A stretch of 64,000 nucleotides of DNA from Streptomyces sp. WZ-12 (lineage in GTDB: Bacteria; Actinomycetota; Actinomycetes; Streptomycetales; Streptomycetaceae), in the NCBI RefSeq assembly GCF_028898845.1, contig NZ_CP118574.1, forward strand, positions 3,038,001 through 3,102,000, given 5' to 3'. Position 1 is the stretch's first letter, and each line of letters begins with the position of its first letter. Below the pieces are notes generated by a model. The model saw only the letters and a list, made by a program, of their open reading frames with translations. It was not told the origin of the DNA and made no database searches. Made by a program: the position numbers and the translations under genes. Shown here piece after piece: positions 1 to 64,000 of the stretch.

Positions 1-476
1 TCGAAGAAGTGCTCGCAGTCGAGGAAGACCCGGCGGCCCTGGGCGCGCAGGTGCGCGACGGTGTCGCGGACCATCGCGAGGTTCTCCTCGGGCGTGGTGC
101 GCAGCGCCAGTTCCACGTGTCGGACGTGGGACTTGGCGACCAGGGTGATGACCGGGGCCCCCGAGTCCAGCAGCGCGGCGACCTGCGGGTCGTCCTCGAC
201 GCGGACGCCGGCCTTGCGGGTGGCGCCGAACGCGACCAACTGGGCGTGCCGGAAGTCGATCTCCGCGCGGGCGCGCTCGAAGAACTCGGTGTCCCGCGGG
301 TTGGCGCCGGGCCAGCCGCCCTCGATGAAGCCGACGCCGTAGTCGTCCAGATGACGGGCGATGGTCAGCTTGTCGGCGACGGTCAGGTTGATGCCCTCGC
401 GCTGGGCGCCGTCGCGGAGCGTGGTGTCGAATACGTGGAAGTCGTCGGGGACGGCGGCTTCGGGTACGTCCGTCAT
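1..476 (-). CDS. cimA: Citramalate synthase, N-terminal part (cut by window edge)
   Basis: Only the first ~158 codons lie in the window; the gene runs off the left edge. The protein starts MTDVPEAA and soon shows the metal-binding DTTLRDGAQ motif of the HMGL-like TIM-barrel family, then IEGGWPGANPRDTEFF and DCEHFF. The IEGGWPG and HFF signatures fit citramalate synthase (TIGR00977 type) better than 2-isopropylmalate synthase. The enzyme condenses pyruvate and acetyl-CoA to citramalate, a threonine-independent route to 2-oxobutyrate and isoleucine. Upstream lies a candidate Ile-codon leader and attenuator, fitting isoleucine control. The LeuA-type alternative cannot be fully excluded without the C-terminal allosteric domain. 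Confidence 0.85.
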   Translation of the reverse strand, partial: MTDVPEAAVPDDFHVFDTTLRDGAQREGINLTVADKLTIARHLDDYGVGFIEGGWPGANPRDTEFFERARAEIDFRHAQLVAFGATRKAGVRVEDDPQVAALLDSGAPVITLVAKSHVRHVELALRTTPEENLAMVRDTVAHLRAQGRRVFLDCEHFF

Positions 477-584
477 GCTGGTCAAGGCTCCTGTCGGATC
501 TCGGTCTACCGGAATGCCCGGTTCCACCGTCCCTCCATGATCCCTCGCGCTGCGCCTCCGGTGCAGGGGTGGGCCCCGGAAACG

Positions 585-610
585 AAAAAACCCCTCGCGG
601 GTGCGAGAGG
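585..610 (-). terminator. Intrinsic terminator acting as candidate cimA attenuator
   Basis: Read on the minus strand, CCTCTCGC and GCGAGGGG pair across a 4-nt loop (eight pairs, one G-T) and are followed at once by six T. It sits about 110 bp upstream of the cimA start and about 58 bp after the stop of a short Ile-containing leader ORF. A competing hairpin, CCGTAC/GTACGG at 644-662, lies between leader and terminator. A U-tract this clean is rare in this genome, where other terminators are bare long stems. Confidence 0.7.
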
Positions 611-667
611 TCTGCGCGCGGGTCTGGGACGACGGTGGCCACGCCGTACTCGGGTCGTACGGGGCGG

Positions 668-703
668 TCACTGCGGACCGGCGCGCCTGCTGCCAATAAT
701 CAT
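668..703 (-). CDS. Candidate cimA leader peptide (11 aa)
   Basis: The minus strand encodes MIIGSRRAGPQ and then TGA. The two tandem ATT isoleucine codons directly follow the start. Isoleucine is the end product of the citramalate route, so these are the expected control codons for attenuation. The ORF lies upstream of an intrinsic terminator (585-610) and the cimA start. There is no clear Shine-Dalgarno sequence, so translation may be leaderless, and the control codons are unusually close to the start. The design is inferred from position and codon content. Confidence 0.5.
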   Translation of the reverse strand: MIIGSRRAGPQ

Positions 704-718
704 GGCGAACGAGAGCAC

Positions 719-746
719 GGGGGCAGTGTGGCACACCACCGCCCCC
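719..746 (-). terminator. Imperfect hairpin after the MHS permease gene
   Basis: GGGGGC...GCCCCC with partly paired inner sequence lies 15-42 bp past the permease stop codon. It is a plausible terminator without a U-tract and must also sit close to the cimA promoter. Confidence 0.4.
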
Positions 747-760
747 GGCACGGCGTCGTC

Positions 761-2083
761 TCAGGATGCGAGCGCCCGGTCCTGGTCCGCGCTCCCGTCG
801 CCGCGCGCCGTCCCGACGCGGCCCAGGTCGATGGTCCGGGTCTCCCGCATCGTCAGGTAGACGACCAGGGAAACCGCCGCGCAGCCGGAGACGTACCAGG
901 CGAAGCCGGACTCGATGCCGGCGTTCTTGAACCACAGGGCGACGTACTCGGCCGTGCCGCCGAAGAGGGCGTTGGCGATGGCGTAGGGCAGCGCGACACC
1001 CAGCGCGCGGATGCCGGTGGGGAACAGCTCGGCCTTCACACAGGCGTTGATGGAGGTGTAGCCGGTGACCACGACCAGGGCCAGCAGCGACAGTCCGAGC
1101 GCGGGCCAGAAGGAGCCGGCGTGCTTGAGCATCGTCATGATCGGCACGGTCAGGAGGGTGGAGCCGACCGCGAAGGTGATCAGCAGCGGGCGGCGGCCGA
1201 TCCGGTCCGACAGATGGCCGGCCAACGGCTGGAGACACATGAAGAGGAACAGCGCGCAGAAGCTCACCAGGGAGGCGGTGGGCTTGGACAACCCGGCGGT
1301 GCCGGAGAGGTACTTGGTGAGGTAGGTGGTGTACGTGTAGTACGCCACGGTGCCGCCCATGGTGAGGGCGATGACCAGGAACGCCTCGCGCTTGTGGGCC
1401 CACAGCGCCTTCATGGTGCCGCGGTCGGGGTCGGTGCGGGCCTGGTCGTCCTCGGCGTAGACCTCGGTCTCCAGCATGGTGCGGCGCAGGTAGAAGACGA
1501 TGCCGGCGCCCAGCGCGCCGACGATGAACGGGATCCGCCAGGCCCAACTGTGCAGCGCCTCCTCGGACATGGTGCGCTGGAGGACGATCTGGAGGGCCAA
1601 GCCCAGCAGTTGGCCGGCGGTCATCGACACGTACTGGAAGCTGGAGGCGAAGCCGCGGCGTTCGGGCGCGGACGCCTCGGTGAGGTAGGTGGCGCTGGCC
1701 GCGTACTCGCCGCCGACCGAGAGGCCCTGGAGCATCCGGGCCACCAGGAGGACGGCGATGCCGCCGTAGCCGGCGACGGCGTAGGTGGGGGCGACGGCGA
1801 TCAGGACGGCCGAGGCGGACATCAGGGTCACGGTCAGGGTGAGGGCGGCCTTGCGGCCCCGGCGGTCACCGACCCGGCCGAGCAGCCAGCCGCCGACCGG
1901 GCGCAGGAAGAAGCCGACGGCGAAGATCCCCATGGTGTTCATGAGGTTGGCGGTGTCGTTCCCCTTGGGGAAGAACGCGTCGGCGAAGTACACCGCGAAA
2001 CTGGCGTAGACGAACCAGTCGAACCACTCCACCATGTTGCCGGCCGAGCCGACCCAGATCTTCTTCCACTGCTCTCGTCCCAT
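761..2083 (-). CDS. MFS transporter, metabolite:H+ symporter (MHS) family
   Basis: The 440-aa integral membrane protein has about 12 predicted helices. The N-terminus (GNMVEWFDWFVYASFAVYF) and the loop 2-3 signature GRVGDRRGRKAAL are typical of the MHS subfamily (KgtP, ProP, citrate and shikimate permeases). QGLSVGGEY in helix 4 is another family mark. Such proteins import small organic acids or zwitterions with protons; the substrate cannot be read from sequence. It is the last gene of a minus-strand series with a TetR regulator, agmatine deiminase and urease, which suggests uptake of a nitrogen compound or a 2-oxoglutarate-like acid. The start is at MGREQW. Confidence 0.85.
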   Translation of the reverse strand: MGREQWKKIWVGSAGNMVEWFDWFVYASFAVYFADAFFPKGNDTANLMNTMGIFAVGFFLRPVGGWLLGRVGDRRGRKAALTLTVTLMSASAVLIAVAPTYAVAGYGGIAVLLVARMLQGLSVGGEYAASATYLTEASAPERRGFASSFQYVSMTAGQLLGLALQIVLQRTMSEEALHSWAWRIPFIVGALGAGIVFYLRRTMLETEVYAEDDQARTDPDRGTMKALWAHKREAFLVIALTMGGTVAYYTYTTYLTKYLSGTAGLSKPTASLVSFCALFLFMCLQPLAGHLSDRIGRRPLLITFAVGSTLLTVPIMTMLKHAGSFWPALGLSLLALVVVTGYTSINACVKAELFPTGIRALGVALPYAIANALFGGTAEYVALWFKNAGIESGFAWYVSGCAAVSLVVYLTMRETRTIDLGRVGTARGDGSADQDRALAS

Positions 2084-2199
2084 AGCCGATCACGGTCGTC
2101 GAGAGCGGGCCCTTCGGCAAGGGTGGCGGCGGCAACGATCACGCGTACTTGCGTGCCTTGCGGTCACGGCGGCCGCGGCCCGGGCCGGTGCGGTGGCGG

Positions 2200-2817
2200 T
2201 CAGTCCCCGGGCGGGGTGAGCGCCTCGTCCAGGAAGTGCCGGACCTCGCGGCGCGCCCCGTCGCGGTCGGTGCCGGGCAGGCCGACGACGAGGTGGGTGC
2301 CGAAGCCGTCCAGGAGGGCGCGGGTGCGGGTGGCGAAGCGCTCGGCGTCGACGGGCCGGAACTCGCCCTTGGAGGCGCCCTCGACGAGCAGCGCGACCAG
2401 GTCGCGGTGCCAGGCCAGTTCGAGGTCGAGCTGGCGCTGGCGGGTCTCGTCGTCGGCGTTCTGGGAGCGGACCCAGACCTCCAGCCAGAGCGTCCAGCGC
2501 GGGTCGCGGTGGCCCTCGGGGAGGTAGAGGTCGACCAGGGCGTCCAGCCGCTCACGGGCGGAGACCTGGCGGGCGAGGGTGGCCCGGCGGTCGGCGCCGA
2601 GCTGCTCCTCGCTCCACTGGAGGGTCTGCAGCAGCAGCTCGTCCTTGGTGCCGAAGTAGTAGAGGATGTGGCCGCTGCTCATCCCGACCTCGCGGCCCAG
2701 CCCCGCCATGGTCAGCCGGTCCAGCCCCTCGGTGGCGATGGTGGCCATCGCCGCGGCCAGCACCTGCTCGCGCGGCTGGCTGAGCCGCCGCCGGGGACGG
2801 CGTACGGGACCGGGCAC
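2200..2817 (-). CDS. TetR/AcrR family transcriptional regulator
   Basis: A 205-aa one-domain regulator. The N-terminal TetR helix-turn-helix spans roughly residues 16-62 (TMAGLGREVGMSSGHILYYF). The C-terminal domain, with LWLEVWVRS and a late DGFGTHLVVGL helix, resembles the BetI-like ligand-binding fold. The start is a GTG preceded by GGAGG. It lies between the permease and agmatine deiminase genes, all on the minus strand, so it probably controls this cluster. The three 16-bp dyads at 6401-6524 are the best candidate operators, because 16-bp dyads are typical of TetR proteins; that pairing is inference. Confidence 0.88.
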   Translation of the reverse strand: MPGPVRRPRRRLSQPREQVLAAAMATIATEGLDRLTMAGLGREVGMSSGHILYYFGTKDELLLQTLQWSEEQLGADRRATLARQVSARERLDALVDLYLPEGHRDPRWTLWLEVWVRSQNADDETRQRQLDLELAWHRDLVALLVEGASKGEFRPVDAERFATRTRALLDGFGTHLVVGLPGTDRDGARREVRHFLDEALTPPGD

Positions 2818-2850
2818 GGGGACCTCCGGGGTCGGGGCGGGCCTGGTGGG

Positions 2851-3891
2851 TCAGACCCTCGGTTGCTGCTGGGTGATGCAGTGGATGCCGCCACCCGCTG
2901 CGAAGATCGTACGGGCGTCGACCAGGGTCACGTCGCGGCCGGGGAAGAGCCGGCGGAAGAGCGCGGCCGCCTCCTCGTCGCGCGGGTCGTCGAAGGCGCA
3001 CAGGACGATGCCGCCGTTGCACTGGAGGTGGTTGAGGTAGGAGTAGTCGACCGGTTCGCCGGCCACCTCGACGACGGTGGGCGCCGGGACCTCCACGACC
3101 TCCAGGTGCCGGCCGCGGGCGTCGGTGGCGGCGCGCAGCAGCTTGCCGAGCTCGGTGCAGATGGCGTGGTCGGGGTGGCCGGGGTCGGGCTGGGTGTGCA
3201 GCATCACCACGCCGGGGCGGGCGAAGGCGGCGACGATGTCGACGTGGCCGCGGGTGCCGAACTGGCCGTAGTCGGCGTACAGTCCGCGCGGCAGCCAGAT
3301 GGCCTTGGCGGTGCCGAGGTGGGCGTGGATCTCCGCCTCGACCTCCTCCTTGCTGCGGCCGGGGTTGCGGCCCGGGTCGAGCTGGACGGTCTCGGTGAGC
3401 AGGACGGTGCCCTCGCCGTCGACGTGGATGCCGCCGCCCTCGTTGACCAGGGAGGTGGCGTAGCGGCGGGCGCCGGCGAGGTCGGCGACCTGCTCGGCGA
3501 TCTGCGCGTCGCGGTCCCAGACGGCCCAGTCCTGGGCGCCCCAGCCGTTGAACACCCAGTCGACGGCGGCCAGTTGGCCGTTGCCGTCGGTGAGGAAGGT
3601 GGGGCCGATGTCGCGCATCCAGGCGTCGTCGAGGGGGCGTTCGACGAGGTCGATGCCGTCGCCGAGCAGGGCGCGGGCGCCGTCCAGTTGGCCGGGGCTC
3701 GCGACGACGGTGACCGGCTCGTACCGCCGGACCGCACGGGCGATGGCGGCCCAGGCGCGGCGGGCCTCGGCGAGCGAGGCGTCGCCCTCGGCGCCGAAGG
3801 TGAAGTTGGGGCCGGGCCAGGCCATCCAGGTGCGCTCGTGCGGGGCCCACTCGGGGGGCATCCGGAAGCCGTCGGCGGCAGGGGTGTTCAT
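2851..3891 (-). CDS. aguA: Agmatine deiminase family protein
   Basis: The 346-aa protein matches the peptidylarginine/agmatine deiminase family over its whole length. It hydrolyses agmatine to N-carbamoylputrescine and ammonia in polyamine metabolism. Visible catalytic features are WMRDIGPTF (Asp of the guanidine pocket), the GHVDIVAAF His-Asp segment and the C-terminal nucleophile Cys in GGGIHCITQQQP. The N-terminal MPPEWAPHERTWMAWP is typical. The start follows GAGGACC. No N-carbamoylputrescine amidohydrolase (aguB) is adjacent. It lies downstream of the urease genes with a gap of ~105 bp, so co-expression is likely. Confidence 0.9.
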   Translation of the reverse strand: MNTPAADGFRMPPEWAPHERTWMAWPGPNFTFGAEGDASLAEARRAWAAIARAVRRYEPVTVVASPGQLDGARALLGDGIDLVERPLDDAWMRDIGPTFLTDGNGQLAAVDWVFNGWGAQDWAVWDRDAQIAEQVADLAGARRYATSLVNEGGGIHVDGEGTVLLTETVQLDPGRNPGRSKEEVEAEIHAHLGTAKAIWLPRGLYADYGQFGTRGHVDIVAAFARPGVVMLHTQPDPGHPDHAICTELGKLLRAATDARGRHLEVVEVPAPTVVEVAGEPVDYSYLNHLQCNGGIVLCAFDDPRDEEAAALFRRLFPGRDVTLVDARTIFAAGGGIHCITQQQPRV

Positions 3892-3996
3892 AAGGGTCCT
3901 CGGTCCTCGGAAGGTGCGCTCAGGTCGCGGAGCGGAAGGGGGCGTGGGGCGGGACGGTGTCCCGGGGCGGTGGGTGCGGGCCGGCGGCCGGTGGCG

Positions 3997-5691
3997 TCAG
4001 AGGAAGTAGAGCCTGGACAGCGAGACGACGTCGGCCGGTTCGGAGCGCATCGGCTCGCCGTCGAGGGTGACCAGTCCGGTGCGGGGGTCGACCTGGACGT
4101 CGCCGATGCGGGCGTTGTGGATCAGGTCGCGGGGGCCGATGCCGCGGGTGCCGCGGACGGCGACCCGGCGCCGGCGGGTGGGCAGGGTGTCGCCGCCCTG
4201 TTGGGCCGCGGCGCCGGCGACGAAGGCCACCGAGATCTCGGCCGGGGTGGCGCCGTGCGCCCCGAACTGCGGCCCCAGCACCAGGGGTTCGCAGGTGTCG
4301 GTGGCGGCGTTGGGGTCGCCGGTGACGCCGTAGGCGGGGAAGCCGGACTTGAGGACCAGTTGCGGTTTGGCGCCGAAGAACTGCGGCTGCCACAGCACGA
4401 GGTCGGCCATCTTGCCGACCTCGATCGATCCGACCTCGTGCGAAAGGCCGTGCGCGAGGGCGGGGTTGATGGTGAGTTTGGCGATGTAGCGCAGGACGCG
4501 GGCGTTGTCGTCGTGCGGGCCGTCGCCCTCGGTCGGGCCGAGTTCGGCCTTCATCTTGCCGGCCATCGCGAAGGTGCGGCGGACGGTCTCGCCGGCCCGG
4601 CCCATGCCCTGGGCGTCGGAGGAGGTGATGCCGATCGCCCCCAGGTCGTGCAGCACGTCCTCGGCGCCCATGGTGCCGGCCCGGATGCGGTCGCGGGCCA
4701 TGGCGGCGTCGCCGGGCAGGTCGGTCTTCAGGTCGTGAACGGAGACGATCATGCCGTAGTGCTCGGCGACCGCATCCCGCCCGAAGGGGAGGGTGGGGTT
4801 GGTGGAGGAACCGATGACGTTGGGCACGCCGGCCATCTTCAGGACGTTGGGGACGTGCCCGCCGCCGCAGCCCTCGATGTGGAAGGCGTGGATGGTGCGG
4901 CCGTCCAGGACGCCCAGGGTGTCCTCGACCGACAGGCACTCGTTCAACCCGTCGCTGTGCAGGGCGACCTGGACGTCGTGGTCCTCGGCGACCCGCAGGG
5001 CGGTGTCCAGGGCGCGGGCGTGCGCGCCCATGTCCTCGTGGACCTTGAAACCCAACGCGCCGCCCTCGGCCAGCGCCTCGACCAGCGGGGCCTGGTCGGA
5101 GGACGAACCACGGCCCAGGAAGCCGATGTTGACCGGCCAGGCGTCGAAGGCGCCAAACGCATGGCCCAGCGCCCAGGGGGAGTTGACGCCGACGCCCCAG
5201 ACCGGGCCGAACTCCTGGCCGATGATGGTGGTCACGCCGGAAGCCAGCGAGGCTTCCATCACCCGCGGGGAGAGCAGGTGGACGTGGGTGTCGATGGCAC
5301 CGGCGGTGGCGATCATCCCCTCGCCGGAGACGATCGAGGTGCCCGTGCCGACGACGACGTCGACGCCGTCGAGAGTGTCGGGGTTACCGGCCCGACCGAT
5401 GGCGTGGATGCGCCCCGCGCGGATGCCGATGGAGGTCTTGCGGATGCCCTGGACCGCATCGATCACCAGGACGTTGCTGATCACCACGTCGCAGGTCTCG
5501 CGCACCGCGGCGGCCTTGAGGTGCAACCCGTCACGGGCGGTCTTGCCGAAGCCGGCCAGGAACTCCTCACCGCGCTTCTGCGAGTCGGACTCCACCCGGA
5601 CGACCAGCCCGCTGTCGCCCAGGACAACCCGGTCACCGGCACGCGGACCATGGACCGCGGCGTACTCGTGCGGGTCGATGCTCCGGGTCAT
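3997..5691 (-). CDS. ureC: Urease alpha subunit, flap-cysteine-less paralogue
   Basis: The 564-aa protein aligns with urease alpha subunits throughout. The nickel ligands are all visible: His136/His138 (THVHLL), carbamylated Lys216 (GFKVHED), His245 (VALHSD), His271 (HIEGCGGGH) and Asp359 (SSDAQGMGR). The mobile-flap motif, normally CHH, here reads V318-H319-D320. The usual flap Cys is replaced by Val, while the catalytic His (His320 in Klebsiella) is kept as His319. ATGA overlap couples it to the ureAB gene upstream. No ureD, E, F or G gene is nearby, so nickel insertion would depend on accessory proteins from elsewhere. It may hydrolyse urea slowly or act on a related substrate. Confidence 0.88.
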
Positions 5692-6377
5692 CCCTGCTCC
5701 TCCGCTCCCAGATAGCCGCAGGCGGCGGCCCGCCGCAGCGCTTCGGTCTTGGCGCCCGGCGCGTCCAGCGGGCCGTCGACGAGCCCGGCGAAGCCGATCG
5801 CGATCCGCTCGCCACCGATCGGCACCAGCCCGACCTCACTCACCCCACCGGGATCGAACCGCACCGACGAGCCCGCCGGGACGCACAACCGCATGCCGTA
5901 GGCGGCCCCGCGGTCGAACTCCAACCGGGGGTTGACCTCGAAGAAGTGGAAGTGCGAGGTGACGCTGATCGGCACGGTCGCGGTGTTGCGGACCGTGAGC
6001 GTCAACGCGGGCTCGGGCTCCGGATCGGCCGGACCGGGCAACACCGCACCCGGGGCGCGCTCGCCGAGTCCACCGCCCTGGAACGGATCGCTGACCACCG
6101 CGAGCCGGGAACCGTCGTCGAAGACGGCCTCCACATGCACCTCGGTGACGACATCGGCCACCCCCGGCAGCACGTCATCGGGGCCCAACACGCTGCGGGC
6201 CGCCTCGATGGCCTGCGCGAGGCGGCGCCCGTCCCGCGCCGCCTCGCAGACCGTGTCGGCGATCAACGCGGTCGCCTCGGGCACGTTCAGCCTCAGTCCG
6301 CGAGCCCGCCGGGCCCGCGCCAGTTCCGCCGCGCCGAACAACAGCAGTCGGTCGCGTTCCGTGGGGGTGAGCCGCAT
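5688..6377 (-). CDS. ureAB: Urease gamma-beta fusion subunit
   Basis: The 229-aa protein joins a gamma domain (about residues 1-98, [18 protein letters not shown]...[12 protein letters not shown]) to a beta domain (about 118-229) with the conserved [10 protein letters not shown] and AAYGMRL segments. The start chosen at 6377 follows GGGAGGAAGGG, while an upstream in-frame ATG at 6431 lacks such a site and would overlap an operator-like dyad. Fused gamma-beta subunits are known in some bacteria. It forms the structural urease with the downstream ureC, its stop overlapping that start by 4 nt. The promoter region carries three TTGAGYGNYRCTCTAA dyads. Confidence 0.88.
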
Positions 6378-6400
6378 CCGGTCCCTTCCTCCCGCTCGAA

Positions 6401-6524
6401 TTGAGCGCCACTCTAACTCGGAATTCATCATTCCGAAACCATTGACCTAGTCGGGAAGTGTGCTTCATATTGAGCGTCGCTCTAATGGATGGCTTGAACT
6501 GATCGTTCTTAGAGCATCACTCAA
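6401..6524. promoter_or_regulatory. Three 16-bp operator-like dyads in the urease/permease divergent promoter
   Basis: The consensus TTGAGYGNYRCTCTAA occurs at 6401-6416 (TTGAGCGCCACTCTAA), 6470-6485 (TTGAGCGTCGCTCTAA) and, inverted, 6509-6524 (TTGAGTGATGCTCTAA on the minus strand). The core GAGYGnYRCTC is a dyad with TT/AA flanks. Centre-to-centre distances are 69 and 39 bp. The cluster lies between ureAB and the NCS1 permease and probably binds the local TetR regulator to control both directions. Confidence 0.75.
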
Positions 6525-6647
6525 AAGTCCTCGCCGGCGCGAGCCCCCACTTCGTAGGCATCGCCGACGAACGCCCCACCCACCGACGGAGCACCGCACC
6601 AGCACCGCTTCGAAACCTTTTCGTTCCGGCCTCTCAGGGGAGCCCTC

Positions 6648-8087
6648 ATGCCGATAGAACAACGCGGAGTCGACACCGTCCCGGACGAGGAGCGGACCAG
6701 TCGCCCGCGTGACCTGGTCTCCATCCTGCTCGGCTCGAACCTCGCGCTCGGCGTGGTGATCTTCGGCTGGCTCCCGGTCTCCTTCGGCCTCGGCTTCTGG
6801 GGTTCGGTCACCTCCCTCGCCGCCGGCACCCTGGTGGGCGCGCTGCTGACCGCGCCGCTCGCCCTGGTCTCGCTGCGCAGCGCGACCAACCTCTCCACCT
6901 CCAGCGGCGCCTTCTTCGGCGTCCGCGGCCGGCTCATCGGCTCGGTGATCGGGCTGCTGCTCTCGCTCGGCTACACCGCGCTGACCCTGTGGGTCGGCGG
7001 CGACGCGATGGTCGACTGCCTGCACCGCCTCACCGGCCTGCCGGCCGACGGGGCGGCGTACGCGCTCGTCTACGCGGTGCTGGCCGCGGCCACCGCCGTC
7101 GGCGCGGTCTACGGCTACAAGGTGCTGCTGCGGCTCAGCAAGGTGCTCGCGGTGGGCCTGACGGTCCTGCTGGTGATCGGCCTCCTCGCCTACGCCCACC
7201 ACTTCAGCACCGGCCCGGTGCCCGGCGTCCACTACGCGCTCGGCGGCTACTGGCAGACCTGGCTGCTCTCCGCGGTCTCCGCCGGCCTGAGCGGCCCGAT
7301 CGCCTTCATCACCCTGCTCGGCGACTACAGCCGCTACATCTCCCCGCGCCGCCACACCTCCAAGGCGGTCTTCGGCGCCACCTACCTCGGGCTGGTGCTC
7401 GGCCTGCTGGTGCCGCAGCTCTTCGGCACGTTCAGCGCGCTCGCGGTCGGCGCCGGCACCGACTACGCCGGCCCTTTGGTCGCCGGGGCACCCGCCTGGT
7501 ACCTGGTGTTCCTGCTGCTCAACGCCTCGGCCGGATCGGCCGGCAACTCCGGGTTGATGCTCTACAGCATGGGCCTGGACCTGGACGCGATCCTGCCGCG
7601 CGCCACCCGCACCCAGGCCACCTACGTCGTCGCCGCGCTCGCCACCGTGCTGGTCTACGTCGGCCACTTCCTGTGGGACGCGCAGAACGCGATGACCTCC
7701 TTCGTCCTGCTGATGACCGCCATCGGCACGCCGTGGGCGGTCATCACCGTGATCGGCTTCGTCCGCTGCCGCGGCGTCTACGACGCGGAGTCGCTCCAGG
7801 TCTACAACCGCGGCACGGTCGGCGGCGTGTACTGGTTCAAGGCCGGCTGGAACGTGCGGGCCGCGCTCGCCTGGGCGCTGGGCTCAGCGGTCGGCCTGCT
7901 GGCCGTCGGCTCCCCCTACGAGGGGCCGCTGCTGCACCTCACCGGCGGCATCGACATGAGCTTCCTGCTGGCCGCCGCCACCGCCGCCGTCGTCTACCTC
8001 GCCCTGGTCGCCCGGCAGTCGCGCCCGGTGCCGCCGCTGCACCCGGCTGCGACGCCGACCCGGGAGGCGCCCGCCGAGGTCGGCTGA
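6648..8087 (+). CDS. NCS1-type purine/cytosine (nucleobase:cation) permease
   Basis: The 479-aa membrane protein has about 12 helices and belongs to the purine-cytosine permease (CodB/NCS1) family: SILLGSNLALGVVIFGW in helix 1, ITLLGDYSRYISP and NASAGSAGNSGLMLYSMGLDLD later. It would import a nucleobase, allantoin or a similar nitrogen compound with H+ or Na+. The start follows GGGGAG. It is divergent from ureAB and shares an intergenic region with three operator-like dyads. Co-regulation with urease suggests it feeds a pathway that ends in urea or ammonia; the exact substrate is unknown. Confidence 0.85.
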   Translation: MPIEQRGVDTVPDEERTSRPRDLVSILLGSNLALGVVIFGWLPVSFGLGFWGSVTSLAAGTLVGALLTAPLALVSLRSATNLSTSSGAFFGVRGRLIGSVIGLLLSLGYTALTLWVGGDAMVDCLHRLTGLPADGAAYALVYAVLAAATAVGAVYGYKVLLRLSKVLAVGLTVLLVIGLLAYAHHFSTGPVPGVHYALGGYWQTWLLSAVSAGLSGPIAFITLLGDYSRYISPRRHTSKAVFGATYLGLVLGLLVPQLFGTFSALAVGAGTDYAGPLVAGAPAWYLVFLLLNASAGSAGNSGLMLYSMGLDLDAILPRATRTQATYVVAALATVLVYVGHFLWDAQNAMTSFVLLMTAIGTPWAVITVIGFVRCRGVYDAESLQVYNRGTVGGVYWFKAGWNVRAALAWALGSAVGLLAVGSPYEGPLLHLTGGIDMSFLLAAATAAVVYLALVARQSRPVPPLHPAATPTREAPAEVG

Positions 8088-8112
8088 CCCGCCGGCCCGC
8101 GCGCGCGGACGG

Positions 8113-8149
8113 CGAAGGCCGCCCCGGCGGGGAGCCGGGGCGGCCTTCG
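8113..8149. terminator. Bidirectional terminator between permease and ilvE
   Basis: A perfect 16-bp stem, CGAAGGCCGCCCCGGC at 8113-8128 pairing with 8134-8149 across a 5-nt loop. It sits between the convergent 3' ends of the permease and ilvE genes. There is no U-tract. Confidence 0.85.
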
Positions 8150-8173
8150 AAGGTGTCCGGGAGACGCGGGCCG

Positions 8174-9262
8174 TCAGCCGATGCGGTGCATCCAGCCGTG
8201 CGCGTCGGGGACCACCCCGCGCTGGATGTCCAGCAGCGCCTCGCGCAGCTTCAGCGTGACCTTGCCCGGCTCGCCGCCGGACTCGTGCCACTCGGCGCCC
8301 GCGCGCTTGACCGTGCCGACCGGGGTGATCACCGCGGCGGTGCCGCAGGCGAAGACCTCGGTGAGCGCGCCGCTGGCGGAGTCGTTCTGCCACTGGTCGC
8401 AGGAGACCCGGCCCTCCTCCGCCTCGTAGCCGAGGTCGCGGGCGACGGAGAGCAGCGAGTCGCGGGTGACGCCGGGCAGCAGCGAGCCGGTCAGCGTCGG
8501 GGTGACGATCTTGTCGCCGTAGACGAAGTAGAGGTTCATCCCGCCCAGTTCCTCGACCCAGGTGTGCTCCACGGCGTCGAGGTAGGCGACCTGGTCGCAG
8601 CCGCGGGCCGCGGCCTCGGCCTGGGCCAGCAGCGACGCGGCGTAGTTGCCGCCGGTCTTGGCGTCGCCCATGCCGCCGGGGACGGCCCGCACCCGGTCCT
8701 CGGACAGCCAGATGGAGACCGGCTTGACGCCGCCGGGGAAGTAGGCGCCGGCGGGCGAGGCGATGACGACGAAGAGGTACTCGTTGGCGGGCTTGACGCC
8801 CAGCCCGACCTCCGTGGCGATCATGAACGGGCGCAGGTAGAGCGACTCCTCGCCGCCGTGCGGCGGCACCCAGTCCTGGTCCTGCTGGACCAGCAGGTCA
8901 CAGGCGGCCAGGAAGGTCTCGACCGGCAGCTCCGGCATCGCCAGCCGGCGGGCGGACGCCTGGAAGCGCCGGGCGTTGGCGTCCGGACGGAAGGTGGCGA
9001 CGCTGCCGTCGGGCTGGCGGTACGCCTTCAGCCCCTCGAAGATCTCCTGGGCGTAGTGCAGGACGTTGGTCGCCGGGTCGAGGGAGAGCGGACCGTAGGG
9101 CACGAGCTGCCCGTCGTGCCAACCGCGCCCCTCGGTCCACTTGATCGTCACCATGTGGTCGGTGAAGTACCGGCCGAAACCGGGGGCGGCGAGGATCTTC
9201 TCCCGCTCCGCCGCGGGCAGCGGATGCGCGGAGGGCTTGAGCTCGATGGTGGGCGTCGTCAT
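8174..9262 (-). CDS. ilvE: Branched-chain amino acid aminotransferase
   Basis: The 362-aa fold-type IV PLP enzyme transfers the amino group from glutamate to the keto acids of leucine, isoleucine and valine. Family marks are [10 protein letters not shown], the PLP-binding Lys in [10 protein letters not shown] and [12 protein letters not shown]. The start at 9262 (MTTPTIEL) has AAGGA upstream and gives the usual length of ~360 aa; a longer in-frame extension to 9394 is unlikely. It shares its direction with leuB, but 364 bp and a leuB terminator separate the two, so it should have its own promoter. Confidence 0.95.
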
Positions 9263-9570
9263 GTATCCGTGTCCTTCGCTGCGTGTCCGATACCGGGGGT
9301 ACTCCCCACCCAGCGTGCGCCGGGGAGGATCACCGGCCCTCCGGCCGGGGGCGTTCCCCGCTCGCCGCACCGGTGCGGTGGGGAGCGGCCGCACACCGTC
9401 GTCCCGTGGCCGTACCGGTCGTTACTGGGACGTTTCGAGTTTCCGACCGACGGCCCCTCGTCCGATTATCGCGCGTGGGTGTCCGCCTCTGGAACCGGTG
9501 TGCGCGGCCCGCGTCAGATGGTGGCATCCGACCCGCCGGTTGCCCAGACGGGCCGGGGTCGGGGTATGCG
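9263..9570. other. Intergenic region upstream of ilvE
   Basis: About 310 bp between ilvE and the leuB terminator. It must hold the ilvE promoter. I see no leader peptide, no U-tract hairpin and no convincing small ORF. Confidence 0.5.
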
Positions 9571-9604
9571 GACAGCGCCGGACCGTGGTCGGCCCGGCGC
9601 TGTC
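9571..9604 (-). terminator. leuB terminator
   Basis: A perfect 11-bp stem, GACAGCGCCGG at 9571-9581 with its complement at 9594-9604, begins 22 bp after the leuB stop codon. Confidence 0.75.
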
Positions 9605-9626
9605 GGTACTGCTGGTGCGTCGGGCG

Positions 9627-10667
9627 TCAGCCCGCTACGCGTGCGGCGAGCGCGTCCCCGATCTGGTCGGTGGTGCGGGCCGTACCGTCCCTGGCCTCCA
9701 GGTCGGCGGCGACCTCCGCCTCGATGCGGGCCGCCTGCTCGTCGAGGCCGAGGTGCCGGAGCAGCAGGGCGACGGAGAGGATGGTGGCGGTCGGGTCGGC
9801 CTTGCCGGTGCCCGCGATGTCCGGCGCGGAGCCGTGCACCGGCTCGAACATCGAGGGGAACTCCCCGGTGGGGTTGATGTTCCCGGAGGCGGCCAGGCCG
9901 ATGCCGCCGGTGACGGCCGCGGCGAGGTCGGTGAGGATGTCGCCGAAGAGGTTGTCGGTGACGATCACGTCGAACCGCTCGGGCTGGGTGACGAGGAAGA
10001 TCGTCGCCGCGTCGACGTGCAGGTAGTCGGTGGTGACCTCGGGGTACTCCCGGCCGACCTTGTCGAAGATGTTCTTCCACATGTGGCCGGCGTAGACCAG
10101 GACGTTGTTCTTGTGCACCAGCGTCAGCTTCTTGCGCGGGCGGGAGTTGGCCCGCTCGTAGGCGTCCCGGACCACCCGCTCCACGCCGTAGGCGGTGTTG
10201 ACGCTGACCTCGGTGGCGACCTCGGCGGGGGTGCCGGTGCGCAGGCTGCCACCGTTGCCGGTGTACGGGCCCTCGGTGCCCTCGCGGACGACGACGAAGT
10301 CGATGTCGGGGCGGCCGGCCAGCGGCGTCGCGGTGTTCGGGAAGAGCTTCGAGGGACGCAGGTTGACGAAGTGGTCGAAGGCGAAGCGGAGTTTGAGCAG
10401 CAGTCCGCGCTCCAGGACGCCGGACGGCACCGAGGGGTCGCCGATCGCGCCGAGCAGGATCGCGTCGTGCTCCTTGAGCGCCGCCAGCTCCGCGTCCGGG
10501 AGGGTCTCGCCGGTGCGGTGCCAGCGCCTGGCCCCGAGGTCGTACTCCTTGGTTTCCAGCTTGACGTCCTGCGGGAGGACCGCGGTCAGGACCTTCAGGC
10601 CCTGCGCCACGACTTCCTGGCCGATTCCGTCACCGGGGATCACTGCGAGGCGAATGCTGCGAGACAT
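9627..10667 (-). CDS. leuB: 3-isopropylmalate dehydrogenase
   Basis: The 346-aa NAD-dependent beta-decarboxylating dehydrogenase oxidises and decarboxylates 3-isopropylmalate to 2-oxoisocaproate in leucine synthesis. Visible marks are the N-terminal [23 protein letters not shown] with the substrate-binding Arg, the catalytic Lys/Asp segments [10 protein letters not shown] and [15 protein letters not shown], and [19 protein letters not shown] near the C-terminus. Length is normal. It is divergent from the phosphoesterase gene, sharing a gap of 141 bp that holds a TGTCCG-n5-CGGACA dyad. Confidence 0.95.
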
Positions 10668-10706
10668 GCCTGGACCCTACTCTTCGTCCCATTGATTGAC
10701 ACGTCA

Positions 10707-10723
10707 TGTCCGACATGCGGACA
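10707..10723. promoter_or_regulatory. 17-bp dyad in the leuB/phosphoesterase divergent gap
   Basis: TGTCCGACATGCGGACA has perfect TGTCCG/CGGACA half-sites separated by 5 bp. It lies 40 bp upstream of the leuB start. It may be an operator for either divergent gene; no regulator is adjacent. Confidence 0.4.
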
Positions 10724-10808
10724 GGGTGCACCGGCCGACAGCCAGCGGCCATCCGCCGTTCACCCGCGGGCCCCACCGCCGTCGGTCGGACTTGTCAGAT
10801 TCGGCCAC

Positions 10809-12431
10809 ATGACTGCACACCCCCGGGGGGAGCGCCCCCAGCCCTCGCACACCCCCCGCGTCGGCATACCGGAGCACCTCGCGGCCCGGATGACCATGCC
10901 CGAGCAGCACGAGTACCTCCGCACCAAGCTGACCCGCCGGGGCCTGCTGCGCAGCTCCGCGGTGACCGCCGGCATGGTCGCCGGCGCCGGCCTGCTGACC
11001 GCCCCGGCCGCGCAGGCCGCTCAGCCCGCCGGCCCGACGCTGCTCTCCGCGCCCGCCACCGCCGCCGTCGACGGCCACCTGGTCGCCCCGTTCGGCCGCC
11101 ACCTCGCCTTCGGCGCCGATCCGCGGACCCAGATGCGGGTGTCCTGGCAGGTGCCGTTCGCGGTCAAGCGGCCGTTCCTGCGGGTCGGTTCGACCCCCTG
11201 GGACCTGGGCCGCAAGGTCCCGGCGGAGGTGCGCCACCTGCACACCCCGGCGCTGTCCGGCAAGCTGCCGGCGGTCGACCAGTTCTATCTGCACGCGGCC
11301 CTGGACGGCCTGCGCCCGGGCACCACCTACTACTACGGCGTCGGCCACGACGGCTTCGACCCCGCCGACCCGCGCCACTTCGGCACCGTCGGCACCTTCC
11401 GCACCGCGCCGGCCCGCGCCGAGAAGTTCGTCTTCACCGCCTTCGGCGACCAGGGCGTCAGCTACCACGCGCTCGCCAACGACCAGTTGATCCTGGGGCA
11501 GAACCCGTCCTTCCACCTGCACGCGGGCGACATCTGCTACGCCGACCCGGACGGCCAGGGCTCCGAGCACGACACCTACGACGCCCGCACCTGGGACCAG
11601 TTCCTCGCCCAGACCGAGACGGTGGCCAAGTCGGTGCCGTGGATGGTGACCACCGGCAACCACGACATGGAGGCGTGGTACTCCCCCAACGGCTACGGCG
11701 GCCAGTCGGCCCGCTGGTCGCTGCCGACCAACGGCCCGGACCCCCAACACGCCCCCGGCGTCTACTCGTTCACCTACGGGAACGTCGCGGTGATCGCCCT
11801 GGACGCCAACGACGTCTCCTACGAGATCCCCGCCAACGCCGGCTACACGCAGGGCCGACAGACCCGCTGGCTGGACCGCCGGCTCGGCGAGCTGCGCGCC
11901 GCCCACGGCATCGACTTCCTGGTGGTCTTCTTCCACCACTGCGCCTTCTCCACCACCAACTCGCACGCCTCGGAGGGCGGGGTCCGGGACGCCTGGCTGC
12001 CGCTCTTCGAGAAGCACCAGGTGGACCTGGTGATCAACGGCCACAACCACGTCTACGAGCGCACCGACGCCCTCAAGGGCGGCCACGTGGCCAAGCGGGT
12101 CCCCGTCGGGGAGACCGTCGACGCCGCGCACGAGGGCATCGTCTACGTCACGGCCGGCGGCGCCGGGAAGTCGCTGTACGACTTCCCCGTGCCCGACAGC
12201 TACGAGGGCCACGTGAAGGACCTCGACCACGTGGACACCTACCACTGGATCAAGGGCGGGGCGAAGGCCAAGGAGAGCGTCGAGTGGTCCCGGGTCCGCT
12301 ACACCGGCTACTCGTTCATCGCCGTCGAGGTCACCCCGGGCGCCCGGCCCAGGATGGCGGTCACCGCCCTCGCCGAGTCCGGTGAGCGCATCGACCACTT
12401 CGCGGTCACCCGGTCCCGCCGCCGACACTGA
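10809..12431 (+). CDS. Tat-exported purple acid phosphatase-like metallophosphoesterase
   Basis: The 540-aa protein has a long N-region followed by a Tat motif (TRRGLLRSSAVTAG) and an Ala-rich h-region ending near APAAQAAQPA. A purple acid phosphatase N-terminal (Fn3-like) domain (MRVSWQVPF) precedes the catalytic domain. The catalytic domain carries FTAFGDQG, LHAGDICYAD, TTGNHDME, VVFFHHCAFS and NGHNHVYERT, the five metal-binding blocks of this superfamily. It should hydrolyse phosphomonoesters or diesters outside the cell. ATG at 10809 was chosen because the following GIPEHLAARMTMPEQHEYLR stretch looks conserved; the Shine-Dalgarno sequence is weak. Confidence 0.85.
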   Translation: MTAHPRGERPQPSHTPRVGIPEHLAARMTMPEQHEYLRTKLTRRGLLRSSAVTAGMVAGAGLLTAPAAQAAQPAGPTLLSAPATAAVDGHLVAPFGRHLAFGADPRTQMRVSWQVPFAVKRPFLRVGSTPWDLGRKVPAEVRHLHTPALSGKLPAVDQFYLHAALDGLRPGTTYYYGVGHDGFDPADPRHFGTVGTFRTAPARAEKFVFTAFGDQGVSYHALANDQLILGQNPSFHLHAGDICYADPDGQGSEHDTYDARTWDQFLAQTETVAKSVPWMVTTGNHDMEAWYSPNGYGGQSARWSLPTNGPDPQHAPGVYSFTYGNVAVIALDANDVSYEIPANAGYTQGRQTRWLDRRLGELRAAHGIDFLVVFFHHCAFSTTNSHASEGGVRDAWLPLFEKHQVDLVINGHNHVYERTDALKGGHVAKRVPVGETVDAAHEGIVYVTAGGAGKSLYDFPVPDSYEGHVKDLDHVDTYHWIKGGAKAKESVEWSRVRYTGYSFIAVEVTPGARPRMAVTALAESGERIDHFAVTRSRRRH

Positions 12432-12445
12432 CCGCCCGCACCACC

Positions 12446-12490
12446 GCGCGAAGGGGCGCCCGGGACCAACTCCCGGGCGCCCCTTCGCGC
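12446..12490. terminator. Long perfect-stem terminator
   Basis: A perfect 20-bp stem with a 5-nt loop (arms 12446-12465 and 12471-12490) lies between the convergent phosphoesterase gene and the 43-aa ORF. It probably serves both strands. Confidence 0.88.
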
Positions 12491-12510
12491 ATGAGCGGGG
12501 TCGGCGTGGC

Positions 12511-12642
12511 TCAGTGACCGGTGGCGCCGCCGTTGTCGCGGCGGTCGAGTGCGCGCTGGAGGGCGGCCGCGGCGTTGCGGCGGTCGGCGTCGTTGGTCTG
12601 ACGGGAGGAGTGACGGGTCCTGCGGACGATGGTCTCGGCCAT
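12511..12642 (-). CDS. Small conserved hypothetical protein (43 aa)
   Basis: The ORF encodes a basic 43-aa peptide starting MAETIVRRTRHSS and ending RRDNGGATGH. A GGAG site lies 9 nt upstream of the ATG, and a strong terminator follows. From memory, near-identical peptides occur beside the P5C dehydrogenase gene in other Streptomyces, which supports a real gene. It has no signal peptide or membrane segment, and its many Arg and Asn residues suggest a nucleic-acid or ribosome partner, though no function is known. Confidence 0.65.
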   Translation of the reverse strand: MAETIVRRTRHSSRQTNDADRRNAAAALQRALDRRDNGGATGH

Positions 12643-12902
12643 GATGCGCGTCTCCAATGCCAAAGCCCCGAGCTGAAGGGGTGCGTCGAAGAAGAGGGGT
12701 GGGTGGTGCAGGGATGGCCAAAGGGGCGGGGGCCGCGGCACCACAGGGGTCACCTGCGCTCGGCGTGCCGGGCCGCATCCGCGTTCGCTGGATGGAGCGA
12801 AGCGTTCGGCTTCTACAAAGCTAGGCCAGCGCGGCCGTGCTGTCTGCACAATTACTTGGGCTTCCTACTATTTGAGACGGAAGCGACCCGGCAGCCGGAA
12901 AC
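12643..12902. other. Intergenic region between the 43-aa ORF and the pruA terminator
   Basis: About 260 bp that should contain the promoter of the 43-aa gene. AT-rich patches occur around 12815-12875. No hairpin with a U-tract and no other credible ORF were seen. Confidence 0.45.
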
Positions 12903-12946
12903 GCCGAGGGCCCGGCCCCCCGAAAAGGGGAGGCCGGGCCCTCGGC
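12903..12946 (-). terminator. pruA terminator
   Basis: A perfect 15-bp stem, GCCGAGGGCCCGGCC at 12903-12917 with its complement at 12932-12946. The inner CCCC/GGGG can extend the pairing around a short A-rich loop. It follows the pruA stop codon by 11 bp. Confidence 0.85.
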
Positions 12947-12957
12947 AGGGGCGGGTG

Positions 12958-14598
12958 TCAGCCCATGTGCGGGTACCGGTAGTCGGTCGGCGGGACCAGC
13001 GTCTCCTTGATGGAGCGGGTCGAGGTCCAGCGCATCAGGTTCTGCTTGGCGCCGGCCTTGTCGTTGGTGCCGGAGGCCCGGCCGCCGCCGAACGGCTGCT
13101 GGCCGACGACGGCGCCGGTGGGCTTGTCGTTGATGTAGAAGTTGCCCGCGGCGAACCGCAGCCGCTCGCAGGTGGCGACGGCCGCGGCGCGGTCCTGGGC
13201 GATGACGGCACCGGTCAGGCCGTAGGCCGAGGCGGACTCCATCTGGTCCAGCATCGCCCCGTAGCCGCCCTCGACCGAGTCGTCGTAGACGTACACGCCG
13301 AGGATCGGGCCGAAGTACTCGTCCTTGAAGATCTCGTTCTCCGGGTCGGTGGAGACCAGGACCGTCGGGCGGACGAAGTAGCCCACGCTGTCGTCGTAGG
13401 TGCCGCCGGCCACGACCTCGACGGTCGGGTCGGCCTTGGCGCGGTCGATCGCCGCCTTGTTCTTGGCGAACGAGCGCTCGTCGATGACGGCGCCCATGAA
13501 GTGCGCCAGGTCGGTGACGTCACCCATGGTCAGGGCGTCGACCTCGGCGGCGAACTCCTCCTTGAAGCCGGCGTTCCACAGCGAGGCCGGGACGTAGGCG
13601 CGGGAGGCCGCGGAGCACTTCTGCCCCTGGAACTCGAAGGCGCCGCGGGTCATGGCGGTCTTCAGCACGGCGCGGTCGGCCGAGGGGTGGGCGACGATGA
13701 AGTCCTTGCCGCCGGTCTCGCCGACCAGCCGCGGATAGGTCTTGTACGCCTCGATGTTGGTGCCGACCGTCTTCCAGAGGTACTGGAAGGTCCTGGTCGA
13801 GCCGGTGAAGTGGATGCCGGCCAACTCGGGGTGGGTCAGGGCCACTTCGGAGACGTCCTTGCCGTCGCCGGTGACGAGGTTGATGACGCCGGGCGGCAGG
13901 CCGGCCTCCTCCAGCAGGCGCATCAGCAGCACCGCGGCGAAGGTCTGCGTCGGGGACGGCTTCCAGACCACGACGTTGCCCATCAGGGCGGGGGCGGTGG
14001 GGAGGTTGCCGGCGATCGCGGTGAAGTTGAAGGGCGTGATCGCGTAGACGAAGCCTTCGAGGGGGCGGTGGTCGGAGCGGTTCCAGACGCCCGGGGAGTT
14101 CACCGGCGGCTGCTCGGCCAGGATCTGCCGCGCGAAGTGGACGTTGAAGCGCCAGAAGTCGACCAGCTCGCAGGGGGTGTCGATCTCGGCCTGCTGGGCG
14201 GTCTTGGACTGGCCGAGCATGGTGGCGGCGGCCAGCGTCTCGCGCCAGGGACCGGCGAGCAGGTCGGCGGCCTTGAGGATGATCGCGGCACGGTCGTCGA
14301 AGGGCATCGCGCGCCAGGCGGGGGCGGCGGCCAGCGCGGCGTCCACCGCGTCCTGGGCGTCCTGGACGGTGGCGTTGGCGTACGTGCCCAGGCGGGCGGA
14401 GTGGTGGTGCGGCTGCACGACGTCGAAGCGCTCGCCGCCGCCCATCCGCCGCTCACCGCCGATGGTCATCGGCAGCTCGATGGGGTTGCCGGCCAGCTCC
14501 TTGAGCTTGGCCTCCAGGCGGAAGCGCTCCGGGCTGCCCGGGGCGTAGCTGTGCACCGGCTCGTTCACCGGCACGGGGACCTGGGTCACAGCGTCCAT
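12958..14598 (-). CDS. pruA: L-glutamate gamma-semialdehyde (1-pyrroline-5-carboxylate) dehydrogenase
   Basis: The 546-aa aldehyde dehydrogenase superfamily member oxidises glutamate semialdehyde to glutamate, the second step of proline catabolism. The general-base Glu lies in LVGETGGKDF and the nucleophile Cys in FEFQGQKCSAASRAYVP. GGRASGTNDKAGA near the end is typical of stand-alone P5C dehydrogenases. The start follows AAGGAG. The proline dehydrogenase gene lies upstream in the same direction, but the 217-bp gap holds repeated sequence blocks, so pruA may also have its own regulated promoter. Confidence 0.93.
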   Translation of the reverse strand: MDAVTQVPVPVNEPVHSYAPGSPERFRLEAKLKELAGNPIELPMTIGGERRMGGGERFDVVQPHHHSARLGTYANATVQDAQDAVDAALAAAPAWRAMPFDDRAAIILKAADLLAGPWRETLAAATMLGQSKTAQQAEIDTPCELVDFWRFNVHFARQILAEQPPVNSPGVWNRSDHRPLEGFVYAITPFNFTAIAGNLPTAPALMGNVVVWKPSPTQTFAAVLLMRLLEEAGLPPGVINLVTGDGKDVSEVALTHPELAGIHFTGSTRTFQYLWKTVGTNIEAYKTYPRLVGETGGKDFIVAHPSADRAVLKTAMTRGAFEFQGQKCSAASRAYVPASLWNAGFKEEFAAEVDALTMGDVTDLAHFMGAVIDERSFAKNKAAIDRAKADPTVEVVAGGTYDDSVGYFVRPTVLVSTDPENEIFKDEYFGPILGVYVYDDSVEGGYGAMLDQMESASAYGLTGAVIAQDRAAAVATCERLRFAAGNFYINDKPTGAVVGQQPFGGGRASGTNDKAGAKQNLMRWTSTRSIKETLVPPTDYRYPHMG

Positions 14599-14621
14599 AG
14601 CGGCCGTGTCTCCTTACGCTT

Positions 14622-14671
14622 GCGATCGTCGTTCGCGATCGTTTCGTTGTCGTACGTCGGTGTACGTCGGT
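14622..14671. promoter_or_regulatory. Direct repeats upstream of pruA
   Basis: GCGATCGT occurs twice (14622-14629 and 14635-14642, 13 bp apart). GTACGTCGGT is then repeated head-to-tail (14652-14671), a period of one helical turn. They sit 24-73 bp upstream of the pruA start. The neighbouring PucR-type regulator is a possible binder, by inference only. Confidence 0.4.
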
Positions 14672-14815
14672 CGTGCCGAGGCCACTGCCACGGCGGGTGT
14701 CCCGGAGGCGGCGGTGAAGGCGCCGCCCCCGGAGGTTTCCCCCACTTCCAGAATCCACCCATAGGCTCTCAAAAGGGATGGTAAATCCCGCCCCAAAAGA
14801 GCCGGTCGGCAGGGG

Positions 14816-15742
14816 TCAGCCGCGGGTGGCCAGGGACCTCAGGAAGAAGGCCAGGTTGGCGGGGCGCTCGGCGAGCCGGCGCATGAAGTAGCCGTACCAG
14901 TCCGTCCCGTACGGGATGTAGACCCGCATCCGGTGGCCCTCCTCCACCAGGCGCCGCTGCTCCGCCTCGCGGATGCCGAACAGCATCTGGAACTCGTAGT
15001 CGGCGGGCTTGCGGCCGCTGCGGTGCGCCAGCTCCTGGGCGATGGCGACCATCCGCGGGTCGTGGGACCCGACCATCGGGTAGCCCTTCCCCGCCATCAG
15101 GATCTTCAGGCAGCGCACATAGGCCCGGTCGACCTCCCGCTTGTCCTGGAACGCGACCGCCGCGGGCTCCTTGTACGCGCCCTTGACCAGTCGCACCCGG
15201 GAGCCTTCCCCGGCCAGTGCGCGGCAGTCGTCCTCGGTGCGGAAGAGGTAGGACTGCAGCACCGCGCCGGTCTGCGGGAACCGCTCGCGCAGCTCCTTGA
15301 GGATCGCCAGGGTGGAGTCGACCGTGGTGTGGTCCTCCATGTCCAGCGTCACGGTGGTGCCGGCCTCGGCGGCGGCCTCGACGACGGGGGTGACGTTGCG
15401 CAGCGCGAGGTCGTGTCCACCGGACAGCGCCTGCCCGAAGGCGGAGAGCTTCACCGACATCTCGGCCTTGGGGCCGAGCCCCAACTCCTTGAGCGCCGCG
15501 GCCAACTGGAGATAGGCGTCGCGGTTGCGGAGCGCCTCGGCCGGGTCGGTGATGTCCTCGCCGAGGTGGTCGAGGGTGACCTCCATGCCGCGGGCGGCGA
15601 GGGTGCGCACCGCCGCCATCGACTCGTCCAGGTGCTCGCCGGCGACGAACCGGTCCACCACGGGACGGGTGACCGGAGCGGCCGCGACGACGCGTCGGAT
15701 GCTGTCGCTGCGCGCGGCGGCGAGAAGCACGGGACCCAGCAT
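14816..15742 (-). CDS. putB: Proline dehydrogenase
   Basis: The 308-aa monofunctional FAD enzyme oxidises proline to 1-pyrroline-5-carboxylate. Conserved blocks of the PutA PRODH barrel are KLSAFG, DMEDHTTVDSTL, YLFRTEDD, RLVKGAYKEP, GSHDPRM and the C-terminal RVYIPYGTDWYGYFMRRLAERPAN. A GGAGGTG site 5 nt before ATG 15742 fixes the start, so a longer version to 15799 is not needed. It feeds the next gene, P5C dehydrogenase, and lies divergent from a PucR-type regulator. Confidence 0.92.
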   Translation of the reverse strand: MLGPVLLAAARSDSIRRVVAAAPVTRPVVDRFVAGEHLDESMAAVRTLAARGMEVTLDHLGEDITDPAEALRNRDAYLQLAAALKELGLGPKAEMSVKLSAFGQALSGGHDLALRNVTPVVEAAAEAGTTVTLDMEDHTTVDSTLAILKELRERFPQTGAVLQSYLFRTEDDCRALAGEGSRVRLVKGAYKEPAAVAFQDKREVDRAYVRCLKILMAGKGYPMVGSHDPRMVAIAQELAHRSGRKPADYEFQMLFGIREAEQRRLVEEGHRMRVYIPYGTDWYGYFMRRLAERPANLAFFLRSLATRG

Positions 15743-15947
15743 GGGGCACCTCCACGATTCAGGATGACAAATGCCGGGGCGGGCGCCGAGCGGCGGCACG
15801 CGGCGGCAAGATGAGCCACCTGAAATTTAAGGATCTCGCCACTTTCCGGCCATCGACAGCTGTCACGCCTTCGTGGCCGGCATCTCAGACAGATGTATGA
15901 GAATGGGAGTGAGGTGACGGCAGGGACAGGAGAGGGGCCGGGCGACG

Positions 15948-17210
15948 GTGCGCAGCGACTACCAACAGTTGGTGGACGAGATCTCGGCGGCGCTCGGCGC
16001 GCCGGCGACCCTGGAGGACCGGGACTTCCAACTCATCGCCTTCGGGGCGCATGAGGGCGAGGACGACGAGGTCATGGACCCGGTGCGGACCCGCTCGATC
16101 CTCCAGCGGCGGTCCTCGGCGGCGGTGCGGGCGTGGTTCGAGGCGTTCGGGATCGCCCGGGCCACCTCCCCGCTGCGGATCCCGCCGGACCCGGCGGCCG
16201 GCGTGTTCAAAGGCCGGATCTGTCTCCCGGTACGGCACCGGGGCGTGGTGCACGGCTACGTCTGGCTGCTGGACGACGGCCATCTGACCGACCTGGAGCT
16301 GGGCGGCCACGACACCCCGCCGGACCCCCGGATGGCGCAGGCGATGGAGAGCGCCGCCCGGATCGGCGCCCTGCTGGCCGAGGAGTCCCGAGCCGGCTCC
16401 GAACTCGCCGAAGTGCTCCGGGAGTTGCTCACCTCCCGTACGGACGGCAAGGCCGCGGCCGCGGCGGGCGCGTTGCGGGACGCCCTCCGGGACACCCTCC
16501 GCTTCTCCCCCGGCACCCCGCTCACCCTGGTCGCCGTCCTCCCCTGGGACACCACCGCCACCGACGCGGCCCCGCTACCGGCCCTGCCCGGACTGCTCGC
16601 CGCCTGCCCGCTGCCCGCGGCGGACGCCGGAGCGCCGGACCGGCCGGGCCCGGGCGCCGCGGAGCCCGTGCTGGCCGCGCTGGTCCGGCTGCGCCAGGCC
16701 GCCTCGCTCGCCCCGGCCCACACCGCCGCCGACCATCTGCTGCGCTCGCCGCGAGCCGGCAGCGCGCCCGCGGCGACCGGCCGGACGGGAGCCCGTCCCA
16801 CCCGGGGCGCGGCCGGAATCGGCGTCCCCACCCGGGAGTTGACCGAGCTGCCGGACTCCTGGCGGCAGGCCCTGGCCGCGGCCCGCGCGGCCCGCGCCGA
16901 GCCCCGGCTCAGCCCCGTCGCCGAGTGGACCGACCTCGGCGCCTACCGCCTGCTGACCGCCCTCCCGGCCGCCGCGCCCGACCCGGCCGTCGGCCCGCTG
17001 CTCGCCCCCGCGCACGCCGAACTCGCCCGTACGGTCGAGGCGTTCCTCGACTGCGCCGGCCAGGCCGGCCGCACCGCCCAGCAGCTCGGCATCCACCGCC
17101 AGACGCTCTACTACCGCCTGGGCCGGGTCGAGAAGCTGACCGGGCTGGACCTCGACGAGGGAGCGGACCGCCTGCTGCTCCACATGGCTCTGAAGGCGGC
17201 CCGGTTGTGA
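15948..17210 (+). CDS. PucR/CdaR-type transcriptional regulator, probable regulator of proline catabolism
   Basis: The 420-aa protein ends with the PucR C-terminal helix-turn-helix (about residues 365-420: VEAFLDCAG, TAQQLGIHRQTLYYRLGRVEKLTG). The N-terminal part is a sensor-like region of unknown ligand, and the middle is Ala/Pro-rich. It is divergent from the proline dehydrogenase gene, the usual arrangement for a dedicated activator, so proline or P5C control is a reasonable inference. The GTG start follows GGAGAGG. Family members control purine, sugar-acid and proline catabolism genes. Confidence 0.82.
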   Translation: MRSDYQQLVDEISAALGAPATLEDRDFQLIAFGAHEGEDDEVMDPVRTRSILQRRSSAAVRAWFEAFGIARATSPLRIPPDPAAGVFKGRICLPVRHRGVVHGYVWLLDDGHLTDLELGGHDTPPDPRMAQAMESAARIGALLAEESRAGSELAEVLRELLTSRTDGKAAAAAGALRDALRDTLRFSPGTPLTLVAVLPWDTTATDAAPLPALPGLLAACPLPAADAGAPDRPGPGAAEPVLAALVRLRQAASLAPAHTAADHLLRSPRAGSAPAATGRTGARPTRGAAGIGVPTRELTELPDSWRQALAAARAARAEPRLSPVAEWTDLGAYRLLTALPAAAPDPAVGPLLAPAHAELARTVEAFLDCAGQAGRTAQQLGIHRQTLYYRLGRVEKLTGLDLDEGADRLLLHMALKAARL

Positions 17211-17432
17211 GGTGGCTGTGAGGCCGCTGTGAGGCGGCCGCCGGGGGATGCCTGGAGTGCCCCGGGATGGCATCTGTTGGCCATCTGACGGCCGCAAACC
17301 CTTTGTCCACAGGGCCTGTTGCCGGCCACTACCGGCAAGTAGCGTGTGCGCCGATCGAGGGTGCCCGGCCGCCGGACCGGCTCGCGGGACCCGTCGCCGA
17401 CCCGCCATGTGCGGCCACTCCAGGGGGATTTG

Positions 17433-19160
17433 ATGCACGGGATGAACCGCCGCCAGTTCGTGTCGAGGGCGTCCGCCGCGCTGGCGGGCGCGGCGCTGTG
17501 GTCGGCGGCCGCCTCCGACCGGGCGCTGGCGGCCACCGCCGCGCGGGCCGTGCGGACCGGGGGCACCACCCTGGAGCAGGCCGCCCGGCCGACCGGCACC
17601 GGGGCGTACAAGAGGCTGGTGGCCGGGCCGGGTTGGCCGCTGGTGGTGCGCCGCGAGCTGGCCGCCGGGAGCGCCGGGCGGGACGACCGCCGGACCGGCC
17701 TCGCCTCGTTCGTGCAGTTCACCGACCTGCACCTGGCGGACGTCGAGTCGCCGGTGCGGTTCGAGTATCTGGCCCGGTTCATCGACAGCGCGCACCGCCC
17801 GCAGGAGGCGCTGACGGTGCGCGGCGCCGCCTCCCTCGTCGAGCGGGTCAACGCGGTGCGCCAAGGCCCGTACACCGGCCGGCCGTTCGGCCTGGTCATG
17901 GCCACCGGCGACAACACCGACAACCACGAGAAGATCGAGCTCGACTGGTATCTGACGGTGATGAGCGGCGGTCGGATCACCCCCAACAGCGGCGACCCCA
18001 AGCGCTACGAGGGCGTGCAGAACTCCGGCAACGCCGCGTACTGGAACCCGGAGTCCCCGATCCGGGACGACTACAAGGCCAAGGGCCTGCCCGAGATACC
18101 GGGCTTTCTCTCCGGCGCGACCCGCCCGTTCACCGCGCCCGGCCTGTCCGTCCCCTGGTACACCACGGTCGGCAACCACGACGACAGCATCCAGGGCACC
18201 CTGCCCGACCTCGGCCTGTTGAACGCGCTCTACACCGGCGACCGCAAGCTGGAGGGCTGCGACGACACCACCGCGGCCAAGCTGGCCGACGCCCTGCGGA
18301 ACGACCCGGGCCACGCCGCCACGCTGCTCGGCTCACTGCTGGCCGACCGCGGCGCGATCCGCAAGGTCACCCCGGACGAGCGGCGCCACCCGTTCACCCC
18401 GGCCGAGTTCGCCAAGGCCCATCTGGACCCGGCGCACACCGGCCCCGGCCCGGTGGGCCACGGCTTCACCTCCGACGCGGCGGCCAGCGGCCGGCTCTAC
18501 TACACCCTCCCGCTCGCCGAGGGCGTCCTCGGCATCAGCCTGGACACCACCAACCGGGCCGGCTGGGCGGACGGTTCGCTCGGCACCGAGCAGTTGCACT
18601 GGCTGGAGTCGACGCTGAAGGCGCACAGCAGCCGCTGGTACGACGCCGACGGCCGCCCGGTGCGCGGCAGCGGGGGTGACGCGCTGATCGTCCTGTTCAG
18701 CCACCACACCAGCGCCACCATGGGCAATCTGCTGCCCGACCCCTACCGCCCGTTCGAGGGCCGGCACGACGGCAAGGCCCTGGTCGCCCTGTTGCAGCGC
18801 TTCCCCAACGTCGTCGCCTGGGTCAACGGCCACACCCACGAGAACCGCATCACCCCGCACGCGCACGCCGTCCCCGAGCGCGCCTTCTGGGAGATCAACA
18901 CCGCCTCGCACGTGGACTATCCGCAGCACGCCCGGATCATCGAGCTGGCCGACAACGGCGACGGGACGCTCTCCCTGTTCACCACCCTGATCGAGTCCGC
19001 CGCCCCGTACGCCGCCTCCCCCGCCGACACCTCGGACGCCGGACTCGCCGCCCTGTACCGCGAGTTGTCCTACAACGACCCCTACGCCACCCCGGACGCC
19101 AAGCTGGGCGCGCCCGCCGACCACAACACCGAGCTGCTGCTGACCCGCCCGGGGAGGTGA
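17433..19160 (+). CDS. Tat-exported metallophosphoesterase (TIGR03767-like)
   Basis: The 575-aa protein begins with a short n-region and a Tat motif, NRRQFVSRAS, then an Ala-rich segment. The catalytic domain shows FTDLHLADVESP, MATGDNTDN, TTVGNHDDS, LFSHHTSATMG and WVNGHTHENRI, the usual metal-binding blocks of calcineurin-like phosphoesterases. The long insert between the GNHDD and SHH blocks resembles the actinobacterial Tat family TIGR03767 as I remember it. ATG 17433 has AGGGGGA upstream; an earlier in-frame start at 17346 would hide the signal peptide. The natural substrate is unknown. Confidence 0.8.
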   Translation: MHGMNRRQFVSRASAALAGAALWSAAASDRALAATAARAVRTGGTTLEQAARPTGTGAYKRLVAGPGWPLVVRRELAAGSAGRDDRRTGLASFVQFTDLHLADVESPVRFEYLARFIDSAHRPQEALTVRGAASLVERVNAVRQGPYTGRPFGLVMATGDNTDNHEKIELDWYLTVMSGGRITPNSGDPKRYEGVQNSGNAAYWNPESPIRDDYKAKGLPEIPGFLSGATRPFTAPGLSVPWYTTVGNHDDSIQGTLPDLGLLNALYTGDRKLEGCDDTTAAKLADALRNDPGHAATLLGSLLADRGAIRKVTPDERRHPFTPAEFAKAHLDPAHTGPGPVGHGFTSDAAASGRLYYTLPLAEGVLGISLDTTNRAGWADGSLGTEQLHWLESTLKAHSSRWYDADGRPVRGSGGDALIVLFSHHTSATMGNLLPDPYRPFEGRHDGKALVALLQRFPNVVAWVNGHTHENRITPHAHAVPERAFWEINTASHVDYPQHARIIELADNGDGTLSLFTTLIESAAPYAASPADTSDAGLAALYRELSYNDPYATPDAKLGAPADHNTELLLTRPGR

Positions 19161-19299
19161 GCGCCGGCCCGGTCCGGCGCACGGCGCGCGGGCGGCCGAA
19201 CGGGGCGGCGGCGCGGGCGACTTGCCCGGACGCGGGCCGCGGCGCCGGGCGCCCGGCCCGCTCGTGCCGGCCGGTCCCGCTCGGCGCCGCCGGTCCCGT

Positions 19300-20325
19300 T
19301 CAGCGCGTCCGGCCGAGGCCCGGTCCGCCGCGCTCGGTGCCCCGTTGGGTCCCGGTGCCGTCGTCGAACTCCAGCGTCTCCCTGCGGACTTCGGCGGTGA
19401 CCTCGCGCTGCTCGGTGACCCGCTCGGTCTCCAGCCGGACCCGCTCGACCGGCACGGTCCGCTTGTTGATCACCGGCTGCTCCTCGTGCAGCACGACCTC
19501 GACCTGGCCCTCGCCGATCTGCGGCCCGCCGCGCCCGGCCCGCCGGTCCTCCTCGGTGATCCTCTCTCGGACCACCCGGACCTCCTCGTGGCTGACCGGC
19601 ACGGTGCGGTGCACGTCCTCGGTGACCACGTGCTTGCGCAGGTGGGCCCGGCCGGACTCGTGCTCCTCGGTGCCGATCTCGACCCGCTCCTCGGACAGCA
19701 CGATCTCGGTGGTGCCCTCCGCCTCGCGGGCCGCGTCCGTCTCGGCCCGGCGGCGCGAGAGGGCCATCGGCCGGTCCGCGCCCGAAGTCCGGGCATCGGT
19801 CAGCTTGTTGCGCTCGCCGCCGGCGCGGGTGCGGTGCGTCAGCGGGGCGTCCGCCGCCGCCCGGCGCCGGATGTCGGCCGCGCCCGCGCTCTGCCCGCCG
19901 GTGGTCCCACTGGTCACGGTCGGCCGGGACGAGGCGGCGCCCGGCCCGGTGGCCCGCCCCACCGCACCCGCGGCACCGGCCGCGCCGGCAGCCCCGGTGA
20001 TCCCGGGCCGGATCAGCCCGTAGTGGCGGTAGAGCCGCTCCTCCTCGGAGGGGTCGAGGTGGCCCTCGGCGTCGATCCGCGGCGCGTCCTTGATCGTCTC
20101 CTTGGTGTGCGGGACGTGCAGTTCGTCGCCCAGCCGCCGGGCCCCGGCCAGCGGCACGAAGGTCTCCTTCATCCCGAACAACCCGGTCCGCACGGTGATC
20201 CACTCCGGCTCGTTGGTGGCGTCGTCGCGGTAGACCTGCTGGACGACGCCCACCTTCGCGCCCTCCGCGTCCACCACGTGCAGCCCGGTCAGACTCTGCG
20301 GAGTGCCACCCAGGGGTGCGTTCAT
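19300..20325 (-). CDS. PRC-barrel and DUF2382 domain protein
   Basis: The 341-aa protein starts with a PRC-barrel (about residues 1-80: LTGLHVVDAEGAKVGVVQQVY...EWITVRTGLFGMKETFVPL). A flexible Ala/Gly-rich linker follows, then a DUF2382 domain (about 205-320) with the repeated pattern LSEERVEIG, VVTEDVHRTVPVSHEEVRV and VVLHEEQPVINK. Such proteins are common in Actinobacteria and often stress-induced; no enzymatic role is known. The start at 20325 follows GGAAGGAGG. The C-terminus is charged, with RGTERGGPG. Confidence 0.85.
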   Translation of the reverse strand: MNAPLGGTPQSLTGLHVVDAEGAKVGVVQQVYRDDATNEPEWITVRTGLFGMKETFVPLAGARRLGDELHVPHTKETIKDAPRIDAEGHLDPSEEERLYRHYGLIRPGITGAAGAAGAAGAVGRATGPGAASSRPTVTSGTTGGQSAGAADIRRRAAADAPLTHRTRAGGERNKLTDARTSGADRPMALSRRRAETDAAREAEGTTEIVLSEERVEIGTEEHESGRAHLRKHVVTEDVHRTVPVSHEEVRVVRERITEEDRRAGRGGPQIGEGQVEVVLHEEQPVINKRTVPVERVRLETERVTEQREVTAEVRRETLEFDDGTGTQRGTERGGPGLGRTR

Positions 20326-20562
20326 GGCGTCCTGCCTCCTTCCGCGCGCACCTCCTCTGGGACACGCGCAGTTCCCATTGCGCGCCGCGATCGCCGCCCC
20401 AGCGACTCGGGGAACCGGGCGGCCACCGGCCACGGCGGCCCCCCGACGCTGCTCACGGGGCGTCCACCAGCCACCCTCTTTAGCCCGAACGGGTGAATGG
20501 TTGAGAGGTCAGTCACCGCGGGCGCCCCGGCCGCCGCCTGCGTACGATGCCCGGAACGACCG

Positions 20563-20599
20563 CGGGCCCGGCCCCCGCTTCACGCGGGGACCGGGCCCG
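20563..20599 (-). terminator. serA terminator
   Basis: A long GC stem, CGGGCCCGG-CCCCCGC pairing with GCGGGGA-CCGGGCCCG around TTCA, with one mismatch. It lies 26 bp past the serA stop codon. Confidence 0.85.
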
Positions 20600-20624
20600 T
20601 TGACCTGCGCGGAGCGCGGTGGCG

Positions 20625-22229
20625 TCAGTGGGTGAGGTTCACCGCGCGCACCGAGCTCGCACCGATCTCGTCGGAGATCTCGGTCAGCACATTCGCCGGA
20701 ATGGTGTCGTCGACGGTCAGCACCACCATCGCCTCGCCGCCGACATCGGCGCGGGAGACCTGCATGCCGCCGATGTTGATGCCCGCCTCGCCCAGGATCC
20801 GGCCGACGGTGCCGACCACGCCGGGGCGGTCGGTGTACCGCAGGAACGCCATGTGGTCGGCGAGCGCGAGGTCGATGGAGTGCTCCCCCACCGCGACGAT
20901 CTTCTGGACGTTCTTGTGGCCGGCCAGGGTGCCGGAGATCGACACCTCCTCGCCGCCCGCGAGCGTGCCGCGGACGGTGACCACGTTGCGGTGCTCGGGC
21001 GACTCGCTGCTGGTGGTCAGCCGCACCTCGACGCCGCGCTCCTGCGCGAACAGCGGGGCGTTGACGTAGGACACCGTCTCGTCCACGACGTCCTCGAACA
21101 CGCCCTTGAGCGCGGAGAGTTCGAGCACCTTGACGTCGTGCTGGGTGATCTCGCCGTACACCTCGACGTCGAGCCGCAGGGCGACCTCGCCGGACAGCGC
21201 GGTGAAGATCCGGCCCAGCCGCTCGGCCAGCGGCAGCCCCGGCTTGACGTCCTCGGCGATCACGCCGCCCTGGACGTTGACCGCGTCCGGCACCAACTCG
21301 CCGGCCAGCGCCAGCCGCACCGACTTGGCGACCGCGATACCCGCCTTCTCCTGCGCCTCGCCCGTGGAGGCACCGAGGTGCGGGGTGCACACGACCTGGT
21401 CGTAGTCGAACAGTGGGGAGTCGGTGCACGGTTCGACGGCGTACACGTCCAGGCCCGCGCCGGCGACCCGGCCCTCCTTGAGCGCGCTGGCCAGCGCCGC
21501 CTCGTCGACGATCCCGCCGCGGGCGGCGTTGACGATCCGGACGCTCGGCTTGACCTTGTGCAGCGCCTCGTCGCCGATCAGGCCGAGGGTCTCGGGGGTC
21601 TTGGGGAGGTGGACGGTGATGAAGTCCGAGACCTCCAGCAGCTCGTCCAGGGTCAGCAGCTTGACGCCCATCTGCGCGGCGCGGGCCGGCTGCACATAGG
21701 GGTCGTAGGCGACGACCTTCATGCCGAAGGCGGACATCCGCTGGGCGACCAGGACGCCGATCCTGCCGAGGCCGACCACGCCGAGGGTCTTCTCGCTGAG
21801 CTCGACGCCGGTGTACTTGCTGCGCTTCCACTCGCCGTTCTTCAGCGCGGTGTTGGCCTGCGGGATGTTGCGGGCGGTGGCGACCAGCAGGCCACAGGCG
21901 AGCTCGGCGGCGGTGACGATGTTGGAGGTCGGGGCGTTGACGACCATCACGCCGGCCTTGGTGGCGGCGGAGACGTCGACGTTGTCCAGGCCCACGCCGG
22001 CGCGCGCGATGACCTTCAGCTTCTTGGCGGCGGCGATCGCCTCGGCGTCGACCTTCGTCGCACTGCGCACGAGGATGGCGTCGACGTCGGTGATGGCGGG
22101 CAGCAGTTCGGCGCGGTCGGCGCCGTTGCAGTGCCGGATTTCGAAGTCCGGGCCGAGGGCGTCAACGGTGGCCGGCGACAGTTCCTCGGCGATCAGTACA
22201 ACGGGTTTACCCGAGTTGGCAGTGCTCAC
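20625..22229 (-). CDS. serA: D-3-phosphoglycerate dehydrogenase
   Basis: The 534-aa long-form SerA oxidises 3-phosphoglycerate in the first step of serine synthesis. The NAD fold shows VVGLGRIGVLVAQRM, and the catalytic Arg/Glu/His segments are NAARGGIVDE and CTPHLGASTGEAQ. An intervening (ASB) domain and a C-terminal ACT domain (FLRYTDRPGVVGTVGRIL) follow, so serine feedback control is likely. Two GTG starts compete: 22229, after GAGGA at longer spacing, and 22247. I chose 22229 because it gives the N-terminus (S-GKPVVLIAEEL) typical of relatives. Confidence 0.93.
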   Translation of the reverse strand: MSTANSGKPVVLIAEELSPATVDALGPDFEIRHCNGADRAELLPAITDVDAILVRSATKVDAEAIAAAKKLKVIARAGVGLDNVDVSAATKAGVMVVNAPTSNIVTAAELACGLLVATARNIPQANTALKNGEWKRSKYTGVELSEKTLGVVGLGRIGVLVAQRMSAFGMKVVAYDPYVQPARAAQMGVKLLTLDELLEVSDFITVHLPKTPETLGLIGDEALHKVKPSVRIVNAARGGIVDEAALASALKEGRVAGAGLDVYAVEPCTDSPLFDYDQVVCTPHLGASTGEAQEKAGIAVAKSVRLALAGELVPDAVNVQGGVIAEDVKPGLPLAERLGRIFTALSGEVALRLDVEVYGEITQHDVKVLELSALKGVFEDVVDETVSYVNAPLFAQERGVEVRLTTSSESPEHRNVVTVRGTLAGGEEVSISGTLAGHKNVQKIVAVGEHSIDLALADHMAFLRYTDRPGVVGTVGRILGEAGINIGGMQVSRADVGGEAMVVLTVDDTIPANVLTEISDEIGASSVRAVNLTH

Positions 22230-22455
22230 GTGGTCTTCAGTCCTCACTAGTCCTTCGCGGACGGCCGTCCCGACGGCCGAAGGCGGTGAAGGGGGAAAAG
22301 CCGCGTGGAAGACGCACGACGCTGTGAGCCTGACGCGCTTGTGACGAGCAGTGTAGTGGCGGGGCGCCGAACGGGCTGTGCCGTTGCGTAAGGATCACTC
22401 ATGCGTGGTTCTACGCGGTGGACAAGGCGGTAGGCGGAAGGTGCGGCGGCATGCG

Positions 22456-22493
22456 GACGAGGGGGTCGCGAACGGTGTCGCGACCCCCTCGTC
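22456..22493 (-). terminator. ilvC terminator
   Basis: A perfect 15-bp stem, GACGAGGGGGTCGCG at 22456-22470 with its complement at 22479-22493, loop of 8 nt, beginning 8 bp after the ilvC stop codon. It closes the ilvB-ilvN-ilvC operon. Confidence 0.88.
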
Positions 22494-22500
22494 CGGTGGC

Positions 22501-24134
<1,634 letters not shown>

Positions 24135-24178
24135 GTCGTCTTCTCTCTTCTTCCGTGCGTCCGTTGACGTCCTGGCTG

Positions 24179-26050
24179 TCAGTCGTCCTCGTTGTCGCCG
24201 AAGTCGGGACGGACGCCCCGGGCGGCCATCACCTCGTCGTTGGAGGTGCCGGCGGCGACCATCGGCCACACCTGGGCGTCCTCGTGGACGATGAAGTCCA
24301 CCACGACCGGGCGGTCGTTGATGGCGTTGGCCTCCTCGATGACCTTGTCCAGGTCGGCCGGGTCCTCGCAGCGCAGCGCGGCGCAGCCCATCGCCTCGGC
24401 CAGCTTGACGAAGTCCGGGACGCGGGTGCCCCGGGCCTCCGGGTTGACGTCCTCGGGGCCGGAGTGCAGCACGGTGTTGGAGTAGCGCTGGTTGTAGAAG
24501 AGGGTCTGCCACTGGCGGACCATGCCCAGCGCGCCGTTGTTGATGATCGCGACCTTGATCGGGATGTTGTTGAGCGCGCAGGTGACCAGTTCCTGGTTGG
24601 TCATCTGGAAGCAGCCGTCGCCGTCGATCGCCCAGACCGTGCGGTCCGGCTTGCCGGCCTTGGCGCCCATCGCGGCGGGCACGGCGTAGCCCATGGTGCC
24701 GGCGCCGCCGGAGTTCAGCCACGTGGCGGGCTGCTCGTAGTCGATGAAGTGCGCGGCCCACATCTGGTGTTGGCCGACGCCGGCGGCGAAGATGGTGCCC
24801 TCCGGGGCGAGTTGGCCGACCCGCTCGATGACCTGCTGCGGGGAGAGGCTGCCGTCGTCGGGCAGCTCGTAGCCCAGCGGGTAGGTCTCGCGCCAGCGGT
24901 TGAGGTCCTTCCACCAGGCTGCATATCCCGTTCGGGCGGCCTCGCCCCTGTGGCCCGCCTCGAACTCGGCCTGGACCGCGACGATCAGGTCGGCGATGAC
25001 CTCGCGGGCGTCCCCGACGATCGGCACGTCCGCGGCGCGGTTCTTGCCGATCTCGGCGGGGTCGATGTCGGCGTGCACGACCTTGGCACCCGGGGCGAAG
25101 GAGTCCAGCTTGCCGGTGACCCGGTCGTCGAAGCGGGCGCCGAGGGTGATGAGCAGGTCCGCCTTCTGGAGCGCGGCGACGGCGGTGACCGCGCCGTGCA
25201 TGCCGGGCATCCCCACGTGCTGGGGGTGGGTGTCGGGGAACGCGCCCAGTGCCATCAGGGTGGTGGTGACCGGGGCTCCGGTCAGCTCGGCGAGCACCTT
25301 CAACTCGGCGGTGGCACCGGCCTTGAGGACGCCGCCGCCGACGTAGAGGATCGGGCGCTTGGACTCGGCGATCAGCCGGGCGGCCTCGCGGATCTGCTTG
25401 GCGTGCGGCTTGGTGACCGGGCGGTAGCCGGGCAGGTCGGTGTGGGGCGGCCAGACGAAGGTGGTCTGCGCCTGGAGGGCGTCCTTGGCGATGTCGACCA
25501 GGACCGGGCCGGGGCGGCCGGTGGAGGCGACGTGGAACGCCTCGGCGATCGTCTTGGGGATGTCGGCCGGGTCGGTGACCAGCCAGTTGTGCTTGGTGAT
25601 CGGCATGGTGATGCCGCAGATGTCCGCCTCCTGGAAGGCGTCCGTGCCGATCGACTTGGAGGCGACCTGCCCGGTGATCGCGACCAGCGGGACGGAGTCC
25701 ATGTGCGCGTCGGCGATCGGGGTGACGAGGTTGGTGGCGCCCGGCCCGGACGTCGCCATGCAGACCCCGACCTTGCCGGTGGCCTGGGCGTATCCGGTGG
25801 CGGCGTGCCCCGCGCCCTGCTCGTGCCGCACCAGCACGTGCCGCACCTTCGAGGAGTCCATCATCGGGTCGTAGGCGGGAAGGATCGCACCGCCGGGGAT
25901 GCCGAACACGGTGTCGGCCCCGACCTCCTCCAGCGAACGAATGAGGGACTGCGCGCCCGTGACGTGCTCGACGGTCGCGGGCGCTTGCGATCCGCCGGAG
26001 TTACGGGTCCGCGACTGCGGATGGTGGGCCCCGGTGGCCTGCTCGGTCAT
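24179..26050 (-). CDS. ilvB: Acetolactate synthase large subunit
   Basis: The 623-aa ThDP/FAD enzyme makes acetolactate and 2-aceto-2-hydroxybutyrate. The catalytic Glu lies in [17 protein letters not shown]. The central FAD domain and the C-terminal ThDP motif [19 protein letters not shown] are clear. The ~40-residue N-terminal extension before [14 protein letters not shown] is normal for actinobacteria. Start 26050 was chosen because the ORF upstream of it overlaps the leader and attenuator. It is the first gene of ilvB-ilvN-ilvC and is controlled by an attenuator at 26108-26225. Confidence 0.95.
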
Positions 26051-26107
26051 CTGCGTCTCTTCTCGAAGCTGAGGGTTTTGGGCGGATTTGTGAGGTTGCG
26101 GTGCAAC

Positions 26108-26141
26108 AAAAAACCCCTCGTGCCGTGAGGCAAGCGAGGGG
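26108..26141 (-). terminator. ilvB attenuator terminator
   Basis: On the minus strand CCCCTCG (26141-26135) pairs with CGAGGGG (26120-26114). An inner TGCC/GGCA stem strengthens it, and a run of six T follows. It lies 43 bp after the leader-peptide stop and 58 bp before the ilvB start. Confidence 0.88.
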
Positions 26142-26183
26142 AGCGCGTCGGTGTGGTCAGCCGGGTTCGTCAGGGTCCCAGCT

Positions 26184-26225
26184 TCAGCCGACGCGCTTTC
26201 CAAGTACGAGAATTCGGGTGCGCAT
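26184..26225 (-). CDS. ilvB leader peptide (13 aa)
   Basis: The minus strand encodes [13 protein letters not shown] then TGA, with four branched-chain codons in a row (Ile-Leu-Val-Leu). A GGGGGAGGG site lies 9 nt upstream. From memory this peptide is the described streptomycete ilvB leader. Stalling at the control codons when branched-chain aminoacyl-tRNA is scarce should prevent the terminator at 26108-26141 from forming. A TTGACA box at 26257-26262 overlaps the stop codon of the upstream cdgC-like gene and could be a -35 element, though I see no good -10. Confidence 0.9.
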
Positions 26226-26258
26226 GGCACTGACCCTCCCCCTCACGCGCACTGAGTG

Positions 26259-29186
26259 TCAAGTGGGTGGGACGGAGGTCTCACTATTTGGGCGCAACGG
26301 CGGATGCACCCGCGCGTCCGGCCCCGCGACCGCCGCCCGCCGGGCCGGTCGGCTGCCGCTGAGCACCACCGCGCGGCCCTGGCCCGTGAGGTCCGGCACC
26401 GGGTAGCTGCCGCGGGTCAGCGCCCGGCGCAGCCGCGGTTCGTCCAGGGGCCCGGAGAAGGCCAGGCCCATGCCGTGCGTGCATCCCATGGAGCGCAGCG
26501 CCAGCACCTGTTCGGGCAGGTCGACGCCCTCCGCGACCGAGCGCATGCCGAGGTCGGAGGCGATCCGCAGCAGCCCGGCGGTGATCTTGTGCTCCCGGGG
26601 GGACTCCACCACCCCGTCGATCAGCCCGCGGTCCAGCCGCAGTACGTCGATGGGGAGCCGGCGCAGGGCGCCCATCGCGGCGCATCCGCTGCCGAACCCG
26701 TCCAGCGCGATCCGCACGCCGAGCCGGCGCAGTGCGACCAGCCGCCGCTCCAGGTCGTCGAGCGGAATCCGGGGGTCGCTCTCGGACAGCTCCAGCACGA
26801 GGTCGCCGGAGGGCAGGCCGTGCCGGGCGAGCAGCGCCTCGATGGCCTTGGGGGTCAGGGCGCGGTCCAGGAGTCGGCGGGCGGAGAGCCGGACGGCGAT
26901 CGGGACCGGGTGGCCGGCGAGGTGCCGGGCGGCGGCCTGCGCGACCGCCTCCTCAAGCTGCCAGCGGCCCAACTCGGCGGCGCGCTCGCCGCCCTCGTCG
27001 GTGAGCCGACCGCGGTCGCCGACCCGGAGGAACTCGGCCGGGGTGAAGAATATGCCCTCGGCCGACCGCCACCGGGCGTGCGCGGCGACCGCGGTGATCT
27101 TGCCGCTGGCGAGCTCGACCACCGGCTGGTGCTGGAGCGCGAACTCGCCGTCCTGTAGGGCGGTGCGGAGCTTGCTGGCGAGCTCGGCGCGGTGCGCGAC
27201 CTCGTCCTGCATCTGCGGGGCGTAGAGCTCGACCCGGCCCTTGCCGGCCTGCTTGGCGCGGTACATCGCCAGGTCGGCGTTGCGCAGCAGGGTCGAGGGG
27301 CTGGTGCCCGGTTCGGCGAAGGCGACGCCGATGCTGGCCGCGACCCGGACGTCCCGGCCGTCGATGCGGTACGGCTCGGAGAGCCGGAGGCGCAGCCGGT
27401 CGGCGATCTCCAGGATGCGGAACTCCCGGGCCGCGTGGTCGCGGGTGCCGTCGCCGGTGATGAGCGCGGCGAACTCGTCGCCGCCGAGGCGGGCCGCTAT
27501 GTCCCCGGCCCGCACCGACTCGGCGAGCCGCCGGGCCGCCTGGATCAGCAGCTCGTCGCCGGCCTGGTGACCGATGGTGTCGTTGACCTGCTTGAAGCCG
27601 TCGAGATCGATGTAGAGCACGGCGGTGTCGTGGTCGGTGGCCCGGCGGCCGGTGACGGCCTTGGTGACCCGCTCGGTGAACAGCGCGCGGTTGGGCAGGT
27701 CGGTGAGCGCGTCGTGCGAGGCGTTGTGCTGGAGCTGGGCCTGGAGCCGGACGCGCTCGGTGACGTCGCGGGAGTTGAAGATCAGGCCGCCGTGATGGCG
27801 GTTGACCGTGGACTCCACGTTCAACCATCCGTCACAGCCGCCGGCGCGCTGGCCGCCGGCCCGGAAGCGGCACTCGATCCGGGTGGTCGGCTCGGCCTCG
27901 GGCGAGGCGGCGAGGAACCGGCGGACCTCGTGGACCACCCGGCCCAGGTCCTCGGGGTGGATCAGCGAGGCGAGTTCGGAGCCGACCAGCTCCTCGGCGT
28001 CCCGGCCGTAGACCCCGGCGGCGGCCGGGCTCACGTACCGCAGCACGCCGGTCGGCGCGGCGATCATGATGACGTCGCTGGAGCCCTGGACCAGGGAGCG
28101 GAAGTGGTTCTCCTTCTGGGCGAGTTCCTGGGTGAGGGTGATGTTGTCGAGCAGCATGATGCCCTGCCTCACGACCAGGGCCAGCACGACCGTGCAGCCG
28201 GTGAAGAGCACCACGCGGTCGATGCGCCGACCGTCCAGGACGTTGGTGAGGATGCCCAACGTGCAGACGGCGGCGGCCAGATACGGCGTCAGGGCGGCCA
28301 GCGAACCGGCGATCGGGCGGCTGCCGGGCGGCGTCTGCGGGCGGTTCAACTGCCCGGTGGGGCCGGCGGGCACGGTGGCGTCCGCGCCGGGCCGGCCGCC
28401 CACCCACGGGGCGTACGCGAAGAGCAGCGAGCCGGCGAACCAGCCGGCGTCCAGGATCTGGCCGGAGCGGTAGTGGTCGTGCAGCAGCGGGGAGCTGAAG
28501 AGCGCGTCGCACAGCACCGTCAACGCCAGTGCGGCGATCGCGGTGTTGATCGCGGAGCGGTGCACGGACGAGCGCCGGAAGTGCAGCGCCAGGACCATGC
28601 TGACCAGGACGATGTCCAGCAGCGGATAGGCCAGCGAGAGCGCGCCCTCGGCGACCGAGCGGCCGTTGAAGTGCGCGGTGTGCGCGAGCGCCAGGCTCCA
28701 GGAGAGGGTGAGCAGCGAGCCGGCGATCAGCCAGGCGTCGAGCCCGAGGCAGACCCAACCGGCCCGGGTCACCGGCCGCTTGGCGAGCACCAGCAGGCCG
28801 ACGATGGCTGGCGGCGCGAACAGCAGGAAGCAGAAGTCGGCCATGGACGGGCTGGGGACCGTGGCCTGCTGGACGACCTCGTAGTAGCCCCAGACGCCGT
28901 TGCCGAGCCCGGCCATCCCGGAGGAGACGGCGAACAGGACCCAGGCGGGGCGGAAGGGCGTGGCGTACCGGCGGGCGTAGAGCCCGCAGGAGACGGCGGC
29001 GATCAGGGCGGCCAGGCTGAGCCCGAAGTCCCCCATGACCCCGGCCAGTCGCGGTGAGCCCCAGCCCATCGCGGAACCGATGGCGTAGCCGCCGCAGACG
29101 ACGGCCAGCACGATCTGCGGGACCGGGCTCGGGGCGCTGCCGGTCTGCACGGGCGGGCGGGAGAGCATCGCCCCCGGGGCGCTCAC
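26259..29186 (-). CDS. cdgC: Membrane PAS-GGDEF-EAL protein, probable diguanylate cyclase
   Basis: About 975 aa. Residues ~25-345 hold about 10 membrane segments, ~365-475 a PAS domain, ~490-640 a GGDEF domain and ~660-930 an EAL domain. The GGDEF active site is intact (ARLGGDEFAAL) and is preceded by an RxxD inhibitory site (RAGD, five residues upstream). The EAL domain is degenerate: the EAL signature reads AAH, the second Asp of DDFG is Gly (ALDGFGSG) and the LKID lysine is Arg. It should therefore make, not degrade, c-di-GMP. Position next to ilvB matches cdgC (SCO5511) of S. coelicolor as I recall. The start is uncertain: GTG 29186 has GGAAGAG upstream; ATG 29294 is the alternative. Confidence 0.82.
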   Translation of the reverse strand: MSAPGAMLSRPPVQTGSAPSPVPQIVLAVVCGGYAIGSAMGWGSPRLAGVMGDFGLSLAALIAAVSCGLYARRYATPFRPAWVLFAVSSGMAGLGNGVWGYYEVVQQATVPSPSMADFCFLLFAPPAIVGLLVLAKRPVTRAGWVCLGLDAWLIAGSLLTLSWSLALAHTAHFNGRSVAEGALSLAYPLLDIVLVSMVLALHFRRSSVHRSAINTAIAALALTVLCDALFSSPLLHDHYRSGQILDAGWFAGSLLFAYAPWVGGRPGADATVPAGPTGQLNRPQTPPGSRPIAGSLAALTPYLAAAVCTLGILTNVLDGRRIDRVVLFTGCTVVLALVVRQGIMLLDNITLTQELAQKENHFRSLVQGSSDVIMIAAPTGVLRYVSPAAAGVYGRDAEELVGSELASLIHPEDLGRVVHEVRRFLAASPEAEPTTRIECRFRAGGQRAGGCDGWLNVESTVNRHHGGLIFNSRDVTERVRLQAQLQHNASHDALTDLPNRALFTERVTKAVTGRRATDHDTAVLYIDLDGFKQVNDTIGHQAGDELLIQAARRLAESVRAGDIAARLGGDEFAALITGDGTRDHAAREFRILEIADRLRLRLSEPYRIDGRDVRVAASIGVAFAEPGTSPSTLLRNADLAMYRAKQAGKGRVELYAPQMQDEVAHRAELASKLRTALQDGEFALQHQPVVELASGKITAVAAHARWRSAEGIFFTPAEFLRVGDRGRLTDEGGERAAELGRWQLEEAVAQAAARHLAGHPVPIAVRLSARRLLDRALTPKAIEALLARHGLPSGDLVLELSESDPRIPLDDLERRLVALRRLGVRIALDGFGSGCAAMGALRRLPIDVLRLDRGLIDGVVESPREHKITAGLLRIASDLGMRSVAEGVDLPEQVLALRSMGCTHGMGLAFSGPLDEPRLRRALTRGSYPVPDLTGQGRAVVLSGSRPARRAAVAGPDARVHPPLRPNSETSVPPT

Positions 29187-29459
29187 TGTGCTCTTCCGTT
29201 CACCCGGGCCGGACCGCGTCGGGATCGGTGCGCGCGGAGTCCCGACGGCATTCCTGCGGGCGGTCGTGGATCGCGCATCTCGCGGATCATCCATCGGCAC
29301 TGCATCGCCCGTCGCCCCCCTCGGTTCCGGATCTTTCGTGTCTCGCCGTGACGATCCCGGCGCTTTCCCCGCTCGGACGATACACCAGACCGTCACTCAG
29401 GGACATAGCGCCTCTACGGAGCGTGACATCGAGGGGATTTGTAGATACAGAGAGCAGCC

Positions 29460-30452
29460 TTACGGACTCGTAGAGCGATCCACTTCGGATTCCGGTGCGG
29501 TGGCGACGACATGCCGGACGGGCTCGCCGGCCGCGAAAAGTGCCAACTGGGCTTGCAGCAGCCGCTTCGCACGGGGCAGGAAGGCAGAACTGGGGCCCCC
29601 GACGTGTGGAGTGACGAGCAGGCCGGGAGCGCGCCACAGCGGATGGTCAGCCGGCAACGGTTCCGGATCGGTGACGTCGAGGGCGGCGCGCAGCCGTCCC
29701 GACTCCAGTTCGTCGAGGAGCGCGGCGGTGTCGACGATCGCTCCCCGGGCGATGTTCACCAGCAGTGCGCCGTCCTTCATCCGGGCCAGAAAATCGCGTC
29801 CTACCAGGCCACGGGTGGCTTCGGTGAGCGGAGTTGCGAGGATGACGACGTCCGCGGCGGGCAAGAGGGCGGACAGCTCAGACAGTGGATGCACCGGACC
29901 GCGCACAGTGTCACGTGCGGTGCGCGCGATGCGTGTGACCCGCGCGCATTCAAAAGGTGTGAGCCGGTCTTCGATGGCACTGCCGATCGAACCATAGCCC
30001 ACAATGAGGACCGACTTGTCGGCGAGCGCAGGTCGGAACTCCGGCCGCCACGCGCCCGTTTCCTGGGCCCGGACGAATTCCGGGATGCCGCGCAGCGCCG
30101 CCAACGTCAAAGTGAGCGCCAACTCGGCGGTGCTGGCGTCGTGTAGCCCGCGGGCGTTGCACAACTGGGCACCGGGCGGCATCCGGTCCAACCCCGGGAG
30201 CAGGTTGTCGACCCCGGCCGTGAGGGTCTGCACCACCCGCACCCGGCTCATCCGCGCCAACGGGCGCAGGCAGACGTCGACCGGCTTCATGTACGGGACG
30301 GCGTAGAAGACGCAGCGGGCGGGGTCGGCGGGGTACTCGGGACCGGCGTCCCAATGGACGTAATTCAGCCCCTCGGGAAGGCCGTCGATCTCACCGGGCG
30401 CGATGGGGAGCCAGACGTCACCGGGGGTGGAGTGCGGTTCTGCGGTTGCCAT
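29460..30452 (-). CDS. D-isomer-specific 2-hydroxyacid dehydrogenase family protein
   Basis: The 330-aa NAD(P)-dependent dehydrogenase has a Rossmann motif, IVGYGSIGSAIEDRL, and the catalytic Arg, Glu and His in NIARGAIVDT, VTDPEPLPADHPLW and VTPHVGGPSSAFLP. It lacks the ACT domain of SerA. Relatives act as hydroxypyruvate/glyoxylate or phosphonate-type dehydrogenases; the substrate is not evident. It is divergent from an aldo/keto reductase, and the two may share a promoter region of 87 bp. The codon GC bias is a little lower than in its neighbours. Confidence 0.8.
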   Translation of the reverse strand: MATAEPHSTPGDVWLPIAPGEIDGLPEGLNYVHWDAGPEYPADPARCVFYAVPYMKPVDVCLRPLARMSRVRVVQTLTAGVDNLLPGLDRMPPGAQLCNARGLHDASTAELALTLTLAALRGIPEFVRAQETGAWRPEFRPALADKSVLIVGYGSIGSAIEDRLTPFECARVTRIARTARDTVRGPVHPLSELSALLPAADVVILATPLTEATRGLVGRDFLARMKDGALLVNIARGAIVDTAALLDELESGRLRAALDVTDPEPLPADHPLWRAPGLLVTPHVGGPSSAFLPRAKRLLQAQLALFAAGEPVRHVVATAPESEVDRSTSP

Positions 30453-30539
30453 GGCCCGAGGCTATGCGAAGAGACGTTTGGTTCAGACGTTAGTTTGGTC
30501 TGGCCCTTGATCGGGGGCGAGGGACGGAGGCACGACCAG

Positions 30540-31580
30540 GTGGAGCGCAGGACAATCGGCGCGGCGGCCTTGGAGGTGGGCGCGATCGGCCTCGGCTGCA
30601 TGCCGATGAGCTGGGGGTACAGCGCGTCGCAGCGCAGCGGCGAGGGATCGCTGCGGGCACTGCACACCGCGCTCGACCGGGGGTGCAGCCTGGTGGACAC
30701 CGCGGACATGTACGGCCCGTTCACCAACGAGCTGTTGGTGGGGCGGGTCCTCAAGGAACGCCGCGCGGACGCCTTCGTCTCCACCAAGTGCGGGCTGCTC
30801 GCCGGCGACCAGCACATCGTCGCCAACGGGCGGCCCGGCTACATCAAGCGCGCCTGCGACGCGTCGCTGCGCCGGCTGCAGACCGACCACATCGACCTCT
30901 ACCAACTCCACCGCGCGGACCCCGAAGTACCCATCGAGGAGACCTGGGGGGCGATGGCGGAACTGGTGGCGGCCGGCAAGGTGCGCTCGCTGGGGCTGTG
31001 CGCGGTGGGCGCCCGGGCCGCCCGGACCTGGCGCGGCCCCCGGGCGGCCCGGACCGCACCCGACGGCCGGGCGTTCCGCCGCCCCGGCCTGCACGACGGC
31101 ACCCTGCGCCAACTGGAGCGCATCCAGCAGGTGTTCCCGGTCAGCAGCGTGCAGGCCGAGCTGTCCGTGTGGGCGGCGGAGGCGCTGGTCGAACTGCTCC
31201 CGTGGTGCGAGTCGCGCGGCGTGGGCTTCCTGGCCGCGATGCCGCTCGGCAACGGCTTCCTGACCGGCACCCTCACCCCCGGCCAGGGCTTCGAACCGGA
31301 GGACATACGGGCCCGACACCCGCGCTTCACCGCCGAGATGATGGCCGCCAACCAGCCGGTGGTGGCCGGCCTGCGCCGCGTCGGCGCGCGCCACGGGGCC
31401 ACCCCCGGGCAGGTGGCACTCGCCTGGACCCTCGCCCAGGGCCGCCATGTGGTCCCCGTCCCGGGCACGAAGAAGGAACGGTGGGCCGCGCAGAACGCGA
31501 ACGCGGCGGAGCTGGTGTTGAGCCCCGAGGATCTCCGGGAGATCGCCGCGTTGCCCGCGGCGCGGGACTCTTGGTACTAA
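30540..31580 (+). CDS. Aldo/keto reductase
   Basis: The 346-aa NADPH-dependent (alpha/beta)8-barrel oxidoreductase shows the family marks GLGCMPMSWGY, the catalytic Asp/Tyr in LVDTADMYGPF, and the C-terminal NADPH site PVPGTKKERWAAQNANAAEL. It resembles the AKR13-like group. A ~20-residue Arg/Ala/Pro-rich insert (around residue 160) is unusual for the family. GTG 30540 follows GGAGGC. It is convergent with a LuxR gene; the whole space between the two is occupied by palindromic element A. The substrate is unknown. Confidence 0.85.
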   Translation: MERRTIGAAALEVGAIGLGCMPMSWGYSASQRSGEGSLRALHTALDRGCSLVDTADMYGPFTNELLVGRVLKERRADAFVSTKCGLLAGDQHIVANGRPGYIKRACDASLRRLQTDHIDLYQLHRADPEVPIEETWGAMAELVAAGKVRSLGLCAVGARAARTWRGPRAARTAPDGRAFRRPGLHDGTLRQLERIQQVFPVSSVQAELSVWAAEALVELLPWCESRGVGFLAAMPLGNGFLTGTLTPGQGFEPEDIRARHPRFTAEMMAANQPVVAGLRRVGARHGATPGQVALAWTLAQGRHVVPVPGTKKERWAAQNANAAELVLSPEDLREIAALPAARDSWY

Positions 31581-31716
31581 CCGCACGGGCCCCCGGCGGG
31601 TTGGCTTCCCACGTTGCTGGCTTTCCCGCCGCGCGGGTTGCCGGTCCGCTGCCGGTCCGCTGCGCGGGGCGGGTCGAGTTGTGTTGTCCGCTGCGCGGGG
31701 CTGTTGGGTTGCGGTG

Positions 31717-31784
31717 ACGGGCCTGCGGGGCGGGCATGCCAGACTGCTTCGCTTTACGTCTGGCACACCCACCCCTCCGGCCCG
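31717..31784. repeat. Nested hairpin in the left arm of element A
   Basis: GACGGGCC at the left end pairs with GGCCCGTC at the right end. Inside, CGGGG/CCCC blocks and then TGCCAGAC/GTCTGGCA close a 13-nt loop, TGCTTCGCTTTAC. The matching hairpin in the right arm is at about 31993-32063, where GGGGGCGG/CCGCCCCC extends the stem. The same unit occurs twice in element B (about 60502-60570 and 60778-60848). Confidence 0.8.
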
Positions 31785-31861
31785 TCCCCTCCCGTTGGGG
31801 GGTGGGAAAGAACGGTGGGTGCCACGTCCGCCCGGTGGGCCAACTCGGGCCGCTGGGTTGA

Positions 31862-31942
31862 GCGGTGACCGTCAGAGGACGAGTACGCGTGAGCGGTGAT
31901 CGTAAGAAGGCGCATGAGCTTGCGCGGTGACCGTCAGAGGAC
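31862..31942 (+). repeat. Three 31-bp-period direct repeats in the loop of element A
   Basis: GCGGTGACCGTCAGAGGAC at 31862-31880, the variant GCGGTGATCGTAAGAAGGC at 31893-31911, and GCGGTGACCGTCAGAGGAC at 31924-31942. The start-to-start spacing is exactly 31 bp both times, about three helical turns. Copies 1 and 3 contain the dyad TGACCGTCA. The middle variant is preserved identically in element B. Confidence 0.88.
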
Positions 31943-32230
31943 CACTCAGGATCAGCTCCATCCCAGAGAAAACCACCCCTCAACGGGAGGGGACGGGCCG
32001 GAGGGGGCGGTGTGCCAGACGTAAAGCGAAGCAGTCTGGCATGCCGCCCCCGGAGGCCCGTCACCGCAACCCAACAGCCCCGCGCAGCGGACCGGCCCCG
32101 CGCAGCGGACCGGCCCGCGCCGCAGGCGCAAAAACAGCAACCCGCGCGGCGGGAAAGCCAACCACGTGGGCAGCAAACCAAGCGCAGCGGCACGGCGGGA
32201 AAGCCAACAACGTGGGAAGCCAACCCACCG

Positions 32231-35200
32231 TCAGGTGAACAGCCGCAACCGATGGGCGACGGCGCCGGCCTCGCCGCGCCCCGACACCCCCAACTTGGCC
32301 AGGATGTTGGAGACATGAACGCTGGCCGTCTTCGGGGAGATGAACAACTCGTCGGCGATCTGACGGTTGCTGCGGCCATCGGCGACCAGGCGGAGCACAT
32401 CGCGTTCCCGGGGGGTGAGGCCCAGGGACTCGACGGGGGTGGCGGGCGCCGGTGGGCGGGGCGCGTCGGGCGCCGGGCCGCGGCCGGGGAGGGGTATTCG
32501 GGCGCGTTGGGCGAGGAGTTCGAGCTCGCCGGTCAGCGGTCGGGCGCCGGTGCGGACCGCGACCGCGTGCGCCTGTCCGAGCACCAGGACGGCGGCCTCG
32601 CGCGGGGTCCGACCGCTGAGGCCGGCGCTGGCCCGCTCCGTGCCGTGCAGCAGTGACTCGGCCCAGCGGCAGCAGCACCAGGCCAACTCGTGCGGCCGGG
32701 CGAGCCGTTCGAAGGCGGCGACGGCGTGGGCCCAGGCGTCGGGGGACTCCCGGCCCTCGGCGCGGCGGAGTTCGGCCTCGACGGCCGTGCCGTAGGCGTC
32801 CCACACCGGCGAGAGCCGCGGCAGCCGCTTGGCGGCCTGTCGGATGCGGGCGAGGACCTCGGGCCGGCCGGGCTCCGCGGCGGGCAGCCCGCGGGCGTCG
32901 GACTCGACGGCGGTGGCCGACCACAGCAGCGGCCAGGCGTAGCGGTGCAGGCCGGGCGCGAAGCCGGTGCTGGGCGCGACCTGGCGCAGGACGGCCCGGG
33001 CGTCGAGTATCCGGCCCTGGCGGGCGGCGAGCCGCAGCGCGTGCCGCGCCAGGGGGAGGGCGTGTTGCGGCTGGGGGTCGTGGGTGCCGTAGTGCTCCTG
33101 CGCGACGGCCAGTTCGCGCTCGGCGGCGGCCAGATCGCCGGTGTCCAGGGCCAGCGCGGTGAGCCGGCTGGCGGCCAGGGCGATCGCGCGCGGGTCCCGG
33201 GCGAGGCGGCGGGCGTCGGCGGCGGCCCCGCCGGCCTCCTCCCAGCGGCCGAGCGACTGGAGCGATTCGGCGCGGTTGCTCAGCACCCAACTGGTGCTGT
33301 TGGTCAGGCCGTAGCGGGTGGTGAGCTCGACGCCCTGGTCGGTGACGTCCACCGCCTCGCGGGAGCGGCCGACGCCCTCCAGGGTGCCCGGGAGGTTGAC
33401 GTGGCCGCGGGCGATGACCGCGAAGTAGCCCCGGTCGACGGCGCGGTCGAGGACGGTGCGGAACTCGGCGAGGCCCTCCTCGACGTCGCCGGCGTCCACC
33501 CGCAGCCCGGCCAGCGTCACCCGGGAGTTGAGCTCGGCCTCCTCGTCGCCGACCGTACGGGCCAGCTCCACGGCCCGTTCGGCGGTGGCGAAGGCGCCAG
33601 GGCCCGGCTCGTGCAGCATCTGCCAACTGGCGACGGCGGCGGTGACGGTGGCGTGCACGGACGACGGCGGCAGTCCGCGCATCAACTCCTTGGCCTTGCC
33701 CAGGTCTTCCCAGCCGTCGCCGCGGCCGGTGGTCTGGCAGAGCTTGGAGCGCTGCACCAGGAACCAGGCGGTGCGCTGGGCGTCGTGTTCGGTGCGCAGC
33801 GTGCGCAGGGCGCGCTTGGTGATGGTGAAGGCCCGCTCGCCGTCGCCGGACAACCGGGCGGCCACCGCGATCTCGGCGAGCAGATCCAGGAAGCGGAGGG
33901 CCTCGTCGTCGCAGCCGCAGGCCGGGTACGCCTCGGCGTAGTCGACCGGGCGCACCTTCTGGCGGACCTCGACGGGCGCGTCGTCCCACAGCTCCAGGGC
34001 GCGGTCCAGCAGCCGCAGTTGCTCGGCGTAGGCGTGCCGGCGGCGGGCCTGCACGGAGGCGGCGAGGACGGCGGGCAGCGCCTTGGCGGCGTCGTGGGCC
34101 TTGTACCAGTAGCTGGCCAGCCGGGTGGCGCAGACCTCGGAGCGGACGAGGGCCGGGGCGGCCTCCAGGGCCTCGGCGTAGCGGCGGTTGAGGCGGGTGC
34201 GCTCGCCGGGCAGCAGGTCGTCGACGACGGCCTCGCGGACCAGGGCGTGCCGGAAGCGGTAGCCGGTGCCGTCCTGGGTGGGCAGCAGGGTGTTGGAGCC
34301 GACGGCGGCGCGGAGCGCCTCGATGAGGTCGTCCTCGGGCATCCGGCAGACGGCGGCGAGGAGTTCGTGCTCGACGGTGGAGCCGCCCTCGGCGGCGATC
34401 CGCACCACCCGTTGGGCGTCCTCGGGGAGCGCCTCGACGCGCACCAGCAGCAGATCGCGCAGCGGGTCGCTGAGGCCGTAGCGGCAGCCGTCGGCGAGGC
34501 TGCGGGCCAGCTCCTCGACGAAGAAGGCGTTGCCCTCGGAGCGTTTGAAGACCCGGTCGACGGTCTCCTCGGCGGGCTCGCTGCCGCGGATGCCGGCGAT
34601 CTGGGTGCGGACCTCGTCGCGGTTGAAGCGGTCCAGCTCGATGCGGCGGACGGTGCGCATCCGGTCAATCTCGGCGAGGAAGGGGCGCAGCGGATGGCGG
34701 CGGTGGATGTCGTCGGAGCGGTAGGTGGCGACCAGGAGGATGCCGGCGTCGTGGAGGGCGCGCAGGAGGTAGGCGAGCAGTTCGCGGGTGGAGCGGTCGG
34801 CCCAGTGGAGGTCCTCGACGACGAGGACGAGGGTGCGGTGGGCGGCGAGCCGCTCCAGGAGGCGGGCGGTCAGCTCGAAGAGCCGGGCCCGGCCGGTCTC
34901 CTCGTCCCGGCTCTCGCCCGCGGTCTCGCCCAACTCCGGGAGGATCCGGGCCAATTCGCCCTCCTGGCCGGCGACGGCCGCGGCCAGCTCGTCGGGCAGG
35001 TGGGCGTTGAGGGTGTGCAGGACGGCGGAGAACGGGGCGAACGGCAGGCCCTCGGAGCCGATTTCGATGCAGCCGCCGAGCGCGACCTGCGCGCCGCGGT
35101 CGCGGGCCGTCTCGCAGAACTCCTCGATCAGGCGGGTCTTGCCGACCCCGGCCTCGCCCCCGATCAGCAGGGCCTGGGGCTCGCCGGACGCCGCGACCCG

Positions 35201-35287
35201 CGCCAGCGCGTCGCCCAACTCGGCGAGCTCGGCGGCGCGGCCGACGAAGACGGGACTGATCGCTCTGGTCTCCACGGTGCCGAGCAT
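32231..35287 (-). CDS. LAL-type LuxR family regulator with AAA ATPase domain
   Basis: The ~1018-aa protein has an N-terminal ATPase domain (Walker [12 protein letters not shown] near residue 43; Walker [13 protein letters not shown]). A long helical repeat region follows, then a C-terminal LuxR helix-turn-helix (about 955-1005: [26 protein letters not shown]). This is the large ATP-binding LuxR (LAL/MalT-like) architecture, used in pathway-specific or global activation in Streptomyces. ATG 35287 was chosen; no Shine-Dalgarno sequence precedes it, so leaderless translation is possible. Its stop codon directly abuts palindromic element A. The target genes are unknown. Confidence 0.88.
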
Positions 35288-35395
35288 CGCACAGGGGTCT
35301 GACAATCCGGCAGTGGTTTCCGGCACACCGCGGGGGCGCCGCCACGGGGCGCCCCCGGACCCCCGAACACCCCCGGTCACAAGGCCGTTGGGCGG

Positions 35396-35575
35396 TCAGG
35401 CGGTGGCGCGCCGGACCCGGCCCCGGTCCGCCCTCACCCGCCTTCCGGACTCCTCGCTTCCGGAACGGGCGGCGTCCCGCGCCCCGTTGGCGGCCTCGCG
35501 CACCAGCCGGCGGCGGTCGGCCTCGCGCCGCAGTTCCTCGTAGCGGACCCGGAGCTCCAGTTCGGAGACGTACAT
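35396..35575 (-). CDS. Small conserved hypothetical protein (59 aa)
   Basis: The peptide starts MYVSELELRVRYEELRREAD and is rich in Arg and Glu. It is probably a single long helix or short coiled coil. A GGGGGAG site precedes ATG 35575. The compact length and strong ribosome-binding site argue for a real gene, although no function is known. It lies upstream of, and in the same direction as, the LAL regulator, but a ~110-bp gap separates them. Confidence 0.55.
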   Translation of the reverse strand: MYVSELELRVRYEELRREADRRRLVREAANGARDAARSGSEESGRRVRADRGRVRRATA

Positions 35576-35831
35576 GGGCTCTCCCCCTTGGGATGAGGCG
35601 GTGGCGACGCCCGGCCGTTCGCCGGGCGTCGATGGCCTCCACTCTCGTCTCCAAGGAGGGTCCGGCACATCGGGAGAGTGCCCGATCTCCGGCCCCGACG
35701 GCGTCCGCCATACGGGACGACGGGCCGGTCGGGGGCCTAGGAGCCCCCTGGTCCGGCCCGTTCCCGTACGGCACGACGCCGCGTTACGCCCCAAGGGCCT
35801 TAGGCGCGGGCGCCGTTGGCCTCACAGGGGC

Positions 35832-36539
<708 letters not shown>

Positions 36540-36605
36540 GGGCGCGACCGTAGGTGCCGCGTCTGAGAGCCAGATGAGAACCGCCGCGGCGCCTACGTCA
36601 CGGGG

Positions 36606-38801
36606 TCAGACCGTCACCGACGGTCGGCCCTCCGCCGACGGCGCGGGCGCGGCCGGCTCCTCGGGCGGCTCGATGCTCAGCCGCGGCAGCCGCCGCTCCA
36701 ACCAGGCCGGCAGCCACCAATTGGCGCCGCCGAGCAGGTGCATGAGGGCCGGCACCAGCAGCGTGCGCAGCACGAACGCGTCCAGCGCGACGGCGGCGGC
36801 CAGCCCGATGCCGAACATGGCGATGATCCGGTCGCCGCTGAGGACGAAGGCCCCGAACACCGCGATCATGATCACCGCGGCCGAGTTGATCACCCGGCTG
36901 GTCTCGGCGAGCCCGACCCGCACCGCCCGCCGGTTGTCGCCGGTCCGCTGCCACTCCTCGTACATCCGGCTGACCAGGAAGACCTGGTAGTCCATCGAGA
37001 GCCCGAAGAGCACCGAGACCATGATGACCGGCAGGAACGGCTCGATGGGTCCGGCCCGTCCCAGGCCCAACGCCTCGCTCCCCCACCCCCATTGGAAGAC
37101 CGCGACGACGATCCCGAACGAGGCGGAGACCGCCGCCAGGTTCATCAGCGCGGCCTTGAGGGGGATGCCGATGCTGCGGAACGCGAGCAGCAGGAGGACG
37201 GAACCCAGGCCGATCACCGCGCCCAGGAAGAGCGGCAGTTTACCGACGATGACCTCGGCGAAGTCGTCGTAGCCGGCGGTGACCCCGCCGACCCGCACCT
37301 GGAGCGAGGTGCCGTCGGCCGCGCGCGGCAGCACCTCGGTGCGCAACCTGCTGACCAGGTCGGAGGTCCGCTGCGACTGCGGCGCGCTGTCCGGGACGAC
37401 GGTGATCACCCCGGTGGCATGGCCGCCGTCGAAGTCCGGCCCGCTGACCCGCGCCACGCCCGGCGTGTCCCGGAGGACCTGCGGCAGCTCGTCGAAGGCG
37501 AGCCGGTCGGGGGCGCCGTCGAGCGAACCGACCAGCGTCAGCGGCCCGTTGAAGCCCGGCCCGAAGCCGTCCGCCAGCAGGTCGTACGCCTTGCGCGTGG
37601 TGGCCGTCGCCGGGTCGTTGCCCTGGTCCGAGGTGCCCAGGTGAAGGCCGAGGGTGGGCAGCGCCAGGGTGAGCATCACGGCGGCCGCGGCGGCGCCGAG
37701 CAGTTTGGGATGGCGTTCGACGAAGCCGGCCCAACGGGCGGCCGGGCCCGTCCCGGAGGCGGTCACCGGCCCCTCCTCGGCCAACCGGCGCCGCTCCCGC
37801 CGCCCCAACGCCCGCATCCCGATGAACCCCAGCAGCGCCGGCAGCAGCGTGATGGAGGCGGCGACGGTGAGGACGACGGTGAGCGAGGCGGCCAGTGCAA
37901 CTCCGTTGAGGAAGCCCAGCCGCAGGGTGAGCATGCCGAGCAGGGCGATGCAGACGGTGGCGCCGGCGAAGACCACCGCGCGCCCGGACACCGTCACCGC
38001 GCGCTCGGCGGCCTCCTGGACGGAGAGCCCCGCGCGCAACCCCTTGCGGTGCCGCGTGACGATGAACAGGGCGTAGTCGATCCCGACCCCGAGTCCGATC
38101 AACATGCCCAGCATCGGGGCGAAGTCGGCAACCGTCATGACGTGGCCGAGCAGGCTGATCCCGGCGGCCGCGGTGCCGACGGCGGCCAGCGCGGTGACGA
38201 TCGGCAACAGGGTCGCGGCCAGCGACCCGAAGGCGAGGAAGAGCACCACCGCCGCCGCGGCCACCCCGATCGCCTCCGGCAGTTGATCGTGCGGGGACTG
38301 GGTGAGCGCGATCCCGCTGCCGCCCAACTCCACCTGGAGGCCGTTCCCGGCGGCCCGTTTGGCGGTGTCCACCACCTTCCGCACCTGGGACGCCGGCAGG
38401 TCGTCCGGCGAACTCCGGAAGGTCAGCGAGGCGTAGGCGGTGTGCCCGTCCCGGCTGATCTGCCCGCCACCGCCCGGCCCGTAGGGGCCCTGGACGTCGG
38501 CCACGCCAGGCAGTTTGGCGACCTCGGCCAGCGCCTGCGTCATGGTCGTGCGGACCGCGGTGGCGCGCACGCTGCCGTCGCCGGTGTGCCAGACGATGGT
38601 GTCGGCGTCGCCCGCGCGGTCCGGGAACGCCTTGGCCAACAGGGCGCCGGCCCGGCCGGACTCGGTACCGGGGACCGCGTAGTCGGTGGAGTACGCGGAG
38701 CCGACCACGCCCGCGGCGACGGCCGTGCCGGCGAGCGCGGCGCACCAGAAGAGGAGCACCACGAGGCGGCGCCTGAGGCACCAACGGGCCAGAGCGGTCA
38801 C
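36606..38801 (-). CDS. MMPL family RND transporter
   Basis: The 731-aa protein has two repeats of one helix, a large extracytoplasmic domain and five further helices. The GLGVGIDYALFIVTRHR motif in the first half and FGLSMDYQVFLVSRMYEEW in the second are the paired MMPL/RND signatures with the proton-relay Asp-Tyr residues. Such proteins export lipids, antibiotics or siderophores in actinobacteria; the substrate here is unknown. The GTG start at 38801 has GGAAGC upstream. The next gene downstream is the acidic membrane protein. Confidence 0.87.
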   Translation of the reverse strand: MTALARWCLRRRLVVLLFWCAALAGTAVAAGVVGSAYSTDYAVPGTESGRAGALLAKAFPDRAGDADTIVWHTGDGSVRATAVRTTMTQALAEVAKLPGVADVQGPYGPGGGGQISRDGHTAYASLTFRSSPDDLPASQVRKVVDTAKRAAGNGLQVELGGSGIALTQSPHDQLPEAIGVAAAAVVLFLAFGSLAATLLPIVTALAAVGTAAAGISLLGHVMTVADFAPMLGMLIGLGVGIDYALFIVTRHRKGLRAGLSVQEAAERAVTVSGRAVVFAGATVCIALLGMLTLRLGFLNGVALAASLTVVLTVAASITLLPALLGFIGMRALGRRERRRLAEEGPVTASGTGPAARWAGFVERHPKLLGAAAAAVMLTLALPTLGLHLGTSDQGNDPATATTRKAYDLLADGFGPGFNGPLTLVGSLDGAPDRLAFDELPQVLRDTPGVARVSGPDFDGGHATGVITVVPDSAPQSQRTSDLVSRLRTEVLPRAADGTSLQVRVGGVTAGYDDFAEVIVGKLPLFLGAVIGLGSVLLLLAFRSIGIPLKAALMNLAAVSASFGIVVAVFQWGWGSEALGLGRAGPIEPFLPVIMVSVLFGLSMDYQVFLVSRMYEEWQRTGDNRRAVRVGLAETSRVINSAAVIMIAVFGAFVLSGDRIIAMFGIGLAAAVALDAFVLRTLLVPALMHLLGGANWWLPAWLERRLPRLSIEPPEEPAAPAPSAEGRPSVTV

Positions 38802-39002
38802 GGGTTGCTTCCGGGTCGTGCGCCGATATCTCCCGGTAGCGGGGAAGCCGAACGCGGACGAGCAGAGGACGGGCGTGGGGTCGGGGACGGGCTGGGCAGG
38901 TGCAGACTGTCAGCCCGAAAAGATCCTTTGTCCCCTTTGTGGACTTCCCCACAGCCGAACCCCCAAAGACAACCGGCCCTCCTTATTGGGAAGTTAACCC
39001 CG

Positions 39003-39461
39003 TCAAAACTCGCTTAACGGACTTTCTTCACCCTCACCCTCCGTCCGCCACTCACACCACACGATCTTGCCGGGCAGCCGCTCCTCGACGCCCCACGCGT
39101 CCGCCAGCGCGGACACCAACCACAGTCCGCGCCCGCGTTCCTCATCCGCCGCACCACCCCCCTCCGACACCCGAGGCTCACCATCCCCACTGTCATGCAC
39201 CTCCACCCGCAGCACCTTGTCCTCCGCCCCCAACGCCAGCCACAGCCGATACCCGCGCCCCGGCGGAACGCCGTGCAGCAGCGCGTTGGTGGACAGTTCG
39301 CTGACACAGAGCACCACGTCGTCCGCGCCCCGCTTCCGGTCCCAGTCGGCGAGCGCGGTCCGCGCGAACTCCCTGGCCAGCGCCACGGAACGGCGCTCGC
39401 GCCGGTAGAACGCCGTCCGGACCCGCACGGCCTGAATCTCCAGCTCCGCTTCCTCGTGCAT
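39003..39461 (-). CDS. Anti-sigma-factor-like ATP-binding protein (HATPase_c_2)
   Basis: The 152-aa single-domain GHKL ATPase resembles RsbW/SpoIIAB: N-box ELSTNALLHG, G1 box VEVHDSGDGEP and G2 box RGRGLWLVSALADAWG. Such proteins bind ATP and usually sequester a sigma factor or phosphorylate an anti-anti-sigma factor, but hundreds of streptomycete versions have unknown partners. It is divergent from an Scr1-type HTH gene, which with DUF397 forms a common trio (as in the whiJ and abaA loci). The C-terminus is acidic, with GEGEESPLSEF. Confidence 0.82.
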   Translation of the reverse strand: MHEEAELEIQAVRVRTAFYRRERRSVALAREFARTALADWDRKRGADDVVLCVSELSTNALLHGVPPGRGYRLWLALGAEDKVLRVEVHDSGDGEPRVSEGGGAADEERGRGLWLVSALADAWGVEERLPGKIVWCEWRTEGEGEESPLSEF

Positions 39462-39506
39462 GCACCCAATGTCACTGGTCGTGATTACGCTGGACCACAG
39501 CGTGAT

Positions 39507-39529
39507 GTCGTACAGATGCGATGTACGAC
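39507..39529. promoter_or_regulatory. 23-bp dyad in the ATPase/HTH divergent promoter
   Basis: GTCGTACA (39507-39514) and TGTACGAC (39522-39529) form a perfect 8-bp inverted repeat across a 7-nt spacer. A weaker dyad, ATTACGCT/AGCGTGAT, lies just upstream (39484-39506). This is the likely operator of the neighbouring Scr1-type regulator, 45 bp from both starts. Confidence 0.6.
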
Positions 39530-39573
39530 TTCTCGCCGCATCAGCAGGTCACGACGGGGGGAAGGCAAGCGGC

Positions 39574-40395
39574 ATGCACCAGCCGAACAAACCGAAGCGG
39601 ATCACGTCCTGGCATGTGATCGGCGCCCAGTTGAGCCACTTCCGCAGGGCGGCCGGGATGACACAACCGGCCCTGGCCGAGGCGGTGGGCGTCCACGAGG
39701 ACACCATCGGCTCGATCGAGCAGGGCCGCAGAGCGCTCAAGATCGACCTGGCCGAGGCGTTCGACGAAGTCCTCGACACGAAGGGGGCGTTGGCGGTCGC
39801 GGTCAGGAAAGTGCCCAACAAGGAGCGCTTTCCGGCCTTCGTGCAGGACTTCGTCGAGTATGAGGCGGAGGCGATCTCCCTGCTCTCGTACGAGAACCAC
39901 GTCGTGCCTGGTCTCCTCCAGACGCCGGCCTACGCACAGGCCGTCTTCTCGTGCCTCTTCCCGCCCATAAGGGAAGCCGACACCGCCGAGCGCCTCACCG
40001 CCCGACTCGATCGTCAGCAACTCCTCCAACGGGACCCGCCGCCGATCCTGAACTTCATCCTGGAGGAGGTGATCCTGCGTCGCCCGATCGGCGGCGAGGA
40101 GGTACTGCGGCAGCAGATCCAACATCTACGGGAGTGCGCGGAGTTGCCGTTCATCGGGCTTCAGGTCATGCCCACGGGGCGCAAGAGGCACGCGGGGCTC
40201 AATGGGCCACTCGTCCTTCTGGAGACACCCGATCACGGTCAACTGGCTTACATCGAAGGCCAGCGAGTGAGCTGCCTTGTGGACGAACCAGATGAGGTAA
40301 GCCTGCTCCAACAGAAGTATGGGATGCTGCGATCGCAGGCACTGACACCAGAAGACAGCATCAGCCTGCTTGATCAACTGGCGGGAGCAGCATGA
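39574..40395 (+). CDS. Scr1-family XRE helix-turn-helix regulator (DUF5753)
   Basis: The 273-aa protein has an N-terminal XRE helix-turn-helix (about residues 12-68: [25 protein letters not shown] and following) and a C-terminal DUF5753 domain with the typical [20 protein letters not shown] and [12 protein letters not shown] segments. These proteins work with DUF397 partners in a toxin-antitoxin-like or developmental switch (WhiJ type). ATG 39574 follows GGGGGAAGG. The stop overlaps the DUF397 start by 4 nt (ATGA), so translation is coupled. Confidence 0.87.
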
Positions 40396-40646
40396 GCGAC
40401 CTGGCCTGGTTCAAGTCCAGCTACAGCGGCGACGAAGGCGGCAACTGCCTGGAAGCCGCCTTCGCTTGGCGCAAGTCCACCTACAGCGGAAGTGCGGGCG
40501 GCAACTGCCTCGAAGTAGCCGCCTCCCCCACCACCATCCACATCCGCGACTCCAAGAATCCCGACGGGCCGGTGCTCACCCTCCCGGCCGCCGCCTGGGG
40601 CGCGTTCATCACGGACGTCACCACCGACACCACCACCCACCCATGA
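40392..40646 (+). CDS. DUF397 protein with internally duplicated motif
   Basis: The 84-aa protein belongs to DUF397. The hallmark W-x-KSxYSG-x-x-GGNCLE occurs twice, at about residues 6-21 and 26-41, where most relatives have it once. The C-terminal part [17 protein letters not shown] and WGAFI is normal. DUF397 proteins pair with Scr1/DUF5753 HTH regulators, here encoded directly upstream. It overlaps genes on both sides by ATGA, forming a tight three-gene unit with the aldo/keto reductase. Confidence 0.9.
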
Positions 40647-41647
40647 AACAACGCCAACTAGGCGCCACCGGGCCGCTCGTCTCCGCGCTCGGGCTGGGCT
40701 GCATGGGAATGTCGATCTCGTACGGGGTGCGGGACGACGAGGAGTCCGTCCGCACCCTCGATCGGGCGGTCGAGCTCGGGGTGACCCTGCTCGACACCGC
40801 GGACGCGTACGGGCGGGGCGCCAACGAGGAGTTCCTCGGGCGGTGGTTGGGCAGCCGGCCGGCCTCCGTGCGGGACGGGCTGGTGGTCGCGACCAAGTTC
40901 GGGCTGCGGCACGACCCGGCCACGGGACGGGTGAACGCGGTCGACACCTCGGCCCGGTGGGTGCGGGAGGCGTGCCACGCCTCGCTGCGCCGCCTGGGAA
41001 CGGACCGGATCGACCTCTACTACCTGCACCGCCGCGACCCGGCCGTCCCCATCGAGGAGACGGTCGGCGCCCTGGCGGAGCTCGTCGCCGAGGGCTCCGT
41101 GCGCCACCTCGGCCTCAGCGAGGTGAACCCGCAGACGCTGCGCCGGGCGCACGCCGTCCACCCCATCAGCGCCGTGCAGTTGGAGCACTCGCTCTTCACG
41201 CGCGACGTGCTGGAGGGCGAAATGCTGGCGACGTGCCGGGAGTTGGGCATCGGGGTCGTCGCGTACTCGCCGCTCGGGCGCGGGATGCTGACCGGCACGC
41301 TGGCCTCCCGCGCGGACCTCACCGCCGACGACGCCCGGCGCCGGTGGCCGCGGTTCGCGGACGAGAACATCGAGCGCAATCTGGCGCTGGTGCGGGCGCT
41401 GCGCACCGCCGCCGAGTCCCTGGGCTGCACCCCGGCGCAGGCCGTCCTCGCCTGGCTGCTCGCCCAGGGCGAGGACATCGTGCCGATCCCCGGCACCAAG
41501 CGCCGCGCCTACCTGGAGGAGAACGCGGCCGCGGCCGACCTGGCGCTCAGCCCGGAGCAGGCGGACCGGCTCCGAACCGCGGTGCCCGACGGAGCGGTGG
41601 CCGGCGGGCGTTACCCCGACGCGGCCCTGGCCCGCCTCGGTCACTGA
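40643..41647 (+). CDS. Aldo/keto reductase, coupled to DUF397
   Basis: The 334-aa AKR has the marks [10 protein letters not shown], the catalytic [28 protein letters not shown] and the C-terminal cofactor segment [21 protein letters not shown]. This set is typical of the AKR13/YakC-like group. Its ATG overlaps the DUF397 stop, so it is translationally coupled to an HTH-DUF397 pair. That is an unusual cargo for this regulator type. Reductions of small aldehydes or ketones are likely, with unknown physiology. It is a paralogue of the enzyme at 30540-31580. Confidence 0.88.
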
Positions 41648-41758
41648 CCGACGGCCGCGCCCGCGGTCCCGGCCCCGCACCGGCCCGCCGACCACGGCCC
41701 GCTCACCCCCTCACCCCGTCAGCCGCTCCACCAGCCAACCGGTCATCCCGTCATCTCG

Positions 41759-42685
41759 TCATCCGGCCAGCAACGCCGGGGCCAGTTCGCGCAGTTGGTC
41801 GATGCCCAGGCCGCGCTCGGCGGCGATCGGCTGGAGCGCGACGTGGTCGGCGCCGGCGTCGTGGTGCTCCTGCACCCGCCGCCGGATGGCGTCCGCGTCG
41901 CCCCAGGCCACCAGCGCGTCGACCAGCCGGTCGCTGCCGCCGCCCGCGAAGTCGTCGTCCTCGAAGCCCAACCGGCGCAGGCTGTTGGTGTAGTTGGGGA
42001 GCGTGAGGTAAAGGCCGAGGTGCTCGGCGCGGATCAGGGCGCGGGCCTTCGCCGGGTCGGTCTCCAACAGGACGGCCTGCTCGGGGGCGAGCAGCGGAGT
42101 GGCGCCCAGCACCTCGCGGGCCCGGGCGGTGTGCTCGGGCGTGACGAAGTACGGGTGCGCGCCGGCGGCCCGCTCGGCGGCCAGCTCCAGCATCTTCGGG
42201 CCGAGCGCGGCGAGCACCCGGGCGGGCGCCTCGGGTATCGGGCCCTCGTAGCCGGACTCGTCCATCGCCGCCAGATACGCGCGCATCGCGGCGAGCGGCT
42301 TGGCGTAGGTGTGGCCCCGCGTGTCGACCTGCGGGGCGTGGCTGGCGCCCAGCCCCAGCAGGAACCGGCCCTCGTACGCCTCGGCGAGGGTGTGTGCGCC
42401 GCCGTTCATCGCCGTGGCGTCGCGGACCCAGATGTTGGCGATGCCGGTGGCGATCGTCAGCCGCTCGGTGGCGGCCAGCAACAACCCGGCATGCGCGAAC
42501 GCCTCCTTGGTGGCCTGCGCCTCACCGAACCACAGCGCTCCGTAGCCCAGCCGCTCGACGTCGGTCGCGAACTCCCGCGCCACCGCGGCCGATACCCGGC
42601 CCAGCCCGCCCTGCCAGATCCCGACCCGACCGATCCGCGCCGCGACCTCCCGGCCCCCCGGTGCGGCCGTCCCCTGCTGCGCCAT
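41759..42685 (-). CDS. LLM-class F420-dependent oxidoreductase
   Basis: The 308-aa luciferase-like monooxygenase fold protein shows VERLGYGALWFGEAQATKEAF, the ATGIANIWVRD strand and FLLGLGASHAPQV, typical of F420-dependent members (TIGR03620-like as I recall). It probably uses reduced F420 or FMN; the substrate is unknown. ATG 42685 has GGAGGAG upstream. It is convergent with the DUF397-linked aldo/keto reductase; the gap contains short repeated GTCAT/CCGTCA strings but no strong hairpin. Confidence 0.82.
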   Translation of the reverse strand: MAQQGTAAPGGREVAARIGRVGIWQGGLGRVSAAVAREFATDVERLGYGALWFGEAQATKEAFAHAGLLLAATERLTIATGIANIWVRDATAMNGGAHTLAEAYEGRFLLGLGASHAPQVDTRGHTYAKPLAAMRAYLAAMDESGYEGPIPEAPARVLAALGPKMLELAAERAAGAHPYFVTPEHTARAREVLGATPLLAPEQAVLLETDPAKARALIRAEHLGLYLTLPNYTNSLRRLGFEDDDFAGGGSDRLVDALVAWGDADAIRRRVQEHHDAGADHVALQPIAAERGLGIDQLRELAPALLAG

Positions 42686-42897
42686 TGCTCACTCCTCCGC
42701 TCTCCGGCGGGCGTTGCCCCCGTCGCGACCCGTGACCGACGTTGATCCGTCGTTGATCCTTCTCCGGTAACAACCCGGCCCTTTCCCGTGACAGCACCGG
42801 CCGGCGGCGCGGCATTCCACCACCGCGACAGAAGATCGAAAATTCACCCGGGAGGGGTACGGACGCCCGGCACGGCACCGGCACGGCCCCGGTACGA

Positions 42898-42935
42898 CGA
42901 AGCGGCCGCCCCTCCGAGGAGGGACGGCCGCTTCG
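42898..42935 (-). terminator. gatB operon terminator
   Basis: CGAAGCGGCCG (42898-42908) pairs perfectly with 42925-42935, with an inner CCCTCC/GGAGGG stem. It lies 28 bp past the gatB stop codon. Confidence 0.85.
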
Positions 42936-42963
42936 CGCGCCAGGTACCGGCAAGGGCAGGGGC

Positions 42964-44472
42964 TCAGCCCTCGACGCCCAGCTTCTCCAGGATCAGCTCA
43001 CGGACCCGGGCGGCGTCCGCCTGACCGCGGGTGGCCTTCATGACCGCACCGACCAGGGCACCGGCCGCGGCCACCTTGCCGCCGCGGATCTTGTCGGCGA
43101 TGGCGGCGTTGGCGGCGATCGCCTCGTCCACCGCGGTGCCCAGCGCGCCCTCGTCGGAAACGACCTTCAGGCCGCGCTTCTCGACGACGGTGTCCGGGTC
43201 ACCCTCGCCGGCCAGCACGCCCTCGATGGTCTGCCGGGCCAGCTTGTCGTTGAGCGAGCCGTCGGCGACCAGCGCGGCGACCCGGGCGACCTGCTCCGGG
43301 GTGATCGGCAGCGCGCCGAGCTCCACGCCGTCCTCGTTGGCGCGGCGGGCCAGCTCGCCCATCCACCACTTCCGGGCCGCGGCGGCGTCCGCACCGGCCT
43401 CGGTGGTGGCGACGATCAGGTCGACCGCACCGGCGTTGAGGATCGACTGCATGTCGAAGGCGGTAACGCCCCACTCCTCGCGCAGCCGATTGCGGCGCAC
43501 CCGCGGCAACTCGGGCAGGTCGGCCCGCAGTTCCTCGACCCACTCGCGGGACGGGGCCACCGGCACCAGGTCCGGCTCGGGGAAGTAGCGGTAGTCCTCC
43601 GCCTCCTCCTTGACCCGGCCCGAGGTGGTGGAGCCGTCGTCCTCGTGGAAGTGCCGGGTCTCCTGGATGATCGTGCCGCCGGCGGAGAGCACCGCGGCGT
43701 GCCGCTGGATCTCGAACCGGGCGGCCCGCTCCACGGAGCGCAGCGAGTTGACGTTCTTGGTCTCGGAGCGGGTGCCGAACTTCTCGACGCCCTTGGGGCG
43801 CAGCGAGAGGTTCACGTCGCAGCGCATCTGGCCCATCTCCATGCGGGCCTCGGAGACGCCCAACGCCTTGATGAGCTCGCGCAGTTCGGCGACGTACGCC
43901 TTGGCGACCTCGGGGGCCCGCTCGCCCGCGCCCTCGATGGGCTTGGTGACGATCTCGATGAGCGGGATGCCGGCGCGGTTGTAGTCCAGCAGCGAGTGCC
44001 GCGCGCCGTGGATCCGGCCGGTGGCGCCGCCGACGTGGGTGGACTTGCCGGTGTCCTCCTCCATGTGGGCGCGCTCGATGTGGACGCGGAAGATCTCGCC
44101 GTCCTCCAGCTGAACGTCCAAGTACCCGTCGAAGGCGATGGGTTCGTCGTACTGCGACGTCTGGAAGTTCTTCGGCATGTCCGGATAGAAGTAGTTCTTC
44201 CGGGCGAAGCGGCACCACTCGGCGATCGAGCAGTTCAGCGCCAGGCCGATCTTGATCGCGGACTCGACGCCGATCGCGTTGACGACCGGGAGCGAGCCGG
44301 GCAGACCCAGGCAGGTGGGGCAGGTCTGCGAGTTGGGCTCGGCGCCCAGGGTGGTGGAACACCCGCAGAACATCTTGGTCTTGGTGCCGAGCTCGACGTG
44401 CACCTCCAGCCCCATCACGGGGTCGTAGGTGGCCAACGCGTCCTCGTACGGCACCAGTTCGGTGACAGTCAC
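42964..44472 (-). CDS. gatB: Asp-tRNA(Asn)/Glu-tRNA(Gln) amidotransferase subunit B
   Basis: The 502-aa GatB is complete. The cradle domain shows [18 protein letters not shown], with the zinc Cys pair continuing in [10 protein letters not shown], and [11 protein letters not shown] and [18 protein letters not shown] follow. A C-terminal YqeY-like tail domain ends with [20 protein letters not shown]. It activates the misacylated tRNA with ATP so that ammonia from GatA can amidate it. The GTG start at 44472 gives the usual length. It is the last gene of gatC-gatA-orf-gatB. Confidence 0.96.
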
Positions 44473-44503
44473 GGTGAAACTAACCTCTCAGGTCCGGCGC
44501 CGG

Positions 44504-44764
44504 TCAGCCCGCGAGGACGTCGTCGTCGTTGAGACGGCGCAGTTCGCGGACGAGCAGGGCGACCCCGGTGACGATGGCGGCGGCGGAGATGGCGGCGTCG
44601 ATCAGCTGGAGCGTGTCGTGCTCCCCCTTGGCCTTCTTCGCCTGCTTGACGACGCTCACCGCGCCGAACAGCGTGGTGCCGATGGACAGGTAGGTGCCGG
44701 GCTTGGACTTCTTGAAGTTCTTGGCCTTGGCCAGCTTTCCGCTCACGGCAATCTCCTTCGGCAT
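44504..44764 (-). CDS. Small membrane protein within the gat operon (86 aa)
   Basis: The 86-aa peptide has a Lys-rich N-terminus (GKLAKAKNFKKSKPGTYLS), a weakly hydrophobic stretch near residue 30 and one clear membrane helix at about residues 55-75 (AAISAAAIVTGVALLVREL), then a short acidic tail. ATG 44764 follows GGGGGA. It sits between gatA and gatB with gaps of 53 and 31 bp, so it is in the operon. A gene of this size is at this place in other Streptomyces as I recall. I recognise no family and no direct role in tRNA amidation. Confidence 0.7.
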   Translation of the reverse strand: MPKEIAVSGKLAKAKNFKKSKPGTYLSIGTTLFGAVSVVKQAKKAKGEHDTLQLIDAAISAAAIVTGVALLVRELRRLNDDDVLAG

Positions 44765-44817
44765 GTCCTCGTTGTCCCCCAGCGCCCGAATGGCCTGGGT
44801 GGTGCCCCCTTCGACGT

Positions 44818-46311
44818 TCACAGGGCCGGTGCCTCCTCCAGCAGGGAGTGGCCCCACTTCTCGGTGAGCGCGGACTCGACGGCGGCGCCCACCTTGTACA
44901 GCCGATCGTCGGCCATCGCGGGCGCGATGATCTGCAGACCCACCGGCAGGCCGTCCTCCGGCGCCAGGCCGCAGGGCAGCGACATCGCGGCGTTGCCCGC
45001 GAGGTTGGCGGGGATGGTGCAGACGTCGGCGAGGTACATCGCCATCGGGTCGTCGGTGCGCTCACCGATCGGGAACGCGGTGGTCGGCGTGGTCGGCGAG
45101 ATGATCACGTCGACCTGCTCGAAGGCCCGCTCGAAGTCCCGGGTGATGAGGGTGCGGACCTTCTGGGCGCTGCCGTAGTACGCGTCGTAGTAGCCGGAGC
45201 TGAGCGCGTAGGTGCCGAGCATGATGCGGCGCTTGACCTCGGGGCCGAAGCCGGCCTCGCGGGTCAGTGCGGTGACCTCCTCGGCGGACTTCGTGCCGTC
45301 GTCGCCGACCCGCAGGCCGTAGCGCATGGCGTCGAAGCGGGCGAGGTTGGAGGAGCACTCCGAGGGCGCGATCAGGTAGTAAGCGGCCAGCGCCAGGTCG
45401 AAGGACGGGCAGTCCAACTCGACGATCTCGGCGCCCAGCTCCTTGAGGAGCGCGACCGACTCGTCGAAGCGCTGGAGCACGCCGGGCTGGTAGCCCTCGC
45501 CGCGGAACTGCTTGACGACGCCGATCCGCATGCCGTCCACGCTGCCGTTGCGGGCCGCCTCGACGACCGGCGGGACCGGGGCGTCGATGGAGGTGGAGTC
45601 CAGCGGGTCGTGGCCGGCGATGACCTCGTGCAGCAGCGCGGTGTCCAACACCGTGCGGGCGCACGGGCCGCCCTGGTCCAGGGAGCTGGAGAAGGCCACC
45701 ATGCCGTAGCGGGAGACGCCGCCGTAGGTGGGCTTGACGCCGACGGTGCCGGTGACGGCGGCGGGCTGGCGGATCGAGCCGCCGGTGTCCGTGCCGATGG
45801 CGAGCGGGGCCTGGAAGGAGGCCAGGGCGGCGGAGGAGCCGCCGCCGGAGCCGCCGGGGATCTTGGTGAGGTCCCAGGGGTTGCCGGTCGGCCCGTAGGC
45901 GCTGTTCTCCGTGGATGACCCCATGGCGAACTCGTCCATGTTGGTCTTGCCGATGATGACGACGTCGGCGGCCTTGAGCTTCTTGGTCAGCGTCGCGTCG
46001 TAGGGCGGGAGCCAGCCTTCGAGGATCTTCGAGCCGACCGTGGTGGGAACGCCCTCGGTGGTGAAGATGTCCTTCAGCGCGAGCGGGACACCGGCCAGCG
46101 GGCCCAGCTTCTCGCCACGGGCGCGCTTCTCGTCGACGGCGCGGGCCTGGGCCAGCGCGCCCTCGCGGTCCACGTGCAAGAAGGCGTGCACCTTCTCGTC
46201 GACGGCCTCGATGCGGGCCAGGTGCGCCTCGGTCACCTCGACGGCGGTGATCTCACCGGCGGCGATCTTCGCCGCGGTCTCGGCGGCGGTGAGCTTGATC
46301 AGGTCTGTCAT
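44818..46311 (-). CDS. gatA: Asp-tRNA(Asn)/Glu-tRNA(Gln) amidotransferase subunit A
   Basis: The 497-aa amidase-signature enzyme releases ammonia from glutamine for tRNA amidation. The catalytic Ser-cisSer-Lys triad is visible: Lys in [12 protein letters not shown], cis-Ser in [13 protein letters not shown] and the nucleophile in [22 protein letters not shown]-like [11 protein letters not shown] follows. GGAGGAG precedes ATG 46311. The gatC stop is 5 bp upstream, so the two are translated in tandem. Confidence 0.96.
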
Positions 46312-46316
46312 GGTGG

Positions 46317-46613
46317 TCACTCCTCCCCCAGGATCTGCGGCACCTTGAAACGCTGCTGCTCCTGAGCGGGGGCGCCGGAGAGCGCCTGCTCCGAGGTGAG
46401 CGACGGACGGACCTCGTCCGGCCGCATCACGTTCGTCAGCGGCAGCGGGTGGGAGGTCGGCGGTACGTCTTGATCGGCGACCTCGGAGACGCGGGCGACC
46501 GCGCCGATGATGTCGTCGAGCTGTCCGGCGAAGTGGTCGAGCTCTTCGGCCTTCAGCTCCAGACGTGCCAGCCGGGCGAGGTGGGCGACCTCCTCGCGCG
46601 TGATGCCAGGCAT
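46317..46613 (-). CDS. gatC: Asp-tRNA(Asn)/Glu-tRNA(Gln) amidotransferase subunit C
   Basis: The 98-aa protein has the standard GatC opening [20 protein letters not shown] and the later [11 protein letters not shown] block. It wraps around and stabilises the GatA-GatB interface. It is the first gene of the operon; the promoter should lie at 46614-46730, a region with several copies of CACTCCGCC on the minus strand (46630-46700) that may be regulatory or simply repetitive. The length is normal. Confidence 0.93.
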
Positions 46614-46832
46614 GCAGCGATCCTCTGGGTTTTCGGCGGAGTGTTCTGGGCGGAGTGTCCGGAAGGAGATTTCTGGGCGAATTCTCCGGCGGAGTATTCC
46701 GGCCCAATCCTATGGCGTAGGAGAACGCTGCCGCGAAACGCTTTCGCTTCGGGCGCCTACGGGGGCCCCGACGAGTGCCCGCGGCGGCCCCCACGGGCCG
46801 CCGCGGACAGGCTCACCCCGCCCCGGAGCGAC

Positions 46833-47375
46833 TCACTCCGGCCCCTCCGGACCGGCTGCCGGATCGTTTGTCCTGGGCCGGCCGACGGCTTCGCCGCCCT
46901 CCGCCGGGCCGCCCGACGCCGACGGCTCACCCGCCCCCGCCGAGCGGCCCCTTAAGGACCGACGGCGCCCAAAACCATGCCCCGCGCCATCGCGCCGCAC
47001 GGCCCCGCGGAGCGCGGACCCCTCCGACTCATCAGGCCGATCCGACGGCACGGCCCCGTCCAACGCCTCGTCCCCAACCGCTTCCCTCCCCTCCCCCGCT
47101 TCCGCCTCTCCCCTCTTCTCCCGCTCATCCGGAACAATCTCGTCCGCTACGGAGTCATGCGGCGCGGAGTCACGCGGTACGGACTCGTCCGGTACGGGCT
47201 CATCCGGTACGGACTCGTCCGGCTTCTGGGCCGGCTCGTTCGGCGCCGGCCCGTGGGGAGCGGCTTCGACCGATGCGGACTCCTCCGATGCGGTCTCCTC
47301 CGGCGCTGACTCGTCCGATGCGGACTCCTCCGATGGCGAGGGTGCGGATGCCGAAGGTCCGGATGTCGACGGCAT
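46833..47375 (-). CDS. Possible acidic low-complexity protein
   Basis: An open frame of up to 244 codons (to 47567, overlapping the rmdB end) encodes Ser/Pro/Glu/Asp-rich sequence with repeats such as PDEPVPDESVP and SEESASDESAPEE. No domain, signal peptide or membrane segment is seen. ATG 47375 is one possible start, with a GGAG too close to it; the true start is unclear. Codon third-position GC is mixed, weaker than in neighbouring genes. The underlying DNA contains degenerate 15-bp units (GGTACGGACTCGTCC-like, 47178-47222). It may be a real disordered protein or a non-coding repeat tract. Confidence 0.3.
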   Translation of the reverse strand: MPSTSGPSASAPSPSEESASDESAPEETASEESASVEAAPHGPAPNEPAQKPDESVPDEPVPDESVPRDSAPHDSVADEIVPDEREKRGEAEAGEGREAVGDEALDGAVPSDRPDESEGSALRGAVRRDGAGHGFGRRRSLRGRSAGAGEPSASGGPAEGGEAVGRPRTNDPAAGPEGPE

Positions 47376-47488
47376 CGCTCCGGGTGTCGGGTCCGGCGTC
47401 GGCGTCGAGCCGGGCGTCGGCGTCGAATCCGGTGGCGGGGCCTGGGTGTTGGTGTCGGAGCGGGGATACGGGACGGCCGGTGGCCGGG

Positions 47489-49597
47489 TCAGTTGAGGAC
47501 CTGTCCCGAAGGGCGCTCGGCTGCCTTCTCCGCCGCCAGGGCGGACGTCTCCGACGCACGGTGCCACCCGTGCTCACCGCGGGCCCTCAGCCAGGCCGTG
47601 GTCTCGTCCGGTGGCATCGCGGCCGCCACCAGCCAGCCTTGTACGGCGTCACAGCCGAGGTCCCGCAGGCGTTCCCAGGTCTCGTCGTCCTCGACGCCCT
47701 CGGCGACGACCAGGAGGCCCAGCGAGTGGGCGAGGTCGAGGGTGCAGCGGACGATCTCGGCGTCCTCGGTGTCGACGGCCAGCCGGGCCACGAAGGAGCG
47801 GTCGATCTTGAGCTCGCTGACCGGGAGGCGTCGCAGGTGGACCAGGGAGCTGTACCCGGTGCCGAAGTCGTCCAGGGACATCTTCACGCCGTGGGCGGTG
47901 AGCCCGGCGAGGGTGTCGGCGGCTCGCTGCGGGTCCTCCAGGAGGACGTGTTCGGTTATTTCCAGTTGGAGGGCTCCGGGTGGAACGCGATGTCGGGCGA
48001 GGCGGGCCGCGACCGCGCCGGCGAAGCCCGGGGAGTGCACGTCGCGCGGTGAGACGTTCACCGCGACCGGCACCTCCAGGCCCATCGCCCGCCAGCGCGC
48101 CACCTGGGCGAGCGCGGTCTCCAGGACGTACTCGGTCAACCGCGGCATCAGGCCGGAGGACTCGGCGATGGCGATGAACTCGTCCGGTGGCACCCGGCCG
48201 CGGTCCGGATGGACCCAGCGGACCAGCGCCTCCAAGCCCGAGACCTGGCCGTCGAAGCGGACCTTGGGCTGGTAGTGGAGTTCGACGTCGCCGGCGTCCA
48301 GGGCGCGGCGCAGATCGCCCAACAGGCCCAGCCGGTCCGGGGTGTTGCCGTCCCGCTTGGCCTCGTAGAGCTCGACGCCGCTGCGGTCCCGCTTGGCCTG
48401 GTACATCGCCACGTCGGCGCGGCGCAGCAACCCCTCGGCGTCCAGGGCGTGTTCGGGATAGACCGCGACCCCCGCGCTGGCTTCGAGCACGAGGGTCAGT
48501 CCGTCGAGGTCCAGCGGGGAGCTGAGGGCGGCGACGAGGTTGCGGGCCACCCGTTGGGAGCTGGTGAGGGAGTCGGTGGCCGGCAGCAGGACGGCGAACT
48601 CGTCGCCGCCGAGCCGGGCGGCCTCCGCGCCGCGGGGCAGGGCGTGCCGCAGCCGGTCGGCGATCTGGAGCAACAGCCGGTCGCCGGCGAGGTGTCCGAG
48701 GGTGTCGTTGACCGAACGGAAGCGGTCGAGGTCGATCAGGACGAGGGCGACGCGGGTGCTGGCCCGCTCGGCCTCGTCCAGGGCCGTCCAGGTGCGCTCC
48801 AGCAGCCACTGGCGGTTGGGCAGGCCGGTGAGCGGGTCGCGCAACTGCTCCTCGGCACGGGCCCGGGCTATCCACAGCGTGGAGTCCAGCGCGATCAACG
48901 GGACCGCGAACAGCGGGAGGAGGAGCGGGGCGCCCACCGCGCACACCGCGATCAACGGGGCGATACCGAGCAGCGCGAGGCCGACCAGCGCCTGACGCAC
49001 CAGCGCCGTGCGGGAGATGGCCGGCAGACCGCCGCCGAGCGGCAGCCGGCTGACCCACAACAGCCCCCGGCTGACGAGGAGATAGGCCCCCGCCATCACG
49101 ATCACCTGGGGCAGGACGGTGAGGTCCCAGGCGACGGGCGCCCAGGGCCGACGGACGTCGGGGGCCACCCCACAGGCGGCCAGGCCGAGCGCCGCGGCGC
49201 CGATGCCGAGAACGTCAGCGGCCCCGTGGACCACGGCCTGTCGCCAGCGCTGCCGCCGGGCGGCGCCGACCAGGGTCACGACGGAGAGGCTGACCAGGAC
49301 GGCCGGCACCCAGCCGTACAGGAGGAGTACGGCGAGGGCGAGGGCCGCCCCGGAGCCGGTGCCGCCCCACCAGCGGTCGCGGCCGAGGGCGACCAAGTGG
49401 CCGACGAGGACGCCGGTCAGCATCGCCAGCGCCCAGCCGACGGCACCTACGGGGAACAGCGGCTCGCCGCCGCCGAGAGTGTGCAGCACACCGGCGGCGA
49501 GCGCCACGCTCGCCGCCATGACGATGGCCGCGGGCAGCGCGGGCACCACGAGCCGGCGGAGCCGCGACGCCGGAGCGGCGCTGTCGGTCGGTTTCAT
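47489..49597 (-). CDS. rmdB: Membrane GGDEF-EAL c-di-GMP phosphodiesterase
   Basis: About 702 aa: residues ~15-240 contain about 6-8 membrane segments, then a GGDEF domain (~255-415) and an EAL domain (~430-680). The EAL site is complete: LEALVRW, NVSPRD, LEITEH, LDDFGTGYSSL, LKIDRSF and AEGVED. The GGDEF motif is also intact (ARLGGDEFAVL) but without an RxxD I-site. It should therefore degrade c-di-GMP. Position beside ligA and the gat genes matches RmdB (SCO5495), a phosphodiesterase affecting development, as I recall. ATG 49597 follows AGAGGGA. Confidence 0.85.
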   Translation of the reverse strand: MKPTDSAAPASRLRRLVVPALPAAIVMAASVALAAGVLHTLGGGEPLFPVGAVGWALAMLTGVLVGHLVALGRDRWWGGTGSGAALALAVLLLYGWVPAVLVSLSVVTLVGAARRQRWRQAVVHGAADVLGIGAAALGLAACGVAPDVRRPWAPVAWDLTVLPQVIVMAGAYLLVSRGLLWVSRLPLGGGLPAISRTALVRQALVGLALLGIAPLIAVCAVGAPLLLPLFAVPLIALDSTLWIARARAEEQLRDPLTGLPNRQWLLERTWTALDEAERASTRVALVLIDLDRFRSVNDTLGHLAGDRLLLQIADRLRHALPRGAEAARLGGDEFAVLLPATDSLTSSQRVARNLVAALSSPLDLDGLTLVLEASAGVAVYPEHALDAEGLLRRADVAMYQAKRDRSGVELYEAKRDGNTPDRLGLLGDLRRALDAGDVELHYQPKVRFDGQVSGLEALVRWVHPDRGRVPPDEFIAIAESSGLMPRLTEYVLETALAQVARWRAMGLEVPVAVNVSPRDVHSPGFAGAVAARLARHRVPPGALQLEITEHVLLEDPQRAADTLAGLTAHGVKMSLDDFGTGYSSLVHLRRLPVSELKIDRSFVARLAVDTEDAEIVRCTLDLAHSLGLLVVAEGVEDDETWERLRDLGCDAVQGWLVAAAMPPDETTAWLRARGEHGWHRASETSALAAEKAAERPSGQVLN

Positions 49598-49753
49598 TCC
49601 GATCCCTCTCACAGCCGGCGGTGCCCGCGCCACGGCAGGCGCACACGTCAACAGTAGGCCGCGGAAGGCCAACACGGGCAGCGATCCGCAGCGGTTGCCC
49701 GAATGCGACCCGGCCTCCCGGATCAATCTGGTATGCGCCGATGGGGTGACACC

Positions 49754-53018
<3,265 letters not shown>

Positions 53019-53092
53019 CCCGGAAGGGTATGCGGCGGTGGGCCGGGCGGGGGCCGCCGGCTCCGCCCGGCCCACCGCCGGCCGCCCGCAGG

Positions 53093-54493
53093 TCAGCCCC
53101 GTGCGCGCAGGCCCAGCCAGCTCACCGCCGCGGCGACCGCCAGGGCCAGCGCGGTCAACGCGAAGGCGTGGCCGGTCCCTTGGTGGGCGTCGCCCGCGCC
53201 GGTGAGCACGGCGCCCATGCCGGCGATGCCGACCAGCGAGCCGACCTGGCGGTTGGCGTTGAGGGTGGCGCTGCCGATGTCGGCGTGCGTGCGGCCGGCG
53301 GCCTCCATCAGCACGCCGGTCATCGCCGGGGAGGCGATGCCGCTGGCGAGGTTGGCGACGGCCAGCACCGCCGCGATCGTCCCGTACGGGAGGGCCGGGG
53401 AGAGCACCAGGAAGAGCAGGAGGTAACTGGCGGCGGAGAGCGCCAGGGAGGTGGTGAGCGCGGCCCGGTTGCCGGTGCGCGGGGCGATCCGGGTGTAGAG
53501 GACGTTGCCGACCGGGATGACCAGGACGGCCGGGAGCATCGCCAGGCCGGCCGTCACCGCGCTCGCGCCGCGCCCGGTCTGGAGGAACAGGCCGAGGACG
53601 AACAGGGCGCCGTAGAAGGCGAAGTTGAAGAGGAAGCCGACCGCGTTGGCGGCGCTGAAGCGACTGTCGGCGAAGAGCACGACCGGCAGGACGGGGGTGC
53701 GGGCGGTGCGCTCGCGGAGCACGAACGCGGCGGCCGCGAGCACCGCGAGGGCGGCCGCGAGCAGCACGCCGGGCGCGGTCCAGCCGGCGGCGGGCCCCTC
53801 GATGAGGGCGTAGCTGAGCGCACCGAGGGCGAGCAGGCCCAGGACGTGGCCGGCGCCGCCGAGCGGGGCACCGCTGCCCGGGGTCGGCGCGACGACCCGG
53901 CGGGTCAGCAGCAGCCCGGCGATCCCGATGGGGAGGTTGACCAGGAAGATGCTGCGCCAGCCCAGGGTGCCCACCAACAGGCCGCCGAGGGTGGGCGCCA
54001 GGGCGACGGAGGTGGAGACGATCGCGGACCAGATGCCGAGCACCTTCGCCCGGCGCGCCGGCTCCGGGAAGGCGTTCATCAGCAGCGACAGGGAGCTGGG
54101 CATGAAGAGCGCGGCGCCGGCCCCTTGGGCGAAGCGGGCCGCCGTGAGGGCGGTGCCGCTCGGTGCGGCGGCGCCGAGCAGGGACGCGGCGGTGAAGACG
54201 GCCAGCCCGATGAGGTAGATCCGGCGGGCGCCGTACCGCTTGGCCAGCGAGCCGGCGAGCAGCAGCAGCGCGGCGAAGGCGAGGACATAGCCGTCGACGA
54301 CCCAGGTGAGGCCGGACATGGTCAGCCCGAGCCGGTCCCGGAGGTCGTGCGCGGCGACGTTCATGATGCCGGTGTCCAGGCTCGCCATCACGAACCCGAG
54401 GGCCAGGACGACGAGTTGGACGCCGCCGCGGGCGGGCGCAGGGCGGGTCGGGGTGCTCGCCGTACGGCGCGGCGCGGCGGTCTCTGTGATCAT
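53093..54493 (-). CDS. MFS multidrug exporter (DHA2/EmrB-QacA type)
   Basis: The 466-aa protein has about 14 predicted helices. Motifs are LDTGIMNVAAHDLRD (motif D1-like, with Asp), WVVDGYVLAFAALLLLAGSLAKRYGARR (quoted in pieces: WVVDGY and GSLAKRYGARR) and the export motif C, GIWSAIVSTSVALAPTLGG. It should expel drugs or secondary metabolites by proton antiport. No Shine-Dalgarno sequence precedes ATG 54493; a TATAACT box lies 7 nt upstream, so the mRNA may be leaderless. Two MarR-type dyads overlap this promoter and a MarR gene lies just upstream. Confidence 0.85.
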   Translation of the reverse strand: MITETAAPRRTASTPTRPAPARGGVQLVVLALGFVMASLDTGIMNVAAHDLRDRLGLTMSGLTWVVDGYVLAFAALLLLAGSLAKRYGARRIYLIGLAVFTAASLLGAAAPSGTALTAARFAQGAGAALFMPSSLSLLMNAFPEPARRAKVLGIWSAIVSTSVALAPTLGGLLVGTLGWRSIFLVNLPIGIAGLLLTRRVVAPTPGSGAPLGGAGHVLGLLALGALSYALIEGPAAGWTAPGVLLAAALAVLAAAAFVLRERTARTPVLPVVLFADSRFSAANAVGFLFNFAFYGALFVLGLFLQTGRGASAVTAGLAMLPAVLVIPVGNVLYTRIAPRTGNRAALTTSLALSAASYLLLFLVLSPALPYGTIAAVLAVANLASGIASPAMTGVLMEAAGRTHADIGSATLNANRQVGSLVGIAGMGAVLTGAGDAHQGTGHAFALTALALAVAAAVSWLGLRARG

Positions 54494-54499
54494 GGAATT

Positions 54500-54547
54500 A
54501 GTTATAGCTGTAGCTATCCATCGCGAGCGATAGTTACAGCTATAACT
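54500..54547. promoter_or_regulatory. Paired MarR-type operators at the exporter promoter
   Basis: AGTTATAGCTGTAGCTATC (54500-54518) and GATAGTTACAGCTATAACT (54529-54547) are inverted copies matching at 18 of 19 positions. Each contains its own dyad: ATAGCTGTAGCTAT (54504-54517, perfect half-sites) and ATAGTTACAGCTAT (54530-54543). The centres are 26 bp apart. The AT-rich block is unlike its GC-rich surroundings and overlaps the exporter promoter. Confidence 0.82.
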
Positions 54548-54614
54548 TTACTGAAGCGATACCAAGCCCCGGCACCGAGCCGACGACCCCGGGAACCAGC
54601 GGCACCAACTCACG

Positions 54615-54649
54615 CCACAGGCCCCCGGGTTGCACCCGGGGGCCTGTGG
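54615..54649 (-). terminator. MarR gene terminator
   Basis: A perfect 15-bp stem, CCACAGGCCCCCGGG at 54615-54629 with its complement at 54635-54649 and a 5-nt loop. It starts 24 bp past the MarR-gene stop codon and separates it from the exporter promoter. Confidence 0.88.
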
Positions 54650-54672
54650 GGAGGGGCGGTCGGATCGGCGCG

Positions 54673-55131
54673 CTAGGGCGCGGTCCGGCCCAGCGCCCTG
54701 AGGAGTTCGTCGCGGAGCGCGCTGCGCTCCTCGTAGGAGAGGTGGTCCAACGGCGACCCGGTGCCCATCCGGCGCAGCAGGTCCAACCGCAGCTCCCGGC
54801 CGGCCTCGGTCAGCACCAGTTGCTTGGCCCGCCCGTCCGCGGGGTGCGGTCGGCGGACCACCATCCCCTGCTTCTCCAACTTGGAGATGACATAGGTGAC
54901 GTTGGGCGGCTCACAGCACAGCACCGCGGCCAACTCGCGCGCGGTCCTCGGCTCGCCCAGTTCCTCCAGCGCCTTCGCCTGGGTCGGCGTCAGGTCCAAC
55001 TCCGCGATCCGGCTGCGCTGGTGGGCGTCCATGCGGCGGCTCAGCTCGGTGACGAGGCCCCGGATCTCCCGGAACCCGCACCCGGCCGCGGCGGTGTTCT
55101 TCGCTTCGGTGCTCGGCCTCGACGTGGTCAC
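54673..55131 (-). CDS. MarR family transcriptional regulator
   Basis: The ~152-aa regulator has a winged helix-turn-helix: LDLTPTQAKALEELGEP, RTARELAAVLCCEPPNVTYVISKLEKQG and the wing VVRRPHPADGRAKQLVLTEAG. It is likely the repressor of the adjacent exporter and binds the two dyads at 54500-54547. The inducer is unknown. Two GTG codons (55131 and 55164) are possible starts, and neither has a strong ribosome-binding site; 55131 gives the more usual N-terminus. The two consecutive Cys in AAVLCCEPP at the start of the recognition region could be redox-sensitive. Confidence 0.85.
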   Translation of the reverse strand: MTTSRPSTEAKNTAAAGCGFREIRGLVTELSRRMDAHQRSRIAELDLTPTQAKALEELGEPRTARELAAVLCCEPPNVTYVISKLEKQGMVVRRPHPADGRAKQLVLTEAGRELRLDLLRRMGTGSPLDHLSYEERSALRDELLRALGRTAP

Positions 55132-55224
55132 CCCCGAAGCGTACGTCGCCCCCGTGCGGTGCACGGGGGCGAGGGGCGGCCGGACGACCGGTGCGGCCCC
55201 CGGGAGCCGGGGGCCGGGCTGCGG

Positions 55225-55914
55225 TCAGCGGCCGGGGCGGACCACCACGTCCTTGAGCTCCGCGTCCCGCGGGAGGTCGATCGCGGTGAGGATGGCCGTG
55301 GCCACCGACTCCGGGTCGATCCACCGGGACGCGTCGTAGTCCATGCCCTCCTGCTGGTGGGTGGACTCCTGCATGGGCGTGGCGGTGCGCCCCGGGTAGA
55401 CCGAGGTGACCCGCACGCCGTTGTCGTGCTCCTCGGCGCGCAGCGAGTCGGCCAGCGCCTTCAGGCCGTGCTTGCTCGCCGCGTAGCCGCCCCAGTTGGC
55501 GTTCGCGGCCAGCCCGGCGCCGGAGTTGACGAAGACCACGTCGCCGCGGGCCACCCGCACCAGCGGCAGCAGCAGGCGGGTGATCTCCGCGGGCGCGACG
55601 AGGTTGACGGCGAGCTGCCGCTGCCACGCCTTGGCCGGCAGGTCGCCGACCGCGCCCAGCTCGATGACGCCCGCGATGTGCTGGAGCGAGTCGAGCCGCT
55701 CCGGCAGCGCCTGCTGCCCGAAGGCCCAGTCCAGCTTCTCGGGGTTGGCGAGGTCGCCGACGAGGGTGCGGGCGCCCGGGAACCGCTCGGCCAGTTCCTT
55801 GGCGCGACCGGCGTCCCGCGCCAGCAGCCACAGCTCCTCGCCGCGCTCGGCCAGCCGCCGCGCGACCGCCGCTCCGATGCCCGAACCGGCGCCTGTGATC
55901 AAGTGCGTACCCAT
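55225..55914 (-). CDS. Short-chain dehydrogenase/reductase
   Basis: The 229-aa classical SDR has the cofactor motif TGAGSGIGAAVARRL, the structural NSGAGLAANAN Ser and the catalytic YAASKHGLK (Tyr-x3-Lys). VYPGRTATPM follows. It would reduce or oxidise a small carbonyl or alcohol with NAD(P)H; the substrate is unknown. The motif around the NAG position is HIAGVIE instead of NNAG, a minor deviation. It is in the same direction as the LOG gene 45 bp upstream, so a two-gene transcript is possible. Confidence 0.83.
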   Translation of the reverse strand: MGTHLITGAGSGIGAAVARRLAERGEELWLLARDAGRAKELAERFPGARTLVGDLANPEKLDWAFGQQALPERLDSLQHIAGVIELGAVGDLPAKAWQRQLAVNLVAPAEITRLLLPLVRVARGDVVFVNSGAGLAANANWGGYAASKHGLKALADSLRAEEHDNGVRVTSVYPGRTATPMQESTHQQEGMDYDASRWIDPESVATAILTAIDLPRDAELKDVVVRPGR

Positions 55915-55959
55915 GGGGACGATCCTACGGCGTGCCCTTCCGGGGGACGCGGGGCCGGG

Positions 55960-56502
55960 TCAGCCCTCGATGCTGACCTGTTCTTCCAGGTAGGCCAGCG
56001 CGCCCGCGCCGTCCTCGGCGAAGAAGACCAGCTCGGTCAGCGGGATCGGCAGGAAGCCCTCGGCCGCCATCCGCTCGAACTGGCTCCTGAGGCCGTCGTA
56101 GAACCCGGCGGTGTTCAGCAGCACCACCGGCTTGCCGTGCATCCCGTGCTTGCGCAGCTCCAGGATCTCGGTCGCCTCGTCGAGCGTGCCGGTGCCGCCC
56201 ACCATGACGACCACGGCGTCGGCGCGCGCCAGCAGCTGCGCCTTGCGCTCGGCGAGGTCCTTGGTGACGACCATCTCGTCCGCGTTGGTGCGCGCCTTGT
56301 GCGCCAGGAACTCCACGGAGACGCCGAGGAGTTTGCCGCCGGCCTCCTGGACACCGTCCGCCATGACCTTCATCAGCCCGGTGTCCGAACCACCCCATAC
56401 CAGGGCGTGACCGCCCTGACCGATCAATTCGGCGAACTTCCGGGCAGGCTTGACATAACGGTCATCGAGGTCGGCGGCGGAGCAGAAGACGCAGATATTC
56501 AT
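55960..56502 (-). CDS. LOG family protein (nucleotide 5'-monophosphate phosphoribohydrolase type)
   Basis: The 180-aa Rossmann-like protein opens MNICVFCSAADLDDRY and carries the LOG motif as VGGTGTLDEATEI (canonical PGGxGTxxE with Val for Pro). GGSDTGLMKVMADGV is also conserved. Members cleave ribose-5-phosphate from cytokinin or purine nucleotides; some were annotated as lysine decarboxylase by mistake. ATG 56502 matches the family N-terminus; the earlier start at 56538 adds only 12 poorly conserved residues. The Pro-to-Val change should be noted when assigning activity. Confidence 0.83.
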   Translation of the reverse strand: MNICVFCSAADLDDRYVKPARKFAELIGQGGHALVWGGSDTGLMKVMADGVQEAGGKLLGVSVEFLAHKARTNADEMVVTKDLAERKAQLLARADAVVVMVGGTGTLDEATEILELRKHGMHGKPVVLLNTAGFYDGLRSQFERMAAEGFLPIPLTELVFFAEDGAGALAYLEEQVSIEG

Positions 56503-56602
56503 GCCGCTCACCCTACGGGCACCCGGCGGGCACCCCACGGGCGCGCGGGAGCACGCCGGGCCCGGCGGTGCGGCGCGCTCACCACCGGGCCCGGCGCGGC
56601 CG

Positions 56603-58165
<1,563 letters not shown>

Positions 58166-58879
58166 TCAGACGCCGGCCACCTGGGCGACCGCGTCCTTCC
58201 CGGCGTCCGCCGCGGCGCCCGCGCCGCCCGCGGCCTCCGCCCTCACCATCCGCTCCATCGGCTCGGCGGCGGCACCGCCGGCGACCACCATGGCGAACAG
58301 CAGCGCCACCACCGTCAACACCGTGCCCAACCACACCATGGTGTGCACCGGGAGGAGATAGGCGCCGGCGGCCTTGACCGCGCACTCGACCAGCAGCGTG
58401 CTCCCCCATATGACCGAGAACCGCCGCTCCAGCCGCCGGAACCGCGCCCCGCGCGCCATGAGCCGGTCCCATGCGGCCACCCCTTGCGAACTGCCCTTGG
58501 TCACCCACGGCTTGAGCCCCGCCGTCATCAACGGCCGCCCCCGCCACACCGAGAACAGCACCGCGAGCCCGATCACGCTGCTGACGCCGCTGTCCTTGGC
58601 CATCATCAGCCGCGGATCGCCGGTCATCGTGCTCGTCGCCAGCCCCACCACGTTGACCAGGAGTATCAGCAGCGCGAGGCCGTTGACGGTCCGCTCCCGG
58701 ACCAGGCTCCAGACGGTGCGCAGCGCCGGGACGACGCTGCTCCAGGCCAGCGCGGCGACGTCGCCGAGGTCGAAGGCGTTCTTGAGGACGTAGTACGACG
58801 CCAGCGGAATACCGAGGTCCAGGACCAGCGGTGCCATGGTCTTGACGAGCTGACTGCCGGCGGACGGTTGGTGACTCAC
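58166..58879 (-). CDS. VC0807-like membrane protein
   Basis: The 237-aa protein has about six hydrophobic segments. MAPLVLDLGIPLASYYVLKN at the start and RLMARGARFRRLERRFSVIWG in the middle fit the VC0807-family of integral membrane proteins as I know it. No function is established. Tandem GTG codons (58882 and 58879) follow GGGGGAG; 58879 gives the better spacing. The C-terminus is Ala/Gly-rich. It is not obviously linked to the neighbouring gdhA or mnmA. Confidence 0.72.
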   Translation of the reverse strand: MSHQPSAGSQLVKTMAPLVLDLGIPLASYYVLKNAFDLGDVAALAWSSVVPALRTVWSLVRERTVNGLALLILLVNVVGLATSTMTGDPRLMMAKDSGVSSVIGLAVLFSVWRGRPLMTAGLKPWVTKGSSQGVAAWDRLMARGARFRRLERRFSVIWGSTLLVECAVKAAGAYLLPVHTMVWLGTVLTVVALLFAMVVAGGAAAEPMERMVRAEAAGGAGAAADAGKDAVAQVAGV

Positions 58880-59141
58880 CACGGACTCCCCCGAGTTGGG
58901 CGGTGCACGGCGACTGCGGCGCCGTGCCGGACACCCCAAGCCTCGGGCACCGCGGGGTCCGGCCGGCAGTTCCAACTGTCCCGACTTGGCCGTGACATTT
59001 GTCAGGGGTGGCACCCGGGCTGGTGGCGGTGACCGGCCCGTGGGGTGCGTGGGGCGTACGGGTCGCGCGGGGTCTACGGCTCCCGCGGCCCCGCGGGTGC
59101 AGCCGGTTCCGGTGGTCCCGATGGTCCCGGCGGCGGTCGGG

Positions 59142-60299
59142 TCAGCCGGCCTGCTGCCGCGGGGCGCCCGCGGCGGCGGTGCTGCGCCGCGTGGTGGTGG
59201 CGATCGTCGCCGAACCGACCACCCGCGTGCCGTCGTAGAGCACGATCGCCTGGCCGGGCGCGACGCCACGGACCGGCTCGGTGAAGGAGACCCGCAGCTC
59301 GGTGCCGTCGACCACCTCGGCCCGCACCTCGGTCTCGCCGCCGTGGGCGCGGAGCTGGGCGGTGTAGACGGCCTCGCCGGCCTCCGGCGGGCGGCCGCAC
59401 CAGCGGGGGCGGATCGCGGTGAGCGCGGTCACGTCCAGGGCGGCGGCCGGGCCGACGGTGACGGTGTTGTCCACCGGCGAGATGTCGAGGACGTAGCGGG
59501 GCTTGCCGTCGGCGGCCGGGGTGCCGATGCGCAGGCCCTTGCGCTGGCCGATGGTGAAGCCGTACGCGCCCTCGTGCGTGCCCAGCTTGGCCCCGGACTC
59601 GTCGACGATGTCGCCCTCCGCGGCGCCCAGCCGCTTGGCCAGGAAGCCCTGGGTGTCGCCGTCGGCGATGAAGCAGATGTCGTGGCTGTCGGGCTTCTTG
59701 GCGACGAACAGGCCGCGGCGGGCGGCCTCTTCGCGGATCTCGGCCTTGGTGGTGGGGGTGTCACCGAGCGGGAACATGGCATGCGCCAACTGGCGGTCGT
59801 CGAGCACGCCGAGGACGTAGGACTGGTCCTTGGCCATGTCGGCGGCGCGGTGCAGCTCGCGGGAACCGTCCTCGCGCAGGAGCACCTTGGCGTAGTGGCC
59901 GGTGCACACCGCGTCGAAGCCGAGGGCGAGCGCCTTGTCCAACAGCGCGGCGAACTTGATCTTCTCGTTGCAGCGGAGGCAGGGGTTCGGCGTGCGGCCG
60001 GCCTCGTACTCGGCGATGAAGTCCTCGACCACGTCCTCGCGGAAGCGCTCGGCCAGATCCCAGACGTAGAACGGGATGCCGATCACGTCGGCGGCGCGGC
60101 GGGCGTCGTGGGAGTCCTCGATGGTGCAACAGCCGCGGGCGCCCGTGCGGAACGACTTGGGATTCTCGGAGAGCGCGAGGTGGACGCCGGTGACGTCGTG
60201 GCCCGCCTCGGCGGCGCGGGCCGCGGCGACGGCGGAGTCCACACCGCCGGACATGGCGGCGAGGACGCGGAGGCGGCGGGGGGCGGCGGCATCAGTCAT
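59142..60299 (-). CDS. mnmA: tRNA-specific 2-thiouridylase
   Basis: The 385-aa PP-loop ATPase adenylates and thiolates U34 of Lys, Glu and Gln tRNAs. The P-loop is [11 protein letters not shown]. The two catalytic cysteines lie in [12 protein letters not shown] and [10 protein letters not shown], and GQRKGLRIG follows. Sulfur should come from the cysteine desulfurase gene upstream on the same strand. That gene is separated by the 758-bp palindromic element B, so mnmA either depends on read-through or on a promoter inside the element. ATG 60299 has GAAGGG upstream, just outside the element. Confidence 0.95.
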
Positions 60300-60311
60300 A
60301 GCCCTTCAAGG

Positions 60312-61069
60312 GTAGACGGTCCGCTGCGTTTGGCTTGCGGCCCACGTTGTCGGCTTTCCCGCCGCGCGGGTTCCTGTCTTTTGCGCCTGCGGCGCGGGCC
60401 GATCCGCTGCGCGGGGCGAGCCGATGTGTCCGCTGCCGGTCCGCTTGCGCGGGGCGGGTCGAGTTGTCTGGTCCGCTGCGCGGGGCTGTTGGGTTGCGGT
60501 GACGGGCCTGCGGGGGCGGTGTGCCAGACTGCTTCGCTTTACGTCTGGCACACCGCCCCCTCCGGCCCGTCCCCTCCCGTTGAGGGGTGGATTTCTCTGG
60601 GATGGAGCTGATCCTGAGTGGTCCTCTGACGGTCACCGCGCAAGCTCATGCGCCTTCTTACGATCACCGCTCACGCGTACTCGTCCTCTGACGGTCACCA
60701 CTCAACCCAACGACCCGAGTTGACCCACCGGGCGGACGTGGCACCCACCGTTTTTTCCCACCCTCCAACGGGAGGGGACGGGCCGGAGGGGTGGGTGTGC
60801 CAGACGTAAAGCGAAGCAGTCTGGCATGCCCGCCCCGCAGGCCCGTCACCGCAACCCAACAGCCCCGCGCAGCGGACCACAACCCCACCCGCCCCGCGCA
60901 AGCGGACCGGCAGCGGACCAGACAACTCGGCTCGCCCCGCGCAAGCGGACCGGCAGCGGACACATCGGCTCGCCCCGCGCAGCGGACCGGCCCGCGCCGC
61001 AAGGCGCAAAAGACAGCAACCCGCGCGGCGGGACAGCCAACCACGTGGGCAGCAAGCCCAGCGCAGCGC
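60312..61069. repeat. Palindromic element B (inverted copy of element A)
   Basis: The arms span about 60318-60590 and 60756-61069 and flank a loop of ~165 bp. The loop, read on the minus strand, is almost identical to that of element A; I found one substitution in the ~110-bp repeat core (TGGTGACC for CGGTGACC). The right arm is longer than in A because GC-rich units around GCCCCGCGCAAGCGGACCGG are repeated. Each arm again folds around GCCAGAC/GTCTGGC. It lies between two co-directional genes, ending at the stop codon of the cysteine desulfurase and just before the mnmA ribosome-binding site. Confidence 0.85.
60621..60701 (-). repeat. Three 31-bp-period direct repeats in the loop of element B
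   Basis: On the minus strand the units occupy 60701-60683, 60670-60652 and 60639-60621, again exactly 31 bp apart. The middle unit is the same GATCGTAAGAAGGC variant as in element A. The 12-bp spacers are also conserved between the two elements. Confidence 0.88.
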
Positions 61070-62239
61070 CTAGCTGAGGCCCGCCCCCCGAGCTCGCTCC
61101 ACCACCGGGCCGATGATCTCGGCCAGGGCCGCCACGTCCGCGGCGGTGGAGGTGTGGCCCAGGGAGAAGCGGAGGGTGCCGCGGGCGAGGTCCTGGGGCA
61201 TTCCGGTCGCCAGCAGGACGTGGCTGGGCTGGGCGACGCCGGCGGTGCAGGCCGATCCGGTGGAGCAGGCGATGCCCTGGGCGTCCAGGAGGAGCAGCAG
61301 GGAGTCGCCCTCACAGCCGGGGAAGGTGAAGTGGGCGTTGGCCGGGAGGCGGCCGGCCGGGTCCGGGTCACCACCCAGGATGGCGTCGGGCGCGGCCGCC
61401 CGGACCGCCTTGATCAGGTCGTCGCGGAGCGCGCCGATCTCACGGGCGAACTCCTCCCGGTGCGCCACCGCGTGCCGACCGGCCGCGGCGAACGCGGCGA
61501 TGGCGGGGGTGTCGAGGGTGCCGGAGCGGACGTGCCGCTCCTGCCCGCCGCCGTGCAGCACCGGCACGGGGGCGTGCTCCCGGCGCAGCAGCAGCGCGCC
61601 GATCCCGTACGGGCCGCCGATCTTGTGGCCGGAGACGGTCATCGCGGCGAGCCCGGAGGCGGCGAAGTCGACCTCCAACTGGCCCACCGCCTGCACCGCG
61701 TCGGCGTGTAGCGGGACCTCGAACTCCCGCGCCACCTCGGCCAGTTCGCGGACCGGCTGGACGGTGCCGATCTCGTTGTTGGCCCACATGACGGTGGCCA
61801 GCGCGACGTCGTCGGGGTTGCGGGCGATGGCCTCCCGCAGCGCCTCGGCGGACACCCGGCCGTACGGGTCGACCGGCAGCCAGTCGACCGTGGCGCCCTC
61901 GTGCTCGCCGAGCCACTCGACGGCGTCCAGGACGGCGTGGTGTTCGACGGGACTGGCCAGGACCCGGGTGCGGGCCGGGTCGGCCGCCCGGCGGGACCAG
62001 TACAGGCCCTTGACCGCGAGGTTGTCGGCCTCCGTGCCGCCCGCCGTGAAGACGACTTCACTGGGGCGCGCGCCCAAGGAGGCGGCGAGCGATTCCCGCG
62101 CCTCCTCGACGGTGCGCCGGGCCCGCCGGCCGGCGGCGTGCAGCGAGGACGCGTTGCCGGTGACGGTCAACTGGGCGGTCATCGCCTGCACCGCCTCCGG
62201 GAGCATCGGAGTGGTAGCGGCGTGGTCGAGGTAAACCAT
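61070..62239 (-). CDS. Cysteine desulfurase (NifS/IscS-like)
   Basis: The 389-aa PLP enzyme takes sulfur from cysteine as a persulfide. Marks are [17 protein letters not shown], the [11 protein letters not shown]is, [13 protein letters not shown], the PLP Lys in [16 protein letters not shown] and the persulfide Cys in [18 protein letters not shown]. The short loop around the Cys suits group I (IscS-type) enzymes. It lies upstream of mnmA in the same direction and is its likely sulfur donor. It could also serve other sulfur pathways, including DNA phosphorothioation where dndA is missing. Confidence 0.92.
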
Positions 62240-62358
62240 GGTGCGCTGATTCTACGAGCCGCCCCGGGGCGCGTACCCCGCGCGGGGGCGCATCGCCCAG
62301 GGGCGCATGCTCTGGGCCGGGGCGCACGCCCCGCCCGGGGGCGTCGCGCGCCCCCGCC

Positions 62359-63207
62359 TCACGTCGCCAGGATCGTGCGGGCCAGTTGGCGGGACTGGGC
62401 CACCAGGCGGTCCGCGGAGTCCCAGACCTCGGCGTCCTCTTCCAGGAAGCCGCCGGCCAGGTTGCGGGTGGTGATGGCGACCCGGAGCGGGCCGGGGGCC
62501 GGGCGGTGCCGGACGTGGCAGGTCAGCTCGACGGTGGGGACCCAGCCGCGCAGGCCCAACTCGAAGGCGGTGGGCGGCAGTGCGTCCACGGTCAGGAGGA
62601 GGGAGAGCGGGTCCGGGTCGCGGCCGTCGGCCAGGCCGAACCAGCCGCGCATCTCGCCCTTGCCGGACGGCGCGCCCACCGCCCAGCCGACGGTGGCCGG
62701 GTCGAGCCGGATGTCCAGCCGCCCGGCGATCGCCGTGCTGCCGGGGATGGCCGGCCGGCCGTCGGGGGCGCTGTCCGTGCCCAGGCAGTGCTCGTAGGGC
62801 GGGAGGGCCGGGGGCTTGGCGGTGGTGCGGACGTCGTCGGGGAGGGCGGCGAGGTCGCCGTAGGTGGCGAGCACCCGGATCCGCTCGACCTCGGTGCCGT
62901 CGTCGGCGTACTGGACGAGGGTGGCGGTGCCGGTCGAGAGGGTGCGGCCGGTGCGGACCACCTCGGTGCGGACGGTGGCCGGGCCGGGCACGGACGCCGT
63001 CAGGTAGTGGGCGGTGACGGTGAGCGGGTCCGGGTGCGGGAGCGCGTCGCCCAGGGCGCGGCCGAGCAGGGCGAGGAGGTAGCCGCCGTTGACCGCGTTG
63101 ATGATCGTCCAGCCCGCCGAGAGGTCGGCGGCGTAGACGCCGGGAGCGCGCCGGGTGACCGCGGTGTCGCGGTCGAACTCGCTGTTTCCTACGGTCACCG
63201 TTGCCAT
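62359..63207 (-). CDS. Acyl-CoA thioesterase-like double hot-dog protein
   Basis: The 282-aa protein has two hot-dog repeats as in TesB-like thioesterases. The N-terminal half shows GWTIINAVNGGYLLALLGRAL and HPDPLTVTAHYLT; the C-terminal half GWFGLADGRDPDPLSLLLTVDALPP. Such proteins hydrolyse acyl-CoA esters, often of medium chain length; the substrate is unknown. It is complete. The intergenic space to the cysteine desulfurase (62240-62358) is full of short GGGGCGC/GCGCCCC blocks that can form several small hairpins. Confidence 0.8.
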   Translation of the reverse strand: MATVTVGNSEFDRDTAVTRRAPGVYAADLSAGWTIINAVNGGYLLALLGRALGDALPHPDPLTVTAHYLTASVPGPATVRTEVVRTGRTLSTGTATLVQYADDGTEVERIRVLATYGDLAALPDDVRTTAKPPALPPYEHCLGTDSAPDGRPAIPGSTAIAGRLDIRLDPATVGWAVGAPSGKGEMRGWFGLADGRDPDPLSLLLTVDALPPTAFELGLRGWVPTVELTCHVRHRPAPGPLRVAITTRNLAGGFLEEDAEVWDSADRLVAQSRQLARTILAT

Positions 63208-63324
63208 GGCGGCACGCTACACGGATCGATTACCGACCGGTAGTGTCAATTTCAAGGAACGGGACGGGAGTCGGGCGGGGCCCGTGAGCGGAGTGATCCA
63301 CTCCGCTGCTGCCATCATGACCGC

Positions 63325-63948
63325 ATGCTTCATGTGCTCTACCTGGTCGGGATCGCGGCCTTCGCCGCGAGCGGCGTGCTGGCGGCCTTCCGCGCCAACA
63401 TGGATCCCTTCGGCGGCCTGGTCCTCGCGTTCGCCGCCTCCATCTCCGGCGGCACGCTCCGCGATGTGATCCTGGACCGACGGCCGCTGTACTGGACGCA
63501 CGACTGGGTGCTGCTGACGGTGATCATCTGCGTCGGCGTGGGCACCATCGTGTACCTGCGGTTCTGGTCCCTGCCGCGCAAGTCGCTGCTGGTGGTGGAC
63601 GCGATCGGGCTGTCCGTGGTCACCGTCATCGGCGCCCGCGCGGCGATCTCGGCGGGCGTCACCCCGCTCGCGGTGATCATCCTCGCGGTGCTCACCGGCG
63701 TGACCGGCGAGGTGATCCGCGACGTGCTGTGCGGGGAGTTCCCGCCGCTGCTGCTGCGCGAGGACGTCTACGCCATCGCGGCGCTCGCCGGCGCCTGTTG
63801 CTACCTCCTGCTGTACCGCCTCGGGATCGGCGCCTCGGTCGCCGCGATGGTCTCGGCGGGGCTGGTCTTCGCCCTGCGGATGGGCGCGGTCTACTTCGGG
63901 CTGCACCTGCCCCGACCGCAGCAACTGCGCGGCCGGGGCGCGGAGTAG
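63325..63948 (+). CDS. Trimeric intracellular cation (TRIC) channel-like membrane protein
   Basis: The 207-aa protein has seven hydrophobic segments arranged as two three-helix repeats plus one. Each repeat has the UPF0126/TRIC mark: ASISGGTLRDVILDRRP and TGVTGEVIRDVLCGEFPPLL. FAASGVLAAFRANMDPFG at the start also fits. Prokaryotic TRIC channels conduct K+ or Na+; a gating signal is unknown. It is divergent from the thioesterase gene, and a short CCGGCTAGCCGG palindrome follows its stop codon close to the window end. Confidence 0.85.
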   Translation: MLHVLYLVGIAAFAASGVLAAFRANMDPFGGLVLAFAASISGGTLRDVILDRRPLYWTHDWVLLTVIICVGVGTIVYLRFWSLPRKSLLVVDAIGLSVVTVIGARAAISAGVTPLAVIILAVLTGVTGEVIRDVLCGEFPPLLLREDVYAIAALAGACCYLLLYRLGIGASVAAMVSAGLVFALRMGAVYFGLHLPRPQQLRGRGAE

Positions 63949-64000
63949 GACGCCGGCTAGCCGGTCACTGACCCGGCAGCGCCGGGCGGCTCGGGGTGTC

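Follow-up and report, generated by a model that had tools for sequence, protein, structure and literature searches.

The 64,000-nucleotide window of Streptomyces sp. WZ-12 analysed here (genome G000, two contigs, 9.55 Mb; "window" denotes the whole stretch of DNA) contains, between an aldo/keto reductase (AKR) gene and a LuxR-type regulator gene, a large nested palindrome at 31594-32230 (element A) that belongs to a family of modular, multi-copy repeats present as inverted doublets and as single units. The family has a covarying core stem, is concentrated at gene 3' ends and between convergent genes, occupies sites that are empty in relatives, keeps the identities of its left and right arms from copy to copy and is homogenised within each genome. 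With a probability of roughly 0.6, we read it as a dispersed, non-autonomous family of REPIN-like doublets, homogenised genome by genome and either tolerated or used as 3'-end structures. It is apparently undescribed: a search of Rfam and open-access PMC text found neither a description of the family nor the core sequence in text, in agreement with an earlier sequence-only reading of this DNA that knew of no family covering the palindrome.

Element A is a complete inverted doublet (31594..32230, no strand) between the AKR gene (30540-31580, + strand) and the LuxR/AAA regulator gene (32231-35287, - strand). Its left unit, or arm (31599..31805, + strand), carries an outer hairpin module, hp1, at 31608-31631 and a 79 nt core hairpin at 31713..31791 (+ strand) with the loop motif GACTGCTTCGCTTTACGTC at 31742-31760. 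The right unit (31973..32230, - strand) carries a 79 nt core hairpin at 31989..32067 (- strand), its loop motif at 32018-32036, and two tandem hp1 modules (32147-32170 and 32193-32216). Between the arms lies an asymmetric spacer of 167 nt (31806..31972, no strand) with three degenerate 31-nt direct repeats (31859-31951). Inverted-repeat alignment of 31599-31805 with 31973-32179 gives 81.4% over 220 columns at a separation of 167 nt; the inner 120 nt of the arms are 95% complementary, and complementarity is 93% between the outer 41-nt segments 31594-31634 and 32190-32230. The sequence-only reading had described near-complementary arms, each with its own long hairpin, around an asymmetric loop, and had expected a very long folded structure. 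Both descriptions hold, the element folding at -521.8 kcal/mol as RNA (z -19.9) and at -307.7 as DNA (z -21.8), with 0/20 shuffles equalling either value. Also as described there, the element sits flush with the neighbouring stop codons, starting 13-17 bp past that of the AKR gene (31578-31580) and 0 bp past that of the LuxR gene (32231-32233), and it contains no credible gene, none being called within it by a purpose-built codon-usage gene caller that misses some real genes.

A second doublet in the window, element B (60321..61069, no strand), lies in the opposite orientation between mnmA (59142-60299, - strand) and an aminotransferase class V gene (61070-62239, - strand) that is cysteine-desulfurase-like by context. 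Its arms carry the core loop motif at 60527..60545 (+ strand) and 60803..60821 (- strand), and its spacer is 97% identical to that of element A over 186 nt. Element B directly follows the aminotransferase stop codon and lies ~22 bp ahead of the mnmA start; the mnmA promoter may be supplied or disturbed by it.

Matches to the family occur in at least 40 places in the WZ-12 genome (a lower bound, 40 of 177 candidates having been scored), a copy count that excludes the possibility, raised in the sequence-only reading, of a sequence unique to two spots through a recent duplication. At no more than one mismatch the core motif is present in 70 copies (34 + 36 by strand; reversed control 0), 67 of which fall within the retrieved places, and a looser scan of those places recovers 69 cores in 29 doublets (two cores each) and 11 single-core sites. 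Copies were found at 1.26-7.40 Mb of the 9.17 Mb contig. On contig C1, no element was found within ~0.8 Mb of dnaA (4.62 Mb), that is, at 3.86-5.46 Mb, nor in the arms beyond 1.26 and 7.40 Mb (p ~1e-7 for the outer thirds if 40 sites were placed uniformly); element-free stretches also contain dnaA in genomes G088 and G318.

Across the genus, with WZ-12 itself counted, the core motif is present in 15 of 392 Streptomyces genomes, at 1 to 70 copies each, the named carriers among the matches listed including S. noursei, S. lydicus, S. albospinus, S. niger, S. nigrescens, S. celluloflavus, S. sioyaensis and S. rhizoryzae. Two of the 120 loci listed, in an acidobacterial MAG and Paenibacillus, are single matches that were treated as chance and excluded from the core counts. 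A whole-element DNA search of 60 relatives gave nothing longer than short matches, which occurred in 19 of the genomes (best E 4.6e-7, G036). The family is wider than its canonical core loop: relative G161 has 32 hp1 matches yet one canonical core; hp1 itself is missing from 3 of 9 genomes tested. In genome G036, which has neither hp1 nor the core motif, three loci (L031, L050, L052) carry a remotely related repeat that has tandem modules and small hairpins of its own. Among the contigs listed, several stop within ~100 bp of a core; short-read assembly thus seems to fail at the hairpins, and the family may be more numerous than these counts show. Spread on plasmids was considered and rejected: three plasmid records match the whole element, and a 2.8 Mb Streptomyces replicon is the only one in which the match extends over most of the element and the only one matched by the core alone. 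A phage search gave no match.

Read from its outer end, a unit consists of hp1 (CCCACGTTGTTGGCTTTCCCGCCG and variants), one or more small hairpins and then the ~79 nt core hairpin, for a total of ~200 bp. A doublet is two inverted copies of this directional unit, with the cores inward around a spacer and the hp1 modules forming terminal inverted repeats at both ends; single units also exist. CT34 and MspMP-M5 (L105, L155) have the outer modules expanded beside the AKR gene into tandem arrays of roughly 48-60 nt. Among 203 distinct cores drawn from G000, G088, G318, G335 and named records, each of the 15 inner pairs of the core stem forms in 91-99% of cores and shows 2-4 pair types, positions 16-18 are mostly unpaired, and overall pairing is 0.859 compared with 0.351-0.501 in six slid registers. 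The 19-nt core loop is nearly invariant, a conservation that is partly ascertained as the cores were located through the loop motif, and has one often-variable position (T 168, G 35). The G161 elements displayed have a shorter core and, in the middle, a long symmetric hairpin that includes A- and T-tracts.

Covariation and strong folding would also be expected of a structured non-coding RNA gene family, of sRNA or riboswitch-like type. We consider this highly improbable. The window contains no Rfam family at gathering score, the matches at E<=1 being eukaryotic microRNA hairpin models only, all far under their gathering scores; a scan for sigma-70 type promoters gave 0 matches; the two strands are equivalent in doublets; and the genes adjoining the copies are functionally unrelated.

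Comparison across species reveals both occupied and empty sites. At 20 of the 39 WZ-12 sites, the same neighbour gene stands beside a unit in another sampled record, and six sites are common to WZ-12 and G088. For site A, 19 orthologous AKR loci were displayed from a search of 27 genomes. In G199, G289 and G335 the gene is followed by unit modules, and in 16 the site is empty; MspMP-M5 and CT34 also have unit modules there. Nine relatives have a glucose/sorbosone dehydrogenase gene between the AKR and LuxR genes that is absent from the WZ-12 window, and the WZ-12 LuxR protein ends in RLFT, while that of eight relatives runs on for 5 to 12 residues. Site B is empty in 23 of 23 other genomes; in the two relatives checked (G088, G199) the gap holds an amidase gene, and most of the other gaps match this size. 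At sites A and B the doublet thus occupies the place of other DNA in relatives, up to or slightly into coding sequence. Replacement by a doublet in one step and removal through recombination between copies both stand as readings of this pattern. At two further sites, an element recurs in several records. One beside a DUF3027 gene is common to ten sampled loci (L246, L260, L104, L125 and six more) in several species and escapes homogenisation, the L246 and L260 spacers containing a AAAGACCAG...CTGGTCTTT type palindrome; at the other, one gene pair carries the element in five records (L078 and its orthologues L132, L137, L178 and L215) with differing spacers.

The position of the copies relative to genes is strongly biased. 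Contexts were taken from the purpose-built gene caller in G000, G088 and G318 and are estimates, as real genes such as the amidase were missed. By these calls, 38 of 82 sites lie in convergent, 39 in tandem and 5 in divergent gaps, against 31, 182 and 63 of 276 other neighbouring pairs (over the three genomes, odds ratio 6.8 and p 5e-11 for convergent enrichment; odds ratio 0.22 and p 4e-4 for divergent gaps). All five divergent sites are in WZ-12 (5/39 sites), where the depletion is non-significant (p 0.36). Where hp1 faces the 3' end of a gene it starts at a median of 11 nt past the stop codon, within 30 nt in 75 of 81 cases; where it faces a start codon the median is 62 nt before it, and 4 of 38 lie within that distance of 30 nt (Mann-Whitney p 2e-14). 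Sides lacking an hp1 match, 10/91 stop-facing and 5/43 start-facing, are omitted from this comparison. A fixed orientation of single units to transcription was rejected, the solos in tandem gaps of G088 being mixed.

This bias is also what would be expected of a host-serving bidirectional terminator or 3'-end structure that is inherited in place and not actively mobile, its copies kept alike by ectopic gene conversion through the conserved cores. The flush position at stop codons, the convergent enrichment, the homogenised spacers described below and the 20 of 39 sites common between species all favour such a structure, as do the G161 elements, in which 14 spacers fold as long palindromes and a hairpin followed by a T-tract occurs on 15 of 28 strands compared with 0.143 in shuffles. 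Against it, site B is private to WZ-12 and site A is limited to a clade, which implies that copies do appear; five of the WZ-12 sites are in divergent gaps; and 19 of 38 WZ-12 spacer strands are terminator-like compared with 0.456 in shuffles, which is no signal. The shuffles were mononucleotide and are weak for AT-richer spacers, so the scan is read as signal only in G161 and in some G088 spacers, which form hairpins of -39 to -47 kcal/mol. Both strands at once are terminator-like in 2 of 14 G161 spacers and 1 of 19 WZ-12 spacers. In element A, a terminator scan finds three sites where 0.8 are expected, one of them clear (31992-31976, read from the LuxR side) and two weaker. In S. clavuligerus, many mapped transcript ends are structured but U-poor (PMC8269248), so a missing T-tract is compatible with function. 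We regard an immobile terminator as a real but doubtful account of the family. The two-way transcription block proposed in the sequence-only reading accordingly stays plausible for its convergent preference, flush stop codons and terminator-like G161 centres, and finds no support above shuffles in the WZ-12 spacers. Judged from their place and from the G161 centres, the elements may block transcription.

The arms and spacers indicate how the copies relate to one another. In the 22 of 29 WZ-12 doublets with clear spacer orientation, similarity is 0.925 between left arms, 0.938 between right arms and 0.876 between the left and right arms of one copy. Because like arms across copies are more similar than the two arms of a single copy, doublets appear to be copied as oriented wholes, and these 22 comparisons point indirectly to the doublet as the probable replicating unit, as in REPINs. 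Spacer similarity is 0.615 for 24 orthologous pairs and 0.602 for non-orthologous pairs from the same genomes (p 0.21), compared with 0.698 for copies within the same genome (p 0.001), which score higher in 18 of 24 cases; the pairs are non-independent and the p values rough. Without one old site common to many species, the values are 0.608, 0.600 and 0.726, the own-genome value being higher in 18 of 19. Spacers are thus homogenised within each genome.

The agent of copying was sought among known enzymes and signatures. RAYT (Y1, PF01797) gave 0 matches in WZ-12, was found in one of the 15 carriers (G218) and was absent from 13 of the 14 others. No target-site duplication was detected in 63 doublets, the longest shared flank word being 3.17 compared with 3.16 in shuffled pairs. 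The absence of a RAYT (Y1) gene from WZ-12 and of target duplications from the doublets is why we do not class the family as REPIN. The terminal inverted repeats agree with a MITE; the lack of target-site duplications over the same doublets does not. Gene cargo or a recurrent neighbour was also rejected: among the 73 proteins neighbouring copies, no mobile family recurs in the 25 families listed. The non-autonomous mobile element suggested in the sequence-only reading thereby emerges as the best supported of its three proposals through the dispersed gene-less doublets, the occupied and empty sites and the left/right arm identities; a mobilising enzyme and target duplication did not turn up.

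For the REPIN-like doublet family that we prefer, a trans-acting process recognising the hairpin would copy the doublet as a whole, and each genome would be kept uniform by ectopic conversion or by insertion anew into copies already in place. Copies would then persist where genes end, taking over as the 3'-end structure through protection of the mRNA end, termination or both, after which spacer sequence made redundant could be lost as far as the stop codon. Against this reading, the 20 of 39 sites common between species also fit copies that are old, vertically inherited and subject to conversion but seldom move.

A further account places the function in DNA. The elements would work as single-stranded DNA structures in replication, recombination or protein binding, their hairpins capped by GNA triloops of the kind found in Streptomyces telomere palindromes, and their folding as RNA would be incidental. 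Read on the complementary strand, the often-variable loop position is the N in a GNA triloop, and of 259 oriented triloops 58 are TGC and 34 TTC, an excess that corresponds to GCA and GAA, of the GNA class, on the opposite strand; their complements are far fewer (GAA 7, GCA below the 12 listed). GNA loops give extraordinarily stable DNA minihairpins (PMC4686876), telomere palindromes II and III of Streptomyces have GCA loops bound by Tap (PMC4513846), and both G088 chromosome ends carry TGC- and TTC-capped palindromes. Other triloops, however, are frequent (CGC 41, mostly in WZ-12; GGG 16), few TGC triloops occur in G088 and G161 elements, and the cores taken from named records were selected with T or G permitted at the variable position, though those from G000, G088 and G318 were not. 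TCCGCTGCGC occurs twice per G088 end, and the other five family modules 0 times in nine sampled chromosome ends. Modules in common with telomeres were likewise rejected, with nothing beyond a 10-mer at the sampled ends. A DNA-level hairpin is attractive, not proven, and as the whole explanation we think it quite unlikely; the DNA-type GNA triloops are suggestive of the chromosome-structure site that the sequence-only reading had listed.

A more far-reaching speculation is one that we consider unlikely. The family would be a single-stranded DNA hairpin mobile system of linear-chromosome bacteria, in which GNA-capped, telomere-like doublets are copied or converted by a host or cryptic factor reading the core loop. 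They would take the place of neighbouring DNA as far as the nearest stop codon and so become the common 3' end of convergent genes, with each genome holding its own synchronised version.

In enterics and pseudomonads, interspersed palindromic repeats are linked to RAYT transposases. The Streptomyces family follows the same doublet plan with much larger units, has no RAYT in WZ-12, is strongly homogenised within genomes and sits flush with stop codons, and would thus represent an independent instance. It raises testable questions about the agent that copies repeats of this kind, about whether the copies are synchronised by ectopic conversion and about whether the elements set transcript ends, and it offers a handle on how repeats spread and affect gene ends.

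Among known systems, the closest likeness is to REPINs and REP-RAYT systems (PMC3116915, PMC3733652). These too are intergenic and pair palindromic units in inverted orientation around a spacer, are copied as doublets with singlets alongside, and are preferentially placed in convergent and unidirectional gaps. The Streptomyces units differ in being ~200 bp rather than the 20-40 bp of REPs and in combining several different hairpin modules, and the family differs from REPINs in its near-invariant 19-nt core loop, in the lack of a Y1/RAYT gene in WZ-12 and in its per-genome homogenised spacers. By its size, the ~79 nt core hairpin also falls outside the short 20-40 nt unit with a GTAG or CGTC tag that defines REPs. 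With BIMEs, the family has in common a mosaic of palindromic modules, alternating orientation and tandem expansion of outer modules; unrelated modules, the flush fit to stop codons and the taxon, Streptomyces, set it apart. Bidirectional intrinsic terminators of Streptomyces (PMC8269248) resemble it in lying between convergent genes, and the G161 spacers resemble them as long symmetric hairpins with A- and T-tracts; they lack, however, a 600-nt repeat family around the hairpin, and most WZ-12 spacers are without a central palindrome. Streptomyces telomere palindromes (PMC4513846) have in common with it the GNA-type triloop hairpins, whereas the elements are internal and dispersed, absent from the WZ-12 chromosome arms and without a long sequence in common with telomeres, the inspected replicon ends being without long modules. 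Overall, the family works most like REPIN and BIME repeats and, because the RAYT test failed and the scale differs, is best described as a variant of these systems rather than a member.
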